Below are positions 1 through 64,000 of a stretch of 64,000 nt of DNA, in pieces. The stretch spans positions 1-64,000 of the forward strand of contig PWHV01000018.1 in assembly GCA_003555025.1 (NCBI GenBank), given 5' to 3'. A program made the translations under genes and the position numbers. The stretch comes from Methanomassiliicoccaceae archaeon (lineage in GTDB: Archaea; Thermoplasmatota; Thermoplasmata; Methanomassiliicoccales; Methanomethylophilaceae). Positions within the stretch are counted from its first letter, which is position 1, and the number at the start of each line of letters is the position of its first letter. Under the pieces are notes generated by a model. It was not told the DNA's origin. It made no database searches and saw only the letters and a list, made by a program, of their open reading frames with translations.

Positions 1-117
1 CTCCAACGATATCAGGACCAGGATCAGGAAGAGGGCGATGGTCCCTCCGGAGAACCCGTCCGCCGCCTCGGTGACGGCCCCCATGCTTTCAGAGTGCCCG
101 CTGGGAACGCCTATCAT
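1..117 (-). CDS. N-terminus of a small membrane protein (partial)
   Basis: The reading frame runs off the left edge of the window. From the ATG at 117 it gives 39 residues, with a hydrophobic segment (ALFLILVLISL) at the visible end, so this is probably the N-terminus of a membrane protein. A second in-frame ATG is at 84. The start at 117 is preferred because the shared TATA-like box at 141-150 lies about 30 bases upstream, as expected for a nearly leaderless archaeal transcript. The family cannot be recognised from this fragment. It is divergent from the RuBisCO-pathway operon. Confidence 0.45.
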   Translation of the reverse strand, partial: MIGVPSGHSESMGAVTEAADGFSGGTIALFLILVLISLE

Positions 118-140
118 ACGGTTCCCTGTAGCATTTGGGA

Positions 141-150
141 GTGCTTATAA
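141..150. promoter_or_regulatory. TATA-like box between divergent genes
   Basis: The sequence CTTATAAATT resembles an archaeal TATA box and is nearly symmetric. On the minus strand it lies about 30 bases before the membrane-protein ATG at 117. On the plus strand it would give a start site near 173 and a leader of about 40 bases for the isomerase gene at 212. Confidence 0.4.
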
Positions 151-211
151 ATTGCGTTCCCTCTCTTGGGAGCCTCCGCCGCTGGCGCATCGGGGCTGAA
201 AACTCTTTTGT

Positions 212-1168
212 ATGGCGCAGCCCGATATGTGGACGTTGCTTATGAGCGTGCAGGAGACGGCCGAGGCCATAAGGTCCATGGAGATACGCGGCGCCGGGCG
301 TATAGCCCGCGCCGGCGTCAGGGCCTTGTGCGAGATCGCCGAGGCCCACAGCGGGGACAGGGAGTCGCTGCTCAAAGATTTGGATGATGCCAAAGAGCAG
401 ATATTGTCCTCCCGCCCCACCGCCATATCGCTGTGGAACGGCGTACAGGCGGCCATGCACGGCGTGGCCGATCTGCCGAGCGCCGAATCCGTTAAGGAGA
501 GAGTGGTGGAGAACTCCCGGGCCTTCATCGGAAGGTCGGAGAGGGCGATGGGGTCCATCGGCAGGATAGGCGCCAATCGCATAAGGGACGGGGACGTGGT
601 CCTCACCCACTGCAACAGCCACGCCGCCCTCAGCGTGATAAAGGAGGCCCACCGTCAAGGCAAGAGATTGGAGGTGATCGCCACCGAGTCGCGGCCTTGG
701 CGGCAGGGCGTCATAACCGTTAACGAGCTGGCCGCCGAGGGTGTGCCGGTAACGATGATTGTGGACAGCGCCGTGCGCAGCGTCATGCGCTCGGTCGACC
801 TGGTCCTGGTCGGCGCCGACACCATAACCTCCAGCGGCGTGCTGATCAACAAGATTGGCACCTCGCAGATAGCCCTCATCGCCAGCGAGGCCAGGGTCCC
901 CTTCCTGGTCTGCAGCGAGACCTACAAGTTCTCCCCCGTCACATTGTTCGGCGAACTGGTGGAGATCGAGGAGAGAGGAAGGGCGGAGATCATCGGAGAT
1001 GCGGACGTATCCGAGAACGTGGAGGTGCGCAACCCGGTCTTCGACGCAACCCCGCCGGAGTACATAGACTCGATGGTCACGGAGATAGGGATGATACCCC
1101 CGTTCGCGGCCTACGAGGTCATAGTCAAGATATTGGGTCCTGATTACATATTCGAGAACAAGGAGTGA
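212..1168 (+). CDS. ribose-1,5-bisphosphate isomerase
   Basis: The 318-residue protein belongs to the eIF2B-alpha-like family. In the archaeal AMP pathway this enzyme isomerises ribose 1,5-bisphosphate to ribulose 1,5-bisphosphate. The two residues known as catalytic in the Thermococcus enzyme (Cys133, Asp202) have clear counterparts: Cys134 in VLTHCNSHAAL and Asp203 in LVGADTITSSG. Sequence alone separates it poorly from methylthioribose-1-phosphate isomerase and eIF2B subunits. The context decides the call: RuBisCO starts five bases downstream and AMP phosphorylase follows, giving the whole pathway in order. The stop is followed by a Shine-Dalgarno-like AAGGAG for the next gene. Confidence 0.88.
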   Translation: MAQPDMWTLLMSVQETAEAIRSMEIRGAGRIARAGVRALCEIAEAHSGDRESLLKDLDDAKEQILSSRPTAISLWNGVQAAMHGVADLPSAESVKERVVENSRAFIGRSERAMGSIGRIGANRIRDGDVVLTHCNSHAALSVIKEAHRQGKRLEVIATESRPWRQGVITVNELAAEGVPVTMIVDSAVRSVMRSVDLVLVGADTITSSGVLINKIGTSQIALIASEARVPFLVCSETYKFSPVTLFGELVEIEERGRAEIIGDADVSENVEVRNPVFDATPPEYIDSMVTEIGMIPPFAAYEVIVKILGPDYIFENKE

Positions 1169-1173
1169 TTTAA

Positions 1174-2418
1174 ATGCAGTATTCTGAGCGCTACCTCCAT
1201 CTGGGAGAGAGGATAGACCTTGACACGCATGTGGTATGCAAGTACCGCGTGAAGACCAGCACCATGTCGATGGAGGAGGCGGCGGCGGCCATCGCCACTG
1301 AGCAGTCCACCGGCACCTGGACCGACCTGGTGACCCTGGAGGAGGATGTCTTCGAGAAGTACGGCGCCAAGGTGCTGGAGATCGACGGCGACATGGCCAC
1401 CATAGCATTCCCCGAGGATGATTTCAGCATCGATGTGGGCGGCGTCCCGCAGATACTCAGCATCATCGCCGGCAACCTCTTCGGCCTCGGGGACCTGGAG
1501 GGCGTCCGGCTGGAGGACGTGGTCTTCCCGCGGAGCATCATCGACCAGTTCCCGGGCCCGAAGATCGGGGTCGACGGCCTGCGAAAGACCCTCGAGCGCC
1601 CGGAGAAGCCCCTGGTGGGGACCATCGTAAAACCGAAGATAGGCCTATCCCCTAAGGCCACCGCCGACTACATCATGGAGTGCGGCAGAGGAGGGCTTAG
1701 CAACAGCAAGGACGACGAGACCCTGGTCGACCAGTCGTTCTGCCCCATCGAGGACAGGACGGTGGCGATAGCCGAGGCCTTGGACACCTTGAAGGACGAG
1801 GGGCATCACATGGTGCACGCCATCAATATCAGCACCTCCGGGCACCGCATCGTCGAGCTCGCCGAGCGGGTGCAGGAGCTGGGCGCGTCGCAGATAATGG
1901 TCGACGTGCTCACCGCCGGCTTCGCCGCGGTGCAGGCGCTGGCGGAGGATCCCTCCATCAAGCTGCCGGTGCACGTGCACCGGACCATGCACGGCGCCAT
2001 GACCAGGAACCCGGACCACGGCATCGCGATGCTGCCCATCGCCAAGCTCTGCCGCATGTGCGGCGGGGACGCCCTCCACATCGGCACCCTGGGCGTCGGC
2101 AAGATGCGGGGGGTCTGCAAAGAGGACCTGGAGAACCGCGACGCCTGCCTGGACGGCTCGGTGCCCTACAAGCCGGTCATGCCGGTCTGCTCGGGGGGCC
2201 TCCATCCCGGCATGGTGAAGAAGCTGGTGGACATCGCCGGCTTCGACTCGCAGATCCAGGCCGGCGGCGGGGTCGCCGGCCATCCGGGAGGCGTCAGGAA
2301 GGGGGCGATGGCGATGGCCCAAGCGGTGGACGCCGCCTATCTGGGCGTCGGACTGGAGGAGTACGCCCGGGATCATCCTGAACTGGCGGCGGCGCTGGAG
2401 AAGTGGGGGTCGCTATGA
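1174..2418 (+). CDS. rbcL: ribulose-1,5-bisphosphate carboxylase, archaeal form III type
   Basis: The 414-residue large-subunit-type RuBisCO should convert ribulose 1,5-bisphosphate and CO2 into two 3-phosphoglycerate. Catalytic landmarks are present: EQSTGTW near residue 44, TIVKPKIGL (Lys153 and Lys155, equivalent to spinach 175 and 177), the carbamylated Lys179 with ligands Asp181 and Glu182 in SKDDE, HVHRTMH (His269, Arg270, His273), loop-6 Lys310, SGGLHPG, and QAGGG. The loop-6 segment HIGTLGVGKM has the one-residue-longer spacing of form II enzymes. The normally conserved Asp-Phe before the carbamylated Lys is Ser-Asn here. Operon context supports AMP recycling, not a Calvin cycle; no phosphoribulokinase is seen. 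Confidence 0.93.
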   Translation: MQYSERYLHLGERIDLDTHVVCKYRVKTSTMSMEEAAAAIATEQSTGTWTDLVTLEEDVFEKYGAKVLEIDGDMATIAFPEDDFSIDVGGVPQILSIIAGNLFGLGDLEGVRLEDVVFPRSIIDQFPGPKIGVDGLRKTLERPEKPLVGTIVKPKIGLSPKATADYIMECGRGGLSNSKDDETLVDQSFCPIEDRTVAIAEALDTLKDEGHHMVHAINISTSGHRIVELAERVQELGASQIMVDVLTAGFAAVQALAEDPSIKLPVHVHRTMHGAMTRNPDHGIAMLPIAKLCRMCGGDALHIGTLGVGKMRGVCKEDLENRDACLDGSVPYKPVMPVCSGGLHPGMVKKLVDIAGFDSQIQAGGGVAGHPGGVRKGAMAMAQAVDAAYLGVGLEEYARDHPELAAALEKWGSL

Positions 2419-3932
2419 AGCTCAAGGTCAAGTTCTTCGACGTGGACACCTTGGAGAACGAGGTCATACTCCACGAGGACGACTGCATCGAGCTGGGAGT
2501 GCAGGAGATGGACAGGGTGAAGATCATGGCACCCACCGAGACCATGGTGGCCATCGTGGAGAGGAGCGACAGCGTCCTCGAGCCCGGCGAGATAGGACTG
2601 ATGAAGCACGCTTTCCACGGGCTGAGGGTGAAGCGGGGCGACGAGGTGGTCGTCGCCTTCGCGCCCAAGCCCGAATCGGTCCGCTTCGTGCGCAAGAAGA
2701 TGGACGGGGAGAAGCTCAAGAGGGAGGAGATCAACTCCATCGTCGACGACATCGTCGAATACCGCCTATCCAACATCGAGGTCGCCGCCTGGTTGACCGC
2801 CCTGTACATTAACAGCATGGACCTGGAGGAGATCGCCGACCTCACCAACGCCATGGTGAAGACCGGGGATGTGCTCGAGTTCGAGCGGGGGCCGGTCTAC
2901 GATTTCCACAGCGTGGGCGGCGTCCCCGGGAATAAGATAACCCCCATAGTGGTCTCCATCGTCGCCGAGGCGGGCCAGCTCATACCCAAGACCTCCTCGC
3001 GGGCCATCAGCAGCGCCGCCGGGACCTCGGACTTCGTGGAGGTTTTCTGCGATGTGGACATCGCCGCCCTCGACCTCAAGGAGATCGCTGAGAGCCACGG
3101 CGGCGCCTTCACATGGGGCGGCTCGATCAACCTCGCCCCCGTGGACGACATCGTCATCAAGGTGGAGTACCCGTTGGCCATAAACCCGCGGGCGCAGATG
3201 CTCGCATCCATCATGAGTAAGAAGAAGGCCATCGGCGCGGACTTCCTTCTCATAGACCTCCCCACCGGGCAGGGCACCAAGATCTCCAATGTGGAAGAGG
3301 CCAGGACCTACGCCCGTGACTTCATGACCCTGGGGGACATGCTGGGGATGCACGTGGAGTGCGCCATCACCTACGGCGACCAGCCAGTGGGGGCCAGCAT
3401 CGGCCCCGCCCTGGAGGCCCGGGAGTGCGTGCGCATACTTGAGGGCAACGAGCACCCCTCCAGCGTCGTGGAGAAGGCCTGCGAGCTGGCCGGGATGATC
3501 CTGGAGATGGGTGGCCATAACAACGGCCCCAAGCTGGCGCGGGAGATACTCTCCTCGGGGAAGGCGCTGAAGAAGTTCCAGGACATCGTCGCCGCCCAGG
3601 GCGGCGACCCGGAGCTGAAGTCCGAGGACATAGCCCCCGGCGAGTTCAGCTACTCCGTGGAGGCCCCGCGCTTCGGTTATGTGAACGCCATCCGCAACAA
3701 GGACCTGGTCACCGTCGCCCGCGCCGCGGGGTCGCCGCACGACAAGGGCGCCGGCATCCTCCTACACACCAAGAAGGGCCACCGCGTGGAGGTCGGCACG
3801 CCGCTGTTCACCATCTACGCCGACAACGAGGCCAAGCTCAACCGGGCGGTGGACACGGCCAAGAAGCTGCATCCCATGACCATAGAGGGAATGCTCATAA
3901 CGAAGGTCCCGGGCGGCGTGCCCCAGCTCTGA
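2415..3932 (+). CDS. deoA: AMP phosphorylase
   Basis: The 505-residue protein has the thymidine-phosphorylase fold with the N-terminal extension typical of archaeal AMP phosphorylases. It should convert AMP and phosphate into adenine and ribose 1,5-bisphosphate, the substrate of the isomerase two genes upstream. Visible motifs include VGGVPGNKITP and KTSSRAIS for phosphate and nucleotide binding, and the C-terminal swivelling part with DKGAGI and FTIYADNEAKL. The ATG at 2415 overlaps the rbcL stop (ATGA) and has a purine-rich site before it; a GTG at 2403 is a less likely start. A second paralogue lies at 31.4-33.0 kb. The 3' end overlaps the convergent gene by 38 bases. Confidence 0.9.
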   Translation: MKLKVKFFDVDTLENEVILHEDDCIELGVQEMDRVKIMAPTETMVAIVERSDSVLEPGEIGLMKHAFHGLRVKRGDEVVVAFAPKPESVRFVRKKMDGEKLKREEINSIVDDIVEYRLSNIEVAAWLTALYINSMDLEEIADLTNAMVKTGDVLEFERGPVYDFHSVGGVPGNKITPIVVSIVAEAGQLIPKTSSRAISSAAGTSDFVEVFCDVDIAALDLKEIAESHGGAFTWGGSINLAPVDDIVIKVEYPLAINPRAQMLASIMSKKKAIGADFLLIDLPTGQGTKISNVEEARTYARDFMTLGDMLGMHVECAITYGDQPVGASIGPALEARECVRILEGNEHPSSVVEKACELAGMILEMGGHNNGPKLAREILSSGKALKKFQDIVAAQGGDPELKSEDIAPGEFSYSVEAPRFGYVNAIRNKDLVTVARAAGSPHDKGAGILLHTKKGHRVEVGTPLFTIYADNEAKLNRAVDTAKKLHPMTIEGMLITKVPGGVPQL

Positions 3933-4659
3933 GGCGCTGCCTCTCGATGGCCTCGTCCATGCTCAGGCCGCCGAGGGCCACCTCCTCCGCCAGCGCCGCC
4001 GATATGGTTATGTCGCCGCTGACCCGCCGGCTCACCCGCTGCAGGTCGCGGAGCCCGCCGCTCGTCGAGCTGGGGCGGGGCATGTCCGCCAGGCGGCGCC
4101 CGTCGCTGCGGGCGATGGCCTCGGCGGCCTCCCGGTGGTCCAGGGGGCTCTTGCCGCTGGTACGGGTCTCATCGACCACTTGGACCTCGTCCACCAATGG
4201 CCAGGCGGCGCGGATGCAGCGGTCGCGGTTCACCGGGTCGCCGTGGCCGATGCGCAGCAGCGACCCCGGGGGCGATATGCCCTGCAGCGCGGTGCGCAGC
4301 ACGGCGGCGATCCCCTCCGGCCCGTCCACCGATCCTTTCGCCAGGGTCCTTCCTTTCATCATCAGCGCGTAGCCGGGCCGCATCCCCGGATCGACGCCCG
4401 CCACCAGCAGCGCGTCATCGCAGTCCTCCTTGAGGCTCAAGGCCTTAAGGAGCGCCGTCTCCGCCCTGGGGGCCTCGACCACGGGGGCGAAGCCGATGCG
4501 CCCGGCCTCGCCGGCCGAGCATACCACCACCGCCGCGTTGCTGGGCACCGGGTCCCCCGGCCGGAGCGATACGAATGGCTCTCCCCGCTCCCGCAGAAGC
4601 CTGACCAGATCGTGGAACAGGGAGAAGTCCTCGGTGGCGATGGCGATGAGGCCGCCCAT
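3895..4659 (-). CDS. conserved archaeal protein with RNase H/RuvC-like motif
   Basis: This protein has about 254 residues from the ATG at 4659; the open frame continues upstream, but the N-terminus MGGLIAIATED looks natural and follows an AT-rich stretch. The central GVDPGMRPGYALM resembles the first strand and acidic residue of RuvC/RNase H-fold nucleases, and a second conserved-looking block is IGHGDPVNRDRC. It may be an RNase H-fold protein of unknown function; I cannot place it in a named family. It follows dnaJ by 40 bases on the same strand and overlaps the convergent AMP phosphorylase gene by 38 bases at the 3' end. Confidence 0.6.
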   Translation of the reverse strand: MGGLIAIATEDFSLFHDLVRLLRERGEPFVSLRPGDPVPSNAAVVVCSAGEAGRIGFAPVVEAPRAETALLKALSLKEDCDDALLVAGVDPGMRPGYALMMKGRTLAKGSVDGPEGIAAVLRTALQGISPPGSLLRIGHGDPVNRDRCIRAAWPLVDEVQVVDETRTSGKSPLDHREAAEAIARSDGRRLADMPRPSSTSGGLRDLQRVSRRVSGDITISAALAEEVALGGLSMDEAIERQRLRAGARRPGPSL

Positions 4660-4699
4660 GATGATAAAAAAGGGAATTGTGGTTAAAGGGTTTCCCTGA

Positions 4700-5845
4700 T
4701 CACTTGCGGAACAGGTTCTCGAAGATGCCGGCCTTGTGGCCATCCTCTCCGGAGAGCTTGCGCAGCAGCTCCTTCTCCTTGGCGGAGAGCTTCTTGGGGA
4801 CCTTTATCCTCACCCGCACGAGCTGGTCACCGCGCGGGCCGCCGCCTATGCGCGGCAGGCCATGGCCCTTCATGCGCAGCACGGTGTCCACCTGGGTGCC
4901 GGCGGGGATCTTCAGCTCGGCGGTGCCCCCGTCGATGGTGGGCACCTGCTCCTCCGAGCCCAGGGCGAGCTCGGGATAACTGGTGACCAGGTCCAGCCAC
5001 AGGTTGGGCCCCTCGCGGCGGAACACCTCGTGGGTGCGCACGTGCACGATGACGAAGAGGTCCCCTGGCGGGCCGCCGTGCATGCCGGCGTCCCCGGCGC
5101 CCGGGACCCGCAGCCGGGTGCCGTCCTCGACCCCAGGTGGGATGTTCAGCGTCACCTGGGAGCTGCTCTTCTGCCGTCCCACGCCGTCGCAGGAGGGGCA
5201 GCGCTCCTTGAAGGTGCGGCCCTCGCCCTGGCACTTGGGGCAGGCGGAGATCGACACGAAACGGCCGAAGCCGGAGTCGCGGATGGACTGCACCTGGCCG
5301 GCGCCGCCGCACTCCCCGCAGGTCTGCACGTCGCCGCCCTTGCCCCCGGTGCCGCGGCAGTCGTCGCACTGCACGGTGTGGGGCACGCTGATCTCCTTGG
5401 TGAGGCCGGAGAGGGCATCCTCCAGGGTGACCTCCACGTCATAGCGCAGCGAGTCTCCCTGACGGGCGCGGCTGCCCTGGCCCCCGCGGCGCTGCTGGCC
5501 GCCGCCAAAGAACATGTCGAAGATACTTCCCCCGAAGCCTCCCATGCCACCGAATATGTCGCGGAGGTCCTCGAAGTGGGAGAAGTCGTCCCAGGTGAAC
5601 GAGCCACCGCTGAACTGACCGTTGAGGCCGGCGTGGCCGTGCTGGTCGTAGACCCGGCGCTTCTCGTCGTCCGCCAGGACCTCGTAGGCCTCGGAGATGC
5701 TCTTGAACCTCTCCTCGGCCACGTCCTTGTCCTCGGTGGTGACGTCGGGGTGGTACTGGCGGGCCAGCTTGCGGTAGGACTTCTTGATGTCCTCCTTGGA
5801 TGCGTCCCGGTCCAGCCCGAGCACCTGGTAGTAGTCTTCGCCCAT
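4700..5845 (-). CDS. dnaJ: chaperone DnaJ (Hsp40)
   Basis: The 381-residue class A J-protein delivers clients to DnaK and stimulates its ATPase. The J domain has its HPD at residues 32-34. A Gly/Phe-rich linker (FGGMGGFGGS and following) comes next. The zinc-binding domain has four motifs, CDDCRGTG, CGECGGAG, CPKCQGEG and CPSCDGVG. The C-terminal substrate-binding barrels complete a full-length protein. It is the third gene of grpE-dnaK-dnaJ, starting five bases after the dnaK stop. This machinery is of bacterial origin in archaea and is present in only part of them. Confidence 0.97.
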   Translation of the reverse strand: MGEDYYQVLGLDRDASKEDIKKSYRKLARQYHPDVTTEDKDVAEERFKSISEAYEVLADDEKRRVYDQHGHAGLNGQFSGGSFTWDDFSHFEDLRDIFGGMGGFGGSIFDMFFGGGQQRRGGQGSRARQGDSLRYDVEVTLEDALSGLTKEISVPHTVQCDDCRGTGGKGGDVQTCGECGGAGQVQSIRDSGFGRFVSISACPKCQGEGRTFKERCPSCDGVGRQKSSSQVTLNIPPGVEDGTRLRVPGAGDAGMHGGPPGDLFVIVHVRTHEVFRREGPNLWLDLVTSYPELALGSEEQVPTIDGGTAELKIPAGTQVDTVLRMKGHGLPRIGGGPRGDQLVRVRIKVPKKLSAKEKELLRKLSGEDGHKAGIFENLFRK

Positions 5846-5850
5846 GTTAC

Positions 5851-7695
5851 CTACTCTTCTTCATCGTCCACTATCTTGTAGTCGGCATCGACGAACTCAT
5901 CGCCTTCGGGGGGCTGCTCCTCCTCGGGGGCGCCGGCCTGCTCCTGAGCCATCTCGCTGTAGATGCGCTGGGAGATGGGGGCCATGGCGTTGAAGACCGC
6001 CTCGGTCTTCTCCTTTATCTTTTCAAGGTCCTCTTCCTCCTTGGCCTTCTCCAGCTCTTCCAGGGCCTGCTCGACCGCCTTGCGCTCGTCGTCACCGACC
6101 TTGTCACCCAGCTCCTCCAGGGACTTGCGGGTGGTGTAGATGGTGCTGTCCGCCTGGTTGATGACCTCGATGCGCTCCTTGCGGGCGCGGTCCTCCTCGG
6201 CGTAGGCCTCGGCCTGCTTCACCGCCTCGTCGATCTCCTCCTGGGAGAGCTTGTTGGAGGTGCTGATGGTTATCTTCTGCTCCTTGCCGGTGCCCTTGTC
6301 CTTGGCGGAGACGTTGATGATGCCGTTGGCGTCGATGTCGAAGGTGACCTCGATCTGCGGCACGCCCCGGGGCGCCGGCGGAATCCCGTCGAGCATGAAC
6401 CGGCCCAGGGATGTGTTGTCGGCTGCCATCTCCCTCTCGCCCTGGACCACATGGATCTCCACCGAGCTCTGGTTGTCGGCAGCGGTGGAGAACACCTGGG
6501 TCTTGCGGGTGGGGATGGTGGTGTTCCTCTCGATCAGCTTGGTGGCGATGCCCCCCAGAGTCTCGATCCCTAGGGAGAGCGGTGTCACGTCGAGGAGGAG
6601 GACGTCCTTCACCTCGCCGGATATGACCGCCGCCTGCACCGCCGCTCCCATGGAGACGCACTCCATGGGGTCGATGCCGCGCTGGATCTTGGGGCCGACG
6701 ATGCCCTCCACGAAGTTCTGCACGATGGGCATGCGCGTGGGGCCGCCGACGAGGATTATCCTCTTGATGTCGTCGTACTTCAGCCCGGAGTCCTTGATGG
6801 CGGTGTCCATGGAGACGCGGCACTTCTCCACTATAGGGTGCACCAGCTCCTCCAGCTTGGCGCGGGATATCTTCTGCGTCAGGTGCTTGGGGCCGCTGGC
6901 ATCGGCGGTGATGAAGGGCAGGTTGACCTCGGTCTCCTGGGTGGTGGAAAGCTCGATCTTCGCCTTCTCGCAGGCCTCACGCACCCTCCACAGCGCCATC
7001 TTGTCGTTGCCGAGGTCGATGCCGGACTCCTGCTTGAACTTGTCCAGCACATGGTTCATCAGCGCCTCGTCCATGTCCGAGCCACCGAGGTTGGTGTCGC
7101 CGCTGGTGCTGATGACCTCGAAGACGCCCTCGCTGAACTCCATTGTGGTGACGTCCAGCGTACCTCCGCCGAAGTCGAAGACCATTATCTTCTGCTCCTC
7201 GGAGCTCTTGTCGAGCCCGAATGCCAGGGCGGCGGCGGTGGGCTCGTTGATGATACGCACGACCTCCAGGCCGGCGATGGCGCCGGCGTCCTTGGTGGCC
7301 TGCCTCTGGTTGTCGTTGAAGTAGGCGGGCACGGTGATGACTGCCTTCTCCACCTTCTCCCCCAGGTAGGATTCGGCGTCGGCCTTGATCTTCTGCAGTA
7401 TGAAAGCTGATATCTGCTGGGGGCTGTACTCTTCGCCCCGTACCTTGACCTTGTGGTCGGTGCCCATCTTGCGCTTGATGTTGGCGATGGTCGCCTCGGG
7501 GTTGGTCACCGCCTGACGGCGGGCCGGCTCCCCCACCAGCAGCTGCCCGTCCTCCGTGAATGCCACATAGGAGGGGAAGGCCTTGCCGCCAATGCTCGTC
7601 CCTTCGGCGCTGGGTATCATGCTCGGCCTTCCGCCCTCCATCGTCGCGGCGGCGGAGTTGCTCGTTCCTAGATCTATTCCTATTATGCGTGACAT
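5851..7695 (-). CDS. dnaK: chaperone DnaK (Hsp70)
   Basis: The 614-residue ATP-dependent chaperone has its nucleotide-binding domain over about residues 1-370, with GIDLGTSNS at the N-terminus, [23 protein letters not shown] and LVGGPTRMP. The substrate-binding domain and helical lid follow, ending in the usual acidic tail. The ATG at 7695 is one base after the grpE stop and follows GGAGAAGGTGAG as Shine-Dalgarno; a GTG nine bases upstream is less likely. It works with GrpE (exchange factor, upstream) and DnaJ (downstream) in one operon. Confidence 0.97.
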
Positions 7696-7696
7696 T

Positions 7697-8218
7697 TCAC
7701 TCACCTTCTCCTTTCTTTTCCTGGGGCGCTGAGGTAACTTTGACCTTGGCGCATCTCAAAACCCTCTGTCCGAGGTAATATCCTTTCTGGTAGACCTCCG
7801 CTATCATGCCACCCTCCTCGCCCTCGCAGGTGAGGAGGCAGTCATGCAGCCGGGGGTCGAAATCGCCGTCGGTGGGTATCTCCTTCAACCCTTCGGATTC
7901 CAACAGCTTCTTGAGATTGACGTATATCTGGCGGACCCCTTCCACGAAGGGGCCCTCGTCCTCTTCCGCATCCAGGGCCCTCTCCAGGTCATCGAGGACC
8001 TCCACCAGCTTGAGGACTATTCCCTCGTGGGCGAACTTGCGGAACTCCTCCACCTCCTTCTGGGACCTTTTGCGGTAGTTGTCGTATTCGGCCTGGATGC
8101 GCTTGGCCAGGTCCAGGTACTCAGCGGCCTTGTCCTCGGCCTCCTGCAGCCTGGCCTCGATGTCGTTGCCGTTTTCCGCCTCGTCCTGTGCGTCCATTCG
8201 TCGAGACTCTTCAGTCAC
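7697..8218 (-). CDS. grpE: nucleotide exchange factor GrpE
   Basis: This is a GrpE family protein of about 173 residues, releasing ADP from DnaK. It has an N-terminal coiled-coil-forming stretch (about 20-70, charged heptads) followed by the compact beta domain with FDPRLHDCL and [10 protein letters not shown]. The start is uncertain: GTG at 8218 or ATG at 8197. AT-rich TATA-like sequence at 8233-8250 gives a predicted transcription start between about 8210 and 8222, so the ATG is plausible. It is the first gene of the operon, and the promoter is embedded in the thermosome terminator. Confidence 0.93.
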
Positions 8219-8232
8219 AGCGATCGCCCCTG

Positions 8233-8266
8233 TTATAAAAGATATTTAAAAGGGGGTTGGCCCCCT
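8233..8266 (-). terminator. hairpin with T-run after thermosome, overlapping grpE promoter
   Basis: Positions 8251-8266 form a perfect six-base-pair hairpin (AGGGGG, four-base loop, CCCCCT). Read on the minus strand it is followed directly by T-rich DNA (8250 downward). It lies eight bases past the thermosome stop, so it looks like a terminator for that gene. The same T-rich tract (TTTAAATA, then TTTTATAA at 8233-8240) provides the TATA-like sequence for grpE, so terminator and promoter are nested. Confidence 0.55.
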
Positions 8267-8272
8267 GTTTGG

Positions 8273-9919
8273 TCACTCGTCGAGGTCTTCCATGCCGCCC
8301 ATGCCGCCCATGCCGCCGCCGGGGGGCCCGGAGGGCATTGGCATGCCACGGGATGCGATGACGTCGTCGATCCTCAGGATCATCACCGCCGCGTCGGTGG
8401 CGGAGTTGATGGCCTGCTTGCCTATCCGGTAGGGCTCGATGACGTTCAACTTCAGCATGTCCTCCACCTCTCCCGTGAAGGGGTTGAGCCCCTGGTGGGG
8501 CTTATCCCCCTTATGCTCGGCCCTCATCCTTATCAGTATGTCGATAGGGTCCAGGCCGGCGTTCTCGGCGAGGGTGGTGGGTATGATCTCCATGGCGGAG
8601 GCGAATGCGTCGATGGCTATCTGCTCGCGTCCGCCCACCGTGGAGGCGTAATCCCTCAGGCCCAGAGCCAGCTCGGTGGCGGTGGAACCGCCGCCGGTCA
8701 CCATCATGCCGTCCTCGATGGTCACCCTGACGACGCTCATGGCGTCAATGAGGGAGCGCTCGATCTCGTCTAGCACGTGGCTGGTTCCGCCCCTGATGAG
8801 CAGGGAGACGGTCTTGGGCTCGGTCAGGCCGGTGATGAAGGTCATCTCCTCGTCCTGGGTTTTCCTCATCTCCACCAGCTCGGCGGTGCCGAGGTCGCTG
8901 GCCTCGAGCTCGTCGAACTTGTTGATGATGTTGCCGCCGGTGGAGCGGGCCAGCTTCTCCATGTCGGTCTTCTTGACCCGGCGGGCGGCGAATATGCCCT
9001 CCTTGGCGAGGAAATGCTGCGCCAGGTCGTCGATGCCCTTCTGGCAGAAAACCACGTTGGCGCCGGTCTCCTTGACGGTATTGACCATCCTCTTGATCAT
9101 GTTCTCCTCCTCCTGGAGGAAGGCGCTCAGCTGGCTGGGGTCAGTGATCTCTATCTTGGCGTCGATCTCGGTCTTCTTGACCTCGAAGGGCGCGTCGAGG
9201 AGTGCGATCTTGGCGTTCTCGACCTTCTTGGGCATGGATGTGTGGACGGGTTCCTTGTCGACTATCAGGCCCTTCACCAATGTGGTGTCCTCCATCCATC
9301 CGCCGGCCTTCTTGACCATCTGCACGTTGTCGAGGTCGGCGCTCAGCACGCCGTCGTCGTCCTCGACGACGGTCTTGATGGCGTCCACCACAAGCTCGGC
9401 GAAGAACTCCTTGGAGCCGGAGACCTGCTTGCTTATCATAGAGGTCACGGCGATGTTCTTCAGCAGCTCTATGTCATTGATGTCCACCTTGATGGCGACG
9501 TCCTGCAGTATCTCCTGGGCCTTGGTGTTGGCCAGGCGGTAGCCGCCGGCGATGATGGTGGGGTGCACGTTGGATTCGATAAGGTCCACCGCTTTCTTGA
9601 GCAGCTCGCCGGCGATGATCACGGAAGTGGTGGTCCCATCGCCTACCTCGGCGTCCTGGGTCTTGGCCACTTCCACCACCATCTTGGCGGCGGGGTGCTG
9701 CACATCGATCTCCTTCAGGATGGTCACACCGTCGTTGGTGATGATCACGTCCCCCATAGAGTCAACCAGCATCTTGTCCATACCACGGGGGCCGAGACTG
9801 CTCCTCACCGAGTCGGCGATTGCTCTCGCCGCGGTGATGTTGTTGTATTGCGCGTCCTTACCCCTGTCTCTCTTCGTTCCTTCTTTCAATATAAATATCG
9901 GGGCGTTACCCATACCCAT
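8273..9919 (-). CDS. thermosome subunit (group II chaperonin)
   Basis: The 548-residue ATP-dependent archaeal chaperonin subunit forms the hetero- or homo-oligomeric double ring. Equatorial-domain motifs are visible: [23 protein letters not shown] and the nucleotide-binding GDGTTTSVI. The apical domain is central, and a GGMGGMGGM-rich tail ends in acidic residues. The ATG at 9919 follows a strong GAGGAGG; a second ATG is two codons later. Upstream are a TATA box and a perfect palindrome at the predicted transcription start (9942-9959), suggesting repression. The gene is convergent with nothing and is followed by a hairpin terminator. Confidence 0.97.
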
Positions 9920-9941
9920 TTTCTTTCCTCCTCGGTTAATA

Positions 9942-9959
9942 GATTAGCTAATGCTAATC
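9942..9959. promoter_or_regulatory. palindromic operator candidate at thermosome start site
   Basis: GATTAGC-TAAT-GCTAATC is a perfect inverted repeat with seven-base arms. The TATA-like box of the thermosome gene (GTTATATA on the minus strand, 9980-9987) predicts transcription start near 9957, inside this palindrome. A repressor bound here would block recruitment of RNA polymerase, the arrangement known for the archaeal heat-shock repressor Phr, although this sequence is not the Phr site. The element is also close to the divergent DUF2240 gene. Confidence 0.6.
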
Positions 9960-9979
9960 GTTGCTAAAGTTTGTTCTTC

Positions 9980-9987
9980 TATATAAC
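9980..9987 (-). promoter_or_regulatory. TATA box of thermosome gene
   Basis: On the minus strand this reads GTTATATA, followed about 26 bases later by the palindrome and then by a leader of about 38 bases carrying the GAGGAGG ribosome-binding site. Confidence 0.5.
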
Positions 9988-10052
9988 TTTTACTAATGGG
10001 TCCAGACACCATTGGTGAGCAACTTTTATCTATCCGTGGCCGCTCTCGCCTG

Positions 10053-10529
10053 ATGATGAGCGAGGACCTCGAGAGGTGCGTCACATTCCTCTTCCGCCGC
10101 AAGGGCCGCGACGCCCTGAGCGAGAAGGAGTTCGTCTTCAGCGCGTCCATGGACATGCATTGGTTCCCGCCCCACGATGCCCAGCGCCTGCTGGACGTCT
10201 GCCGCGAGAAGGGGCTGCTGCGCCTGGAGAGCGGTTACCTCCGCCCCGGTTTCGACATGTCCTCGGTGGACGTGCCGGTGGCGTTCAAGCCCGGCAAGGA
10301 GCTGCTGCGCCGGCCGCGCCCGAAGGACGATGACGGCCTCTTCCCCCGCCTCATGGACATGGCGGTGGAAACGGGCATGGAAAGACGGGACTTCATCGCC
10401 GAATGCAACCGTCTGCAGGACCGTTTGGATGTGGAGATAGAGGTGGCGGGGCTGCTGGTCCTGCGCGACAAGGGCGTTGACGTCCTCTCCTTGGCGGAGG
10501 AGGCCTGCCGGCTCGCCGCCGCCCGCTGA
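10053..10529 (+). CDS. DUF2240 family protein
   Basis: This archaeal protein of about 158 residues is of unknown function. The N-terminal pattern LERCVTFLFRRKGRDALSEK followed by FSASMDMHWFPP fits the DUF2240 family as I know it. The frame is open from an ATG at 9996, but the ATG at 10053 is preferred: family similarity begins there, and a TATA-like ACTTTTATCT (10022-10031) lies 26 bases upstream, predicting a leaderless message. The C-terminal third is helical and charged. It ends two bases before the convergent MBF1 gene. DNA- or RNA-binding is possible but not shown. Confidence 0.7.
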   Translation: MMSEDLERCVTFLFRRKGRDALSEKEFVFSASMDMHWFPPHDAQRLLDVCREKGLLRLESGYLRPGFDMSSVDVPVAFKPGKELLRRPRPKDDDGLFPRLMDMAVETGMERRDFIAECNRLQDRLDVEIEVAGLLVLRDKGVDVLSLAEEACRLAAAR

Positions 10530-10531
10530 GC

Positions 10532-11014
10532 TCATTCCTTCTTGATGAAGTCGCCCAGGGTAAGGCCTCTTCCGCCGGAGCCCTTGACCTCCCCGCCGGC
10601 GAGGACCTTCTCCTTCAGGGTGATGTTCAATGCCTTCTCGATCTTCTTCACCAATCCTTCCGGCGGGGTTATGTCCCCCGCCTCCATCTTGGCGATGATG
10701 CTCTTCTTCTCCTTGATCTCGGAGGCCAGTTTATCCTGGTCCCACCCCAGGCGGTCCCTCGCCCCGCGGATCCTCTCCCGATAGTCGAGGACCAGCTCCT
10801 CGTTGTCACCGGAGAAGACGTCGCGGCTGCTCATCCGCCTCTTCCTCTTCTCCAGCCTCTCCTCGATCACCGACCGGCTCGTTGTCGATGTGGAGCTGCC
10901 GCCGCTGAACTTGTCGCCGAACCGCGTGCAGGCGGGGCAGACGTTGAGCTTGGTGCCTTCCACGAAAACAGGCTTGGGGTCTCCGGCCTCCTTTCCGCAT
11001 AGCTCGCAGCGCAT
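10532..11014 (-). CDS. mbf1: multiprotein bridging factor type 1 homologue
   Basis: The 160-residue protein has an N-terminal zinc ribbon (CELCGK at residues 3-8 and CPACTRFG near 26-33), a basic linker and a helix-turn-helix of the Xre/Cro type (about 85-140, with WDQDKLASEIKEKKSIIAKM). This architecture is the archaeal MBF1 (TIGR00270-like) protein, implicated in transcription or translation quality control. A TATA-like TTATAAAAG at about 11043-11051 lies 30-odd bases upstream of the ATG. Confidence 0.88.
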   Translation of the reverse strand: MRCELCGKEAGDPKPVFVEGTKLNVCPACTRFGDKFSGGSSTSTTSRSVIEERLEKRKRRMSSRDVFSGDNEELVLDYRERIRGARDRLGWDQDKLASEIKEKKSIIAKMEAGDITPPEGLVKKIEKALNITLKEKVLAGGEVKGSGGRGLTLGDFIKKE

Positions 11015-11134
11015 GATGAATCAGTCACAATACCTCATTTCTTTTATAATTGATGTCGCCGGGGAACAACTTTTCCGTTTTTTCGAAAACATCATATATT
11101 TCAATCTGATAGACTAGAGTGCAGAGTGAAACTC

Positions 11135-12343
11135 ATGGACGAGAACCAGCAGGATGAGTTCGTTACTGAGCTCCGGGACAAGGTAAGGGCCCTGGAGGAC
11201 AGGAACACCAGACTCATGGAAGAGGTCCGGATGGCCGAAGGAGAGAAGCGCTATGTTGAGAGCGAGCTCTTCAGGCTGCAGAAGGACGTCAAGCGTCTGC
11301 GGGCAGAGATGGAGAGGCTCAAGAGCCCTCCCCTCATCATCGGGACCCTCAAGGACGCCCTGCCCGACGGCAGGGTGGTGGTGAAAAGCTCCACGGGACC
11401 CGACTTCATAGTTTCCATATCCGAGTACGTCCCGTCCGACGACCTCATCCCAGGGGCGAGGGTGTCTCTCAACAAGCAGACCCTGGCGGTCATGGGAGTC
11501 CTGCCTCAGCCGTTGGACCCCATAGTCACCGGGGCGGAGATCATCGAGAAGCCCAATATCACCTACGAGGACATCGGCGGCCTGGAGGAGCAGGTCCGCG
11601 ACGTCAAGGAGGCAGTGGAGGACCCGCTGCTGAGGCCTGAGCTCTACAAGAAGGTGGGCATCGACCCGCCCAAGGGGGTTCTGCTGGTGGGGCCGCCCGG
11701 CACTGGAAAGACCCTGCTTGCCAAGGCGGTGGCTAATGCGACCGACGCAAGCTTCATCAGGCTGGTGGGTTCGGAGCTGGTGCAGAAGTACATCGGCGAG
11801 GGCGCCCGCCTGGTGCGCGAGCTGTTCGAGCTCGCCAACGAGAAGGCGCCCAGCATCGTCTTCATCGATGAGCTGGACTCGGTGGGCGCCAAGCGCCTGG
11901 ATGTGGCCACCTCCGGCGACCGCGAGGTGCAGCGCACGCTGATGCAGCTCCTCGCCGAGCTGGACGGCTTCAGGCCCACCGGCGACGTGAAGATCATCGG
12001 CGCCACCAACCGCCCTGACATCCTCGACGACGCGCTGCTGCGCCCCGGCAGGTTCGACCGCATCATCGAGATCGGCCTGCCCAACTACGAGGCCCGCCTG
12101 CAGATATTCAATATCCACACCTCGGCGATGAACATCGACGATAGCATCGACCTCAAGGAAATGGCGGTCCGTTCCGACGGCGCCTCCGGGGCCGAGCTGC
12201 ACTCGGTCTGCACCGAGGCGGGGATGTTCGCCATCCGCGCCGGCAGGGACACCGTCACCATGGCGGACTTCGACCAGGCCTTGCAAAAGGTCCTCAACAG
12301 CGATGAGACCTCGGCCATGAGCACGGGCCTGATGTTCGCCTAG
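11135..12343 (+). CDS. pan: proteasome-activating nucleotidase (PAN)
   Basis: This AAA+ ATPase of about 402 residues unfolds substrates and feeds the 20S proteasome. It has an N-terminal coiled coil (about 5-65), an OB domain and an AAA module with Walker A GPPGTGKT (about 185), Walker [10 protein letters not shown] and a second region of homology [17 protein letters not shown]. The usual C-terminal hydrophobic-Tyr-X gate-opening tail is Met-Phe-Ala here, a Phe variant. A GTG nine bases upstream (11126) is an alternative start; a TATA-like ATATAT (11095-11100) fits either. The stop codon shares CTAG with the convergent GPN GTPase. Confidence 0.95.
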
Positions 12344-13113
12344 TCGGCGTCCATGGCGTCGGGGTCGTCGCCGCCGAGGAAGCACTGCTGCAACTGGTTG
12401 TAGAAGTCCTCGAGGCCGGACATCTCCGTAGATGAAACGGGGATCAGCTCGCGGTAGACGCCGACGTTCTCCATCGCCTTGAACAGCTCCAGACCCATCA
12501 CCGTCTGGGTGTCGATGTCCTCATCCAATAGGGCGCCGTAGAGCGCGTAAGGGTCCTGGGACCACAGGCGCAGCGACTCCATCTCCCCCTCGCCCAGGGT
12601 GTCCGCCTTGGACAGCAGGTTCATCACCGGCAGGGAGAAGCGGAACTGGGTCAGGGCGCAGAGCATCATGTTGGAGACGAATCCGTTGGGGGTGCGCGAC
12701 AGCCCGGGGTCGCTGAGGAACACCAGCACAGAATTGTCGCGGCCGAGCGCATCGACGATGACGTTTGACGACTGGCGGAAGGTGAAGAGCTCCATCTGCC
12801 CAGGGGTGTCGATTATGGTGAACTTCCCGCGATAGGGCTCGAGGGCCTCCACCAGCTTATCGACGTTCAGCGCCATGAGGTCGGCGCATACGATCTGCGC
12901 CCCGTTGGGGCCCAGGGAGTACTCGTCCATGACCTCGTTGAGGTGCACCCATTCGCGGATGTCGACGTCGGCATCGTAGGGGACCGAGTCGGCCCCCGGG
13001 TCCAGGTTGACGACGGCGCACTCTATGTCCAGGTTCTCCATCCAATCCTTGATGGCTCTTACCAGCGTGCTCTTGCCGCTTCCGGCGGTGCCGATGAGAT
13101 AGACGTTGTACAT
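12340..13113 (-). CDS. GPN-loop GTPase
   Basis: The 257-residue protein of the GPN/XAB1 family, whose eukaryotic members help assemble RNA polymerase, is a dimeric GTPase. Walker A is GTAGSGKST at residues 8-16, the diagnostic Gly-Pro-Asn loop appears in SLGPNGA near residue 70, G3 is DTPGQMELF, and NLLSKAD supplies base specificity. Archaeal homologues are single-copy and conserved, with an unclear role. The C-terminus is acidic. It shares its stop tetranucleotide CTAG with the convergent pan gene. Confidence 0.93.
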
Positions 13114-13211
13114 TGGACTCCTCCCCTTCCTAATCCGCGAGGGGGTTAAAATACCGTTCGTGCCCGCCGGGGGTCGATTGGATTTATATTCTGCCGAGAG
13201 CAGTCAGGACC

Positions 13212-13781
13212 ATGGAGATCGAGCACTTGAACACGCGGCGCAACGTGGCCGCGCTCGGGATCGCGGGCGCGGCGTCGTTCTCGCTGCTATGGAGCGGCGC
13301 GGCCCTGCTGGACGGGGCTTGGGTATTCGGGGAGATGACGCTCAGCGAGCTCGGGGACCCTTCCAGGCCCGCCGACCTCGTGTTCAATATGGGCTGTGTG
13401 CTCGCCGGCGTGCTGCTGGGGCTGTTCGCGTACGGCATGCACCGGCTGCAGGCCGGCCGTTGGCTGAGGGCGTCCAGCACGCTGCTGATGCTGGCCTCGG
13501 TATTCCTGATCGGCGTCGGACTCTTCCCCATACACGTTGAGCTGCTGCACAACTTCTTCGCGGTGGCGTTCTTCGCCACCTTGTTGGCGGCCATCTCGGC
13601 CTCGGCCGCAGGGGACTGGGGCCGCGGGGGCAGAGGGAGGGTGATGGCGGCGGCGAGCGCGGTGATGGCGCTGCTGCCGTTGCTGCTACTGGCATTCGCT
13701 TCCCTGCCTCTGGCGGAGGCCTGGGCGGCCATCCTAGCCATGGCCTGGGCGGTGATGCGCAGCGTCGACCTGCTGGTCTAG
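13212..13781 (+). CDS. DUF998 family membrane protein
   Basis: The 189-residue integral membrane protein has about six predicted transmembrane segments. The motifs TLSELGDPSRP in the first outside loop and VGLFPIHVELLHNFFA fit the DUF998 family; function is unknown. A TATA-like GATTTATATT (13181-13190) lies about 26 bases before the ATG, indicating a leaderless transcript. The stop shares CTAG with the convergent gene. Confidence 0.75.
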   Translation: MEIEHLNTRRNVAALGIAGAASFSLLWSGAALLDGAWVFGEMTLSELGDPSRPADLVFNMGCVLAGVLLGLFAYGMHRLQAGRWLRASSTLLMLASVFLIGVGLFPIHVELLHNFFAVAFFATLLAAISASAAGDWGRGGRGRVMAAASAVMALLPLLLLAFASLPLAEAWAAILAMAWAVMRSVDLLV

Positions 13782-14533
13782 CGGCGGCGGCGCAGGAACC
13801 TGTCCCTCTTGTAGGGCAGATCGTCATAGCCCTCAGGCTCATGGCGGGAAAGGTCGTCCTCTGAATCCCGGTGCCGCTGGGGTTGATGGTCGTCCAGGGA
13901 ATAGCTCGTCGAGCTCTCCGCCCGCACCGGCGGCCGCTTCCTTTTGCGTAACGCGAGCAGGGCCGCCACCATGATGATGAACGCCGCGACGATGATGAGG
14001 ATGCACACGGTGCAGACCTCGGTGATGAGCTCCCAAAGCTCCTCGAACAGGTCCACGTTCGCTGTGATGGCGATGTCGCTGTAGCCATCGCTGGGGTTCC
14101 ACACCACCAGGTGGTGCTCGCCGCTGAAGGTGGTGACGTGCTCGCCCGTCAGCGGATCGCCCACGCTGGCGTTCCCTTCGTGCAGGCTTGTGAAAGCCTG
14201 TCCGTCGCTGAACGCCTCGTACTGCTCCTCATCCAGGATGTAGAAGTCGACCTCGCTGCCGGAAAGGACCCTCAAAGTGTACTGGATGGTGTAGCCTTCG
14301 TCCAAGGTCACGCGGAAGGACTCATGCTCATTGGTTTTCAGGGTGGCCTCATAGCTCGATTCGACGCTGGAGAGCCGGTTGTGACCATGGGTCAGCTCGG
14401 CGGCCTGGTCGGGGGATGAGGGTGCCGAGGGGGCCACCAGCACTGCCGAGAGCAACGCTAGGGCGAAAATTATGGCGCAAAGAGACCGTCCCCTCGTCAC
14501 AATGGATACATGAATATAGGGGGTATTTCTCAT
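13778..14533 (-). CDS. exported membrane-anchored protein, paralogue of the next gene
   Basis: The 251-residue protein has an N-terminal signal or anchor (SLCAIIFALALLSAVLVA), an ectodomain of about 120 residues, one transmembrane helix (VCILIIVAAFIIMVAALLAL) and a highly charged cytoplasmic tail of about 55 residues ending in RRRR. A GTG at 14500 would give a more compact signal peptide and is a plausible alternative start. The ectodomain aligns with the neighbouring protein: YTLRVLSGSEVDFYILDEEQ here matches YNLTVISGGPVQLLILDKEN there. I do not recognise a named family. The pair looks like a tandem duplication. Confidence 0.7.
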   Translation of the reverse strand: MRNTPYIHVSIVTRGRSLCAIIFALALLSAVLVAPSAPSSPDQAAELTHGHNRLSSVESSYEATLKTNEHESFRVTLDEGYTIQYTLRVLSGSEVDFYILDEEQYEAFSDGQAFTSLHEGNASVGDPLTGEHVTTFSGEHHLVVWNPSDGYSDIAITANVDLFEELWELITEVCTVCILIIVAAFIIMVAALLALRKRKRPPVRAESSTSYSLDDHQPQRHRDSEDDLSRHEPEGYDDLPYKRDRFLRRRR

Positions 14534-14582
14534 TATCTAACCGTCGCGATGGACGCGGCGCCCTCTGGCTCATGCTGGAGGG

Positions 14583-15137
14583 TCACCTGTTCATCGCCCT
14601 GCGGTAAAAGGCAACGGCGATCAGGGCCAGCAATGCGATTGCCACAACCGCCGCCAGCGAGTTGTCGCCCCCCTCCAGCCCCATGTTGGCCCTGAGACTG
14701 ACCTCACTGTCCCCCTGGCCTTCGTTCATGACCACGAGTACATGCTCAGCGCTGGAGGCCGTCTCATAGAGTCCGGCGGCGGGGGACGAGGGATCAGCGG
14801 TGGAGTTGTGCAGAGCACTGTAAGCATCGTTCCCTTCGAACGCCTGGTAGTTCTCCTTGTCCAATATTAGGAGCTGTACTGGACCTCCGGAAATCACCGT
14901 GAGGTTGTAGTGCAGGTGGTGAAGGTCATCGAGATCGTCCGTGAACGAGCGGTGCTCCCCCTCTCCCAAGGTGAATTCGGCCACGTTCCCTATGTGGGAG
15001 AGGTCGTCCTCGCAGGCGCTGCACGCCGGCCGCAGCTCGCCGGCCCCCACCATCGGCGATGAGACGACCAGCAACAGGGACGTTACCAAGGCGGCGATCG
15101 TCGCGGCGGCGGTGAGCGGACGGCTCCTCTCCATCAT
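14583..15137 (-). CDS. exported membrane-anchored protein, paralogue of the previous gene
   Basis: The 184-residue protein has a signal sequence (about 8-30), an ectodomain of about 120 residues with a CSAC pair near its start, and a C-terminal transmembrane helix (LAAVVAIALLALIAVAFY) ending in RRAMNR. It lacks the long charged tail of its neighbour. The core motif Y..V.SG.....ILD...Y.AF followed by an AEHVLVVMN-type strand is shared, as is the RANM/TANV end strand. A TATA-like GGTTTATACC (15155-15164) lies about 22-25 bases before the ATG pair, so the message is probably leaderless. No function can be assigned. Confidence 0.7.
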   Translation of the reverse strand: MMERSRPLTAAATIAALVTSLLLVVSSPMVGAGELRPACSACEDDLSHIGNVAEFTLGEGEHRSFTDDLDDLHHLHYNLTVISGGPVQLLILDKENYQAFEGNDAYSALHNSTADPSSPAAGLYETASSAEHVLVVMNEGQGDSEVSLRANMGLEGGDNSLAAVVAIALLALIAVAFYRRAMNR

Positions 15138-15276
15138 TCCGCCATAGGCTGATGGGTATAAACCGGTTTTCGACCTACCGTCGAAGCTCGGCCTCCGGGG
15201 GCGCGTGTGGAGGGGGTGCGCAAGGCTCCGCGCCTCCGCTGAGAAATGGAAGTAAGGGGTTTCATATACGCCGGGC

Positions 15277-15636
15277 TCAGAGCCTGTCGTAGAGGTACCA
15301 GTACTTGGCGTCCTCGCTGCTGGAGAGCAGGACGGCGACGGCTATGGCCAGCAACAGCAGGATCACCGGCAGGGCCTCCGCCGCCGCCAGCAGCAGGGCC
15401 GCCAGCCCGAGGACCATTATGGCTACGCCCGCAGCCATGGTGAGCTCCCAAGTCCACTGGGTGCCCTCCATCAGTCCGCCCGCGAATGCCATGATAAGAA
15501 CCCCCAGGGCCAGGAATGCCCCGGTGGCGTAGAGGTCCTGCACAGTGATGCTGTAGAAGGCCATCGCCATCGCGCCCACCGCGGCTACGAGGGCCAACAC
15601 CGATGATATGAAGACGTTCCTCGGTCTCTCGTCCAT
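15277..15636 (-). CDS. small four-helix membrane protein
   Basis: The 119-residue protein has about four transmembrane segments and short soluble ends (MDERPRN, and DAKYWYLYDRL at the C-terminus). It has no recognised family. A TATA-like TTATAAATC lies roughly 35 bases upstream of the ATG. It lies in a run of minus-strand single genes encoding small membrane or exported proteins. Confidence 0.6.
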   Translation of the reverse strand: MDERPRNVFISSVLALVAAVGAMAMAFYSITVQDLYATGAFLALGVLIMAFAGGLMEGTQWTWELTMAAGVAIMVLGLAALLLAAAEALPVILLLLAIAVAVLLSSSEDAKYWYLYDRL

Positions 15637-15685
15637 GAATACACCTGTGGGTTAATGCCAATCCTGATTTATAACCTGTTTCCTC

Positions 15686-16174
15686 CTAGAGCAGGAGCGC
15701 CTTCAGTATCCTCACTTCCTCAGAGGGGCGGTCCTGCGGCCCGGTGGGCACGGCCGCTATCGCGTCCACCGCCTCCATCCCCTCGAGGACCTCGGCGAAG
15801 ACCGGGTGCCTGATGTGCGGGTACCGGGCGTCGTCCCAGTCCAGGTAGCTGTTGGCCGCCAGGTTGATGAAGAACTGGCTGCCGCCGCTGTCGGGACGGC
15901 CGGTGTTGGCCATGGCCACCGAGCCCCGCTGATTGGAGTGCCCGGCCACGAACTCGTCCGGTATGTTGTAGCCTGGCCCTCCGCATCCGTTGCCGTCGGG
16001 GTCGCCGCCCTGGACCATGAACCCGGGTATAATGCGATGGAAGACAGTGCCGTCGTAGAAACCTTCAGATACCAGTTCGGAGAAGTTCCCGGCGGTCACG
16101 GGCATGTCGCCGAAGAGGCGGAGGACGATGTCCCCCTTGTCGGTTTTGAGAAGCGCCCTCGTATCGTTTTCCAT
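15686..16174 (-). CDS. cyclophilin-type peptidyl-prolyl isomerase
   Basis: The 162-residue single-domain cytoplasmic cyclophilin accelerates cis-trans isomerisation of Xaa-Pro bonds. The catalytic signature VFHRIIPGFMVQGGDPDG (with the catalytic Arg) is near residues 45-62, followed by GSVAMAN and SGGSQFFINLA. There is no signal peptide. Its length is typical of prokaryotic cyclophilins. Confidence 0.95.
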   Translation of the reverse strand: MENDTRALLKTDKGDIVLRLFGDMPVTAGNFSELVSEGFYDGTVFHRIIPGFMVQGGDPDGNGCGGPGYNIPDEFVAGHSNQRGSVAMANTGRPDSGGSQFFINLAANSYLDWDDARYPHIRHPVFAEVLEGMEAVDAIAAVPTGPQDRPSEEVRILKALLL

Positions 16175-16210
16175 GCCACCTTCAGACGCAGGAGGCGGAA
16201 ATATCTTTGC

Positions 16211-16702
16211 TCAGCCGTAGATGCTGCCGGGCCCGTTGTTTTTGCTGGGCTCCAACTCCTTCAGCATCTCCATGTACTCGCGGACATAGCTCTCGCTCAG
16301 CCTGCCGGCGTAGACCGAGGCGGAGAGCACCGCCAGCACCAGCGCCGCGGCGAAGACAAGCACCGGGGTCTCGAAGCCGGGGAACACCGCCAGCGCCAAC
16401 ATCATCAGCGCCGAGGTCTGCGCCTGCACCGCTACGGGACGGAGGTCGTTCAGCCTCTCGATCTCCCCCAGCAGCAACGCCCCGTATCCCATCGACGAGC
16501 GGGCGTTCTCCCACTCCTGCCTTGCCGCCGCCGAGGGCGGCAGCTGGTCCGTGTTCTTGGTGGCCCGCAGCTCGCGGTGGCGGCCCATCTCTTTCCGAGA
16601 ATTGCGGACGGTGACGATGAGGCGCGGCACTGAAATGACTGCCAGCAATATGGACACGAAGAAAAGCGCGTGTAGGAGCTCCTCGAGTCCGATGGGGCTC
16701 AT
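16211..16702 (-). CDS. membrane protein of unknown function
   Basis: The 163-residue protein has an N-terminal transmembrane helix (about 8-28), a charged cytoplasmic stretch rich in Arg and Asn, and two central to C-terminal helices (about 95-130), then a soluble end. I see no named family with certainty. It is on the same strand as cyclophilin, 36 bases upstream of it. Confidence 0.55.
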
Positions 16703-16725
16703 GGGCTCTCAATCATCTAGGGGGA

Positions 16726-16754
16726 TAAAAAAGGTGGCCCCCGACGGGCGGGGG
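16726..16754 (-). terminator. hairpin plus T6, peroxiredoxin terminator
   Basis: CCCCCG (16738-16743) and CGGGGG (16749-16754) form a six-pair stem with a five-base loop. On the minus strand it is followed, after a short GC-rich spacer, by six T (16727-16732). It lies about 20 bases after the peroxiredoxin stop. Confidence 0.6.
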
Positions 16755-16775
16755 GTTTCTGTTGTAGCGGTGAGC

Positions 16776-17438
16776 TCAGAGGTCCTTGGTCATGAACCAC
16801 CAGTCGTAGGCGCCCTTCTTGCCGCGGCGCTCGTAGGCGTCCTTGACGGTGGACGCCGGGGGCACGATGACCTTGTCGCCCAGCTCCAGGCTGACGTTCT
16901 TCGGCCAGCACTCGGGCATGGCCACGCCCTTCTCGTCGGCGGTCTTCAGCGCCTTCAGCGACCTCAGGACCTCGTTCACGTTCCTGCCCACCTCCTGCGG
17001 GTAGTAGATGATGAGCCTGATCACGCCCTTGGGGTCGATGATGAACACCGCGCGCACGGTGTTGCTCCCCTTCCCGGGATGGACCATGCCCAGCCTCTTG
17101 GCGAAGTCGCCGTGGTCGGCGATTATGGGGAACTCTATGTCCACGCCGAGGTTGTCCTTGATCCACTCCACCCACTTTATGTGGGAGAACACCTGGTCGA
17201 TGGACACGCCGATGAGCTCGGCGCCCAGCTCCTTGAACTCGTCCGCCTTCTTGGCGAAAGCGACGAACTCTGTGGTGCATACCGGGGTGAAGTCCGCCGG
17301 ATGGCTGAAAAGGACGAACCATTTGCCCTCGTAGGCCTCGGGCAGCTTCATCATGCCGTGGGTGGTCTTCACCTCCACCTGGGGGAACCCGTCCCCGATC
17401 AGGGGCATGCTTGCTGTGCTATCTTTGTCGTGATGCAT
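16776..17438 (-). CDS. 1-Cys/Prx6-type peroxiredoxin
   Basis: The 220-residue peroxiredoxin reduces peroxides. The peroxidatic Cys lies in FTPVCTTE (near residue 53), with conserved His/Pro before it (SHPADF). The long C-terminal domain (with MPECWPKN and YDWWFMTK) is typical of archaeal Prx6-type decamers; the extra Cys in this region may act as resolving Cys. The start ATG at 17438 follows a strong AGGAGG. It is divergent from metK. Confidence 0.93.
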
Positions 17439-17579
17439 TGTTCTTTGCCTCCTAGTTTTGTATGGAGAAAGTCATTTTTTTGCGGACTATATCGCATTAT
17501 CGTTGTTACGGAGCGGGATGTGAGGGGCGCTCTAGGCGTTCGTATAAAATACGAGCCACGGGATTCTCCGTCGATAAAA

Positions 17580-18782
17580 ATGAGCCTTCACTATCTAATC
17601 AGCTCGGAATCGGTGACAGGCGGGCATCCCGACAAGGTATGCGACCAGATATCGGACGCTGTATTGGACGCGCACCTGGAGCAGGACCCCGATTCCCGGG
17701 TGGCCTGCGAGACGGTGGTGACCACCGACCGCGTCATCGTCCTGGGGGAGATAAGCTCCCAGGCCGATGTGGACGTCGAGGCCGTGGTACGCTCCGTTCT
17801 GAAGGACATCGGCTACGACGCCGAGGGGGTTGGTTTCAATTTCGACGACTGCGAGGTCCATCTGCTCCTGAAGGAGCAGTCGGCGGACATCGCCTGCGGC
17901 GTGGACATCTCCGAGGAGCACCGGTCCGACCCCGACTCCTGCGATGAGAACCTCATGGGCGCCGGCGACCAGGGGATGATGTACGGATACGCCACCAACG
18001 AGACCGAGGAGCTTATGCCGCTGCCGGTGCTTCTGGCCCACAGGCTGACCCGCAGGCTCTCGGAGGTCAGGTGCAGCGGCGAGCTCGATTACCTCAGACC
18101 GGACGGCAAGGCCCAGGTCACCGTCCGCTACCTCGACGGGAGGCCGGTGGGAGTGGACGCGGTGGTGCTGTCCTCGCAGCACAGGGACGGGATCGAATAC
18201 GAGACGCTCAAGAGGGACATCAAGAGCAAGGTCATACTCCCGGTGATACCGGCCGAGTTGGTTAGCGAGCGGACGCAGTACTTCATCAACCCCACCGGTC
18301 GATTCGTCATCGGCGGCCCCCAGTCCGATGTGGGCCTCACCGGCAGGAAGATCATCGTCGACACCTACGGCGGCGTGGGCCGCGTGGGCGGAGGATGCTT
18401 CTCCGGCAAGGACGCCAGCAAAGTGGACCGTTCCGGCGCTTACGCCGCGAGGTACGTGGCCAAGAACGTGGTGGCCGCCGGCCTCGCCGACAAGTGCGAG
18501 GTGGCGGTGGCCTATGCGATCGGAGTGGCCCGGCCAGTGTCGGTGTGGGTGGACTGCTTCGGCACCGCCAAGGTGGACGAGGCGCGGATAAACGAGATGG
18601 TCGCCGACGTGGAGATATTCGATTGGAGGCCCTACGCCATCATAAAGAGGCTGGGGCTCAAGCAGCCGATCTTCCGCCGTACCGCCAGCTACGGTCACTT
18701 CGGCCGCGATGACCTGGGCCTCACCTGGGAGATCCTGGACCTGGTGGAGCGGATGCGGGATTGGATGGCGTCGAAGAACTGA
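17580..18782 (+). CDS. metK: S-adenosylmethionine synthetase, bacterial type
   Basis: The 400-residue protein makes S-adenosylmethionine from Met and ATP. It is the MetK family of bacteria and eukaryotes, not the divergent archaeal [20 protein letters not shown] at residues 11-27, the [12 protein letters not shown] signature, and [16 protein letters not shown] (the usual GGGAFSGKD has Cys in place of Ala). A TATA-like CGTATAAAAT (17541-17550) precedes the ATG by about 34 bases. The open frame extends far upstream through the divergent peroxiredoxin gene, but only the part from 17580 has family similarity. Finding the bacterial type in an archaeon suggests lateral acquisition or displacement. 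Confidence 0.94.
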
Positions 18783-18831
18783 GCATGGCGGAGACGCCGG
18801 ACCGCTGAGCCGAGCGCATTAAATATCTATT

Positions 18832-18887
18832 TAGAGTTCTACAATCATTATTTGATTCAAAAATCAAATAATGTACATGGAACTCTA
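18832..18887. promoter_or_regulatory. 56-bp concentric palindrome before ABC transporter
   Basis: Two inverted repeats share the same centre (18859.5). The inner has 12-base arms: CATTATTTGATT (18846-18857), loop CAAA, AATCAAATAATG (18862-18873). The outer has 8-base arms: TAGAGTTC (18832-18839) and GAACTCTA (18880-18887), separated by imperfect four- to six-base spacers. A TATA-like ATTAAATATC (18819-18828) lies just upstream, predicting initiation near 18849. The AGGAGG ribosome-binding site begins at the last base of the palindrome. It could be a double operator or, if transcribed whole, an RNA hairpin. There is no match to a known archaeal operator that I can name. Confidence 0.75.
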
Positions 18888-18899
18888 GGAGGTCATGCG

Positions 18900-19790
18900 C
18901 TGAGGGATGTCGAGCTTCCAGCGAAGGTGGATGCGGCGGACGCCGCGTTGCGACGCGGTGGCTCGCAGTTCCGCTTCCGTCCCGAGACGCGGCGACTCAT
19001 GGCCCGCGACCTCGGCAACGTGCTCATCGGGGTGGCGGTCATCGTTGCCGCCTGGTGGCTGACGGCGGAGGCGATGATACACCTCCGCGGCGCCGCCTTC
19101 CCCACTCCGCCCGAGGCCTTCGTGGCGCTGTGGGAGGCCTTGCTCGGCGCCGAACTGAACAACGCCACCGTATACGCCCACACCCAGAGCTCCTTGTCCC
19201 GCTGGGGCGCCGGTTACCTCATCGCCTTGGCCTTCGGTCTGGTGGCGGGCATGGCATTCGGCACCGCGCCCCGGCTGCACGACGCCGGCATGGTGGCGGT
19301 TTACATCCTGCAGATGGTGCCCGGCCTGGCGTGGATACCGATCGCCATGCTCATCTTCGGCCTGGGGGAGGCGGCGACAGTGTTCATCATCGCCATGACC
19401 GCCATACCTCCCATAGTGATCAACACCGCCGGCGGCATCCGCGAGGTGCCGACGGTGTTCACCCGCGTGGCCCAGATGTCGGGGAGGGAGGACAGCTCGG
19501 TGTTCCTGCACGTGCTGCTGCCCGCCGCCTCCCTCTCCATCATCAACGGCATGCGCATCGGCCTCGCCAACGGCTGGAGGGTCCTGATCGCCGCCGAGAT
19601 GGTGGTGGGCGTGGCACTGGGCCTGGGATTCTCCATTTACCAATCGCGCTACAGCCTGGACTTCACCGCCGCCTTCGTCGCCATAATGGTGATATGCGTC
19701 ATCGGCCTGACCATCGAGAAGCTGCTCTTCGTCAAGATGGAGAACAAGGTGCGCAACCGCCTCGGAATCGACAGGGAGGACGATACGTGA
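18900..19790 (+). CDS. ABC transporter permease, nitrate/sulfonate/taurine type
   Basis: The permease has about 296 residues and six transmembrane segments, with the EAA-like loop seen in SsuC/TauC-type proteins (IREVPTVFTRVAQMSG). It transports an anion or a heterocyclic precursor; the substrate is unknown. No ATG or GTG lies near the N-terminus in this frame. A CTG at 18900 stands seven bases after a perfect AGGAGG (18887-18892) and is the best-placed start; the ATG at 18895 is followed by a stop after two codons. A TTG at 18852 lies inside the palindrome without a ribosome-binding site. The ATPase gene overlaps its stop (GTGA). Confidence 0.88.
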   Translation: MRDVELPAKVDAADAALRRGGSQFRFRPETRRLMARDLGNVLIGVAVIVAAWWLTAEAMIHLRGAAFPTPPEAFVALWEALLGAELNNATVYAHTQSSLSRWGAGYLIALAFGLVAGMAFGTAPRLHDAGMVAVYILQMVPGLAWIPIAMLIFGLGEAATVFIIAMTAIPPIVINTAGGIREVPTVFTRVAQMSGREDSSVFLHVLLPAASLSIINGMRIGLANGWRVLIAAEMVVGVALGLGFSIYQSRYSLDFTAAFVAIMVICVIGLTIEKLLFVKMENKVRNRLGIDREDDT

Positions 19791-20587
19791 TCGCCGAGCT
19801 GCGCAACGTGTCCAAGGTCTTCGCCGACCCCCGCAGCGGCAGGGGCCTGGTGGCGCTGAACGACGTCTCCCTGTCCATCGAGGAGGGGGAGTTCCTCTGC
19901 CTGGTCGGCTCCAGCGGCTGCGGCAAGAGCACCACGCTGAACCTCATGGCCGGCTTCGAGGCCCCCAGCCGCGGACAGATGCTGTTCCGCGGCGAGGAGG
20001 TCAGCGGCCCGTCGCCGGAACGGGGCGTGGTATTCCAGGAGCCGAGCCTATTCCCGTGGATGTCGGTGCTGCAGAACGTGATGTTCTCCCTACAGGACGG
20101 CGGAGCCCGCAAGGCGGTCAGAGAGGAGCGGGCGATGGAGCAGCTGCGGCTGGTGGGCCTCGATTCCTTCGCCCACGCCCGTCCCAACGACCTCTCCGGA
20201 GGCATGAAGCAGAGGGTGGCCATCGCCCGCACCCTGGCGATGGAACCGGAGATGCTGCTCATGGACGAGCCGTTCGGCAGCCTCGACGAGCAGACCCGTC
20301 GCAAGCTTGACAACGAGGCCCTAAGCCTTTGGCAGCGGGAGAGGAAGACGGTGGTCTTCGTGACCCACAACATCGATGAGGCCCTGACGCTGGGGACGAG
20401 GGTGGTGTTGATGTCCCCGTCACCGGGCCGCATCGAGAGGGAGTGGCACATCGACGAGGCCTGGCCCCGCGACCTCTCGAGCCCGAGGATGGTGTCCCTC
20501 CGGCAGGAGGTGGTGGGGATGCTGCAGGCCTGCCCCTGCGCCAACGGCGCCCCCCGCCCCTCGTTGCTGACCCTGGAGGAGGATTGA
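19787..20587 (+). CDS. ABC transporter ATPase, nitrate/sulfonate/taurine type
   Basis: The ATPase has 266 residues. Walker A is GSSGCGKST, the Q-loop is VFQEPSLFPWMSVLQN, the signature is LSGGMKQR and Walker B is LLMDEPFGSLDEQ, with the switch His in VTHNIDEAL. The sequence is characteristic of the SsuB/TauB/NrtD class. The GTG start overlaps the permease stop by four bases and has a GGGAGG upstream. The C-terminal extension contains a CPC motif. Confidence 0.92.
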   Translation: MIAELRNVSKVFADPRSGRGLVALNDVSLSIEEGEFLCLVGSSGCGKSTTLNLMAGFEAPSRGQMLFRGEEVSGPSPERGVVFQEPSLFPWMSVLQNVMFSLQDGGARKAVREERAMEQLRLVGLDSFAHARPNDLSGGMKQRVAIARTLAMEPEMLLMDEPFGSLDEQTRRKLDNEALSLWQRERKTVVFVTHNIDEALTLGTRVVLMSPSPGRIEREWHIDEAWPRDLSSPRMVSLRQEVVGMLQACPCANGAPRPSLLTLEED

Positions 20588-20588
20588 G

Positions 20589-21560
20589 ATGAGGAGCGGG
20601 CCCATGTTCGCGGCGGCCATGGCGGCGATGCTGCTCGTCGCTTCGGCGGCGGTGGTGATGCCACTGCTGCTCTCCGACGAGGTGACGGTGGCCTTCACGG
20701 ACAAGTCCAATTACGAAACGCTGATCATCGCCCATGAGACCGGGATGCTGGAGGAGGCGGGCGTAAGGCCGCTGCTGGTCACCGGCGGGATACAGGCGGC
20801 GGAGGCCCTGGTCACCGGGTCGGCGGACATGGCGGCCATGGGCGACGGGCCGGCCGTGCGGTTGCTGGAGGCGGACAGCGGGGCGATGGTGGTCGCCCGC
20901 TTCATCGGCGGCGAGGGCATGCACCGCTTCATCGCCCACGCCGACATCTCCGAACCCAAGGACCTGGAGGAGGAGCGCGACGGCGAGAAGACGAGAGTGG
21001 GCCTGCAGCAGGCCTCCAGCACCCACGGGGCTTTCCTGCGCTGGGCCGAGGGCAACAACCTGGACACGGACAGGTTCGAGATCGTTCCCATGAACCCCAT
21101 GGACATCCCCGCCGCCATGGCCAGCGGCGACATACAGGCGATGGCGGGCAGCGAGCCCTGGGCCATCGCCACCGAGCGGGTGATGGGCCCCTCGGCATGG
21201 GAGCTGGGCAACTCCTCCGGCCAAGGCACGCACTTCCCCATCGTTCTCGTGGCATCGGAGCGCATCATCGCCCAGAACCCCGAGGCGGTGAGGTCGATGG
21301 TCGAGGTGCTCGACAGGGGCAACCGGTTCATAATGCAGAACTGGAGCGAGGCCATGGGAATCATCGCCGCCCGCACCGGCGTCGCCAGTGTGGAGGAGCA
21401 GGACTTCTGCGGCTCGCTGCAGTTCTACGAGGTGGGCTTCAATCGCACCGACATGGAAAGCCTGGAGATGGCCGCCCAGGTCATGCTCGATTTCAAGCGC
21501 ATCAAGGAGACGCCGGACATCGCCGCGAGGGCGGACCTCCGTTTCCTCCCAGAGGATTGA
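20589..21560 (+). CDS. substrate-binding protein of the ABC transporter (NMT1/SsuA-like)
   Basis: The 323-residue protein has an N-terminal hydrophobic helix (about 6-28) without a lipobox Cys, so it is either anchored by the uncleaved helix or secreted. The rest is a two-lobed NMT1/SsuA-type binding protein: sequence begins VTVAFTDKSNYETLIIAHETG, then GGIQAAEALVTGSADMAAMG and SSTHGAFLRWAEGNNL. Ligands in this family include sulfonates, nitrate, pyrimidine and flavin precursors; I cannot choose. The ATG is one base after the ATPase stop, completing a three-gene operon. Confidence 0.88.
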   Translation: MRSGPMFAAAMAAMLLVASAAVVMPLLLSDEVTVAFTDKSNYETLIIAHETGMLEEAGVRPLLVTGGIQAAEALVTGSADMAAMGDGPAVRLLEADSGAMVVARFIGGEGMHRFIAHADISEPKDLEEERDGEKTRVGLQQASSTHGAFLRWAEGNNLDTDRFEIVPMNPMDIPAAMASGDIQAMAGSEPWAIATERVMGPSAWELGNSSGQGTHFPIVLVASERIIAQNPEAVRSMVEVLDRGNRFIMQNWSEAMGIIAARTGVASVEEQDFCGSLQFYEVGFNRTDMESLEMAAQVMLDFKRIKETPDIAARADLRFLPED

Positions 21561-21622
21561 CGGGCGACGCCGGGCCGACTCACGGATAAATTGATTAACG
21601 GCCCGCCGGATGCATATAACGG

Positions 21623-22396
21623 GTGTTGACATTGAGGGATGATTGGCCGAGGGCCCCGGGCAGCTACGCCACCGGGGCGGAGGATTCGCCGGTTGCGATA
21701 GCGGTCATCGGCAAGGCCGAGGTGGACGTGCCGCCGGGATCCTACCGAATCATGGGGAGCCTGAGGTCGGCGAACATCGGGGTCGAGAAGGTCATCATAA
21801 ACATCGTCAGCGACCCAAGGATCAGATACCTCATCGTCTGCGGCCGTGAGGACGGGCATTATCCGGGCGATGCCCTCCTGGCCCTTTCCGAGAACGGTGT
21901 CGACGAGCGGATGGGTATCATCGGCGCCAAGGCCCAGTTCGCCTGCCTCCCCGACCTTGACCATGAAATGGTGGACCGTTTCCTGGACCAGGTGACGGTC
22001 GTCGATCTGCTGGATCCCAAGGAGAGCGAGGGGGATATAGACTGGGAGGACCCGTTGTTCGTGTTCGAGGGTTGGAGGAACGAGGAGCTGCTCCGCGTGG
22101 CGCAGGAGTGCGCGGAGAAGGGCCCCGCCGAGTATCCCGCCCCTCCCATGCACATCGACATACCTGGCCTGTTGGAGGACAGGATGGACTTCGGAGAGGC
22201 CCTCAACGACGAGATAAACCGCATGACCGATCTGATGCTGCGGATGCCAGGGGACGCCCTTTCGTTGGACTCCCTGAACATCACGGTCTCCGAGACCTTC
22301 GCCGTGGTCATGGACCCCGTGGAGGGATTGATGCTGGAGGTTCCCACCGTCACCTTCCATCGACGACTCAAGTCCTATCTGACCGGGAACGAATGA
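21623..22396 (+). CDS. MtrA-like corrinoid-binding domain protein
   Basis: This 257-residue soluble protein has an N-terminal half (about 1-160) that follows the pattern of subunit A of methyl-tetrahydromethanopterin:coenzyme M methyltransferase: WPRAPGSYATGAEDSPVAIA, then NIGVEKVIINIVSDPRIRYL, CGREDGHYPGDALLAL and GVDERMGIIGAKAQF. The Gly-His in the third block corresponds to the cobalamin-coordinating His region. The C-terminal MtrA membrane anchor is absent. No other mtr subunit is nearby, so it is probably a stand-alone corrinoid protein or a remnant of the complex. The start is uncertain (GTG 21623, TTG 21632); no ATG is well placed. TATA-like sequences lie at about 21583-21592 and 21612-21620. 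Confidence 0.75.
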   Translation: MLTLRDDWPRAPGSYATGAEDSPVAIAVIGKAEVDVPPGSYRIMGSLRSANIGVEKVIINIVSDPRIRYLIVCGREDGHYPGDALLALSENGVDERMGIIGAKAQFACLPDLDHEMVDRFLDQVTVVDLLDPKESEGDIDWEDPLFVFEGWRNEELLRVAQECAEKGPAEYPAPPMHIDIPGLLEDRMDFGEALNDEINRMTDLMLRMPGDALSLDSLNITVSETFAVVMDPVEGLMLEVPTVTFHRRLKSYLTGNE

Positions 22397-22449
22397 ACGG
22401 CTTAAGACGCCGATCGCTCGTTGAGGCATCGGCGAGAAGAGAACGGGGA

Positions 22450-22526
22450 TGGCGGGCCCGAAGGGATTCGAACCCTTGGCCGATCGGTTAAGAGCCGATC
22501 GCTCTACCTAGCTGAGCTACGGGCCC
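22450..22526 (-). tRNA. trnK: tRNA-Lys (CTT)
   Basis: The full cloverleaf reads on the minus strand: acceptor GGGCCCG/CGGGCCC, D arm GCTC/GAGC, anticodon arm ATCGG-CTCTTAA-CCGAT with anticodon CTT (22490-22492), and T arm AAGGG-TTCGAAT-CCCTT. The discriminator is G and the CCA end is encoded (22450-22452). There is no intron. It is 74 bases without CCA. Confidence 0.97.
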
Positions 22527-22551
22527 GTGTGAAGCGGGAGATTACCTTTTT

Positions 22552-22561
22552 CTTAATAAAG
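22552..22561 (-). promoter_or_regulatory. TATA box of tRNA-Lys
   Basis: CTTTATTAAG on the minus strand is centred about 30 bases before the mature 5' end, the expected position for an archaeal tRNA promoter with a short 5' leader. Confidence 0.55.
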
Positions 22562-22625
22562 GTATCGAATCGCCGTCTCATCCAGAGAGGCGCTGGCAAT
22601 GCCGTCCGCCTCGCGGAGGCGCAGG

Positions 22626-22958
22626 TCACACCGGCGGGCGCAGACGGTCCTCCACGACATCCCAATCGCACCAGCGGCAACTCCGGTCCTCCTCGTAAAC
22701 CTTGCCGTTGCAGGAGGGGCACCTGCCCTTGTAGCTGGTTATGGGGGACGAATGCGAGGCGTTATTGGCATAGTACCTCCCCTCCGGGCGCGCCAGCATG
22801 CTGTGCGCCGACATGTAGAACAGTAGGAAGATGCCGATCACCACCGGAGGCCACATCACCATCATGTACAGGAAGCCCTCTCCGCTGCCGTGTATCGTGA
22901 ACAGATAGACAACCGAGGGCAGCAGCACCATCGCCAGCACCACCGCCGCCCGGAACAA
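22626..22958 (-). CDS. small membrane protein with C-terminal zinc ribbon
   Basis: This protein of about 110 residues has two transmembrane helices (about 3-22 and 32-52) and a C-terminal zinc ribbon with CPSCNGK and CRWCDWD. The start is uncertain: the TTG at 22958 gives the full first helix, the nearest ATG is nine codons later, and the frame remains open for a further dozen codons upstream. The family is not recognised; membrane-anchored zinc ribbons of this size are common in archaea. Confidence 0.6.
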   Translation of the reverse strand: MFRAAVVLAMVLLPSVVYLFTIHGSGEGFLYMMVMWPPVVIGIFLLFYMSAHSMLARPEGRYYANNASHSSPITSYKGRCPSCNGKVYEEDRSCRWCDWDVVEDRLRPPV

Positions 22959-23015
22959 CGTTCCGCCGGCGAAATCGCTAATATCCGTCTGCGGGGACCT
23001 CAGGCACTCACCGTC

Positions 23016-23025
23016 ACGTTAACGT
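23016..23025. repeat. short perfect palindrome ACGTTAACGT
   Basis: This is a ten-base perfect palindrome in the 137-base divergent region between the zinc-ribbon membrane protein and the CBS gene. It sits near the predicted transcription start of the minus-strand gene (TATA-like TTAATTATCC on the minus strand at about 23033-23042). It may be a small operator or chance. Confidence 0.3.
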
Positions 23026-23095
23026 TGCCCGGATAATTAACTGTTCACCGGCGGAATGCTGAAAATACATATACCCGCACGGGGGATTAGGAAAC

Positions 23096-23578
23096 ATGAG
23101 CGAACTCAGAGTGCGGGACGTGATGACCACCAATCTCGTTACCGTGCATGCGGACGAGACCATCAAGCAGGCCACCGTCAAGTTCGCTCTCGGCGGCATA
23201 TCGGGGGCGCCGGTGGTCGATGACGACAACCGTTTGGTGGGGATACTTAGCGAGACGGACATCCTCGAGCTGGTTATGAAGTACCAGGACAAGCTGCGCA
23301 TGGAGCAGCCCACCCTGCACGTGCTGAGCATGCCCTTCGACTTCGCCGGCAGCGAGGAGATCAAGGAGATCGTCTCCCGCATATCCGCCACCCCGGTGAA
23401 GGAGGTCATGACCCGGGCGGTTCTGACCAGCTCCCCGGACGCGCAGATCATCGACACCGTGGAGCGCATGATAGAGAAGAAGGTGAACCGCGTCCCGGTC
23501 ATCGAGAAGGGGCGGCTGGTGGGCATCGTCACCCGCGGCGACATCGTGTTCGCGATATACCGCAACAAGGGGGGCTGA
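23096..23578 (+). CDS. CBS domain pair protein
   Basis: The 160-residue protein consists of two CBS motifs, residues about 5-60 (VRDVMTTNLVTVHADETIKQ) and 95-155 (VKEVMTRAVLTSSPDAQI). These form a Bateman module that usually binds adenine nucleotides or S-adenosylmethionine and senses energy state. No catalytic domain is attached. A TATA-like AAATACATATACC lies at about 23063-23075, upstream of the ATG. Confidence 0.9.
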   Translation: MSELRVRDVMTTNLVTVHADETIKQATVKFALGGISGAPVVDDDNRLVGILSETDILELVMKYQDKLRMEQPTLHVLSMPFDFAGSEEIKEIVSRISATPVKEVMTRAVLTSSPDAQIIDTVERMIEKKVNRVPVIEKGRLVGIVTRGDIVFAIYRNKGG

Positions 23579-23640
23579 CGCATCTGCGGCGGCCCCGGCG
23601 ATTCTTTTAATTCCGCTTATTGTCCTCAGGTGCTCCGGTC

Positions 23641-24399
23641 ATGATTGAGGTACATGTTCTCGCCAGCGGCAGTGACGGAAACTGCATAGTGGTACAGAGC
23701 CCGGAAGGCTCCCTGATGGTGGACGCGGGCATGAACGGCCGCCGCACGGTGGAGATGATGGGCAGGGTGGGCGTCTCGGGCGGCGATCTCTCCGCCATAC
23801 TGGTGAGCCACGAGCACGTGGACCATGTGCGGGGCGCCGGCGTGTTGGCACGGCGCTTCAAGCTGCCGGTCATGGGGAACCGCAACACTTTGTCGCGCAG
23901 CGAGATAGGCTGCGTGCGGCAGCTCCCCTTCAGCACCAACGAGCCTTTCGCCGCCGCCTGCTTCGAGGTCGCGCCACTGCCCACGTCCCATGACGCGGCC
24001 GAGCCCAACGCCTTCCTGCTGCGGCACAAGGACGCCAGCGTGCTGATAGCCACCGACACCGGGGTGATGACCCCGGCGCTGGAGGAGGCGATGCGGACCG
24101 CGGACCTCGCCGTCGTCGAATCCAACTACGACGAGCGCATGCTCAGCGACGGCCCCTACCCCGCCTATCTGAAGAGGCGCATCTCCGGGGACGTGGGCCA
24201 CCTTTCCAACATCGCCTGCGGCGAGTCCGTAAAACGCACCATGGGCAACGGGCGCAAGTTGTTCCTCGCCCACCTCAGCAAGAACAACAACACCCCCGAT
24301 GCCGCCCGGGACACCGTCGCCCGCGTGACCGGCATCAAGCGGATGAACATCGATTGCCTGGAGTTCATCGGCGACTACCGCACCCTGCGGGCGCTATAG
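23641..24399 (+). CDS. metallo-beta-lactamase fold hydrolase (YycJ/WalJ-like)
   Basis: This metal-dependent hydrolase has about 252 residues. The metal-binding motif SHEHVDHVRG is near residue 55, further ligands lie in TSHDAAEPNAF and TDTGVM, and the late His in FLAHLSKNNN. This arrangement resembles the YycJ/WalJ subgroup of putative nucleases. The ATG at 23641 is preferred to an upstream start at 23620 because a TATA-like TCTTTTAATT (about 23604-23613) lies close to 30 bases before it. It ends in a CTATAG palindrome that also supplies the last Leu codon and stop of the convergent GINS gene. Confidence 0.88.
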   Translation: MIEVHVLASGSDGNCIVVQSPEGSLMVDAGMNGRRTVEMMGRVGVSGGDLSAILVSHEHVDHVRGAGVLARRFKLPVMGNRNTLSRSEIGCVRQLPFSTNEPFAAACFEVAPLPTSHDAAEPNAFLLRHKDASVLIATDTGVMTPALEEAMRTADLAVVESNYDERMLSDGPYPAYLKRRISGDVGHLSNIACGESVKRTMGNGRKLFLAHLSKNNNTPDAARDTVARVTGIKRMNIDCLEFIGDYRTLRAL

Positions 24400-25176
24400 C
24401 CGCGGCCGCACCTCGGCGGCCACCTCGCGCGACACCAGCGCCTCGGCGAGGCTGCGGGGCATCAGCACCACGTCGTCCTTCCTCAGGCTGTAGTCCCGAT
24501 AGGGGCCGGAGAAGGTGGGCAGATCCTCGAGGATGCGGACCACCATGTTGTCGGACTCCTCCTCCTGCAGCAGCGGCGCCGGGGCCTCCTCCGCCGGAAG
24601 GGGTTCCTCCGCTTGGGCGGGGTCCTCCGCCGGAAGGGTTTCCTCAGCTTGGGCGGGGTCCTCCGCCGGAAGGGTTTCCTCCGCTTGGGCGGGGCCCTCG
24701 ATGGGCGCCGCGGCCTCCGGGAGAGGCTCCGGTTCCGGTGGGGTTGCCTTGACATCGAGGTCGCCGATGCGGTAGTCCCTTTTGCGGAGCTGCGGCAGGA
24801 TGCCGCGGTGGCCGCGGAAGTCCTCCAGGACCCTCTGGTATAGTTCCTTCTCCTCGGCGGTGAGGCGCTCGAGGGCGTTGCCGTAACCTTCCCCGCCTTT
24901 GAGCGCCATCGAGGCGATCTTGTCCATGCGGTCCTCGATTATGCGCTGCGCCAGGTCGGTCATCTTCTTCCTTCGCTGGTTGAGGCCCTCACATACGATG
25001 GAATCCGGGTCGCGGGCGAGCTCTTTCTCGTACTCCTTCTGGGTGCGGGAAAGCAGCTCCGCCAAGGCGCTGTAGAAGTCCCTCCTGAGCTCGGCCAGGG
25101 TGTTGGAGCCCCTCTCCTTGCGGTAGAGGGAGGTGAGCTCCTCGTACGCCATGGGCTCGGCTGGAGGCGGGGGCAT
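24394..25176 (-). CDS. GINS complex subunit (Gins51-type)
   Basis: The 260-residue replication protein of the CMG helicase has an N-terminal helical A domain (about 10-125), a long Pro/Glu/Ala linker (about 140-205) and a C-terminal B domain (MVVRILEDLPTFSGPYRDY and following, to the end). The A-before-B order is the Gins51 (Sld5/Psf1-like) arrangement. The linker contains three 12-residue repeats based on PAQAEETLPAED, encoded by 36-base repeats. The start is ATG at 25176, with TATA-like sequence 24-35 bases upstream; an ATG eight codons later is also possible. Confidence 0.85.
   Translation of the reverse strand: MPPPPAEPMAYEELTSLYRKERGSNTLAELRRDFYSALAELLSRTQKEYEKELARDPDSIVCEGLNQRRKKMTDLAQRIIEDRMDKIASMALKGGEGYGNALERLTAEEKELYQRVLEDFRGHRGILPQLRKRDYRIGDLDVKATPPEPEPLPEAAAPIEGPAQAEETLPAEDPAQAEETLPAEDPAQAEEPLPAEEAPAPLLQEEESDNMVVRILEDLPTFSGPYRDYSLRKDDVVLMPRSLAEALVSREVAAEVRPRL
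24588..24695. repeat. three tandem 36-bp repeats in GINS linker
   Basis: Units are at 24588-24623, 24624-24659 and 24660-24695, differing at one to three positions. Each encodes 12 residues of the disordered linker, so copy number can change without breaking frame. Confidence 0.95.
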
Positions 25177-25246
25177 GGCCTCATCATCCGGTTGTCCGTA
25201 TATGGTTTTTATGAGTGGGGGGAAACATCAATATCTGATACGCTCT

Positions 25247-25549
25247 ATGGCAACCGTGCATCTCGGAAACGCGGCAAGGAGCGACGGCGAGTCCTCGGAG
25301 CTGGACATATTAGTATCTCCCCGCTCGGGGTCATCGCGCATCGAAGGATTCGACCAATGGCGCCAACGGGTGGCGGTAAAGGTCCGCGCCCCTCCGGCAG
25401 ACGGCAAGGCCAACAGGGAGATAGAGGAGCTGTTCCGCTCCCTCACGGGAGCGGAGGCGGAGATCGTCAGGGGCGCCGGCGGGAGGACCAAGACGGTGAG
25501 GATCGCCATGCCCCTGCATGAGCTGACGGAGACGATGGAGAGGCTCTGA
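25247..25549 (+). CDS. DUF167/YggU family protein
   Basis: The 100-residue protein has the family core RVAVKVRAPPADGKANREIE, GAEAEIVRGAGGRTKTVRI, a small alpha-beta fold of unknown function found in all domains. The ATG at 25247 is chosen because similarity starts soon after it; the frame is open further upstream through the divergent GINS promoter. It overlaps the downstream Toprim gene by one base (TGATG), suggesting co-expression. Confidence 0.85.
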   Translation: MATVHLGNAARSDGESSELDILVSPRSGSSRIEGFDQWRQRVAVKVRAPPADGKANREIEELFRSLTGAEAEIVRGAGGRTKTVRIAMPLHELTETMERL

Positions 25550-25959
25550 TGGGGGCCAGCGCCGAGCGCTTCGAGAAGCTGACGGAGGTACTCAAGGACC
25601 TCGAGGAGCTTCCTCCGGAATTCGTTGTACTGGTGGAGGGGCTCAAGGACCGCAGCGCCCTGGGGATACTGGGCGTACAGCGCGAGGTGAGGACGGTGCA
25701 GGGAGGGGGGATGTTCCAGCTCGCCGAGGCCCTGGGCCGCGAGGGGAGGAAGGCGGTGATCATGACCGACTGGGACCGCACCGGCGGCCAGCTCTCGCGG
25801 CTGCTGAGGGAGGCCTTGGAGTCCAACCAGGTGGAGTACGACGACCAGATCAGAGCGAGGATCTCCCGCATCGCCCGCAAGGACGTCAAGGACGTCGAGA
25901 GCCTGCCCGCCCTCTACGCCCGCCTGGCGACCGAGGCCGTCAGGCGGAGGGAGGGTTGA
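25549..25959 (+). CDS. small Toprim-domain protein
   Basis: The 136-residue protein is a stand-alone Toprim domain. The catalytic Glu is in FVVLVEGLKDRSAL (near residue 30) and the Asp-x-Asp in VIMTDWDRTGGQL (near 75). Similar archaeal proteins are related to RNase M5 and the DnaG Toprim fold, with unproved function. There is no attached DNA-binding domain, although the basic C-terminal half could contact nucleic acid. Confidence 0.85.
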   Translation: MGASAERFEKLTEVLKDLEELPPEFVVLVEGLKDRSALGILGVQREVRTVQGGGMFQLAEALGREGRKAVIMTDWDRTGGQLSRLLREALESNQVEYDDQIRARISRIARKDVKDVESLPALYARLATEAVRRREG

Positions 25960-25991
25960 TTTAAACCTTATATACCGGTTAAAACGCTGGG

Positions 25992-27311
25992 ATGGTGCTC
26001 ATGGACCGCGAAGAGATGATGGAGCTCATCGGCATCGAGTTCGAGGAGGACCTGTTCAAGGACGTCCCCGCCGAGGTGAGATGCCACCTGCCCCTGCCGC
26101 CGGGGATGTCGGAGAGAGGGACGATTGCCGCCGTGGAGCGCATCCTGGAGCGCAACCGCCACATGGGCGAGGAGCCCTCGTTCCTGGGGGCGGGGTGCTA
26201 CGACCACTACGTCCCCGCCGCCGTCGACCACATCGTCTCGCGCAGCGAGTTCTACACCTCATACACGCCCTACCAGCCGGAGATAAGCCAAGGCATGCTA
26301 CAGGCCCTCTTCGAGTATCAGAGCCATATCTGCGAGCTCACCGCCATGGACGCCGCCAACTGCTCGCTCTACGACGGCGCCACCGCCCTGGGCGAGGCGG
26401 CGCGGATGTGCGCCCGCCTCAACGACGGGGGCGTTTTCCTGGCGCCACGGGCGATGAGCCGGGAGAAGCTCTCGGTGCTGCGCAACTACCTCATCGGCAG
26501 CGGCGTCGATATAGGGCTCTACGGCTGGGACGAGGACGGCGGCCTGGACATCGACGACCTCGGACCGCGGCTGAGGGAGGGGCTCTGCGGCGTTTATGCC
26601 GAGTTCCCGAACATGTTCGGCGTCATCGACGCGCGGGCAGACCTGCTGCGGCCGCTGACCGATGCGCCGCTGGTGCTGGGCGTCAACCCGCTGTCCCTGG
26701 CGCTGTGCAAGCCCCCGGGGGAGATGGGGGCCGACATCGTGGTGGGCGACGGGCAATGCCTGGGGGCGCATCCCAACTTCGGCGGCCCGGGGCTGGGGAT
26801 CTTCGCCTGCCGCCAAGAGCATGTGCGCAAGATGCCGGGGCGGGTGATAGGCCTCACCGAGGACTCCCGCGGCCAACAGGCTTTCTGCATGACCATGCAG
26901 ACCCGGGAGCAGCACATCCGCCGCGGCAGGGCGACGTCCAACATCTGCACCAACGTGGCATTGCTGGCGGTCGGCGCCGCCGTGCACATGTCCCTGCTGG
27001 GCAGGGACGGGCTGGTGTCGTTGGCCAGGGAGAACGCGGAGCGGGCGCGGCGCCTCATGGACCTCCTGTCGGAGCTGGACAACGTCGTCTCCCCCTTCTT
27101 CGACAACCACCATTTCAACGAGTTCCTCGCCGAGATGCCGGTGCGGCCGGAGAAGCTCAACCGGGTTCTCGCCAAGCGCGGTTTCCAGGGAGGGCTGCCC
27201 ATGGGCCCCCACGTCCCCGAGCTGGGGGACTGCATGCTCCTGACCAGCACCGAGATGCATGACGACGCGGCGCAGGACGCCTTCGTGGAGGCGCTGCGGG
27301 AGGTGCTCTGA
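25992..27311 (+). CDS. gcvPA: glycine dehydrogenase (decarboxylating) subunit 1
   Basis: The 439-residue alpha subunit of the two-subunit glycine cleavage P protein binds glycine with the beta subunit and releases CO2. Family motifs include FLGAGCYDHYVPAAVDHI, YTPYQPEISQGMLQALFEYQ and the NICTNVALLAV end region. It lacks the PLP Lys, which is in GcvPB. ATG at 25992 or 26001; a TATA-like CTTATATACC (about 25966-25975) favours the latter as a leaderless start. It is the first gene of a six-gene operon. No gcvT, gcvH or lpd is in the window. Confidence 0.95.
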   Translation: MVLMDREEMMELIGIEFEEDLFKDVPAEVRCHLPLPPGMSERGTIAAVERILERNRHMGEEPSFLGAGCYDHYVPAAVDHIVSRSEFYTSYTPYQPEISQGMLQALFEYQSHICELTAMDAANCSLYDGATALGEAARMCARLNDGGVFLAPRAMSREKLSVLRNYLIGSGVDIGLYGWDEDGGLDIDDLGPRLREGLCGVYAEFPNMFGVIDARADLLRPLTDAPLVLGVNPLSLALCKPPGEMGADIVVGDGQCLGAHPNFGGPGLGIFACRQEHVRKMPGRVIGLTEDSRGQQAFCMTMQTREQHIRRGRATSNICTNVALLAVGAAVHMSLLGRDGLVSLARENAERARRLMDLLSELDNVVSPFFDNHHFNEFLAEMPVRPEKLNRVLAKRGFQGGLPMGPHVPELGDCMLLTSTEMHDDAAQDAFVEALREVL

Positions 27312-28735
27312 TGGTGCGCCGGCTGATAATGGACCGGGAACAGGAGGGCGGGCATCCGGACGTCGGCGGCCTGGTGCCGCCGGGCATGGAGAGGAGGTCG
27401 TTGCACATGCCCGCGGTGGCGGAGCCGGAGCTGCTGCGCCATTACATCGCCCTCTCCCAGGCCAACTTCGGCACCGACAGCGGCCCTTATCCGCTGGGGT
27501 CATGCACAATGAAGCACAACCCCAAGTACGCCGACCGGCTCGCCGCCTCGCCCAAGGTTACGAGGATGCACCCGTACATGGAGGACGCCCGCACCCAGGG
27601 ATGCCTGGAGCTGATGTCCCGCATGGAGGCCTCCCTCTGCAGCATCAGCGGCATGGACGCCGTGTCGCTGCATCCCGCCGCCGGGGCGCACGGGGAGTAC
27701 GCCAGCATGCTCATGGTCCGCGCCTATCACCGCTCCCGCAACGAGGAGCGGGACGAGGTTATCGTGCCGGACAGCGCCCACGGCACCAACCCCGCCTCGG
27801 CGAGGATGGCCGGCTTCAAGCTGGTGGAGATTCCCTCCGGCGACGACGGGCGCGTCGACATCGGGGCCCTGGAGTCGGCGCTCAGCGAGCGCAGCGCCGC
27901 GTTCATGCTCACCAACCCCAACACCCTGGGGCTCTTCGAGAAGGACGTTCGAGAGCTGGCATCGATGGTCCATGACCGCGGCGCGCTGCTTTACTACGAC
28001 GGGGCGAACCTCAACGCCGTGATGGGGAGGACGAGCCCGGGCGCCATGGGCTTCGACATCGTCCATTTCAACCTGCACAAGACCTTCGCCACCCCCCACG
28101 GCGGGGGAGGACCGGGCTCGGGCCCGGTTGGCGTGAGGTCCTTCCTGGAGCCTTTCCTCCCCGTGCCGAGGGTGGTGGAGGAGGACGGCTGGCGCACCCT
28201 TGACTGGTCGCGGCCGCAGAGCATCGGCAAGGTGGGTTCCGCCCTGGGGAACTTCGCGGTGGTGCTGCGCGCCTACGCCTACATCCTGCGCCAAGGGGGA
28301 GACGGCCTCAAGGATGCCAGCGCCCGGGCGGTGCTCAACGCCAACTACCTGAAGCGCCGCATCGAGGACCATTACGAGGTGCCGTTCTCCGACCCCCGCA
28401 AGCACGAGTTCGTGGCCAGCGCCCTGGCGCTGAAGAAGGAGAAGGGGGTGAGGGCCTTGGACGTGGCGAAGCGGATGATCGACCATGGGGTGCACCCGCC
28501 CACCATCTACTTCCCCTCCCTGGTGGAGGAGGCTTTGATGATAGAGCCCACCGAGGATGAGACCAAGGAGAGCCTGGACCGCGTCGCCGACGTGATGTCC
28601 GCCATCGCCGAGGAGGACCCGGAGACCGTCAAGGCCGCGCCTCTGGAAGGGGCGGTGGGCAGGGTGGACGAGTCCAAGGCCGCCAAGGAAGCGGTGCTGA
28701 GCTTTCGCAGGCTGCGTGCCCTGCGTGACGTTTAA
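27311..28735 (+). CDS. gcvPB: glycine dehydrogenase (decarboxylating) subunit 2
   Basis: The 474-residue PLP-binding subunit of the glycine cleavage P protein carries the Schiff-base Lys in HFNLHKTFATPHGGGGPG. Other motifs are LGSCTMKHNPK, PDSAHGTNPASARMAG and HPPTIYFP. It overlaps gcvPA by one base (TGATG). The protein passes the aminomethyl group to the lipoyl H protein, which must be encoded elsewhere. Confidence 0.96.
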   Translation: MVRRLIMDREQEGGHPDVGGLVPPGMERRSLHMPAVAEPELLRHYIALSQANFGTDSGPYPLGSCTMKHNPKYADRLAASPKVTRMHPYMEDARTQGCLELMSRMEASLCSISGMDAVSLHPAAGAHGEYASMLMVRAYHRSRNEERDEVIVPDSAHGTNPASARMAGFKLVEIPSGDDGRVDIGALESALSERSAAFMLTNPNTLGLFEKDVRELASMVHDRGALLYYDGANLNAVMGRTSPGAMGFDIVHFNLHKTFATPHGGGGPGSGPVGVRSFLEPFLPVPRVVEEDGWRTLDWSRPQSIGKVGSALGNFAVVLRAYAYILRQGGDGLKDASARAVLNANYLKRRIEDHYEVPFSDPRKHEFVASALALKKEKGVRALDVAKRMIDHGVHPPTIYFPSLVEEALMIEPTEDETKESLDRVADVMSAIAEEDPETVKAAPLEGAVGRVDESKAAKEAVLSFRRLRALRDV

Positions 28736-28760
28736 ACACATGGAACATGATGGAGAGCCC

Positions 28761-29357
28761 ATGGGCGAAGGCCTGTTCATAGTCCTGGAGGGCATCGACG
28801 GCTCGGGCAAGAGCAGTCTCGCCGCCAGCATGGCCGACCGCCTTTCGCCGCGCCGCGAGGTTATCCTCACCGCCGAGCCTTCGGACGGCTGGGTGGGCGA
28901 CGCGGTGCGGCGCGCCAGCGCCGAGGAGGGGGCGCCTCTGCTGGAGGCTCTGCTGTTCGTGGCCGACCGCGCCCACCACACCGAGCGCGTGTCCCGCTGG
29001 TTGGCGGAGGGCAAGACGGTGATCTGCGACCGCTACTACGCCTCCACCCTGGCCTACCAGTCGGCGGCGTTGGGAGACGGGATGATGGGCTGGCTGCGGG
29101 AGCTGAACGACAAGGTGGTCATCCGGCCGGACCTCACCCTTCTCCTGGACATCGACCCCGCCGTGGGCATGGACAGGGTGAACGGACGCGGCGCAGCCAG
29201 TAAATTCGAGGAGCTGGAATACCTGAAGCGAGTCCGCGACGCCTACCTACGGGTAGCGGAGGAGGATGGCTTCAAGCTGATAGACGCCTCCCTGCCCGAG
29301 GAGGAGGCCCTCGCCCAGGCCATGAAGGCGGTGGAAGGCGTGACGGAGATGATATGA
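28761..29357 (+). CDS. tmk: thymidylate kinase
   Basis: The protein has about 198 residues and phosphorylates dTMP to dTDP. The P-loop is FIVLEGIDGSGKSS near the N-terminus, with the DRY-type motif VICDRYYASTLAYQ and a lid region with GRGAASKFEE. The ATG at 28761 is preceded by TGGAGAG and matches the usual family N-terminus; an ATG at 28740 is the alternative. It sits between gcvPB and coaBC in the same operon. Confidence 0.93.
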   Translation: MGEGLFIVLEGIDGSGKSSLAASMADRLSPRREVILTAEPSDGWVGDAVRRASAEEGAPLLEALLFVADRAHHTERVSRWLAEGKTVICDRYYASTLAYQSAALGDGMMGWLRELNDKVVIRPDLTLLLDIDPAVGMDRVNGRGAASKFEELEYLKRVRDAYLRVAEEDGFKLIDASLPEEEALAQAMKAVEGVTEMI

Positions 29358-30550
29358 TGCATCCTTCTGAAGAGATATTCTGCGCCCACAGCAACGTGCT
29401 GAGAGGCAAGACCGTGGTTTTGGGGATCAGCGGCAGCATCGCCGCGGTGGAATGCTTCGCCCTCGCCCGCGACCTGATCCGCCACGGCGCCGAGGTGGTG
29501 CCGGTGATGACCCCCTCCGCGGCGGAGATGGTGACGCCCATGGCGATGGAGTTCGCCTGCGGCCGGGCGCCCATCTGCTCGCTGGGCGGTCAGGCGGAGC
29601 ACGTGTCCCTCATCTGTGAGGGAGAGGAGGGCGCGGACCTGCTGCTGATCCATCCGGCAACCGCCAACACCGTCTCCAAGGTCGCCTTGGGCATCGATGA
29701 CAACGCGGTGACCAGCATGGCCACCGTCGCCTTGGGCGCGGGGACGCCGGTCATCATGGCCCCGGCCATGCACAACTCGATGTACCGCAACCCCGCGGTG
29801 CAGAGGAACCTCGAGGCCTTGCGGGCCATGGGGGTATCCTTGGTGGGGCCGGTGATCGAGGACCTTCGCGCCAAGGCCGCCGGCCGCGACGAGGTGCTGG
29901 CGGCGGCGCTGCGCGCCCTCGGCGGCAAGGACCTGGAGGGCAGGAGGGTGTTGGTGATCGGAGGCCGGGGCGAGGAGCCGGTGGACGACATGCGGGTGCT
30001 GAGCAACCGCAGCAGCGGCATCATGGCCTTGGAGCTGGCGCTGGCGGCGCACCGCCGCGGCGCCGATGTGGAGATGTGGATGGGAGCGCACGACGTTCGT
30101 GTACCCTCATACATAACAATGCGCCGCTTCGGTCCTTTCTCCGAGCTCCTGGCGATGTTGGACGGGGCGGATCACGACATCGTCCTGGTCCCGGCGGCGC
30201 TCCCCGATTTCTCCCCCGAGCGCCGCGAGGGGAAGATCGACAGCGCGGCGGGGGGCTTCGATCTGCGCCTGCACGGCCTTCCCAAGGCCCTCCCGCTGCT
30301 GGTGCGCGAGGGCCGTACGGTGGTGGGCTTCAAGGCCGAGTCCGGGGCCGACGATGACGCGTTGGCGGCCAAGGCCCGGGACAGGCTGCTGGAGCACGGC
30401 CTCGACCTGGTGGTGGCCAATGACGCCTCCGTGGCCGGAGATGGCATGGCCAGGATTCTCCTGGTGAGCGCTGACGCCGCCTCCGTTGCTGAGGGGAGCA
30501 AGGGTCGGATAGCCGATGTCATACTCGACCGGGCGGCCGGAAGAGGATGA
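29354..30550 (+). CDS. coaBC: bifunctional phosphopantothenoylcysteine decarboxylase/ligase
   Basis: The 398-residue protein has an N-terminal CoaC flavoprotein domain (about 1-190: LGISGSIAAVECFALAR, the catalytic His region, and PAMHNSMYRNPAVQRNL) and a C-terminal CoaB ligase domain (NRSSGIMALELALAAHRRGA and VGFKAESG). It performs two successive steps of CoA synthesis. It overlaps tmk (ATGA) and the pantoate kinase gene (ATGA), placing two CoA genes side by side. Confidence 0.95.
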   Translation: MMHPSEEIFCAHSNVLRGKTVVLGISGSIAAVECFALARDLIRHGAEVVPVMTPSAAEMVTPMAMEFACGRAPICSLGGQAEHVSLICEGEEGADLLLIHPATANTVSKVALGIDDNAVTSMATVALGAGTPVIMAPAMHNSMYRNPAVQRNLEALRAMGVSLVGPVIEDLRAKAAGRDEVLAAALRALGGKDLEGRRVLVIGGRGEEPVDDMRVLSNRSSGIMALELALAAHRRGADVEMWMGAHDVRVPSYITMRRFGPFSELLAMLDGADHDIVLVPAALPDFSPERREGKIDSAAGGFDLRLHGLPKALPLLVREGRTVVGFKAESGADDDALAAKARDRLLEHGLDLVVANDASVAGDGMARILLVSADAASVAEGSKGRIADVILDRAAGRG

Positions 30551-31392
30551 GGGCAAGCGCCTTCTGCCCCGGCCATGTGACCTGCATATTCCAGCCCCGC
30601 CGCCATGACGACCCCCTGCGCTCGGGTTCACGGGGGGCGGGCCTCTGCCTCGACAGGGGCGCGCTGGCGCGTGTGGAGGAGTCCTCCGCGCTGAGTGTGA
30701 CCATCGACGGCGCCGCCTGCGAGGCGCCGGTGACCCGGGAGGCCCTGGGCCTGCTGGGCGAGACGGGTCTGAGCGTGGAGATCGAGCTGCAGCTGCCGGT
30801 AGCCCAGGGATTCGCGATGAGCGCCGCCGGCACCGTGGCCGCCTGCCTCGCCGCCTGCGAGCTGAGGGGCAGGCCGGCGGAGGAGGCGTTCCGGGCCGCC
30901 CACATGGCGGAACTGGCACGGGGCGGCGGCATGGGCGATGTCGCTGGGATAATGGCCGGGGGCGCGTCCCTACGCAGCAGAGAGGGGCTGCCCCCGTTCG
31001 GTGAGACGAGGCGCTTGGACCTCGACGGCGAGCTTCTCCTCGTGGTCCTGGGCCCGCCGCGCTCCACCGCCGACCTGCTGAGTTCTGGCGGGGAGGAACT
31101 TATCGAGCTCCACGGAGGGCGCGGGCTGGAGGGCTTCATCGCCGAGCCTGGCTGGGATTCGCTCTTCCGCCGGTCGCTGGCTTTCGCCAGCGGCAGCGGC
31201 CTTATGACCGAGGCGGCAGCGGACGCCATCGCCAGACTGTCCCCCCACGGCCAAGCGGCCATGTGCATGCTGGGCGACTCGGTATTCTTCCGCGGGGACA
31301 TCGCTGCGGCCATGGACGCCGTCGCGGGGGAGTTCTTCCTGTGCAGCATCGACCACGATGGTCCGCGCAGTTGGAGGGGGAGGCGAACGTGA
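30547..31392 (+). CDS. archaeal pantoate kinase (GHMP family)
   Basis: The 281-residue GHMP-type kinase phosphorylates pantoate in the archaeal CoA route, replacing bacterial pantothenate kinase. The N-terminal FCPGHVTCIFQP resembles the family start (PAHITG-type), and the GHMP ATP-binding loop is seen in LPVAQGFAMSAAGTVAACLA. AELARGGGMGDVAGIMAGG gives a second family motif. Its neighbour coaBC supports the role. Phosphopantothenate synthetase is not in the window. Confidence 0.88.
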   Translation: MRASAFCPGHVTCIFQPRRHDDPLRSGSRGAGLCLDRGALARVEESSALSVTIDGAACEAPVTREALGLLGETGLSVEIELQLPVAQGFAMSAAGTVAACLAACELRGRPAEEAFRAAHMAELARGGGMGDVAGIMAGGASLRSREGLPPFGETRRLDLDGELLLVVLGPPRSTADLLSSGGEELIELHGGRGLEGFIAEPGWDSLFRRSLAFASGSGLMTEAAADAIARLSPHGQAAMCMLGDSVFFRGDIAAAMDAVAGEFFLCSIDHDGPRSWRGRRT

Positions 31393-32963
31393 GCATTTTC
31401 GGCGAGATAGAGGGACCATCGGCCACGAGGGAGGGGATGGGGCTGATCAAGCTCAAGGTCGTGGGGATGGGGATGGGCACCGCCGACCCCCGAGTAGTCA
31501 TGCACGAGATGGACTCCGCCGAGATAGGCGTGGAGCGCTCCGACCGCGTCAGCGTTGTCACGGAAGGAGTGCCGCACTCCGCCATGGTCTGTCTGACCAG
31601 CACCTTGGCGGCTCCGGGGGAGTTGCTCATCTCCGAGGGACTGATGGCATCCATGGGCCTCAGCGGGGGAGAGGAGGTGACGGTGACGTTCTGCCCCCGG
31701 CCGGCTTCGGTGCGCCATATCAGGAGGTCGATGGACCGTTCGCCCCTCAGCAGGGAGGAGGTGTCCACCGTCATGAGGGACATCATGTTGTCGCGCATAT
31801 CGCCGACAGAGACCGCCGCTTGGCTAACGGCGCTGCACATCAACGGCCTCAGCGAGGACGAGGTCCTCCACGTCACCGAGGAGATGGTCGCCAGCGGCAT
31901 CACGCTGCAGTTCGACCGCGGCCCGGTGTTCGATTTCCACAGCATAGGCGGCGTGCCGGGTAACAAGGTGACGCCGTTGGTGGTTTCCATAGCGGCCGCC
32001 TCCGGCCTTCTAATCCCCAAGACCTCGTCGCGGGCCATCAGCAGCGCCTGCGGCACCGCTGATTTCGTGGAGGTGTTCTGCGATGTGGAGCTGGGGGCGG
32101 AGCGCCTCAAGGCGGTGGCGCAGGAGACGGGCGGAGCCCTTGCATGGGGAGGGGCGATGAACCTGACGCCCGTCAACGGTGCGATCATCGAGACCCTCTA
32201 TCCCCTGGGCATAGACCCTCCCGACCTTATGATGGCCTCCATCATGAGCAAGAAGATGGCCATGGGCGCCAACCGCCTGGTAATGGACATCCCCTGCGGC
32301 CCGGGCGCCAAGGTGGAGACGTTGAGCGGTGCCAAGGGTATGGCTCAAAAGTTCATAGCACTCGGTGAGCGTTTGGGCATTCATGTGGACTGCGCCTTGA
32401 CCGACGGCCGTCAGCCCGTGGGGTGGGCGATCGGACCTGGACCGGAGGCGAGGGAGTGCATAATGGCCCTGGAGGGCCATAACGGCCTCCAGGACGTGAG
32501 GGAGAAGGCCATCGGCCTGGCGGGAATGATACTGGATATGGGAGGGGCAAACGATGGTCCCCGGTCGGCTGAGCGGCTAGTCGACGGGGGCGAGGCCCTG
32601 GCCAAGTTCCAGGAGATCGTCGCCGCTCAGGGCGGGCGGGCGGACCTCTCCTCCGCCGACATCCCCTTGGGCCGGGAGAAGGCGGAGGTCGTCTCCCCGC
32701 GGAGCGGTTATGTGAACAGCATCGACAACAAGGAGCTGGTCACGGTGGCCCGCGCCGCCGGCGCCCCCCGGGACAAGGGCTCGGGGATCGTACTGGAGAA
32801 GAAGACGGACAGCAGAGTGGAGGAGGGGGAGTTGCTCTTCACCATATACGCTGACAACGCCGACAGGGCGGAGCGGGCCCTCGGCGCGGCGGAGCGGCTG
32901 CGGCCGCTGAAGGTCGGGGGTCTGCTGCTGGAGAGGACGCTGCGGCGCCCGGGCATGCTTTGA
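31389..32963 (+). CDS. second AMP phosphorylase/thymidine phosphorylase paralogue
   Basis: The 524-residue protein is clearly paralogous to the AMP phosphorylase at 2415-3932, sharing GGVPGNKVTPLVVSI, LIPKTSSRAISSACGTADF, IMSKKMAMGANRLVMD, QEIVAAQGG and FTIYADNADRAERAL. The N-terminal domain is about 20 residues longer. The start is GTG at 31389, overlapping the pantoate kinase stop (GTGA). Since the RuBisCO operon already has a copy, this one may act on another nucleoside monophosphate or under other control. It is the last gene of the gcvP-tmk-coaBC operon, together with nucleotide and CoA genes. Confidence 0.88.
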   Translation: MSIFGEIEGPSATREGMGLIKLKVVGMGMGTADPRVVMHEMDSAEIGVERSDRVSVVTEGVPHSAMVCLTSTLAAPGELLISEGLMASMGLSGGEEVTVTFCPRPASVRHIRRSMDRSPLSREEVSTVMRDIMLSRISPTETAAWLTALHINGLSEDEVLHVTEEMVASGITLQFDRGPVFDFHSIGGVPGNKVTPLVVSIAAASGLLIPKTSSRAISSACGTADFVEVFCDVELGAERLKAVAQETGGALAWGGAMNLTPVNGAIIETLYPLGIDPPDLMMASIMSKKMAMGANRLVMDIPCGPGAKVETLSGAKGMAQKFIALGERLGIHVDCALTDGRQPVGWAIGPGPEARECIMALEGHNGLQDVREKAIGLAGMILDMGGANDGPRSAERLVDGGEALAKFQEIVAAQGGRADLSSADIPLGREKAEVVSPRSGYVNSIDNKELVTVARAAGAPRDKGSGIVLEKKTDSRVEEGELLFTIYADNADRAERALGAAERLRPLKVGGLLLERTLRRPGML

Positions 32964-32970
32964 CCCGCCC

Positions 32971-33285
32971 TCATTCGTACAGGGTGAATAGTTGGTCGTC
33001 GCCGTCTACATCGAAGAGCCCCAGACGGGCGCCGCAGTCCAGCCACCCGTGGGCGTAGTTGACGGAGGCGAAGGCGTTGACCCAGTCCCCGGTGTCGCGG
33101 AAGTGCAGTGCATCCTCGTAGTAAGAGCGGGCCATGCCCAGGAAGTCGTCGGCGAGGACCTTGCCGAAGGACCTCTCCGGCGCGGCGGTGCGCAGCCTAT
33201 CGAAGGCGGCGGCGGTGGTCTCCAGGTAGCGGGACAGTAGCCCGTCGTCGATGGTGTCGCGGACCGGGTTCATCACTGGCTCCAA
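32971..33285 (-). CDS. DUF357 family protein
   Basis: The 104-residue all-helical protein has the pattern FLGMARSYYEDALHFRDTGD followed by VNAFASVNYAHGWLDCGARL typical of the archaeal DUF357 family. Function is unknown. The start may be ATG 33285 or 33273. It converges on the preceding operon with seven bases between stops. Confidence 0.8.
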   Translation of the reverse strand: MEPVMNPVRDTIDDGLLSRYLETTAAAFDRLRTAAPERSFGKVLADDFLGMARSYYEDALHFRDTGDWVNAFASVNYAHGWLDCGARLGLFDVDGDDQLFTLYE

Positions 33286-33365
33286 TCCTCGTCGCTCTTA
33301 ATATAAATGACCCATGCGGCCTCTCGCCCAGTAGATATTATAAGGGTGACGCAGATTCAGTGGGC

Positions 33366-34226
33366 ATGATAGTGGTCGGGGGCTCATCGTCACGGGACAT
33401 GGCAAAGGAGCTGGCAAGGCTGTTGGACTGCAAGTACGTGCAGGCGGCTACGACGCGCTTCCCTGACGGGGAATGCTACACCCGCATCGAGGACAACGAG
33501 ATGGATGACGACGTCGTCATCGTCCAGAACACCTATCCTGACGAGAATGTGGTGGAGATGTTCCTGCTCCAGGATGCGGTGAAGAGGCTGGGCGCCAAAT
33601 CCATCACCTGCGTGATACCGTACTACGGCTACGCCCGCCAGGACCGGATATTCAAGCCCGGAGAGCCGGAGAGCGCCAAGGTCATGGCGCAAAGGCTGGA
33701 AATGCTCTGCGACCAGGTGCTGACGATCGACATCCATAAGGAGGACGTGCTGCGCTGGTTCAAATGCCCGGCCAAGGACATCAGCGCCTCCAAGGCCATC
33801 GGCGACTACTTCCGCGAACGGGGCATCGACATGGTGCTCTCCCCGGACATCGGAGCCGCCAAGAGGGCGGAGGAGGTCGCCGGCCACATCGGCGTGCCCC
33901 ACGACCATCTGGAGAAGGTGCGACTCTCCGGCACCGATGTGAGGATAACCCCGGCCAACATGGACTGCGTCGGCAAGCATGTACTGATAGTCGATGACAT
34001 AATAGCCACCGGCGGCACCATACTCGCCGCCTGCGAGCAGCTGCGCGGCCAGGGCGTGGCCAGCATCAGTGTGGCCTGCACCCACGGCGTCTTCGCCAAG
34101 AACGCCCTGGAGAGGCTCACCGGCGGGAACATCGACAGCCTGCTGTGCTGCAACCCCCTGGAGAACGAGGTGTCCAACATCTCGGTGGCGCCGCTGGTCG
34201 CCGAGGCCATAGATAAGGGTTGGTAG
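33366..34226 (+). CDS. prs: ribose-phosphate pyrophosphokinase
   Basis: The 286-residue PRPP synthetase has IPYYGYARQDRIFKPGE as the ATP-binding region, the pyrophosphate-loop segment ITIDIHKEDVL-like (LTIDIHKEDV), and the PRPP motif VLIVDDIIATGGTI. A TATA-like ATATTATAAG (about 33332-33341) lies 26 bases before the ATG at 33366, predicting a leaderless message; upstream in-frame codons have no family similarity. It supplies PRPP for the purine genes farther downstream. The stop is directly followed by the proS GTG. Confidence 0.94.
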   Translation: MIVVGGSSSRDMAKELARLLDCKYVQAATTRFPDGECYTRIEDNEMDDDVVIVQNTYPDENVVEMFLLQDAVKRLGAKSITCVIPYYGYARQDRIFKPGEPESAKVMAQRLEMLCDQVLTIDIHKEDVLRWFKCPAKDISASKAIGDYFRERGIDMVLSPDIGAAKRAEEVAGHIGVPHDHLEKVRLSGTDVRITPANMDCVGKHVLIVDDIIATGGTILAACEQLRGQGVASISVACTHGVFAKNALERLTGGNIDSLLCCNPLENEVSNISVAPLVAEAIDKGW

Positions 34227-35633
34227 GTGATCCGCATCCAGAAAGAGGACAGTTTCTCCGAGTGGTACAACGACATAGTGGAGCGGGCCGAGCTCTCCGA
34301 CAAGCGCTACCCCGTGAAGGGGATGAACGTATGGACCCCATACGGCTGGAAGATAATGCGCCTCATCGACTCCTACATACGCGAGGAGCTCGACGACACC
34401 GGTCACGACGAGGTCAGCTTCCCCCTGCTCATACCGGAGACCGAGTTCAAGAAGGAGAAGGAGCACATCAAAGGATTCGACTCCGAGGTCTACTGGGTCA
34501 CCCACGCGGGGGCCAACGAGCTGGACGTCCGCCTTGTCCTGCGGCCCACCAGCGAGACCGCCATGTACCCGATGTTCGCTCTGTGGGTGCGCTCCCACGG
34601 CGACCTGCCGCTGAAGACCTACCAGCTGGTCAACACCTTCCGCTACGAGACCAAGCAGACCCGCTCCTTCATCCGCGTGCGGGAGATCCATTTCTTCGAG
34701 AGTCACACCTGCCATGCCACCGAGGGCGACGCCCAGGCGCAGGTGGATGAGGACTTCGTCATCCTGGAGAGGCTGATGGACAAGCTCTGCATACCCTACT
34801 CCCTGCTGCGGCGCACCGAATGGGACAAGTTCCCGGGGGCGCACTACACGGTGGGCATCGACACCTCGATGCCCAACGGCAGGAGCCTGCAGATCGGCTC
34901 CATCCACCACTACCTGACCAACTTCTCCGTGCCCTATGGGATAAGCTACGAGACCGAGGACGGCGGCCACGAGCACGTCCATCAGACCACCTTCGGGATG
35001 AGCGAGCGCCTGATGGGGGCGATAATCGGCGTCCACGGCGACGACAAGGGACTGGTGCTGCCTCCGGCGGTGGCGCCGTTCCAGGCGGTCATAGTCCCCA
35101 TACCGGCCAAAGGAAGGGGCGAGGAGGTCCAGGAGGCCGCCGCGGCCCTGAGGGGCCGCTTGCGGGCCGCCGGACTGCGGGTCAAGCTTGACGACCGCGA
35201 CGAGCGCCCGGGCAGCAAGTTCTTCGATTGGGAGATACGAGGGGTCCCGCTGCGTCTGGAGCTGGGGATGCGGGACATCGAGGGAGGAGTCGCCACCTAC
35301 GTCCGCCGCGACAGCGGCGAGAAGGGCACCCTGCCCCTGGACAGCGTCGAGGAGGGCGCCAGGTCGGTGCTGGACGAGATAAGCTCGTCCATGAGGGCCA
35401 AGGCCTGGGAGAATCACATCTCAGCGGTGGCCGATGTCGGATCCCTGCAGGAGCCCCCCGCCAAGACCCTGCGCTTCGGATGGTGCGGCAAGGAGTCCTG
35501 CGGCCAAAGGATAGAGGAGGAGTTCGACCTCACCCTGCTGGGAACGCCTTACGGGCACGAGGGCGAGAGGAGGAGATGCATAGTCTGCGACGCGGAGAGC
35601 GAGAATCTGGGCTATGCGGCGCGCTCGATGTGA
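34227..35633 (+). CDS. proS: prolyl-tRNA synthetase (archaeal/eukaryotic type)
   Basis: The 468-residue class II synthetase has motif 2 in NTFRYETKQTRSFIRVREI and motif 3-like GMSERLMGAIIGVHGDDKG, followed by an anticodon-binding domain and the C-terminal zinc domain (GWCGKESCG and CIVCDAE) characteristic of the archaeal/eukaryotic subclass. The GTG start abuts the prs stop. It converges with the next gene with three bases between. Confidence 0.96.
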   Translation: MIRIQKEDSFSEWYNDIVERAELSDKRYPVKGMNVWTPYGWKIMRLIDSYIREELDDTGHDEVSFPLLIPETEFKKEKEHIKGFDSEVYWVTHAGANELDVRLVLRPTSETAMYPMFALWVRSHGDLPLKTYQLVNTFRYETKQTRSFIRVREIHFFESHTCHATEGDAQAQVDEDFVILERLMDKLCIPYSLLRRTEWDKFPGAHYTVGIDTSMPNGRSLQIGSIHHYLTNFSVPYGISYETEDGGHEHVHQTTFGMSERLMGAIIGVHGDDKGLVLPPAVAPFQAVIVPIPAKGRGEEVQEAAAALRGRLRAAGLRVKLDDRDERPGSKFFDWEIRGVPLRLELGMRDIEGGVATYVRRDSGEKGTLPLDSVEEGARSVLDEISSSMRAKAWENHISAVADVGSLQEPPAKTLRFGWCGKESCGQRIEEEFDLTLLGTPYGHEGERRRCIVCDAESENLGYAARSM

Positions 35634-35636
35634 GCG

Positions 35637-35855
35637 TCAGGCCCGGTCCTCTTCCTCCCACTTGAGGAGGAGGAGCCCGGCGAGGCCGATGCCCACGAAG
35701 GCCAGGACCATTCCCCAGATGCCCACGTACTCCATGGCCAGAAGGTTCCAGGCCCCGTACATGAACCCCCAATAGATGTAGATGCTGAGGCCGGCTATTA
35801 TCATAAGGGTGCAGACGGCCCTCTTCCAGCTCTTGGGGAAGGCTTCCTCTTCCAT
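35637..35855 (-). CDS. small two-helix membrane protein
   Basis: The 72-residue protein has two transmembrane helices (about 12-32 and 43-63) and charged ends (MEEEAFPKSWKR, KWEEEDRA). It has no known family. It lies 35 bases downstream of the DUF1638 gene on the same strand and could be part of that unit. Confidence 0.55.
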   Translation of the reverse strand: MEEEAFPKSWKRAVCTLMIIAGLSIYIYWGFMYGAWNLLAMEYVGIWGMVLAFVGIGLAGLLLLKWEEEDRA

Positions 35856-35890
35856 GCCGGCTCCTATGGAATCCCGCTATTAATTCTTTT

Positions 35891-36709
35891 TCAGCTCTCC
35901 CTGGGGAGGAGCAGCCCCTTCGCCCTGGCGTAGCTGTGGTCCACAGCATCCAGGTTGCACCATTCGCGGTCCAGCGTGGTGATGTTGAAATCGTAGCGCT
36001 CGGCGAACTGCCGGGTGCAGCGTTCGAACTCGTCGTCATCGCCGAGGCCTGTGGGTATCTTCATCACCGTGTCGTACTCCGCCATCTCGAATATCATGCG
36101 CACCATCTCGTCGTCCTCGGCGTCCATGCCCTTGAACAGCTCCATCCGCGACTTCAGCTGCTCCCAGTTCGTCGCGTATCCCGGGGTGAAATAGAGTATG
36201 CCCGGGTACTTCTTCAGCAGGCGGAGGTAGTTGTCCTGGCCGCCGATGGCGGCGGCGATGCAGTCGTCGACGATCTTGCCGTCGGGGCTGCACAGGATCT
36301 CCACCGGGGTGCGGACCCGCTCCGCCGCCCAGTCATGTATGCCTTTGAGCGCGTTGCCGCATAGGCCATAGAAGAGGACGGTGGCGTCGAAGGCCCCGTC
36401 GATCTCCTCCAACGAGCGCAGTATCTCCTCGCGCAGGTCATCGGGCTCCTCGTGCAGCCCCAGGTCCTTCATCCAGATGATGCAGTTGAAACCTTCGCGG
36501 GGAAGGTCGACCCCGCCGCGGAGGAAATCGTCCTCCTCGATGAGCTCCAGCTCCGTACCGTTCCCCTTCATCTTGCGCTCGAGGCTGAAGGAGTGCTCGT
36601 TGCGCAGCAGCAGCACGCGGTCCACTTCCTCGTCGTTTAGCAGGCAGTAGACTATCTCATCCTCCAGCACCGGGCATGCGATGATGCCTAGATTGCCCTC
36701 CGTACTCAT
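35891..36709 (-). CDS. DUF1638 family protein
   Basis: The 272-residue protein begins LGIIACPVLEDEIVYCLL and contains FYGLCGNAL, ILCSPDGKIVDDCIAAAIGG and GYATNWEQL, which fit DUF1638. Family members in methanogens and acetogens often lie near corrinoid methyltransferase genes, but the biochemical role is unknown. Several conserved Cys suggest metal or cofactor binding. It follows the regulator gene by one base, forming a two-gene operon. Confidence 0.75.
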   Translation of the reverse strand: MSTEGNLGIIACPVLEDEIVYCLLNDEEVDRVLLLRNEHSFSLERKMKGNGTELELIEEDDFLRGGVDLPREGFNCIIWMKDLGLHEEPDDLREEILRSLEEIDGAFDATVLFYGLCGNALKGIHDWAAERVRTPVEILCSPDGKIVDDCIAAAIGGQDNYLRLLKKYPGILYFTPGYATNWEQLKSRMELFKGMDAEDDEMVRMIFEMAEYDTVMKIPTGLGDDDEFERCTRQFAERYDFNITTLDREWCNLDAVDHSYARAKGLLLPRES

Positions 36710-36710
36710 T

Positions 36711-37463
36711 TCACAGGGCCCCCTTGGTCACCCTCAGGCGGCGGTCGAACTCCTCCATGGCCCTCATGGCGGCCGCGCCCTCCGCGGTTATGGTGTAGGT
36801 CCCGCGGCGCTCGGTCTTATCCAAAAGGCCCAGCTCCATCAGGTTGCGCAGATGGAACTGCAGGTGACCGGCCTTGAGGCCGCAGTGCTCGGTCATGTCC
36901 GAGAAGGCCCGCTGCCCTCCGTCCATGAAGTACATCAGGTTTATCCGGTGGGGGTTGGAGAGCGCCGACATCGCCTCCATGGCGAAGGAGCTGGGCTCGG
37001 CCGATGGCGGCCCGGGCGATGCCAGTTCGCCGAGCAGTGACTGTATCCTCTTGGCCATGGCGAGCGCGGAGCCCGCCTCGGTCAGCACCTTCATGAGGTA
37101 TTCGTTGCAGTCCTTGCTGCCACAGTTCTCGGAGACGTCCTTGAGGCCCTCCCGCGTTTCCTCCAGCTTGCTGCGGGCGGCATCGGCGCCTTGGGACTGG
37201 AATGCGAGCAGTGCCTCCTGTACCGCCTCCTCCGTGCTCTGGCGGCACTGCTCGCGGCTGGTGCAGAAGGCGAAGCCGTCCATATTGGCGGGGGCCTTGC
37301 GGAGCAACTGCTCGCCGTGCTCCCGCAGGGCCGTGTTGACCTCGCCCACCACGGCCCTCTTGAAATCATCCATGCGGACGGTCAGCATGTCCTCGTTGAC
37401 CTTGTTTACATTCTCCTCGAGTTCCCTGATGGTCTCGGAGAGGAGTTTGGAATGGGAGTTCAT
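36711..37463 (-). CDS. winged-helix transcriptional regulator with cysteine-containing sensor region
   Basis: The 250-residue protein has an N-terminal helical region of about 155 residues with two Cys pairs (CTSREQC near residue 65 and CGSKDC near 113), then an ArsR-like winged helix (about 165-245: MSALSNPHRINLMYFM, FSDMTEHCGLKAGHLQFHLRNL). It probably regulates itself and the downstream DUF1638 gene; the Cys pairs could sense a metal, redox state or corrinoid. A TATA-like CTTATATTG lies about 27 bases before the ATG (leaderless), flanked by an inverted repeat. Confidence 0.8.
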   Translation of the reverse strand: MNSHSKLLSETIRELEENVNKVNEDMLTVRMDDFKRAVVGEVNTALREHGEQLLRKAPANMDGFAFCTSREQCRQSTEEAVQEALLAFQSQGADAARSKLEETREGLKDVSENCGSKDCNEYLMKVLTEAGSALAMAKRIQSLLGELASPGPPSAEPSSFAMEAMSALSNPHRINLMYFMDGGQRAFSDMTEHCGLKAGHLQFHLRNLMELGLLDKTERRGTYTITAEGAAAMRAMEEFDRRLRVTKGAL

Positions 37464-37475
37464 AATAGTTTATTA

Positions 37476-37501
37476 GATAATTTCAATATAAGAATATTAT
37501 C
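37476..37501. promoter_or_regulatory. inverted repeat flanking the regulator TATA box
   Basis: GATAAT (37476-37481) and ATTATC (37496-37501) are inverted copies on either side of the TATA-like sequence of the winged-helix regulator gene. The position would suit autoregulation. The arms are short and AT-rich, so chance is possible. Confidence 0.3.
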
Positions 37502-37585
37502 AAAATAGAGTCGAGGAACGCGTCGCATCATGTCCATTGGAAAGACTAATATCCCCGCCGCCGCTACCGTGAGAAGGTGATCTGA

Positions 37586-38359
37586 TTGGCTTTCCGCGAG
37601 GGCGAGTTCCTGTACATTCTCGATGACCAAGGTAAGAGGCACTGGTTCAAGGCCGCCGCCGGCATGGTCAAGGTCCCGTCGCTGGGTTCGCTGGACGGCG
37701 ACCGCGTCATGGCCCTCGACGACGGGGCGCGGCTCGTGGTCGCGAAGCGCCCGATGCATGTTTTCCGCCCCGGCACCACGGACCTCATGTCATCGTTGGA
37801 GCGGGGGGCGCAGGTCATCACCCCCAAGGACGCCGCCACCATCATAATGGAGTGCGACATCCCCGCCGCCCGCACAGTGCTGGAGGTCGGCGCGGGGTCG
37901 GGGTCCATGAGCATCGCGCTGCTGCGGGCGCTGCCGCCGGAGGGCAGGCTGCACACCATCGAGCTGCGCGACGACTTCGCCAAGCGGGCGGAGAGGAACA
38001 TCGCCCGCGCCGGTCTGTCCCCGCGCTGGGAATGCAGCGTGGGCGATGCCAGGACGGTCTCGCTCCCCATCGAGGCGGACGTGGCGGTGATGGACATGCC
38101 AACCCCCTGGGAGGCCTTGGCCAACGTGGACGGGATGCTCCGCGAAGGCGGGAGGGTCTGCGCCTACGTGCCCAACACCAACCAGCTGGAGTCCGCCGTG
38201 CGGGCGCTTCGGGAGCTGGGCTATGCCGAGGTGCGCGCCGTGGAGAACCTACAGAGAGGCATGGAGGTGCACGCCGGGGGAGTTCGCCCGTCGTTCGAGA
38301 TGCTCGGCCACACCGCCTACCTGGTCTTCGGCCGCAAGGCGGCCCGCGGCGAAGAATGA
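37586..38359 (+). CDS. trmI: tRNA (adenine-N1)-methyltransferase TrmI
   Basis: The 257-residue protein methylates adenine N1 in the tRNA T loop (57/58). The N-terminal beta domain is followed by the SAM-binding motif VLEVGAGSGSMSIALL (near residue 97) and the catalytic-site strand VAVMDMPTPWEAL. The start is TTG at 37586, four to five bases after GAAGGTGAT; no ATG is near. Enzymes of this family are tetramers. Confidence 0.9.
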   Translation: MAFREGEFLYILDDQGKRHWFKAAAGMVKVPSLGSLDGDRVMALDDGARLVVAKRPMHVFRPGTTDLMSSLERGAQVITPKDAATIIMECDIPAARTVLEVGAGSGSMSIALLRALPPEGRLHTIELRDDFAKRAERNIARAGLSPRWECSVGDARTVSLPIEADVAVMDMPTPWEALANVDGMLREGGRVCAYVPNTNQLESAVRALRELGYAEVRAVENLQRGMEVHAGGVRPSFEMLGHTAYLVFGRKAARGEE

Positions 38360-38388
38360 CTTAAGTATTCTACTATGATACACAGGCG

Positions 38389-38628
38389 ATGGCGGTCGCT
38401 GAGATAAAGATAGAGCTGAAGAAAGGGGTCGCCGACCCCGAGGGTCAGAACACCAAGAAGGCGCTCGAGCTCCTAGGCTTCGAGGGTCTTCGCTCGGTGA
38501 GGTCCATGAAATGCTTCCAGGTCGACATCGGTCTGGAGGGGGACGAGGCCTTAAAGGCCTGCCAGGACATGTGCCGAAGGCTTCTCGCCAATCCGGTGAT
38601 CCAGAGCTACAGCGTAGAGCTGAAGTGA
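38389..38628 (+). CDS. purS: phosphoribosylformylglycinamidine synthase subunit PurS
   Basis: The 79-residue small subunit of the PurSLQ complex begins VAEIKIELKKGVADPEGQNT and holds SVRSMKCFQVDI. It bridges PurL and PurQ and supports ammonia transfer. TATA-like TTAAGTATT lies about 26 bases upstream. It is the first gene of purS-purL-purQ. Confidence 0.95.
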   Translation: MAVAEIKIELKKGVADPEGQNTKKALELLGFEGLRSVRSMKCFQVDIGLEGDEALKACQDMCRRLLANPVIQSYSVELK

Positions 38629-38632
38629 TAGC

Positions 38633-40951
38633 ATGCCCTTCGACGACCTCATAAGCCAGGATGTCAGCGCCCCCGTGGCCGAGCTGGACATCCACGCCGC
38701 CAGCGACGAGCAGCTGATGGAGATGTCCGCCGAGCTGGGGCTCGGCCTCTCCCTCGATGAGATAAAGAGCGTTCGCGAGCATTTCGCCGCCGAAGGCCGC
38801 TGCCCCACCGACATCGAGCTCCAGAGCATAGGTCAGGCCTGGAGCGAGCACTGTTGCTACAAGAGCTCCAAGACCCACCTCAAGGAGTTCGTCTTCGCCA
38901 TCGACCATCCTGATGTCATCGCCCGCGGCGACGCGGGGGTGATGGCCTTCGACGACGAGCATGCTTACTCGCTCCGCTTGGAGAGCCACAACCACCCCTC
39001 GGCCATCGAGCCCTACGGCGGCGCCGCCACCGGCATCGGCGGCATACTGCGCGACGTGGTTTGCATGGGGACGCAACCCATAGCGCTGGTGGACCCGCTC
39101 TGCTTCGGCCCCATCGACTCCGATGCGCCCCTGCCGCCCGGCGTGAAGCACCCCCGCTATCTCGTCGACGGCGTGGTCTCGGGCATAAGCGACTACGGCA
39201 ACCGCGTCGGGGTGCCCACCGTCAGCGGTGGCTTCTTCTTCGACGAGCGCTACACCGGCAACTGCCTGGTGAACGTGGGCTGCCTGGGATTCGGAAAGAG
39301 GTCCGAGGTCTGCAAGAACTTCGTCGGCGGCCCGGGCGAGGTGCTGATACTCTGCGGCGGACGTACCGGCAGGGACGGCATCCACGGCGTCACCTTCGCT
39401 TCGGTGGAGCTCAAGGAGAGCTCCGAGGAGGAGGACCGCGGGTCGGTGCAGCTGGGCGACCCCATCACCAAGGAGCCGCTGATGCACGCCTGCCTGGAGG
39501 TGAACCGCAAGAACCTGATAACCGGTATGAAGGACCTCGGCGGCGGAGGACTGAGCTGCGTGGTGGGCGAGATGGCCCTGGACGCCGGCTGCGGCGCCGT
39601 CGTGGACCTGGACCGCGTGCCCCTGAAGGAGGAGGGCCTGGCCCCTTGGGAGATATGGGTGTCCGAGTCCCAGGAGAGGATGATGCTGGCCACCACCGAG
39701 GACAAGGTGGGGGAGATTATGGACGTGTTCGGCACCTGGGACGTCCTCGCCACCGTGGTGGCCACCACCACGGAGGAGAAGAGGACGAGGATACGGTGGC
39801 ACGGCGAGGACATATTCGACATGGACCTCGACTTCCTCACCGGAGGGCCGGAGTACTGCCGGCCCTTCGAGATCTCCGTCCCCGCGGGCGAGGCGGGGGA
39901 GAAGATCCCGGACATCCCCGCGCTGACCGAGGCGTTGCTCGAGCTCCTCTCCGACCCCAACGTGGCGTCCAAGGAATGGGCGGTGAGGCAGTACGACCAT
40001 GACGTTCGCGCCGCGACCGTCCTCAGGCCGATGGTGGGCCCGCCCAACGACACCGGCCCCGGCGACGCCGCCGTGCTGCGCCCGCTGGCGGAGAGCTGGA
40101 GAGGATTGGCCACGGCGGTGGGCTGCAACCCCTGGTTCACATCCGAGGACCCTTACCGCGGCGGCATGTCGGCGGTGGACGAGACCTGCCGCAACCTGGT
40201 CGCCGTCGGCGCCAGACCGCACTCCCTCACCGACTGTCTCAACTTCGGCAACCCCGAGAAACCTGACCGCCTGGGCCAGTTCCGCGAGGCGGTGCGGGGG
40301 CTGGGCGAGGCGGCGTCCGCCCTGGACCTGCCGATACCTTCCGGCAACGTCAGCCTCTACAACGAGAGCCCCCGCGCCGGGGCGCTGCCGACGCCCATGG
40401 TCATGGGCGTGGGCATAGTGGAGGACGTGCGCAGATGCGTCAGCTCCGACCTCAAGGAGGCGGGCAACCCGCTGTACGTGGTCGGCGATACCTACCGGGA
40501 GATGGGCGGGTCGCTGCTCTACCGCCGCTTCGGCGGCGAGGGCGGCGACGTCCCACAGGTGGTCCTGGAATCGTTGAAGACGAAGATGGACCTGCTGCTG
40601 GAGGCGATGTCCAAGGGCTTGGTGAACAGCTGCCACGACTGCTCCGACGGAGGGCTGGCGGTCTGCATCGCCGAGATGTGCATCGGCGGATCGACCGGCG
40701 CCAGCGTCACCCTCGACGCGATGGGCCACCTCGACACGGCGGAGAAGCTGTTCTCAGAGAGCAACGGCCGCTGGGTCGTCGAGGTGGCGGCGGAGCACGA
40801 GGAGGACTGGCAGAACCTGATGGGGCATCACGCCCTGTGGATCGGCGTCGCCGGCGGGCCCTCGCTGCTCATAGAGGGAACTGGCATGGACATAAAGGTC
40901 GAGGACCTGAAGAGGGGCTGGGGCGACCCGATGTGGGAGATAATGGGGTGA
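38633..40951 (+). CDS. purL: phosphoribosylformylglycinamidine synthase subunit PurL
   Basis: The 772-residue catalytic subunit uses ATP and ammonia from PurQ to convert FGAR to FGAM. Motifs include QAWSEHCCYKSSKTHLK, LESHNHPSAIEPYGGAATG (with the catalytic His), GVPTVSGG, GMKDLGGGGL and the second half VSLYNES and SCHDCSDGGL. Its size is that of the small PurL type needing separate PurS and PurQ, both adjacent. Confidence 0.97.
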   Translation: MPFDDLISQDVSAPVAELDIHAASDEQLMEMSAELGLGLSLDEIKSVREHFAAEGRCPTDIELQSIGQAWSEHCCYKSSKTHLKEFVFAIDHPDVIARGDAGVMAFDDEHAYSLRLESHNHPSAIEPYGGAATGIGGILRDVVCMGTQPIALVDPLCFGPIDSDAPLPPGVKHPRYLVDGVVSGISDYGNRVGVPTVSGGFFFDERYTGNCLVNVGCLGFGKRSEVCKNFVGGPGEVLILCGGRTGRDGIHGVTFASVELKESSEEEDRGSVQLGDPITKEPLMHACLEVNRKNLITGMKDLGGGGLSCVVGEMALDAGCGAVVDLDRVPLKEEGLAPWEIWVSESQERMMLATTEDKVGEIMDVFGTWDVLATVVATTTEEKRTRIRWHGEDIFDMDLDFLTGGPEYCRPFEISVPAGEAGEKIPDIPALTEALLELLSDPNVASKEWAVRQYDHDVRAATVLRPMVGPPNDTGPGDAAVLRPLAESWRGLATAVGCNPWFTSEDPYRGGMSAVDETCRNLVAVGARPHSLTDCLNFGNPEKPDRLGQFREAVRGLGEAASALDLPIPSGNVSLYNESPRAGALPTPMVMGVGIVEDVRRCVSSDLKEAGNPLYVVGDTYREMGGSLLYRRFGGEGGDVPQVVLESLKTKMDLLLEAMSKGLVNSCHDCSDGGLAVCIAEMCIGGSTGASVTLDAMGHLDTAEKLFSESNGRWVVEVAAEHEEDWQNLMGHHALWIGVAGGPSLLIEGTGMDIKVEDLKRGWGDPMWEIMG

Positions 40952-40952
40952 T

Positions 40953-41765
40953 ATGATGAGGCCAGAGGATATCAGGGTGTGCGTCCTCCGCATCGAGGGG
41001 ACGAACTGCGAGGAGGAGACCCACCGCGCCTTCCAGGCCGTGGGCTGCGACCCGGAGATGGTCCATCTCAACCAGCTAACCGGCCATGGCCCCCACGCTT
41101 CGCAACGCAGCCTGGAGGACTACGACGCCCTTGCTTTCCCCGGCGGCTTCTCCGCCGGGGACTATGTCCGCGCCGGGGCGATATTCGCCGCCCGGGCCAA
41201 GAGCGCCCTCGGGAGCGAGATCTCCGCCTTCGTGGAGGCGGAGAAGCCGGTCATCGGGATCTGCAACGGCTTCCAGATATTGGTGGAGATGGGGCTGCTG
41301 CCGGCGATCGACGGCCCCAGCGATGTGCCCACGGCGGCGCTGTTCACCAATGACAGCGGGCGCTTCGAGTGCCGCCCTAGCTACCTGCGCAACGAGAGCC
41401 GCGGTCGCTGCCTGTTCACCAGGGAGCTGCCGCGCGGCCGGACGGTGATGTTCCCGGTGGCGCACGCCGAGGGCAAGCTGATGAGCGCCGACCCCCGGCT
41501 GGCGGAGAAATTGGAGGACAACGACCAACTGGTGTTCCGTTACGTCGACCCGGATGGGAGGCCGGCGGGATACCCGTGGAATCCCAACGGCTCGGAGGGG
41601 AACGTGGCCGGAATATGCAACCCCGCGGGGAACGTCCTGGGAATGATGCCCCACCCCGAGAGGGCGCTGGACCCGCACACCGCCCCGGACTGGACGCGCA
41701 AGCTCAAGAAGGAGGGCGACGGCCTGGCGGTGTTCCGCTCCATGGTGGAATCGCTGACCCGCTAG
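40953..41765 (+). CDS. purQ: phosphoribosylformylglycinamidine synthase subunit PurQ
   Basis: The 270-residue class I glutamine amidotransferase has its nucleophile Cys in VIGICNGFQILVEMG, after FPGGFSAGDY, with the His-x-Glu in GMMPHPERALD. It provides ammonia to PurL. It starts one base after the purL stop. The stop codon shares CTAG with the convergent ribK. Confidence 0.96.
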   Translation: MMRPEDIRVCVLRIEGTNCEEETHRAFQAVGCDPEMVHLNQLTGHGPHASQRSLEDYDALAFPGGFSAGDYVRAGAIFAARAKSALGSEISAFVEAEKPVIGICNGFQILVEMGLLPAIDGPSDVPTAALFTNDSGRFECRPSYLRNESRGRCLFTRELPRGRTVMFPVAHAEGKLMSADPRLAEKLEDNDQLVFRYVDPDGRPAGYPWNPNGSEGNVAGICNPAGNVLGMMPHPERALDPHTAPDWTRKLKKEGDGLAVFRSMVESLTR

Positions 41766-42427
41766 ATCTCCACCCGCACCTCGACGCGGTCGCCGTCTGA
41801 TATGCTCAACGTGCGGCGCAGATGGTATTGGCAGACCACCTCTATGACGTCATCGTGATGGGTGCGCTCAGGTATTACAACCGCGCAGTCGATGTTGCGA
41901 ATCTTGGCCTTATAGGCGGTGACATCGCCGAAGGTGCGCCCGTCGCGGGAGAACCCCTTGATCTGGTAGCCGGGGCTGTCCTTGATTATCTGCAGCTTGC
42001 CGACGTCGTCCTTGTCCAGCTTGATGTTCAAGGTGCCCTCGTAGGGCTTGAATTCAAGTTGGACGATGAACTGCTCCAAGTACTGGCTCTGGCAGATGTA
42101 GTAGCCGCCCTCGCCGAGGCCGGTGGATATGGTGCCTTGGAGGATGACGTGGTCGGTGAGCTCGAAGATCCGCCGGTACTCGGCGTACTCCCGCCGCAGC
42201 TCCTCGACCCCTTTCTCGGTGAGCCTTATCCGCTGCCTTCTGGCGCCGAGGTCCCTCTCGATCAGGCCGTCCTCGAGCAGCTCGAGGATCCGTTTCGATG
42301 CGGACTGCTGGCTCATATCCAGTGCTTCCCCGAGCTCCCGGGAGGAGATGGCGACGTAGTTGTTCAGGCCTCCGATAAGGGCCACCTTCCTCAGGGCGGA
42401 CAGGTATTTCTCATTCATTTGAACCAC
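41762..42427 (-). CDS. ribK: CTP-dependent riboflavin kinase with winged-helix domain
   Basis: The 221-residue protein has an N-terminal MarR-like winged helix (about 1-90: YVAISSRELGEALDMSQQSA) joined to the archaeal DUF120 kinase domain (about 92-221: GTISTGLGEGGYYICQSQY, LEFKPYEGTLNIKL). Archaeal RibK makes FMN using CTP. The fused DNA-binding domain suggests that it also senses flavin and controls genes, a known architecture with little direct proof. It shares CTAG with purQ. Confidence 0.9.
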   Translation of the reverse strand: MVQMNEKYLSALRKVALIGGLNNYVAISSRELGEALDMSQQSASKRILELLEDGLIERDLGARRQRIRLTEKGVEELRREYAEYRRIFELTDHVILQGTISTGLGEGGYYICQSQYLEQFIVQLEFKPYEGTLNIKLDKDDVGKLQIIKDSPGYQIKGFSRDGRTFGDVTAYKAKIRNIDCAVVIPERTHHDDVIEVVCQYHLRRTLSISDGDRVEVRVEI

Positions 42428-42485
42428 CAGTATCTGGAAGAGGATATTAGCGTAATCGCCGGTTCACGGTAAAAACATGTTGCCG

Positions 42486-43202
42486 TCATCTACTGAAAAG
42501 GAGAAGGAACTCCCGGTTGCCGCGGTTCTTGCTCCCTCCGCGCAGCGGGGAGTCCATCCAGTCCGTCGCTCCGAGGCCTTTGTGGCTGATGCCGAGGGCC
42601 GCCCTCAAGGACTCTTCCCTCTCCTGCTCGCGCACCGGGTCCTTTCCCGTTTCGTACTGCGGCTTGAGCAGCGCTATGAGCGCCCCGTCATCGTCGATGC
42701 GGGGCGATACGGCGGGCAGCAGGTCCGCCAGCGTCTCGCCGGTGACGTCCATGACCGCCAGCGGGAAGGTCCTGCCCTGCACCGCCGATGCGAGCTCTTC
42801 GCGGTCAGCGGCGTCCACTCCGGCGACGAAGCGCACCCGCCGGTCCTCCCTCAATAGAGGATTCAGAGCGTCCTCCGCTATGTCGACCGCCGTCACCGAG
42901 GCGGCGCCGTTGCGCAGCAGGCAGTCGGTGAACCCTCCTTCGGAGCACCCTATGTCCAACGCATCGATGCCGCGGCAGCCCACCCGGAAGCCTTCCAGCG
43001 CCGCTTGGAGCTTGTAGCCGCCGCGCCCAACGAAGAGAAAGGGCTCCAGGTCCACCGCGTCCCCGGGCCTGACGATGCGCGACTGCTTGGTGACCACCTC
43101 GCCGTTGACGGTCACGGCCCCGGTGCGGATGAGATGCGCCGCCTTGGAGCGGGAAGTTACCAGCCCTTCGGCGACGAGATGGCTGTCAAGCCGCAGGTTC
43201 AT
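42486..43202 (-). CDS. tlyA: TlyA-type rRNA 2'-O-methyltransferase
   Basis: The 238-residue protein has an N-terminal S4 RNA-binding domain (about 1-60: RLDSHLVAEGLVTSRSKAAH) and a FtsJ-like methyltransferase domain (about 63-238: LDIGCSEGGFTDCLLRNGA, LIALLKPQYETG). In bacteria TlyA methylates ribosomal RNA ribose; some are haemolysins only by name. TlyA is mainly bacterial, so lateral transfer is likely. It is separated by about 80 bases from the divergent marker-8 gene. Confidence 0.85.
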   Translation of the reverse strand: MNLRLDSHLVAEGLVTSRSKAAHLIRTGAVTVNGEVVTKQSRIVRPGDAVDLEPFLFVGRGGYKLQAALEGFRVGCRGIDALDIGCSEGGFTDCLLRNGAASVTAVDIAEDALNPLLREDRRVRFVAGVDAADREELASAVQGRTFPLAVMDVTGETLADLLPAVSPRIDDDGALIALLKPQYETGKDPVREQEREESLRAALGISHKGLGATDWMDSPLRGGSKNRGNREFLLLFSR

Positions 43203-43282
43203 GGGATTCGAAACGTCACCGTTGATATTGAAACCACCGCGAAAACATGATATACCGCCGGAGGGCTAGAAGCGGCGATAGC

Positions 43283-44095
43283 ATGGGAAAGCACGTCATG
43301 GAGGCCATGGGCCGCGCCCGGGTGGTTGTGGAGGACGGGAAGGTGGTCGAGGTGGGGAAGCCCATCATCGAATACTGCCCTCTGTTCAAGAAGCACCGGG
43401 GGATAGACAGGCTGGACGAGGACAGCATACGTGAGAATATCGAATTCCGCATCCGCGATTTCGGCATGTGCACCCCGCAGAGGAAGATGTTCATGGAGGA
43501 CTTCCTCAGCTTCGGGGTCTCAGAGCTTATATGCATGGGCGTCGAGGAGGGCGCTCTCGATGCCGCCGTCCTCGTCGGCGACGGCGTCGGGACCTGCGTC
43601 GTCGATGACCCGGCGATGATCCAGGGAATCGGCGGACGCATCTCCGGGGTAGTCTCGACCGAGGTCATACCGGAGCTGGTGGATACCGTGGGGGAGGACC
43701 GTTGCCTCGGCGGCGCCATCGACCAGGTGGCCGGCGCGGAGCTGGCCTTCTCGCTGGGATTCGAGAGCGTGGCCGTCAGCGTGGCGATCGGCGATGACGC
43801 CCGCGCCCTGAAGGAGCGCTTCGGCGACCGGGTGATGACCTTCGCGGTGCACACCACCGGCTGCGACCGCCGCGACGCCGAGGACTTCTTCAGCTATTGC
43901 GACGTGGTCACCGGCTGCGCCTCCCTGCACGTCCGCGAGCTCGCGAAGGAGCGGGCCTTGCTGCAGGTGGGGGAGAGGGTGCCGGCCTACGCCGCCACCA
44001 AGAAGGGCAAGGAGCTGATGGAGATGAAGCTCCGTCAGCTGGGCAAGTCCCCTGCCAGCGGCGACAGCGAGGACCCGCCGCGGCCGCTGGTCTAG
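43283..44095 (+). CDS. methanogenesis marker protein 8 (DUF2099)
   Basis: This 270-residue protein begins HVMEAMGRARVVVEDGKVVE and contains IEYCPLFKKHRGI, RIRDFGMCTPQRK and VTGCASLHVRELAKE, matching the methanogenesis-marker-8/DUF2099 family as I know it. Its phylogenetic spread links it to methanogens and relatives; the molecular function is not established. Conserved Cys residues suggest a cofactor or metal site. The ATG at 43283 is preferred: a TATA-like GATATACC lies about 31 bases upstream. It shares CTAG with the convergent PIN gene. Confidence 0.82.
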   Translation: MGKHVMEAMGRARVVVEDGKVVEVGKPIIEYCPLFKKHRGIDRLDEDSIRENIEFRIRDFGMCTPQRKMFMEDFLSFGVSELICMGVEEGALDAAVLVGDGVGTCVVDDPAMIQGIGGRISGVVSTEVIPELVDTVGEDRCLGGAIDQVAGAELAFSLGFESVAVSVAIGDDARALKERFGDRVMTFAVHTTGCDRRDAEDFFSYCDVVTGCASLHVRELAKERALLQVGERVPAYAATKKGKELMEMKLRQLGKSPASGDSEDPPRPLV

Positions 44096-44445
44096 TCCTC
44101 GAGTATGACGTGAGTGCCTGAGCGCAGGTAGACCAGGGGGATCCGCTGGGCCCGCAGCCGCGCGCGCAGCTCCTTGTCGTTGGTCACCACGTAGGCGTCC
44201 AGCTCGCGGGCCAGCTCAATTATGGCGTCGTCGCCGCTGCTCTTGGTGGGCAGTATCTCGTACTTGCGGGCGAGGGCGATCGCCGCCTTGGAATGCTTGG
44301 CGCCGCATTTCTTGAGCTCCCCCACCATGGGTCCGGGGACCACCACGCGGCATTCGCCCAACAGCCGGCGCAGCTCGAGGTCGAGATTGAGCTTGGCCTC
44401 GAAGGGCATAAGAAGGGCATTGGTGTCCAGGACCACAGCGCGCAT
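44092..44445 (-). CDS. PIN-domain ribonuclease (Fcf1/VapC9-like)
   Basis: The 117-residue PIN domain has acidic catalytic positions in VVLDTNALLMP (Asp7), MVGELKK, GDDAIIELA and VVTNDKELRARL. No antitoxin gene is next to it; instead it lies one base downstream of aIF2-gamma. This is the usual position of the archaeal PIN protein associated with translation genes, thought to act in rRNA processing and not as a toxin. Confidence 0.88.
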   Translation of the reverse strand: MRAVVLDTNALLMPFEAKLNLDLELRRLLGECRVVVPGPMVGELKKCGAKHSKAAIALARKYEILPTKSSGDDAIIELARELDAYVVTNDKELRARLRAQRIPLVYLRSGTHVILED

Positions 44446-44446
44446 C

Positions 44447-45682
44447 TCACTGGATGATGCCGTAGCCTATAAGCCGCCACTTGCCGGAGATGCGGCGGGA
44501 GATGGCCACCCTCTGGCCGGCCTCAGCGCACACCGGTATCTTGAGGCTCACCTGCGCCGATCCCCCGTGGGCGCTGCTGACAACGCCCACAGTGGTGGCG
44601 GTGCCGATGCTCAGCATCAACGGCTCGTTGGGCTTGATCGATTCCACCTTCATGTCGGCATTGGTGCCCACCACCTGGTCGAGCAGATGGGCATCCATCC
44701 CGAAGGACTGCACCACCGGCGGCAGGGTGTCGGGCCTGCCCACCATGCGGCCGGTGAGGGCGTCCGACTTGGTCAGCGATGGGTCCAGCTTGGTGCCGAT
44801 GGCTATCAGCCCGCCGGCGCTGGCTTCCTCTATAATCTGGCCGCCGGAGAAGAGCGATTCCACCCGGGTGTGGATGGTCTCGTAGGCCGCTTTGCCAGCC
44901 AGCTCGGTCTTGCGCCCGGGCTCGATCTGCAGCTCATCGCCCACCCGGAGACGGCCTTGGATCAGCGAACCTCCCAGCACGCCGCCGCGCAGGTCATTGG
45001 CGCCGATACCGGGATTGTTGATGTCGAAGGAGCGGGCCACGTACATCCGCGGCGGGGCGTCGTTGTCGCGGCTCACCTCGGCCACGATGTGGGCCTCGAT
45101 GGCCTCGACCAGCTTGTCGATGTTGACGTCATGGTGCGCGGACACGGGTATGATGGGCGCGTCCTCGGCCACCGTCCCCTTGACGAACTCCTTTATCCCC
45201 TTGTGGTTCTCGATGGCCTCGTCGCGGGTGACGAGGTCGATCTTGTTCTGAACTATGATGATCTTCTCGATGCCCACGATGCTGAGGGCCATGAGGTGCT
45301 CCTTGGTCTGGGGCTGGGGGCATTTCTCGTTGGCCGCCACCAGCAACAGGGCGCCGTCCATGAGGGCGGCGCCGGAGAGCATCGTGGCCATCAGGGTCTC
45401 GTGGCCGGGGGAGTCCACGAAGGACACCGCCCGCATGAACTCCGCCGAGCCCCCGCAGGAGCCGCAGGCCTCCTTGGCGGTGTAGCCGGCGGCGCCTTCG
45501 CAGGCAGGGCAGCGGTAGAATGCGACGTCGGCGTACCCGAGCCTTATGGAGATGCCTCTCTTGATCTCCTCGGAGTGCCTGTCGGTCCACTCGCCGCTCA
45601 GCGCCTTTGTCAGAGTGGTCTTGCCGTGGTCGACGTGGCCTATCATGCCGATGTTCAGCTCGGGTTGCCGCGGTACCTTCAT
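44447..45682 (-). CDS. eif2g: translation initiation factor aIF2 subunit gamma
   Basis: The 411-residue GTPase carries initiator Met-tRNA to the ribosome. GTP motifs are [13 protein letters not shown] (residues 12-24), [10 protein letters not shown] and VQNKIDLV. The zinc knuckle in the G domain (CPAC and CGSC) is intact. Domains II and III follow. It overlaps rps6e (ATGA) and precedes the PIN gene, the common archaeal order. Confidence 0.97.
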
Positions 45683-46074
45683 CCGGTCTCCTCAGTTGGG
45701 TTGAGGCTGTCCTCGATCGACTTGGCGCCGTAATGGTCCACGCTCATGTTCACCTGCACGATGTCAGAGGATATGTGGCGGCCGCAGATGGCCTTGCGCC
45801 TTCTCTCCCCTCCGTACTTGGGGTGGAACCCTTTGCTCTCCGAGAGCAGGAGCTTCCTGCGGCGGTTGCCAGGCAGGTCGTTCCTCATGGGCGTGCCATT
45901 CTGGTCGCTGCCGCCGGTTATCTTGAGCTTGAAACCAGGCAGGCCGACGAAGATGCCGTCAACTACCTCTCCGATGCTCTTGCCTATGAGCGAGTTGGCA
46001 TGGTGACCGGACACGGTGACTTTGTGGGACCTGCCGGTCTTGACATCGTTGATGACAGCTTTGAACTCAGCCAT
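45679..46074 (-). CDS. rps6e: ribosomal protein S6e
   Basis: The 131-residue small-subunit protein begins [20 protein letters not shown] and contains the family block [18 protein letters not shown]. It is first in the rps6e-aIF2g-PIN operon. AT-rich TATA-like sequence (GTTATTTATTG on the minus strand) lies 35-50 bases upstream of the ATG. Confidence 0.97.
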
Positions 46075-46174
46075 ATTTAAACACCTGTAAGTATCGCCTT
46101 AATGAGGTTGACAATAAATAACTTTTGGTGGCCCAGCCTTCGGGAGGGGGAGGGCCAGATGTCGCGACGAGCCG

Positions 46175-47311
46175 TCACTCGGACTGCTTCTTGTCCTTCT
46201 TTTTGCGGGGGGCGGGGGTCTCCTCGGCCGCCTTGCGCTCCTCCTCCTTGGCCGCCTTGCGGGCGGCCTTCTCCTCGGCATGCCGCGCCAGGGCGGCCTT
46301 GATGCGGTCCTTCAAGGAGGATATCGACTTTACGGGGGAAGGGTCCACGCTGTTCAGATAAGCCAGGTACAGCGAGGTGTAGTCGCCGTACATGATGGAC
46401 TTGAGGTTCTTCTCCAGGATGTCGCCGCCGCTGATCTCCACCACCTCCACATCCAGACCCTTCTCGCGCATGGTCTCCAGCGAGGCGTTCATCATGTGCC
46501 TCAGCATTTCAGGGGGGTCGGTGTCGTAGAGGAACACCGGGATGCAGGGCTTGTCGTTGCCCCCCTGCATCCAACCTTCGATCTCGTTGTGGTTGAACTC
46601 CGGGATGGTCCCATGGAAGGCGATCATCTTGGAGTTCTCGTTGAACTGGTTCTTCCAGCGCAGCGCCGACGAGGTCATGTATGGGTAGGAGTAGACCACG
46701 GGGATGCGGTCCTTGAGCCTTAACGCCAGTATTCGGGCGGGGTTGTCATCGCCGTCGGAGGACATGCTGTCCCTGGCCTCCCTCAGCGCCGGCAGGGCCT
46801 CACGGATGGCGCTGCGGCAGGGGGACACGCCCAGGGACTCCAATATGTTGCCCTGGCAGCCGAGGAGGTGCCCGAGGGCGCTGCGGGGCGGGATGCCGAC
46901 AGGGAGCTTCACGTGCATGAGGCCGTCCTCGTTGCAGGCCTCCTCGAGAGCGCCGCCGGAGCTGATGCCGATGATGCTGCAACCGGCCTCCCGCGCCTGG
47001 GCGTAGAGCTCCAGCGTCTCCTTGGTGTCGCCGGAGTAGCTGGTGATGAGGACCAGGCTGTCATCCCCCGCCCAGCTGGGCATCTGCACGCCGCGCACGA
47101 CGCTGACGGGCAGCTCCGACGAGGCGTAGGAGAAGTCGGCGAGGATGTCGCCGCTGATGGCGGAGCCCCCCATGCCGCAGATGACCACCCTGCGGCATTC
47201 GAAGGAGAGTTCCAAGGGCGCGGAGGTGGACAGGTCCAACTGCTCCACGAACGAGCCGATCTGCTCGGCCATGTTCTCCTGGTCCATCATCTGCTCCGTG
47301 GCTTTGCTCAT
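46175..47311 (-). CDS. bifunctional phosphoglucose/phosphomannose isomerase
   Basis: The 378-residue SIS-domain enzyme of the archaeal PGI/PMI family interconverts fructose 6-phosphate with glucose or mannose 6-phosphate. Motifs: VICGMGGSAISGDIL, LITSYSGDTKETLEL and the active-site segment WKNQFNENSKMIAFHG, GTIPEFNHNEIEGW. The last 40 residues form a Lys/Glu/Ala-rich tail beyond the usual domain end, ending KKKDKKQSE. It follows aIF5B by seven bases; it may feed mannose-phosphate to the glycan genes at 54-62 kb. Confidence 0.9.
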   Translation of the reverse strand: MSKATEQMMDQENMAEQIGSFVEQLDLSTSAPLELSFECRRVVICGMGGSAISGDILADFSYASSELPVSVVRGVQMPSWAGDDSLVLITSYSGDTKETLELYAQAREAGCSIIGISSGGALEEACNEDGLMHVKLPVGIPPRSALGHLLGCQGNILESLGVSPCRSAIREALPALREARDSMSSDGDDNPARILALRLKDRIPVVYSYPYMTSSALRWKNQFNENSKMIAFHGTIPEFNHNEIEGWMQGGNDKPCIPVFLYDTDPPEMLRHMMNASLETMREKGLDVEVVEISGGDILEKNLKSIMYGDYTSLYLAYLNSVDPSPVKSISSLKDRIKAALARHAEEKAARKAAKEEERKAAEETPAPRKKKDKKQSE

Positions 47312-47318
47312 ACGGGCA

Positions 47319-49067
47319 TCACATCCCCCAGAACGGGCTTTCCTTGCGCTTGATACGGATGAGCTCCTCCAGGGTCATGCGCTCGTCCTCGGTGATGTCC
47401 ATGCCCTGAAGCTGCTTTGCCGCGGACTCTTTCAGGTCCACGAAGAGGATGTCCTCCACATCGGCCTGCCTCCCCACCGTCACCGAGTCCAGGGCCACGG
47501 CCACCTCCTCGCCCTGCTTGGCCTCCTTGGCGGCGTCCTCGCCGGAGCGTATGCTCTTGATGCGGCCCACATTGCGGCCGTCGGCGGTGACCACCTTCTG
47601 GCCGGTCCTTATCCTTCCCGCCAGCACGCGGACGCCGACGATGGCGGGCTTGCTGACGCGGAAGACGCAGTTGGGAAGTAACAAGATCTTCCCGGGGAAG
47701 GCGAACTCCGCCCTCTTCTCCGCCTCCAGGACGCGCTTCTGCTCGTCCACCCATTCCTGGTACTCCTCGATGAGGCGGTAGACGACCTGGTTGGAGAACA
47801 GCTTCATGTCGGCGGTCTTCATCGCCTCCTTGGCGTCGGGGGTGGAGTTGACGTTGAAGGCGAGGATGGCCCGGTTGAACACGTTGTTGCTGGCGGAGGC
47901 CTCCACCACGTCGCGGCGGGCTATATCCCCCACCCCGTATTTACGTATGGGTATGCCGGCGGCCTTGGCCTCGTAGGCCAGCGCCTCCAGGGAGCCGATG
48001 GCGTCGGCCTTCACGCTCACCCCCTCGTCCTGCACCTCGATGTTGATCTCCGTCTCGGCGTCCAGCTCGGCGAGGGCTTCAGAGTCGTCGCCCTTGATCG
48101 CCCGCAGCGGGGCGCCGGAGACCACGCCCTCCAGGGACTGGCAGGACAGCTTGACCCCCGCCGCCGCCGACACCGAGTCCAGCGAGCGGAAGCGGTCGCG
48201 AAGGTCGCGTATCTCGTCCAAGGCCTTGGGCTTGAGAATGGCCTTGACCTTGGTGACAACGGGCTCGTTCCTGGTGCCCAGGGCCACGCGGTCCCCCTTG
48301 CGCACCGTGCCGGAGTAGAGTATGACGTCCACCGTCTGGCCCAGGCCGCGCTCCTCCTTGACCTCCAGGATGGTTCCCTTGCCCGGGCCCTCCTCGGTCT
48401 CCAGGTCCCCCTCCATAAAGCGCTGGGCCAGGCCGATTAGCACCAGCAGCAGGTCGGGGACCCCTTCGCCGGTGGCGGCGCTGACAGGCACCATGGCGAT
48501 GGTCTTGCGGAAGTCGTCGATGCGGTCGTAGCGCTCGGCGGAGAGGCCTTCCTCGGCGAGCTTGGCTATGTTGCGGTAGAGGCGCTGGTTGAGGTCGTCG
48601 ACCGGCTCCGCATCCTGGGCCCGCTCGGAGAGGACGAAGGGGCGGTTGGTCTCCGAGCGCCATCCCGGTATGACATCGATCTTGTTGAGGGCGATTATGA
48701 ACGGCGTCTTGAACTGTTTGAGTATGCGTATCGACTCGATGGTCTGGGGCTTGATGCCTTCTTTGACATCGATCACCAGCACCGCGAGGTCGGCCAGCGA
48801 TCCTCCGCGGGCGCGGAGGGTGATGAAAGAGTGGTGGCCGGGAGTGTCGATGAACAGCAGGCCGGGGACGTTGAAGGACCTGTCCTTCATCAACGGCCCG
48901 CAGACCGTGCGGATGTGCTCGATGGGCACCTCGGTGGCGCCGATGTGCTGGGTTATCAGCCCCGCCTCGCCGGCGGCCACTGACGTGCCGCGCACGCAGT
49001 CCAGCAGACGGGTCTTGCCGTGGTCCACATGACCGAGGACGCTTACTATCGGCTGTCTTGTTCCCAT
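47319..49067 (-). CDS. infB: translation initiation factor aIF5B
   Basis: The 582-residue ribosome-dependent GTPase promotes subunit joining. G motifs are [16 protein letters not shown] at residues 8-23, FIDTPGHHSF and ALNKIDVIPGW. Domains II-IV follow in the length typical of archaea. It is downstream of ndk in the L7Ae operon, its normal archaeal position. Confidence 0.97.
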   Translation of the reverse strand: MGTRQPIVSVLGHVDHGKTRLLDCVRGTSVAAGEAGLITQHIGATEVPIEHIRTVCGPLMKDRSFNVPGLLFIDTPGHHSFITLRARGGSLADLAVLVIDVKEGIKPQTIESIRILKQFKTPFIIALNKIDVIPGWRSETNRPFVLSERAQDAEPVDDLNQRLYRNIAKLAEEGLSAERYDRIDDFRKTIAMVPVSAATGEGVPDLLLVLIGLAQRFMEGDLETEEGPGKGTILEVKEERGLGQTVDVILYSGTVRKGDRVALGTRNEPVVTKVKAILKPKALDEIRDLRDRFRSLDSVSAAAGVKLSCQSLEGVVSGAPLRAIKGDDSEALAELDAETEINIEVQDEGVSVKADAIGSLEALAYEAKAAGIPIRKYGVGDIARRDVVEASASNNVFNRAILAFNVNSTPDAKEAMKTADMKLFSNQVVYRLIEEYQEWVDEQKRVLEAEKRAEFAFPGKILLLPNCVFRVSKPAIVGVRVLAGRIRTGQKVVTADGRNVGRIKSIRSGEDAAKEAKQGEEVAVALDSVTVGRQADVEDILFVDLKESAAKQLQGMDITEDERMTLEELIRIKRKESPFWGM

Positions 49068-49101
49068 AATGTCGCCCTCCCGGCCCCGCGGGGCCTGCTG
49101 C

Positions 49102-49557
49102 TCACTCGTATACCCAGGGATCCACTGCCCGCTGGTAGTCCACCAGCTCGTCGGGGGAGAAGAACAGGTCTATCTCCCGGGCGGCGGACTCCGGGGAGTC
49201 GGATCCATGGATGATGTTGCGGCCCATGTCCAGGGCCAGGTCGCCGCGCATGGTCCCCGGGGCGGCGTCCATGGGGTTGGTCTTGCCCATCATCTGACGG
49301 CAGACCGCCGCGGCGTTCTCGCCCTCCCACACCATGGCCAGCACCGGGCCGGACGTGATGTATCCTATCAGCCCGTCGTAGAAGGGCTTGCCCTTGTGCT
49401 CCCCGTAGTGGGTCTCGGCGAGGGCGCGGTCTATGGTCATGAACTTCATGGCCACTGGCTTGAGCCCCTTGCGCTCCAGACGGGAGACTATCTCCCCTAT
49501 GAGGGAGCGCTGCACGCCATCCGGCTTGACCATCAGATAGGTCCTCTCAGACGCCAT
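49102..49557 (-). CDS. ndk: nucleoside diphosphate kinase
   Basis: The 151-residue enzyme transfers phosphate between nucleoside triphosphates and diphosphates. The phosphorylated His lies in [17 protein letters not shown]; the N-terminus [18 protein letters not shown] is typical. It starts three bases after the L24e stop. Confidence 0.97.
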
Positions 49558-49560
49558 GTC

Positions 49561-49782
49561 TCACTCCCCCTTCTTCTCCATCGACTTCAGGCGCGCCTGC
49601 TTCTCGGTGGCGAACTGCTCCGTCCAAGCGGTGGTGCGGGGCACGCGTTTGAGGCTGACCATGTTCTTATGGCACTTCTTGGTGCAGAAGTTCATGACGG
49701 TCCCGTCCTTCTTCACGTACATGGACCCCGAGCCGGGCTCGATGTCCACGCCGCAGAAGGTGCATTTCCTCTTCTCGACCAT
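49561..49782 (-). CDS. rpl24e: ribosomal protein L24e
   Basis: The 73-residue zinc-binding ribosomal protein has CTFCG at the N-terminus and FCTKKCHKNM later. The ATG at 49782 is preceded by GAGGTGA at good spacing; a GTG three codons upstream is possible. It is third in the L7Ae operon. Confidence 0.96.
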   Translation of the reverse strand: MVEKRKCTFCGVDIEPGSGSMYVKKDGTVMNFCTKKCHKNMVSLKRVPRTTAWTEQFATEKQARLKSMEKKGE

Positions 49783-49787
49783 TCCAT

Positions 49788-50000
49788 TCACCTCAGGCTG
49801 AGCTTCCTTGCCTCTCTCGAGGTCTCACGGAGCATGAGTATGTCGCCCATCCTCACCGGCCCCATTATGTTGCGGGTGATTATCCTTCCCTTATCCCTTC
49901 CGTCGAGGACGCGGACCTTCACCTGGGTGGCCTCCCCGGTCATGCCGGTGCGCCCGATGACCTCCACGACCTCTGAGGGTATGCTTGTGCTGTCGACCAT
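49788..50000 (-). CDS. rps28e: ribosomal protein S28e
   Basis: The 70-residue protein has an OB fold, with [20 protein letters not shown] and [19 protein letters not shown]. The ATG at 50000 follows TGAGGTGG; a GTG at 50009 is an alternative. It is second in the L7Ae operon. Confidence 0.97.
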
Positions 50001-50010
50001 CGATACCACC

Positions 50011-50376
50011 TCACTTGTTCAGTGCGGCGATGGCCTTCACAATCTCATCGTAAAGGGGCTTTCCCTTTCCAAGGTCAGTTATGGCTATGGACGCGGTGGG
50101 CTTCTCCAGGCCGGTGGCGTTGCCGAGCTCGGCCTTGCTGGGCACGTAGGCGTAGGCCACCTTCCTCTCCTCGCAGAGCATGGGCATGTGCGCCAGGATC
50201 TCGGGGGGGTCGACGTCGGCGGCCATAACGACGATGGAGGCGTCGCCGCGCTCCACGACCTTGGTCACCTCGTTGCTTCCTTTCTTGATCTTGCCGGTGT
50301 CCCGGACGGTCTCCACCAGGTTGTAGGTCTTGTCAGAGATCTCCTTGGGAGTGTCGTACTTCACATAAATGGACAT
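50011..50376 (-). CDS. rpl7ae: ribosomal protein L7Ae
   Basis: The 121-residue kink-turn RNA-binding protein is a component of the large subunit, box C/D and H/ACA RNPs and archaeal RNase P. RNA-contacting motifs include [19 protein letters not shown] and the [10 protein letters not shown] strand-loop. It is the first gene of L7Ae-S28e-L24e-ndk-aIF5B. Its mRNA leader folds into a kink-turn-like element over the ribosome-binding site, suggesting autoregulation. Confidence 0.97.
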
Positions 50377-50383
50377 TTGGTTA

Positions 50384-50420
50384 CCTCCTTCCGATGCAAG
50401 GCATCGTCATCAGTCATCGG
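50384..50420 (-). promoter_or_regulatory. kink-turn-like leader element of L7Ae mRNA
   Basis: In RNA sense, a six-pair stem CGAUGC/GCAUCG (50406-50401 and 50397-50392, loop CUU) is flanked 5' by UGAUGA (50412-50407) and 3' by GAAGGAGG. The GA next to the stem on each side can form the tandem G-A pairs of a kink-turn, with GAU as three-base bulge and CU/AG beginning the second stem. The 3' side includes the GGAGG ribosome-binding site. CCGAUG (50420-50415) could pair instead with CAUCGG (50396-50391), an alternative fold. The second stem is only two pairs, so the assignment is tentative. Confidence 0.55.
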
Positions 50421-50454
50421 CTCAGAAGAGCGGGATGAAGTGAAGTGGTCCCGC

Positions 50455-50462
50455 TATAAAAG
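50455..50462 (-). promoter_or_regulatory. TATA box of L7Ae operon
   Basis: CTTTTATA on the minus strand predicts transcription start near 50430, giving a leader of about 55 bases that contains the whole kink-turn-like element. Confidence 0.5.
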
Positions 50463-50472
50463 AGTTGTTGAT

Positions 50473-50489
50473 TCCCCCCGAAGGGGGGA
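50473..50489 (-). terminator. C6/G6 hairpin after rubrerythrin
   Basis: CCCCCC (50474-50479), GAA, GGGGGG (50483-50488) form a strong hairpin about 12 bases past the rubrerythrin stop. In RNA sense the loop region reads CUUCGG, an exceptionally stable tetraloop. No long T-run follows, so it may protect the 3' end as well as or in place of terminating. Confidence 0.5.
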
Positions 50490-50500
50490 TGGGTTTGGCC

Positions 50501-51004
50501 TCAGTCGATGCGCTTGAAGGCCTTGGCCGGCGAACCGCAGACCGGGCAGCTGAGAGGAGGCTCGTCATGGGCCACGTAGCCGCAGACCTTGCAGACGTGC
50601 AGGTCCTCGGCGGCGAGGTCCTTGCCGCCGGACACCGCGTCCTTGGCGGCGGAGAACGCCTGCTCGTGGATCTGCTCCACCTTCATCGCGTAGACGAAGC
50701 TGCGCTCGGCGGACTTCTGGCCCTCCTCCTGGGCCTTCTCTATGAACTCGGGGTACATGGTGGTGAACTCGTGGGTCTCGCCGGCGATGGCGTCCTCCAG
50801 GTTCTTCACCGTGTCTTTCACCGCGCCGAGGGTGCGGAAATGCGCCAGCGCGTGTATGGTCTCGGACTCGGCGGCGGCGCGGAAATACTTGGCCACCTGC
50901 CCGTACCCCTCCTGGCGGGCCTTCTCTGCGAACGCCAGGTACATGCGGTTGGCCTGGGACTCGCCCGCGAAGGCCTCCTTCAAGTTATCATTGGTCTTTG
51001 CCAT
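50501..51004 (-). CDS. rubrerythrin
   Basis: The 167-residue non-haem iron peroxidase protects anaerobes from peroxide. The ferritin-like di-iron domain (about 1-130) contains FAGESQANRMY, ESETIHALAH and AIAGETHEF, and the rubredoxin-like domain at the end has CKVCGYV and CPVCGSP. With the peroxiredoxin at 17 kb it points to an anaerobic lifestyle. Confidence 0.96.
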   Translation of the reverse strand: MAKTNDNLKEAFAGESQANRMYLAFAEKARQEGYGQVAKYFRAAAESETIHALAHFRTLGAVKDTVKNLEDAIAGETHEFTTMYPEFIEKAQEEGQKSAERSFVYAMKVEQIHEQAFSAAKDAVSGGKDLAAEDLHVCKVCGYVAHDEPPLSCPVCGSPAKAFKRID

Positions 51005-51054
51005 GTTGTATCCTCTAGTTCAGATGATTGCCATCGGAAATAACGTTTGCGCAG

Positions 51055-51966
51055 CTACACGTGGTCCAACCAATCGGCGTAGCGCTCGTCGCGGCCGGTG
51101 ACCACCTCATGGAAGGCTTCCTGCAGCTGCCGCGTCACCGTGCCGGGCACGCCGTCGCCCACGGGGCGGTGGTCGATCATCGTAACCGGCGTTATCTCCG
51201 CCGCAGTGCCGGTCATGAACGCCTCATCGGCGGTGTAGGCCTCGAGGCGGGATATCTCCGTCTCTATCATCTCGTAGCCCATGTCCCGGGCCAGCTGCAT
51301 TATGGAGTTGCGGGTTATGCCCTCCAGTATGCTGTCGGTGGTCTTGGGGGTGTAGAGCTTGCCGCGCTTGAGGATGAATATGTTCTCGCCGCTGCACTCC
51401 GCCACGTTGCCCTGGGCGTTGAGCATCAGCGCCTCGTTGGCCCCCTGCCTCACCGCCTCCATCTTCGCCAGGCATGAGGTCACGTAGATGCCGTTGACCT
51501 TGGCGCCGGCGGGGGCGGCCATGTTCCAAGGGCGCTTCCAAGAGGAGGTGGCTAGCTTGGCCCCCTTCTCCTGTATCTCCTTGCCCAGGTATGAGCCCAT
51601 ATGGATGGCGGTTATGGTCACACTGACAGGCACGCCGATGGGGTTCAGCCCCACCCACTCCCCGCCGAGGAAGGCGCAGGGCTTGAGGTAGTCCACCTCC
51701 CCGTTGACGCGGACGGTCTCCCTCACCGCTTCGCATAGCTCCTCCTGGCTGTAAGGCATGTCGAAAGCCATCACCTTCGCCCCGTCCATGAAGCGCTTCA
51801 TGTGGTCCTTGAGGCGGAATATGGCCTTGCCGTCGCTGTTGGGGTAGACCCTGAGGCCCTCGAAGACCCCCGTGCCGTAGTTCAGAGCGTGGGCTAGCAC
51901 GTGAACATGGGCGTCATCCCAGTCCACGAACTCGCCGTTCATCCATATCTTCTCGGTTGGCTTCAA
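51055..51966 (-). CDS. ilvE: branched-chain amino acid aminotransferase
   Basis: The 303-residue class IV PLP aminotransferase performs the last step of Val, Leu and Ile synthesis. Family motifs: HALNYGTGVFEGLRVYP, the PLP Lys in GIYVTSCLAKMEAV, and EALMLNAQGNVAECSGENIF. The start is TTG at 51966 with GGGGGAGGA at ideal distance; the first ATG is nine codons later. It is the third gene of ilvB-ilvN-ilvE, 11 bases after ilvN. Confidence 0.94.
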   Translation of the reverse strand: MKPTEKIWMNGEFVDWDDAHVHVLAHALNYGTGVFEGLRVYPNSDGKAIFRLKDHMKRFMDGAKVMAFDMPYSQEELCEAVRETVRVNGEVDYLKPCAFLGGEWVGLNPIGVPVSVTITAIHMGSYLGKEIQEKGAKLATSSWKRPWNMAAPAGAKVNGIYVTSCLAKMEAVRQGANEALMLNAQGNVAECSGENIFILKRGKLYTPKTTDSILEGITRNSIMQLARDMGYEMIETEISRLEAYTADEAFMTGTAAEITPVTMIDHRPVGDGVPGTVTRQLQEAFHEVVTGRDERYADWLDHV

Positions 51967-51977
51967 ATGTCCTCCCC

Positions 51978-52340
51978 CTATAGCGCGTTGACCGTCTTGA
52001 TGTAGTGCTCGGGATCGGTCTTCTCTATGATCTCCGCGACCTCGTCGCGGCTGCCGATCAGACCGCACCATCCCTTGGAGGTCGATATGAGGGCGTACGC
52101 CGACTGCCGGGGCTCGTCGACTACCTCCACGGCGTCGATGTCCTGCAGTCGGCCGAGCCGCTCCACGGCGATGTCGGCCATCTCTTTGTTCAGGACCGAG
52201 AGGACTATCCTGGCCTTGCCAGGGACCTCGCACTTGCCGACCACTATGGTCTCCACGTTGATGCGCTTGCGGGTGAACTCGCCCATGATCCTCTGCATGA
52301 CACCGAACTCGTCTTTGACGATCATCGAGATGACTTCCAT
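51978..52340 (-). CDS. ilvN: acetolactate synthase regulatory-type small subunit (ACT domain)
   Basis: The 120-residue protein has an N-terminal ACT domain (EVISMIVKDEFGVMQRIMGE, RINVETIVVG) and a short C-terminal part. It is shorter than typical bacterial IlvH (about 160) but is placed directly after ilvB with abutting stop and start, so it should confer valine feedback on acetolactate synthase. It could also sense another amino acid. Confidence 0.8.
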   Translation of the reverse strand: MEVISMIVKDEFGVMQRIMGEFTRKRINVETIVVGKCEVPGKARIVLSVLNKEMADIAVERLGRLQDIDAVEVVDEPRQSAYALISTSKGWCGLIGSRDEVAEIIEKTDPEHYIKTVNAL

Positions 52341-54011
52341 CTAACAACCTCCATCGTAAGGGCAGGACCCGCGGTGGACGTTGCTGCCCGCCGCGGTCCT
52401 CAGGGTCAACGGGAAAATGTCCTCTTCCCTATTAATCTGTATGTCAACCAGGCAGGGCCTGTCGCTATCTATCGCCTGCTGCAGCGCCGGGGCGAGGTCC
52501 TGGTGCTGGTCGACGCGTATGGCCTCGGCGCCGAAGGACTCCGCCAGCTTGACCATGTCTATGCCGCTGAGGTCCTGGGCGGTGAGGCGGTCGCCATAGA
52601 ACAGGCGCTGGTGCTGCTTGATCATCCCCAGGCGGGAGTTGTTGAGCAGCGCTATCGCCACCGGGATCTCCTCCTTAGCGGCGGTAGCCAGCTCCTGGCA
52701 GACCATGGTGAAGCTGCCGTCGCCGGCGATGTCCACCACCTTGCGGTCGGGGGCGGCGATCTTGGCGCCGATGGCGGCCGGCAGCCCGAAGCCCATGCAG
52801 CCCAAGCCCCCGGAGGTAACGAAGCTGCGCTGGTCCTTGATGTCGAGGAAGTGTGCCGCCCACATCTGGCATTGGCCGACCTCGGTGACGATGACCGCGT
52901 CGGAGGGGAGGGCGGCGTCCAGCTCGTGGATGACCTTGCGGGGGCTGATAGGGTCCTCGCAGACGTCGATGTCGCAGGTGCAGCGCTTGATCATCTCCCC
53001 CGAGGTCTGCGACCAGTTGCTGGAATGCACCTTGAGGTTGATGGCTCCCTTGATGGCGGCCAGGGAGGCCTTGGCCTCGGCGGCGATCCCCAGGGTGGGG
53101 CAGACGTTCTTGCCCATCTCGGTGCGGTCTATGTCCACGTGTATGACCCTCATGCGGCAGGAGCTGGGCTCGCCGACGCTGCGGTCGCTGAAGCGGGCGC
53201 CGACCGCCAGGAGGACGTCGCAGTTCTCCAGGGCGTAGTTGGCGGCGGCACGGCCGTGCATGCCGATCATGCCCAGAACCAGGGGATGCGTATCGGGGAC
53301 GGCCCCCTTTCCCATGAGGGTGGTGACGATGGGCGCCGCCAGCTGGTCCGCCAGCGCCAGGGCCTCGGGCCCGGCCCCCGACCAGCTGGCCCCGCCGCCG
53401 AGCATGATCAACGGCCGCTCCGCCTGCATGAGCATCTTGGCGGCGACCGAGACCTGGTCTTTACTGGGCTCCAGAGGGGCCTCCGGCAGCGGCGTGGGCC
53501 GCGGCGGCACGCCGTCCTCGCGTGTCAGGACGTCCTTGGGAATGTCTATGTGGACCGGGGCGCAGCGCCCGGACATGGCAATGCGGAACGCCGAGCGGAA
53601 ATCCGTCGCCAGGGTGGACGGGTCGGTGACGCGGAAGTTGTGCTTGGTGATGGGCATCATCAGGCTGAAGATGTCCGCCTCCTGGAACCCGTCGGAGCCC
53701 AGCACATTGGTGGGGACCTGCCCGGTGACGGCTATCACCGGCGAGGAGTCCAGGTAGGCGGTCGCCATGCCGCTGACCAGGTTGGTGGCTCCCGCTCCTG
53801 ATGTGGCTATGCACATGCCGGGGGCTTTCTTGATGCGCGCGTAGCCGTCCGCCATGTGGGCGGCCCCCTGCTCGTGGCGGACGAGTATGTGCCTTATGTC
53901 GGACTCCAGAAGCTCGTCGTAGAGCGGCAGCGTCGCCGCTCCCGGTATCCCGAACATGACGTCCAGACCCTCGGACTGCAGAACATCGACTATAATCTCA
54001 GATCCTCTGAT
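52341..54011 (-). CDS. ilvB: acetolactate synthase large subunit
   Basis: This thiamine-diphosphate enzyme has about 556 residues and joins two pyruvates, or pyruvate with 2-oxobutyrate. The catalytic Glu is in ILVRHEQGAAHMADGYAR, with the ThDP motif GDGSFTMVCQELATA. Family proteins begin Met-(Lys/Arg)-Gly-(Ser/Ala)-Glu; here RGSEIIVDVL is preceded by ATC (54011-54009), six bases after a perfect GGAGGT. No ATG, GTG or TTG stands there. An in-frame TTG at 54047 (behind AGGA) is the conservative alternative and would add 12 residues. Upstream lie hairpins and a leader ORF. Confidence 0.92.
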   Translation of the reverse strand: MRGSEIIVDVLQSEGLDVMFGIPGAATLPLYDELLESDIRHILVRHEQGAAHMADGYARIKKAPGMCIATSGAGATNLVSGMATAYLDSSPVIAVTGQVPTNVLGSDGFQEADIFSLMMPITKHNFRVTDPSTLATDFRSAFRIAMSGRCAPVHIDIPKDVLTREDGVPPRPTPLPEAPLEPSKDQVSVAAKMLMQAERPLIMLGGGASWSGAGPEALALADQLAAPIVTTLMGKGAVPDTHPLVLGMIGMHGRAAANYALENCDVLLAVGARFSDRSVGEPSSCRMRVIHVDIDRTEMGKNVCPTLGIAAEAKASLAAIKGAINLKVHSSNWSQTSGEMIKRCTCDIDVCEDPISPRKVIHELDAALPSDAVIVTEVGQCQMWAAHFLDIKDQRSFVTSGGLGCMGFGLPAAIGAKIAAPDRKVVDIAGDGSFTMVCQELATAAKEEIPVAIALLNNSRLGMIKQHQRLFYGDRLTAQDLSGIDMVKLAESFGAEAIRVDQHQDLAPALQQAIDSDRPCLVDIQINREEDIFPLTLRTAAGSNVHRGSCPYDGGC

Positions 54012-54018
54012 GATAACA

Positions 54019-54054
54019 CCTCCAAAAGATGGGAGGACCGCCGGCAACGGCGAT
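54019..54054 (-). promoter_or_regulatory. two leader hairpins, second masking the ilvB ribosome-binding site
   Basis: In RNA sense, hairpin A is AUCGCCG (54054-54048), loop UUGC, CGGCGGU (54043-54037), seven pairs including one G-U. It directly abuts hairpin B: CCUCC (54036-54032), loop CAUCUUUU, GGAGG (54023-54019). The 3' arm of B is the ilvB Shine-Dalgarno. Both follow the leader ORF stop by one base. If translation starts at the TTG at 54047 they would instead be inside the coding region. Confidence 0.5.
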
Positions 54055-54055
54055 C

Positions 54056-54148
54056 CTACATCACTACTACAGAGCGCACGCTGCGGCCGTCGCAAGTGAT
54101 GACGGGCAGGTCTCTCTGTATCATCACAGCCAAAATGATTATGCTCAT
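54056..54148 (-). CDS. putative branched-chain-amino-acid-rich leader peptide of ilvBNE
   Basis: A 30-codon ORF from ATG 54148 to TAG 54056 lies 45 bases before ilvB. Thirteen of 30 residues are Ile, Leu or Val: residues 3-6 are Ile-Ile-Ile-Leu and 27-30 are Val-Val-Val-Met directly before the stop. It uses ATA twice, GTA twice in a row and TTG once, all uncommon codons in this GC-rich window. A TATA-like GATAAAATA (54156-54148) touches the ATG; if it is the promoter, initiation near 54126 would allow a leaderless start at codon 9 (54124). Another TATA-like box near 54208-54220 would include the whole ORF. Composition resembles bacterial ilv leader peptides; it may be fortuitous. Confidence 0.4.
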   Translation of the reverse strand: MSIIILAVMIQRDLPVITCDGRSVRSVVVM

Positions 54149-54265
54149 ATTTTATCCTTTGTCCCCGTCCGCGGCCGCCGCCGGCTGAGAATCGTTGGCA
54201 CCAATTAATATATTGTAACGACATGGCTCAGCCAGCCCCGCAGGCCGGGGGCGGAGGGATGCCGT

Positions 54266-55018
54266 CTGGAGCATGTCGCGGAAGAGGAGGCGACCATACT
54301 TCTGCCTACATTGGATGAGGCGGAGAACATCGGCCCGATGCTGGATGAGCTTAGGCGGCTCTATCCCCAGCATCGCGTCGTGGTGCTCGACGACGCCTCC
54401 GAGGACGGGACGCCGGAGGCGGTGAGGCGGCGCTCGCTCAGCGACGGGATGGTCACGCTCATCGGACGCGACCCCGCCGACCGCGGCCTTTCGGCCAGCA
54501 TCTATGATGGCATAGCGGGCTGCAACACCCCCTACTTCGCGGTCATGGACTGCGATTTCCAACATCCTCCGGAGAAGATCGACGAGCTCCTGCAGGAGTT
54601 GAGGGCGGGTGCCGACCTGGCGATCGGCGTCAGGACGGACCGCTCCGCGCTGACCCCCTTCCGGAGGTTCTCATCCTCGGTGGCCCACATCATGGCCCAT
54701 TGCTACCTTGCCTTCCACTCCCAGCCGAGCAGCACAGACATAATGACCGGTTTCTTCGCCGGAAGGACGGAACTATTCCAGAAGCTCATTGGTGAGAGGC
54801 AGGAGGATATGGAAAGGGGGGGATTCAAAGCCCTCTTCGACCTGCTCAAGTTCTGCCCCCCCGGGATCGCCATACGGGAGGTGGAGTTCGATTTCATGTC
54901 CCGTGTGGCGGGGGAGTCCAAGATATCCCCCATGGTCATAATATCCATACTGAGACAATGCGGCCGCGGCGGCGAATTGGCCTCGGCGCTCATTTCCTGC
55001 ATAATCAAGAGGGTATGA
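54266..55018 (+). CDS. glycosyltransferase family 2 (dolichol-phosphate mannosyltransferase-like)
   Basis: The protein has about 250 residues with the GT2 start ATILLPTLDEAENIGPML, VVVLDDASEDGT and the catalytic-site MDCDFQHPPEKIDEL, plus the membrane-proximal EVEFDFMSRVAGESK typical of polyprenyl-phosphate sugar synthases. There is no C-terminal multi-helix domain. No ATG, GTG or TTG precedes the first beta strand in frame; a CTG at 54266 lies seven bases after GGAGGG (54253-54258). TTG 54311 would truncate the nucleotide-binding strand. A TATA-like box at about 54206-54216 precedes it. It overlaps the flippase pseudogene by one base (TGATG). Confidence 0.8.
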   Translation: MEHVAEEEATILLPTLDEAENIGPMLDELRRLYPQHRVVVLDDASEDGTPEAVRRRSLSDGMVTLIGRDPADRGLSASIYDGIAGCNTPYFAVMDCDFQHPPEKIDELLQELRAGADLAIGVRTDRSALTPFRRFSSSVAHIMAHCYLAFHSQPSSTDIMTGFFAGRTELFQKLIGERQEDMERGGFKALFDLLKFCPPGIAIREVEFDFMSRVAGESKISPMVIISILRQCGRGGELASALISCIIKRV

Positions 55019-56327
55019 TGAAAATGAAGCAGAGACGGAGGGTCGGTCACCTCAAGAGCGGTATTCTGAGCCAATTGCCCTACGGCGGCCTGGTGGGGCC
55101 GGCCGCCCTGCTCTTCACCGCCACGGTCATAGGCGGCGGTCTCGACTTCCTGTTCCATGTTTCCATGGCCCAGAACCTGAACGTTGATTCCTATTCCGAG
55201 CTCGCCGCCCTGATGTCGATGTTGATGATCCTCTCGCTGTCGATGCGCAACGTTCACAACATAATGACCCTTTTCGTGACCCAGACAATCGCCAGGAGCT
55301 AACCGGGGAAGATATCCTGGTTGGTGGTCAGGATGACACTGATCACTTTGGGCATCGGCTTGGGCTTCATGATCGTCATGTTCCTGCTGACCCCTTTCAT
55401 CGTCGACCTCTTCTCGCTCAGCTCTCCCTATCTGGTTCTCACCCCCTCCATCGGTGTGGTCTTCAAACTGATGTGGGGCGTCTTCATCGGCGTTAACCAG
55501 GCATTCGAGATGTTCGGTTAAATGAGCATACAACAGATCCTGGCCGCTGTGTCCAAGATAGTTGTCGGCGTGATCGCCGTTCTGCTGGGATATGGGATAG
55601 GCGGAGCGTTCACAGCCGCGGCCTTCGCCGCCGGTGCGGCGCTGGCGATCGCCGCGTTCCCGGACCTGAAGCATATGACCAGGCAGAGGCAGCCTTTCGA
55701 CATGCGACGGGTGGGCCTCTACGCCATGCCCTCCCCGGCGGCCGCACTGTCCTTCGGCACCCTGACCAATGTCGACCTCATCGCCGTCCGGGTGTTCATA
55801 GAGGGCGACGTGGCCGACCAGTTCGCCGCCGCCTCTCAGCTCAGCAAACTGCTGGTCTTCATACCAGGGGCGGTGGGTACCGTCCTGTTCCCCAAGGTCG
55901 CCACGGCCATGGAGACCGGTAACGACCCCGTGCCCATATTCAAGAAGCCGCCTTGTGGTCCATGGTGCTATGTGTCACTCCCACGGTCCTGATCGCGTTG
56001 ATACCGGAGCTGGTCATGGAAACTGTCTACGGTGAGGCCTATGTGGGCGGCGGCGTCCTGGTGATCCTGTGCCTGGCGATGAAGCTTTTCGGATTGGCGA
56101 GCCTGTTCATGGTCTTCGGACTGGCCACCGACGATGACCTCTTAATAGCCATAATAGCCTTCTTCGCCGTGGCGGAGGTGGCGTTGATGTCCTTGTACAA
56201 CCAGACGATCGAGTAGCTGGCCTTGGTGATACTCAGGGTCTCGGCGTTGATGTCGGCGTTCTATCTGATTTATCTCTTATACGCCGCACGCAGCGGCGGC
56301 CCGTATTGGAAGAAACACTCCGTCTGA
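55018..56327 (+). pseudogene. decayed polysaccharide flippase (MATE/Wzx-like)
   Basis: A continuous multi-helix membrane protein of about 436 codons is recognisable but broken by in-frame TAA (55300-55302), TAA (55519-55521), a frameshift near 55945-55955 and TAG (56214-56216). Pieces: start to 55302 (LKSGILSQLPYGG, ATVIGGGLDFLF), 55303-55521, 55522-55950 and about 55953-56327. Helices typical of oligosaccharide exporters continue on both sides of each break (for example LPYGGLVGPAALLF and VLIALIPELVMETVYGEAY). All three stops could arise from Gln codons by a single C-to-T change. It follows the glycosyltransferase with a TGATG overlap, so it was the flippase of this glycan locus. Confidence 0.8.
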
Positions 56328-56330
56328 GGA

Positions 56331-57209
56331 TCAGTGCTTTTTGGTGGAACCGATGACCTTCCACACCGCCTGGTCTTTGAAACCCATGGCGACATAGACC
56401 TTGGAGTAGGTTCGGGCCATGGACTCCAGGAGCATAGCTCCGAAAAGGAATGCCGGATTCGGTTTCTCCTCACGGATGAATTCCAGTAGAGAATTGAACA
56501 CCAGCCCCTTGTCCTTGGTGGGGGGGCGGTAGTCGAAACGGCGTTTCATGTAGTTCTCGCCTATGTTGACCCTCACCCGCTGATTGAGGAAATCGCGGAT
56601 GTTGTCCGCGCCCTTGAGGTTGGTCACAGCATCGGGAGCGTATACGATCCGGTATCCACGGGAGTAGAAGGTATGGGCCAACCAATCCTCGTCGGTGTTC
56701 ACATCCCGGGGCATCTGGAGGTCCAGGTTCCTTATGGCGAATAGCTCCGTCATCTTGGGGGTCACCGCGGACACCCCGTGATGCAGATGGAACATGAAAC
56801 GGGCGGTGAAACTGAAGAACCTTTTCTCCTGGTTAACCGGGGCCAAGCGGCCTGTTACCGCCCCCACCTCCGGGTCCGACAAGGGCCCGAGGAGATGCCT
56901 GAACGCTCCTGGTGAAATGAAGGCGTCAGCGTTCAGCTGGATCAATACGTCGCCGCGGGCACTGCTCATGAAAAGGTTGTTGGCCGAGGCCTTGCCCTCC
57001 CGGCCCTCCTGCACCAGGAGCCTTATGCGGGGCTCCTGCTCCGCCATGGAGCGTACGATTTCATCGGTGGAGTCGGTGCTACCGCTCGATACCACCATGA
57101 CCTCCATGAGCTCGTGTCCATCGGTATCCTGGGCCAGTATCGACTCGAGGCTGCTTCTTATGTTGCCCTCCTCGTTGTAAGCTGGCACCCCGACCGATAT
57201 ACGGAACAT
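56331..57209 (-). CDS. glycosyltransferase family 2
   Basis: The 292-residue GT2 enzyme has the start ISVGVPAYNEEGNIRSSLES, VVSSGSTDSTDEIV, the metal-binding region LIQLNADAFISPGAF and the downstream NTDEDWLAH catalytic-base segment. The ATG at 57209 is favoured because a TATA-like CTTAATATC lies about 26 bases before it; the frame is open 22 codons further up. It converges on the flippase pseudogene with three bases between. Its donor and acceptor are unknown. Confidence 0.85.
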   Translation of the reverse strand: MFRISVGVPAYNEEGNIRSSLESILAQDTDGHELMEVMVVSSGSTDSTDEIVRSMAEQEPRIRLLVQEGREGKASANNLFMSSARGDVLIQLNADAFISPGAFRHLLGPLSDPEVGAVTGRLAPVNQEKRFFSFTARFMFHLHHGVSAVTPKMTELFAIRNLDLQMPRDVNTDEDWLAHTFYSRGYRIVYAPDAVTNLKGADNIRDFLNQRVRVNIGENYMKRRFDYRPPTKDKGLVFNSLLEFIREEKPNPAFLFGAMLLESMARTYSKVYVAMGFKDQAVWKVIGSTKKH

Positions 57210-57307
57210 CCTTGGTTTGAATAACGCCTCCGATATTAAGCGTTGTCCTGCCATTATCCTTGTTGGATGCGGCAAATGATTTATCGGCCCATATTCTACA
57301 CCCTTTC

Positions 57308-58192
57308 ATGAAACCGGACCCTGAGTGCGTACCATGTCTCCTCAAACGCGTACTCTTCCAGTCGAGACTGGTCGAGGAAGAGGACGGTGCCCGACCGGTC
57401 GCCGCCGCCTTGTTGGAGATGGCCGCCGCTTATTCCGGCGCCGAGAACTCCGCCAAGATGGCCAGCCGGGTCCATCAAAAGGCCTACGACGCCCTTGGCG
57501 TGAAAGACCCTTATACCACACTCAAGTTGCGCTCCGACGAGGTGGCGGAGATGCTGCTCCCTCATCTGCAGGACACCATTGAATCATCGGATGATAGGCT
57601 GGAGGCGGCGGTCATCGGTTCTATAGTCGGCAACATCATGGACTTCGGGCCAGGGATCGCGATACAGCACCCCGATGAGTTACTGGATGCGTTCCATGGA
57701 CTGATGGCCCAAGGGCTCGATGTCAACCATGTCGGGGAACTTCGTTCACGCCTCGGCGCCGATACCACCGTCCTCTACATTTTCGACAACTGCGGGGAAT
57801 CGGTCTTCGACCGCCTCCTCATAGAGGAGATAAAAAGGACGGGGAGCGAGGTCGTTGGCTTGGTGAAGGGGGAACCGATACTCACCGATGTCACCAGAGA
57901 GGATGCCTCGCGCGCCGGCCTGGACGATGTTCTGGACCGGATCGTGGACACTGGCCAATTCGCCATAGGCGTGGACCTGTCGAGCGCTGCGGACGCTTGC
58001 CTGAAGGAGTTCGAGCGAGCGGATGTGATAATATCAAAGGGGATGGCCAACTTTGAGGCTCTGTCCGATGAGGACATCGGTGAGGTCTTCTACCTGATGC
58101 GGGCCAAGTGCGACCCGGTGGCCAATGCTCTGTGCGTCAACAAGGAGGATAACGTGGCGATGTTATGGGGCACCAGGGATGGAGCGACGTAA
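57308..58192 (+). CDS. DUF89/ARMT1-like phosphatase family protein
   Basis: The 294-residue protein begins KPDPECVPCLLKRVLFQSRL and contains GNIMDFG, YIFDNCGESVFDRLL and SKGMANFEAL, the metal-binding and active-site motifs of DUF89 damage-control phosphatases, which remove harmful sugar or cofactor phosphates. The ATG at 57308 is exactly 26 bases from a TATA-like GATTTATCGG, so it is likely leaderless. It precedes the sugar nucleotidyltransferase by about 30 bases, so a sugar-phosphate substrate is reasonable. Confidence 0.88.
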   Translation: MKPDPECVPCLLKRVLFQSRLVEEEDGARPVAAALLEMAAAYSGAENSAKMASRVHQKAYDALGVKDPYTTLKLRSDEVAEMLLPHLQDTIESSDDRLEAAVIGSIVGNIMDFGPGIAIQHPDELLDAFHGLMAQGLDVNHVGELRSRLGADTTVLYIFDNCGESVFDRLLIEEIKRTGSEVVGLVKGEPILTDVTREDASRAGLDDVLDRIVDTGQFAIGVDLSSAADACLKEFERADVIISKGMANFEALSDEDIGEVFYLMRAKCDPVANALCVNKEDNVAMLWGTRDGAT

Positions 58193-58225
58193 CGCGTCTG
58201 TTGACCGGAAGCGGAGGATGATTTC

Positions 58226-59218
58226 ATGATCGGGGGAATAGAACAAGCGGTGATAATGGTCGGCGGTAAGGGGACCAGGCTGAGGCCTCTCACAGAGACC
58301 ATGCCCAAACCTATGCTGCCCGTTATGGGGGTCCCGTGCCTGGAGTATGTGATGAGGAGTCTCATCGATTCGGGTGTCAAGGATATCATCCTCGCCTGCG
58401 GTTACAGGTCGGACGACATATCGGACTTCATCGGTGACGGAACGTCGTTCGGGGCGGACATCTCCTTCGCCTACGAGGACGAACCGGCAGGCACCGCCGG
58501 CTCAGTGAAACTGCTGCAGGACCGCCTTGACGATACGTTCCTGGTGGCCAGCGGCGATGTGCTCGCCGATGTCGACATCAGGAGCATGGTGGACTCGCAC
58601 CGTCTCGGAGGATGCGCGGTGACCATGGCCCTGACCCGCGTGGACAATCCCACAGAGTTCGGCATTGTCGGCCTTGACAATGACGGCATGGTGGAGAGGT
58701 TCCGGGAGAAGCCCCCGGCGGAGGAGGTATTCTCAGACCTGGTGAACGCCGGCATATACGTTTTGGACCGAAGCGTCATGGACCGTGTCCCTGAGGGCGT
58801 GATGTACGACTTCTCCAAGGACCTCTTACCTGAGGTTCTCAACAGCGGTCTTGGGATCAGAGGTCACATCCTACAGGGGTTCTGGATGGACATCGGCCGA
58901 CCTTCCGACCTATTGAGGGCCAACATCCTGAAGACCGCTGCCGTCGGTGGCGAGGGTCACAGCCATGTGATGGAGGGTTCACAACTACACGACGTGAGTC
59001 TGATGTCATCCGTTATCCACCCGGGGGTCAGGGCCGAGGGTTGCATCATCGAAAGATCGGTCGTCCTCGACGGCGCCGTCATCGGGGAGGGCTCGCACAT
59101 AATCGAAAGTATAATCGGAAGAAGAGCGGATATCGGCGAAGGATGCATGCTCAAGGGGGCATTGCTGGCCGATGAGGATTCGATACCGGATGGATACGTT
59201 GGCGAAGAATATCCTTAA
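58226..59218 (+). CDS. sugar-phosphate nucleotidyltransferase with left-handed beta-helix tail
   Basis: The 330-residue protein has an N-terminal nucleotidyltransferase domain (MVGGKGTRLRPLTETMPKPM near residues 11-30, ASGDVLADVD, FREKPP, GFWMDIGRPSDLLRAN) and a C-terminal hexapeptide-type beta-helix (about 240-325). Mannose-1-phosphate guanylyltransferase or glucose-1-phosphate uridylyltransferase are the best guesses. GCGGAGGA lies upstream of the ATG. Together with the PGI/PMI isomerase it would make activated sugars for the surrounding glycosyltransferases. Confidence 0.9.
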   Translation: MIGGIEQAVIMVGGKGTRLRPLTETMPKPMLPVMGVPCLEYVMRSLIDSGVKDIILACGYRSDDISDFIGDGTSFGADISFAYEDEPAGTAGSVKLLQDRLDDTFLVASGDVLADVDIRSMVDSHRLGGCAVTMALTRVDNPTEFGIVGLDNDGMVERFREKPPAEEVFSDLVNAGIYVLDRSVMDRVPEGVMYDFSKDLLPEVLNSGLGIRGHILQGFWMDIGRPSDLLRANILKTAAVGGEGHSHVMEGSQLHDVSLMSSVIHPGVRAEGCIIERSVVLDGAVIGEGSHIIESIIGRRADIGEGCMLKGALLADEDSIPDGYVGEEYP

Positions 59219-59257
59219 ACGGTTCACGTTCCGCATCGAGCGATGGGCCGAGTTTAC

Positions 59258-59264
59258 TTTTTTT
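59258..59264 (+). terminator. T7 tract after nucleotidyltransferase gene
   Basis: Seven consecutive T lie 40 bases past the stop, in an otherwise GC-rich 128-base intergenic region. Archaeal RNA polymerase stops at such tracts without needing a hairpin. The rest of this region shows no gene or clear promoter. Confidence 0.45.
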
Positions 59265-59346
59265 ACTATGATGGGGTTCGCACTCTAACGAGGCGGGGTG
59301 GGTTACGGTAAAGGTATCCGTTTCGGCAAGCATCAGAGTTGATTGG

Positions 59347-59949
59347 ATGAAAAAACGTCCTGAGGATTACGAGTGGATTTTCACTTGGGCATTGGTGGGG
59401 TTCCTGTTCTTCAGCATATTGCTGGCACTGGTTGAATTCAGGGTTTTCTTCGTGTTGATGGGCGTGTTCGCTCTCTATCTGACACTGTATCCTCCGATCA
59501 AATACCGCGACCCGAGCATCATGCCCGCATTCGAACTGGTGGTCTTGCTAAGCATCCCGTTCATAATATTCGTCATAATTACCTTATTCCCGGTCGCCAA
59601 TAACTTTACCGGAGTGAGGGTCGCAGAGATGCTGGCCATATTCACGGTCAGCCTGGTCATGATGGTGCATCTGCAACGCTACCATGACCTCGTCCTCGAC
59701 CGGATATTGCTGGTATTCTTCATGATCGCCTTCACCAGCACCCTGGGGATGTTCCACACCCTGGGCCTTTACTTCAACGACCAGTTGTTAGGGACGTCCT
59801 ACGTGACTTCTAATCATATACTCATGACCGACATGACCCTGGCCACGATCGGAGGGGCAATCCTCTCATTCATACTGCTTGCCTACATGCGGAGGCGGAG
59901 CCTGTTCCACATGACCCTTCCTGAATATCAGAGGAGGAATGGGCGATGA
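59347..59949 (+). CDS. multi-pass membrane protein of unknown function
   Basis: The 200-residue protein has about six transmembrane segments and a short basic C-terminus (LPEYQRRNGR). A central loop has HLQRYHDLVLDR. No family is recognised. It overlaps the next membrane-protein gene by four bases (ATGA), so the two are probably made together and may interact. Confidence 0.65.
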   Translation: MKKRPEDYEWIFTWALVGFLFFSILLALVEFRVFFVLMGVFALYLTLYPPIKYRDPSIMPAFELVVLLSIPFIIFVIITLFPVANNFTGVRVAEMLAIFTVSLVMMVHLQRYHDLVLDRILLVFFMIAFTSTLGMFHTLGLYFNDQLLGTSYVTSNHILMTDMTLATIGGAILSFILLAYMRRRSLFHMTLPEYQRRNGR

Positions 59950-60614
59950 GTCGCTGGGAGAATTGGGAGAGGCCCTTGGCGTTCCTAATGTGGTCGGTCC
60001 TGCCCATCGTGACCATCTTCTCGGTATTCGCCTACCTCGACCAGGGGGGCCACTACAACCGGGTCATACTCATCGGCTCCCTGGGAAGCATCGCCTTCGC
60101 CATCCCCTTATTATTGAGATTCACTGAGCGTCTGATCGTCCCCTGGGCCCTTATTGTGATGATATACGCGTCCCTAATCAACCACCTGATCGGGGACTTC
60201 CTGATGTTCTATACCATCTACCCATGGTTCGATAAGGTGTCCCACATACTGTCAAGCAGCACCGTTGCCATCATAGTCTTCATGTTCTTAGTGATGGGGG
60301 ACCACTACATCCGGTCGATCAGCATACCTGTGAAGTTGATGCCTTATCTGGTGGTCACAACCGCCTCATTGCTGGGCGTAATCTGGGAGATATTCGAATG
60401 GTTCGCCGGCTACATGGGGGTGGAGATGCAGTTCTGTCTCGAGGACACCGTCTATGACCTGGTGACCAATTTCATCGGAGCCAGCTTAGCGGCCTATGTA
60501 AGCTACCGTTACGTGTTGCAGAAGGGCGTGGAGCAGGTGGTCCTCAGATTGGAGGTGGGTGATTTCATGGAACGCATCGCCGCCGGATGGGAGAGGAAGA
60601 TGGGCAAATTATGA
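59946..60614 (+). CDS. membrane protein, DUF2238/YjdF-like
   Basis: The 222-residue protein has about six transmembrane helices. Conserved-looking polar residues in the membrane, YPWFDKVSHILSSSTVA, GVIWEIFEWFAG and EDTVYDLVTNFIGASLAA, resemble the YjdF/DUF2238 pattern (His, Glu, Asp and Asn in helices). Function is unknown. It is translationally coupled to the preceding gene and ends two bases before the convergent gene. Confidence 0.65.
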   Translation: MSRWENWERPLAFLMWSVLPIVTIFSVFAYLDQGGHYNRVILIGSLGSIAFAIPLLLRFTERLIVPWALIVMIYASLINHLIGDFLMFYTIYPWFDKVSHILSSSTVAIIVFMFLVMGDHYIRSISIPVKLMPYLVVTTASLLGVIWEIFEWFAGYMGVEMQFCLEDTVYDLVTNFIGASLAAYVSYRYVLQKGVEQVVLRLEVGDFMERIAAGWERKMGKL

Positions 60615-60616
60615 TG

Positions 60617-61840
60617 TCATCGCCCCTCAGGAGAACGGAACAGAGGGACGTCGCCCATCCTCAGCATGGTCACCCCCATATAGAGCATGATGAGCTGCCA
60701 TGACAGTGCTATCGTCAACGGCAGCAGTGCCCAGATGCCATCACTGGGAAGCAGAGACGGGGCGCCGTCATAACTCTGGAATAACTGGACGAGGAAGGCC
60801 AGCAACGCCGCCGCGGTCAGCAACCAACCCTGCCTTATATCGACCGTGGCCAATATGCACACCACGGCCAAGGGTATGATGTAATAGCAGGCGTAAATCT
60901 TGGGGAAGAACAGGAAGAAGGGTAGTATCAGAAGAAAGGCCCCCCGGACCGAGTCTATGTCCCTCTTCCATATTATGTACAGACAGTAGAGTGTGCCGAA
61001 CACGAACAAGGCCTGCAGGATGAACCCCGGGAAGGTGATTCCGCTGTCGTGGAGGACGACCCAGACACTTATCCCCTCCTGAAGGCCCTCCTCCCCGGTC
61101 TGACGGAGATAATAACTAGGGAAACGCAGGAACCTCTCCCCGGCTACGAGGAGGAGGGGCAGTGTCACCGCCGCCCCCGCAACGGCCAGGTAGATTATCG
61201 AACGCTTCATATCGGCGGCGGACTGCTTTATCAAGGCCAGGGGCACAAGAACTGCCGAGAAGACCTTCGTCAGTGCACCGAGGGTGGCCACCAATGTGGC
61301 CCCCTGGGCACGGCCGAGTATGAGGAGTAGTACCGGCAGGGCGTAGAACAGCGCCACCACAGTCTCGTCCTGGACGAATATGACCGCGGTGGTCCATGTT
61401 ATTGGGTTCAGCAGGAAGAAGCCGGAGGCGAACAATGCCGTCTTCTCGTCCTTGCGTCGGAGAAGGGCGTAGATCAATCCCGCGGTGATGAACGCATAAG
61501 CGCTGAACATTAGCGCATAGGCCGCCACAGTGTTTCCCATCAGGGCGGCCGGTAGCATGAGGTACATTATCAGGGGCGGGCTCTCGGAATAGAAGTCAAG
61601 ATAGGGTATCTGTCCTTCCAATATGCCCTCGGTCCTCTCCTGATAGAACGGTATGTCGGGATGGGTCCGCACCGCCTCGTCGGATATGTCGTGAACGATC
61701 GAGGCTCCAAAGTCGGTTGCCAGCATCGCGGCCATCAGCAGAGCGTAGAAAAGCAATGCGAAAGTGAAAAGTGATGCCACCCGCCTACATGCTGTGCCAT
61801 CCCCCAACCATCTGCTTATGCCCTGTATCTCCGCCCTCAT
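60617..61840 (-). CDS. GT-C-type membrane glycosyltransferase
   Basis: The 407-residue protein has about ten transmembrane helices. A large outside loop after the first helix contains DISDEAVRTHPDIPFY and ILEGQIPYLDFYSESPPL, the Asp/Glu and proximal pattern of polyprenyl-phosphate-dependent mannosyltransferases (GT39/GT83-like). It probably adds a sugar from a lipid-phosphate donor outside the cell. Neighbouring GT2, nucleotidyltransferase and flippase remnants support a glycan role. It is divergent from the Cdc48 gene by about 170 bases with no other gene in the gap. Confidence 0.7.
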   Translation of the reverse strand: MRAEIQGISRWLGDGTACRRVASLFTFALLFYALLMAAMLATDFGASIVHDISDEAVRTHPDIPFYQERTEGILEGQIPYLDFYSESPPLIMYLMLPAALMGNTVAAYALMFSAYAFITAGLIYALLRRKDEKTALFASGFFLLNPITWTTAVIFVQDETVVALFYALPVLLLILGRAQGATLVATLGALTKVFSAVLVPLALIKQSAADMKRSIIYLAVAGAAVTLPLLLVAGERFLRFPSYYLRQTGEEGLQEGISVWVVLHDSGITFPGFILQALFVFGTLYCLYIIWKRDIDSVRGAFLLILPFFLFFPKIYACYYIIPLAVVCILATVDIRQGWLLTAAALLAFLVQLFQSYDGAPSLLPSDGIWALLPLTIALSWQLIMLYMGVTMLRMGDVPLFRSPEGR

Positions 61841-62009
61841 TTGTTCAGTTCCCCCGATGCCTGAGATCGGCTCCCGCCGACCTAGGTTGAATCTGTCACA
61901 TGCTTTCAGAATGTAAAAATATGTCTTACGGCCGGCTGTTCACCAAGGCGGAGCAGATGCGTACGGACTATGGAAACAGTCTATTACTCTGCCAACCATA
62001 TCATCCTGC

Positions 62010-64000
62010 ATGGGAGACACGGTGGACCTCAAGGTCGCCATGGCCCACCGCCAGGCCGAGGCGGGGCTGGGGCGGGCCCGCCTCGACGCCGAGGCGCGGC
62101 GCCTTTTGAATGTGGAGACTGGCGACAGCATCGAGATAATCGGGAAGAGCGCCACGGTCGCCAAGGTTTTCCGCGGTCTGCCCGATGACGAGGGCAAAGG
62201 CATACTGAGGATCGACGGCCTCACCCGCACCAACGCCGGAGTGTCGGTGGACGAGACGGTGAAGGTGCGGAGGATCGACCCCCGTCCGGCGGAGAAGGTC
62301 GTGCTCGCCCCCAACATCCCCGCCGGCAAGAAGGTGCGTTTCGGAGAGGGCGCCGACCAGCTTTTCCTCAAAGGTCTGGTGAACAGACCGGTGCTGCGCG
62401 GCAGCGACATCGTCGTTCCCAACATCGCCCTCATGGGGGGCAAGTCCCCCTTCACCGTCATCAACACCGTTCCCAGCGGACCGGTCCTGATAATACCCGA
62501 TACCGAGCTGGTGCTGCGGGAGGACCCGGCGGAGGAGCGGACCGGCGTGGCCTGGATGACCACCTATGACGACGTCGGAGGCCTGGACGGTGAGCTGAAG
62601 AGGGTTCGGGAGATGATCGAACTCCCCCTCAAGCACCCCCATCTCTTCGACCGGCTGGGGATATCGCCGCCCAAGGGCGTGCTCCTCTACGGCCCGCCGG
62701 GCACCGGCAAAACGTTGATAGCCAAGGCTCTGGCGAACGAGAGCGGCGCCGGCTTCTACTCCATACAGGGGCCGGAGATAATGAGCCGCTACTACGGTGA
62801 GAGCGAGGAGAGGCTGCGCCAGGTGTTCCAGCAGGCCGAGGAGGGCGGGCCCAGCATACTTTTCATCGATGAGATAGACTCCATCGCCCCCAACCGCGAG
62901 TCGGTCCATGGGGAGGTGGAGAGAAGGGTGGTGGCGCAGCTGTTGACCCTGATGGACGGCCTCGGCGACAGGGGCGACGTGGTGGTCATCGGGGCCACCA
63001 ACATGGAGGCCGCCATCGACCCCGCGCTGCGGAGGCCGGGGCGCTTCGACCGCGAGATCGAGGTAGGCGCGCCCTCCCGCCGCGGCAGGAGGGACATCCT
63101 GGCGATACACACCCGCGGCATGCCGCTGTGGGACGATGTGGACCTCGAGGAGCTGGTGGCGGCCACCCTAGGGTTCGTGGGCGCCGACCTCGCCGCCCTC
63201 TGCCGGGAGGCGGCGATGGCCTGCCTGTCGCGGCACATGCCCCGGCTGGACCTGGACGAGTCCCTGCCAGCGCAGACGGTGGAGGAGATGGCGGTGGCCA
63301 TGGAGGACTTCCGCCAGGCCCTGTCCGAGGTGGAGCCCTCGGGGATGCGCGAGTTGATGGTGGAGGTGCCGAGGGTGAGCTGGGACATGGTGGGGGGCCT
63401 GGACGAGCTCCGCCATGAGCTTATGGAGTTCTTCGTGCCCGCTGAGGAGCCCAAGGCATTCCAGCGGCTGGGGATACGGGCTGCCAAGGGAATGCTGCTC
63501 TACGGACCGCCGGGCACCGGCAAGACGTTGATAGCCAAGGCTCTGGCGAACGAGTCCGGCGCCAATTTCATATCCATCAGTGGACCGGAGTTCGTCAGCA
63601 AATGGGTCGGCGAGAGCGAGCGGGCGCTGAGGCATGTCTTCAAGAGGGCCAAGCAGATGGCCCCCTGCATAGTATTCTTCGACGAGATAGACTCCATAAG
63701 CCAGGTCCGCGGCGGAGAGGAGCGCTCCGGCGAGAGGATAATCAATCAACTATTGATATCGCTGGACGGGCTGGAGCCGTTGCGGAACGTGGCGGTGGTG
63801 GCCGCCACCAACCGCCCGGACATCATCGACCCCGCCCTGCTGCGGCCCGGGAGGTTCGACAAGCTGGTGCTGGTGCCGGCCCCCGGCCGCGAGGGGAGGC
63901 GGAGCATACTGGAGGTGCACTGCGCCCAGATGCCCCTGGGCGACGATGTGGACCTGGCGGCGGTGGCGTCGATGACCGACGGCTTCGTCGGCGCCGACCT
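62010..64000 (+). CDS. Cdc48/VAT AAA+ ATPase (3' end outside window)
   Basis: The first 663 codons are visible and no stop occurs before the right edge. The N-terminal double-psi barrel and beta domain (about 1-185, starting [20 protein letters not shown]) are followed by D1 (Walker [18 protein letters not shown] near 228, Walker [17 protein letters not shown]) and D2 (Walker A near 499, Walker [33 protein letters not shown]). It unfolds ubiquitin-like-tagged or damaged proteins for the proteasome. TATA-like TCTATTACT (about 61979-61987) lies 26 bases before the ATG, so it is likely leaderless. The D1 and D2 Walker A regions are nearly identical in DNA. Confidence 0.95.

Follow-up and report, generated by a model that had tools for sequence, protein, structure and literature searches.

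The ilvB-ilvN-ilvE operon on the minus strand of the window (the whole 64-kb stretch of DNA analysed), which comes from an archaeal genome of 1.4 Mb, is preceded by a short ORF ending in branched-chain codons, and sequence comparison strongly supports the presence of a branched-chain-amino-acid leader peptide upstream of this archaeal ilvB. That the leader is a sensor of amino-acid supply is well supported. We consider it likely that the leader forms part of an attenuator sensing branched-chain aminoacyl-tRNA, with a translational output favoured over transcription termination, and that leuA carries a leucine-specific version. By the same reading, taken as a whole and equally likely, Thermoplasmata would control ilvB and leuA through ribosome-mediated attenuation by amino-acid-specific leader peptides, with neither terminator nor antiterminator, the leader ORF of ilvB beginning at the 5' end of the mRNA and that of leuA lying within a long-range stem.

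The features of the region are collected in Table 1. The gene assignments of an earlier sequence-only reading hold by profile matches, with ilvN below cut-off; the ilvN-like ORF is short, and the IlvN models matched it only at that level. The 30-codon ORF singled out by that reading (MSIIILAVMIQRDLPVITCDGRSVRSVVVM and a stop, 54148-54056 of the minus strand, with 13 Ile/Leu/Val codons and its end 44 nt upstream of the ilvB start at 54011) is present as described, down to the Val-Val-Val-Met before the stop at 54058-54056, but the leader does not begin at 54148. The ATG there overlaps the TATA box and is ACG in an 88%-identical congener, and the ATG at 54124 is kept in 6/6 class-A orthologues, giving a leader of 22 codons. 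The first eight codons of the longer ORF (MSIIILAV), and with them the Ile-Ile-Ile-Leu stretch, lie outside the leader in the TATA box and promoter region. Since the first base of the TATA box stands 30 nt upstream of ATG 54124, transcription is expected to start at or next to that ATG. At least four V/L/I/M codons among the last five were found in 5/333 short ATG ORFs of the 64-kb window, so the tail of the leader is not rare in this genome alone, and it is the comparison with relatives that makes it convincing. TAG terminates 17/55 long ORFs of the window, and the leader UAG therefore looks like an ordinary stop; a pyrrolysine reading of it was rejected on this ground and because the frame between leader and ilvB is not constant.

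Table 1 Features of the ilvB leader region and operon in the window
Feature	Position	Strand	Remark
BRE-like AAAGGA (54160-54155) and TATA box TAAAATA (54154-54148)	54148..54160	(-)	spacing to leader ATG
Leader ORF MIQRDLPVITCDGRSVRSVVVM and stop, 22 codons, 3' end GTA GTA GTG ATG TAG	54056..54124	(-)	ORF kept in all orthologues
Hairpin 1:2 inside leader ORF	54068..54120	(-)	54120-54100 pairs with 54091-54068, up to first Val codon
Control codons GTA GTA GTG ATG (Val-Val-Val-Met), abutting stop	54059..54070	(-)	relatives almost all V/L/I here, codons varying
Hairpin 3:4 (H1), AGGATCGCCG / CGGCGGTCCT, beginning inside UAG stop	54034..54057	(-)	present in all 45 loci
Post-hairpin motif CATC (order-wide [CG]AUYG)	54028..54031	(-)	order comparison
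Shine-Dalgarno GGAGG of ilvB	54019..54023	(-)	7 nt upstream of AUC start
ilvB, acetolactate synthase large subunit	52341..54011	(-)	TIGR00118, 638.6 bits, cut-off 538
ilvN-like small subunit, 120 aa	51978..52340	(-)	TIGR00119 match below curated cut-off
ilvE, branched-chain aminotransferase	51055..52005	(-)	TIGR01122 and PRK06606, both above cut-off

The start codon of ilvB, placed by homology in the alignment, is AUC (54011-54009). Class-A ilvB genes have AUC in four genomes and AUU in two, 7-8 nt downstream of GGAGG, and AUG, UUG, GUG or CUG occupies the aligned position in other families. Judging from these alignments, ilvB appears to be initiated at AUC or AUU, a rare start conserved over evolution and shared by the six class-A genes (those of the window and of G001-G003, G095 and G008) across several genera. 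The TTG at 54047, offered earlier as an alternative start, is not conserved: it is absent from the congeners (among them Methanomassiliicoccaceae archaeon CSSed10_308 and CSSed10_161R1), and in three of the congeners the ilvB frame, followed upstream, offers none of the codons ATG, GTG and TTG. A second ilvB (G000 contig 25, about 4109, L163) adjoins ilvC, has an ordinary ATG start and lacks the leader; different regulation of the two acetolactate synthases is therefore probable.

The ilvB genes and upstream regions of 147 genomes of the order yielded about 45 loci with the leader layout, in the conserved sequence TATA box, leader ORF, hairpin at the stop codon, ribosome-binding site and ilvB. 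The six class-A orthologues (G000-G003, G095 and G008) have leaders of 21-23 codons (MIQRDLPVITCDGRSVRSVVVM, MKQRDLPVLIRGDGSVRSALVVM, MTEVNPLPSILSKCSGCVGLVVL, MTKGFPSPSILSEGSGSVGLVVL, MKESYLSPSFLAVGSVGSVVL and MYRSNADNSSFSFSVVAFLVL, each followed by a stop), and in families f2, f3, f5 and f6 essentially every assessable ilvB is preceded by an ORF of 20-26 codons with a V/L/I tail, for example MSSISTHRSVFSLLGVVVVLIR, MNAALIFVNSSLLVSVQVLVV, MTTRSDRRIVSSIRAVVIIIS and MRTNITCSVAPQTLLGTVIVVLC, again before a stop. The alignment of upstream regions that had been proposed as a check bears out a conserved V/L/I-rich ORF, in which codon choice varies and the residues stay constant. A TATA-like box lies 27-36 nt (mostly 29-32) upstream of the leader ATG or GTG in about 41 of the 44 assessable loci, a spacing of some 30 nt that suggests leaderless transcripts, and the leader stop lies 47-69 nt upstream of ilvB. 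Over the 45 loci, V, L and I make up 0.69 of the last nine codons when these are read in frame; either other frame gives 0.18, and the remainder of the leader 0.26. Leader stops were picked within a set interval by V/L/I content, a selection bias that is partly offset by the independent checks of TATA spacing, hairpin position and ilvB copies without leader, which mostly reach 1-4 of 10, compared with 4-8 for copies with one. No leader was found at the second ilvB or at the ilvB of the family's host-associated genera.

Sensing of amino-acid supply by the peptide is best evidenced by the match between its residues and the pathway of the downstream gene. In the same genomes the leuA leaders are Leu-rich (MRHNKMICLLLLLH and MGHSSNIWDLLLRLLSAPLL; MVDVHDVPDILLL in the window's own genome, all before a stop), and the upstream regions of trpE and hisG contain no such leader ORF, nor was a leader recognised at other LeuA-family paralogues (L195-L213). 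At the leuA loci (L194, on G000 contig 26 at about 30192, and L185-L193) the leader ORFs are enclosed by a long-range stem, in which the 5'UTR pairs with the strand just upstream of the leuA ribosome-binding site (own -21.6 vs swapped -15.6 kcal/mol, P = 5e-5). A motif of the post-hairpin type pairs there with the leader start codon.

Two hairpins accompany the ilvB leader. In the window, the leader region has a fold z of -2.3, and the hairpin that abuts the stop codon (54057-54034) has 10 bp, -17.6 kcal/mol and a z of -4.1. This post-stop hairpin comprises 8-14 bp in 45/45 loci and sets in at the G of UAG, or about 5-6 nt past the first base of UGA or UAA. Its 33 distinct arm pairs include at least two Watson-Crick types at each of the first eight stem positions, and the arms pair better with their own partners than with swapped ones (-15.4 vs -10.4 kcal/mol; 0/20000 permutations as good). 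In the 1:2 pairing, roughly the first nine leader codons are paired with the control-codon region; it is likewise specific (own -20.4, swapped -15.4 kcal/mol; 0/20000 permutations), but in the f3 class-A group alone it did not exceed within-group controls. When all pairs of seven regions were compared, only 1:2 and 3:4 were specific, overall and within groups. Permutations of pairing over the loci gave no conserved alternative (2:3) antiterminator pairing (own -6.54 vs permuted -6.55), and by modelling and permutations neither the 3' arm of the hairpin nor the control codons paired with the ribosome-binding site above chance. In the window's order this site lies 10-20 nt past the hairpin, and in the models its accessibility does not change consistently and the hairpin does not hide it. 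No U-run follows the hairpin in this order, which makes an intrinsic terminator unlikely. Directly past the post-stop hairpin, all members of the order have NNN[CG]AU[UC]G, and CAUUGC occurs also in the leuA leaders; pairing of the CAUYG motif with the ilvB leader start codon was not significant (P = 0.10).

A sample of 400 genomes extended the pattern to other orders of the class. Families f8, f24, f13 and f22 have V/L/I leaders about 30 nt past a TATA box and a hairpin at or around the stop, with specific 1:2 pairing (-23.0 vs -18.2 kcal/mol; 0/20000 permutations). In f13 the 3' arm of the hairpin runs straight into the ribosome-binding site (CGUUUCAGGGAG) and appears to hide it, as expected for translational control. 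A terminator-like element was seen in f18 (L283 and L284) only: there a G+C-rich hairpin and T6 come after a 34-codon V/L/I leader, about 120 nt upstream of ilvB. In f27 no leader pattern was seen. In f8 and f24 (L244-L261) the leaders share the C-terminus LGVLVDLRIxRP before the stop, so that more than the V/L/I codons is conserved, and the stop is part of a long stem; it is conceivable that this leader is a true arrest peptide. Outside the class, possible leader ORFs stand upstream of ilvB in the Nitrososphaerales (L088 and L084), one of them, MPRADSEHWHKVHVLVLLRLA and a stop, 29 nt past a TATA box.

We propose the following series of steps for ilvB. Transcription would start at the leader AUG, and the first ribosome would load on the transcript's bare 5' end and translate the 22 leader codons. 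When charged Val, Leu and Ile tRNAs are plentiful, the ribosome would pass quickly, both hairpins would close and ilvB would be expressed poorly. When they are scarce, it would stall at the codons just before the stop and hold hairpin 1:2 open, and because the last V/L/I codon is only about 1-5 nt from hairpin 3:4, its leading edge could melt this hairpin as well. The landing area for ribosomes on ilvB, whose weak AUC or AUU start needs good access, would thereby be freed, and the output of ilvBNE would rise.

We infer an output on translation, and the same sensor acting on transcription is a possible but distinctly less probable arrangement. Here the stalled ribosome would shield the nascent RNA from an FttA/aCPSF1-like termination factor, as in tna-type attenuation and with no need of an alternative hairpin, or the hairpins would set a polymerase pause. 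The lack of conserved 2:3 or arm to Shine-Dalgarno pairing would fit such a switch without alternative RNA folds, and the G+C hairpin with six T behind the f18 leader resembles a terminator, but the window's order has no U-tract, the 3' arm in f13 meets the ribosome-binding site and the weak start codons of ilvB point to control at the level of translation. Another form of translational control was put forward by the sequence-only reading, in which a CCUCC/GGAGG stem hides the ribosome-binding site of ilvB and stalling exposes it. We think this very unlikely: the letters exist in this genome (CCUCC at 54036-54032, GGAGG at 54023-54019), but part of CCUCC lies inside the first hairpin in the predicted fold, CCUCC occurs only in this genome among the orthologues (relatives have CCUCU or, in two, CCAAU), and shuffling the freed 3' arm makes no significant difference to how well it hides the site (0.427 for the arm itself, 0.424 when shuffled, p = 0.88). 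Of the two abutting hairpins of that reading, the strong one at the stop codon stands and the second, whose stem is not conserved in relatives, was not confirmed.

Two further explanations dispense with sensing by the ribosome. A conserved uORF that lowers ilvB translation, or couples to it by reinitiation, would suit a stop 47-69 nt upstream of a weakly started gene, and leaderless ORFs are efficiently translated in archaea; such a uORF is nevertheless improbable, as it leaves the residue specificity (V/L/I at ilvB, Leu at leuA, none at trpE or hisG) unaccounted for. There is scarcely any likelihood that the conserved RNA is an element binding a protein or ligand and the V/L/I-rich ORF incidental. 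The two conserved hairpins and the unexplained [CG]AUYG motif would agree with a binding element, but changes in the nucleotides and hairpin letters have left the frame, the start position and the V/L/I tail intact, and none of the Rfam 15 families (riboswitches, T-box and leader elements) matched at or above the gathering score. The attenuator with translational output is the reading we retain; the earlier proposal of a leader-peptide attenuator is upheld as to the leader, by its class-wide conservation, and amended as to its start, its length, the Ile-Ile-Ile-Leu stretch and the CCUCC/GGAGG stem.

Leader-peptide attenuation is a textbook mechanism of bacteria. The clustered codons of the regulated amino acid that mark the E. 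coli trp/ilv-type attenuators are present here, whereas their 2:3 antiterminator and U-run terminator are absent in the window's order. The erm and cat translational attenuators respond to antibiotics and have a hairpin that hides the ribosome-binding site; here, too, a stalled leader ribosome would open a hairpin in front of the gene, but this hairpin ends 10-20 nt before the ribosome-binding site, except in f13. Leader peptides of bacterial ilvB and leuA are well known (PMC10272879, PMC1262725). The Corynebacterium ilvB-II motif (PMC10272879) shares with the present leader a short Ile/Leu/Val-rich ORF with an AUG or GUG start upstream of ilvB and a hairpin after or around it. It differs in having a terminator with U-run and an antiterminator, neither of which was found here, where moreover the host is archaeal and the promoter sets the 5' end at the start of the ORF. 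The actinobacterial LEU element at leuA (PMC1262725) likewise combines a leader ORF containing a run of Leu codons with RNA structure near the leuA ribosome-binding site, but its Leu codons pair with the Shine-Dalgarno box, whereas here the 5'UTR and the start codon pair upstream of the ribosome-binding site. In Streptomyces, changes of leader codons were without effect on regulation in work cited in PMC1262725, a warning from bacteria that we count against the attenuator reading.

For archaea, uORFs of unknown role have been reported in Haloferax and Methanosarcina, and among open-licence full texts we found no precedent for an amino-acid leader peptide; a paper of 2021 still maintained that no target of archaeal transcription control other than promoter recruitment was known (PMC8448881). 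If true, our reading would mean that archaea, too, read aminoacyl-tRNA supply via the translating ribosome, by a leader system that spans the class, has covariation behind it and serves two biosynthetic operons. It would also supply a natural reporter for the stalling of archaeal ribosomes and for the coupling of transcription with translation, and the conserved AUC/AUU starts would become a case open to testing.
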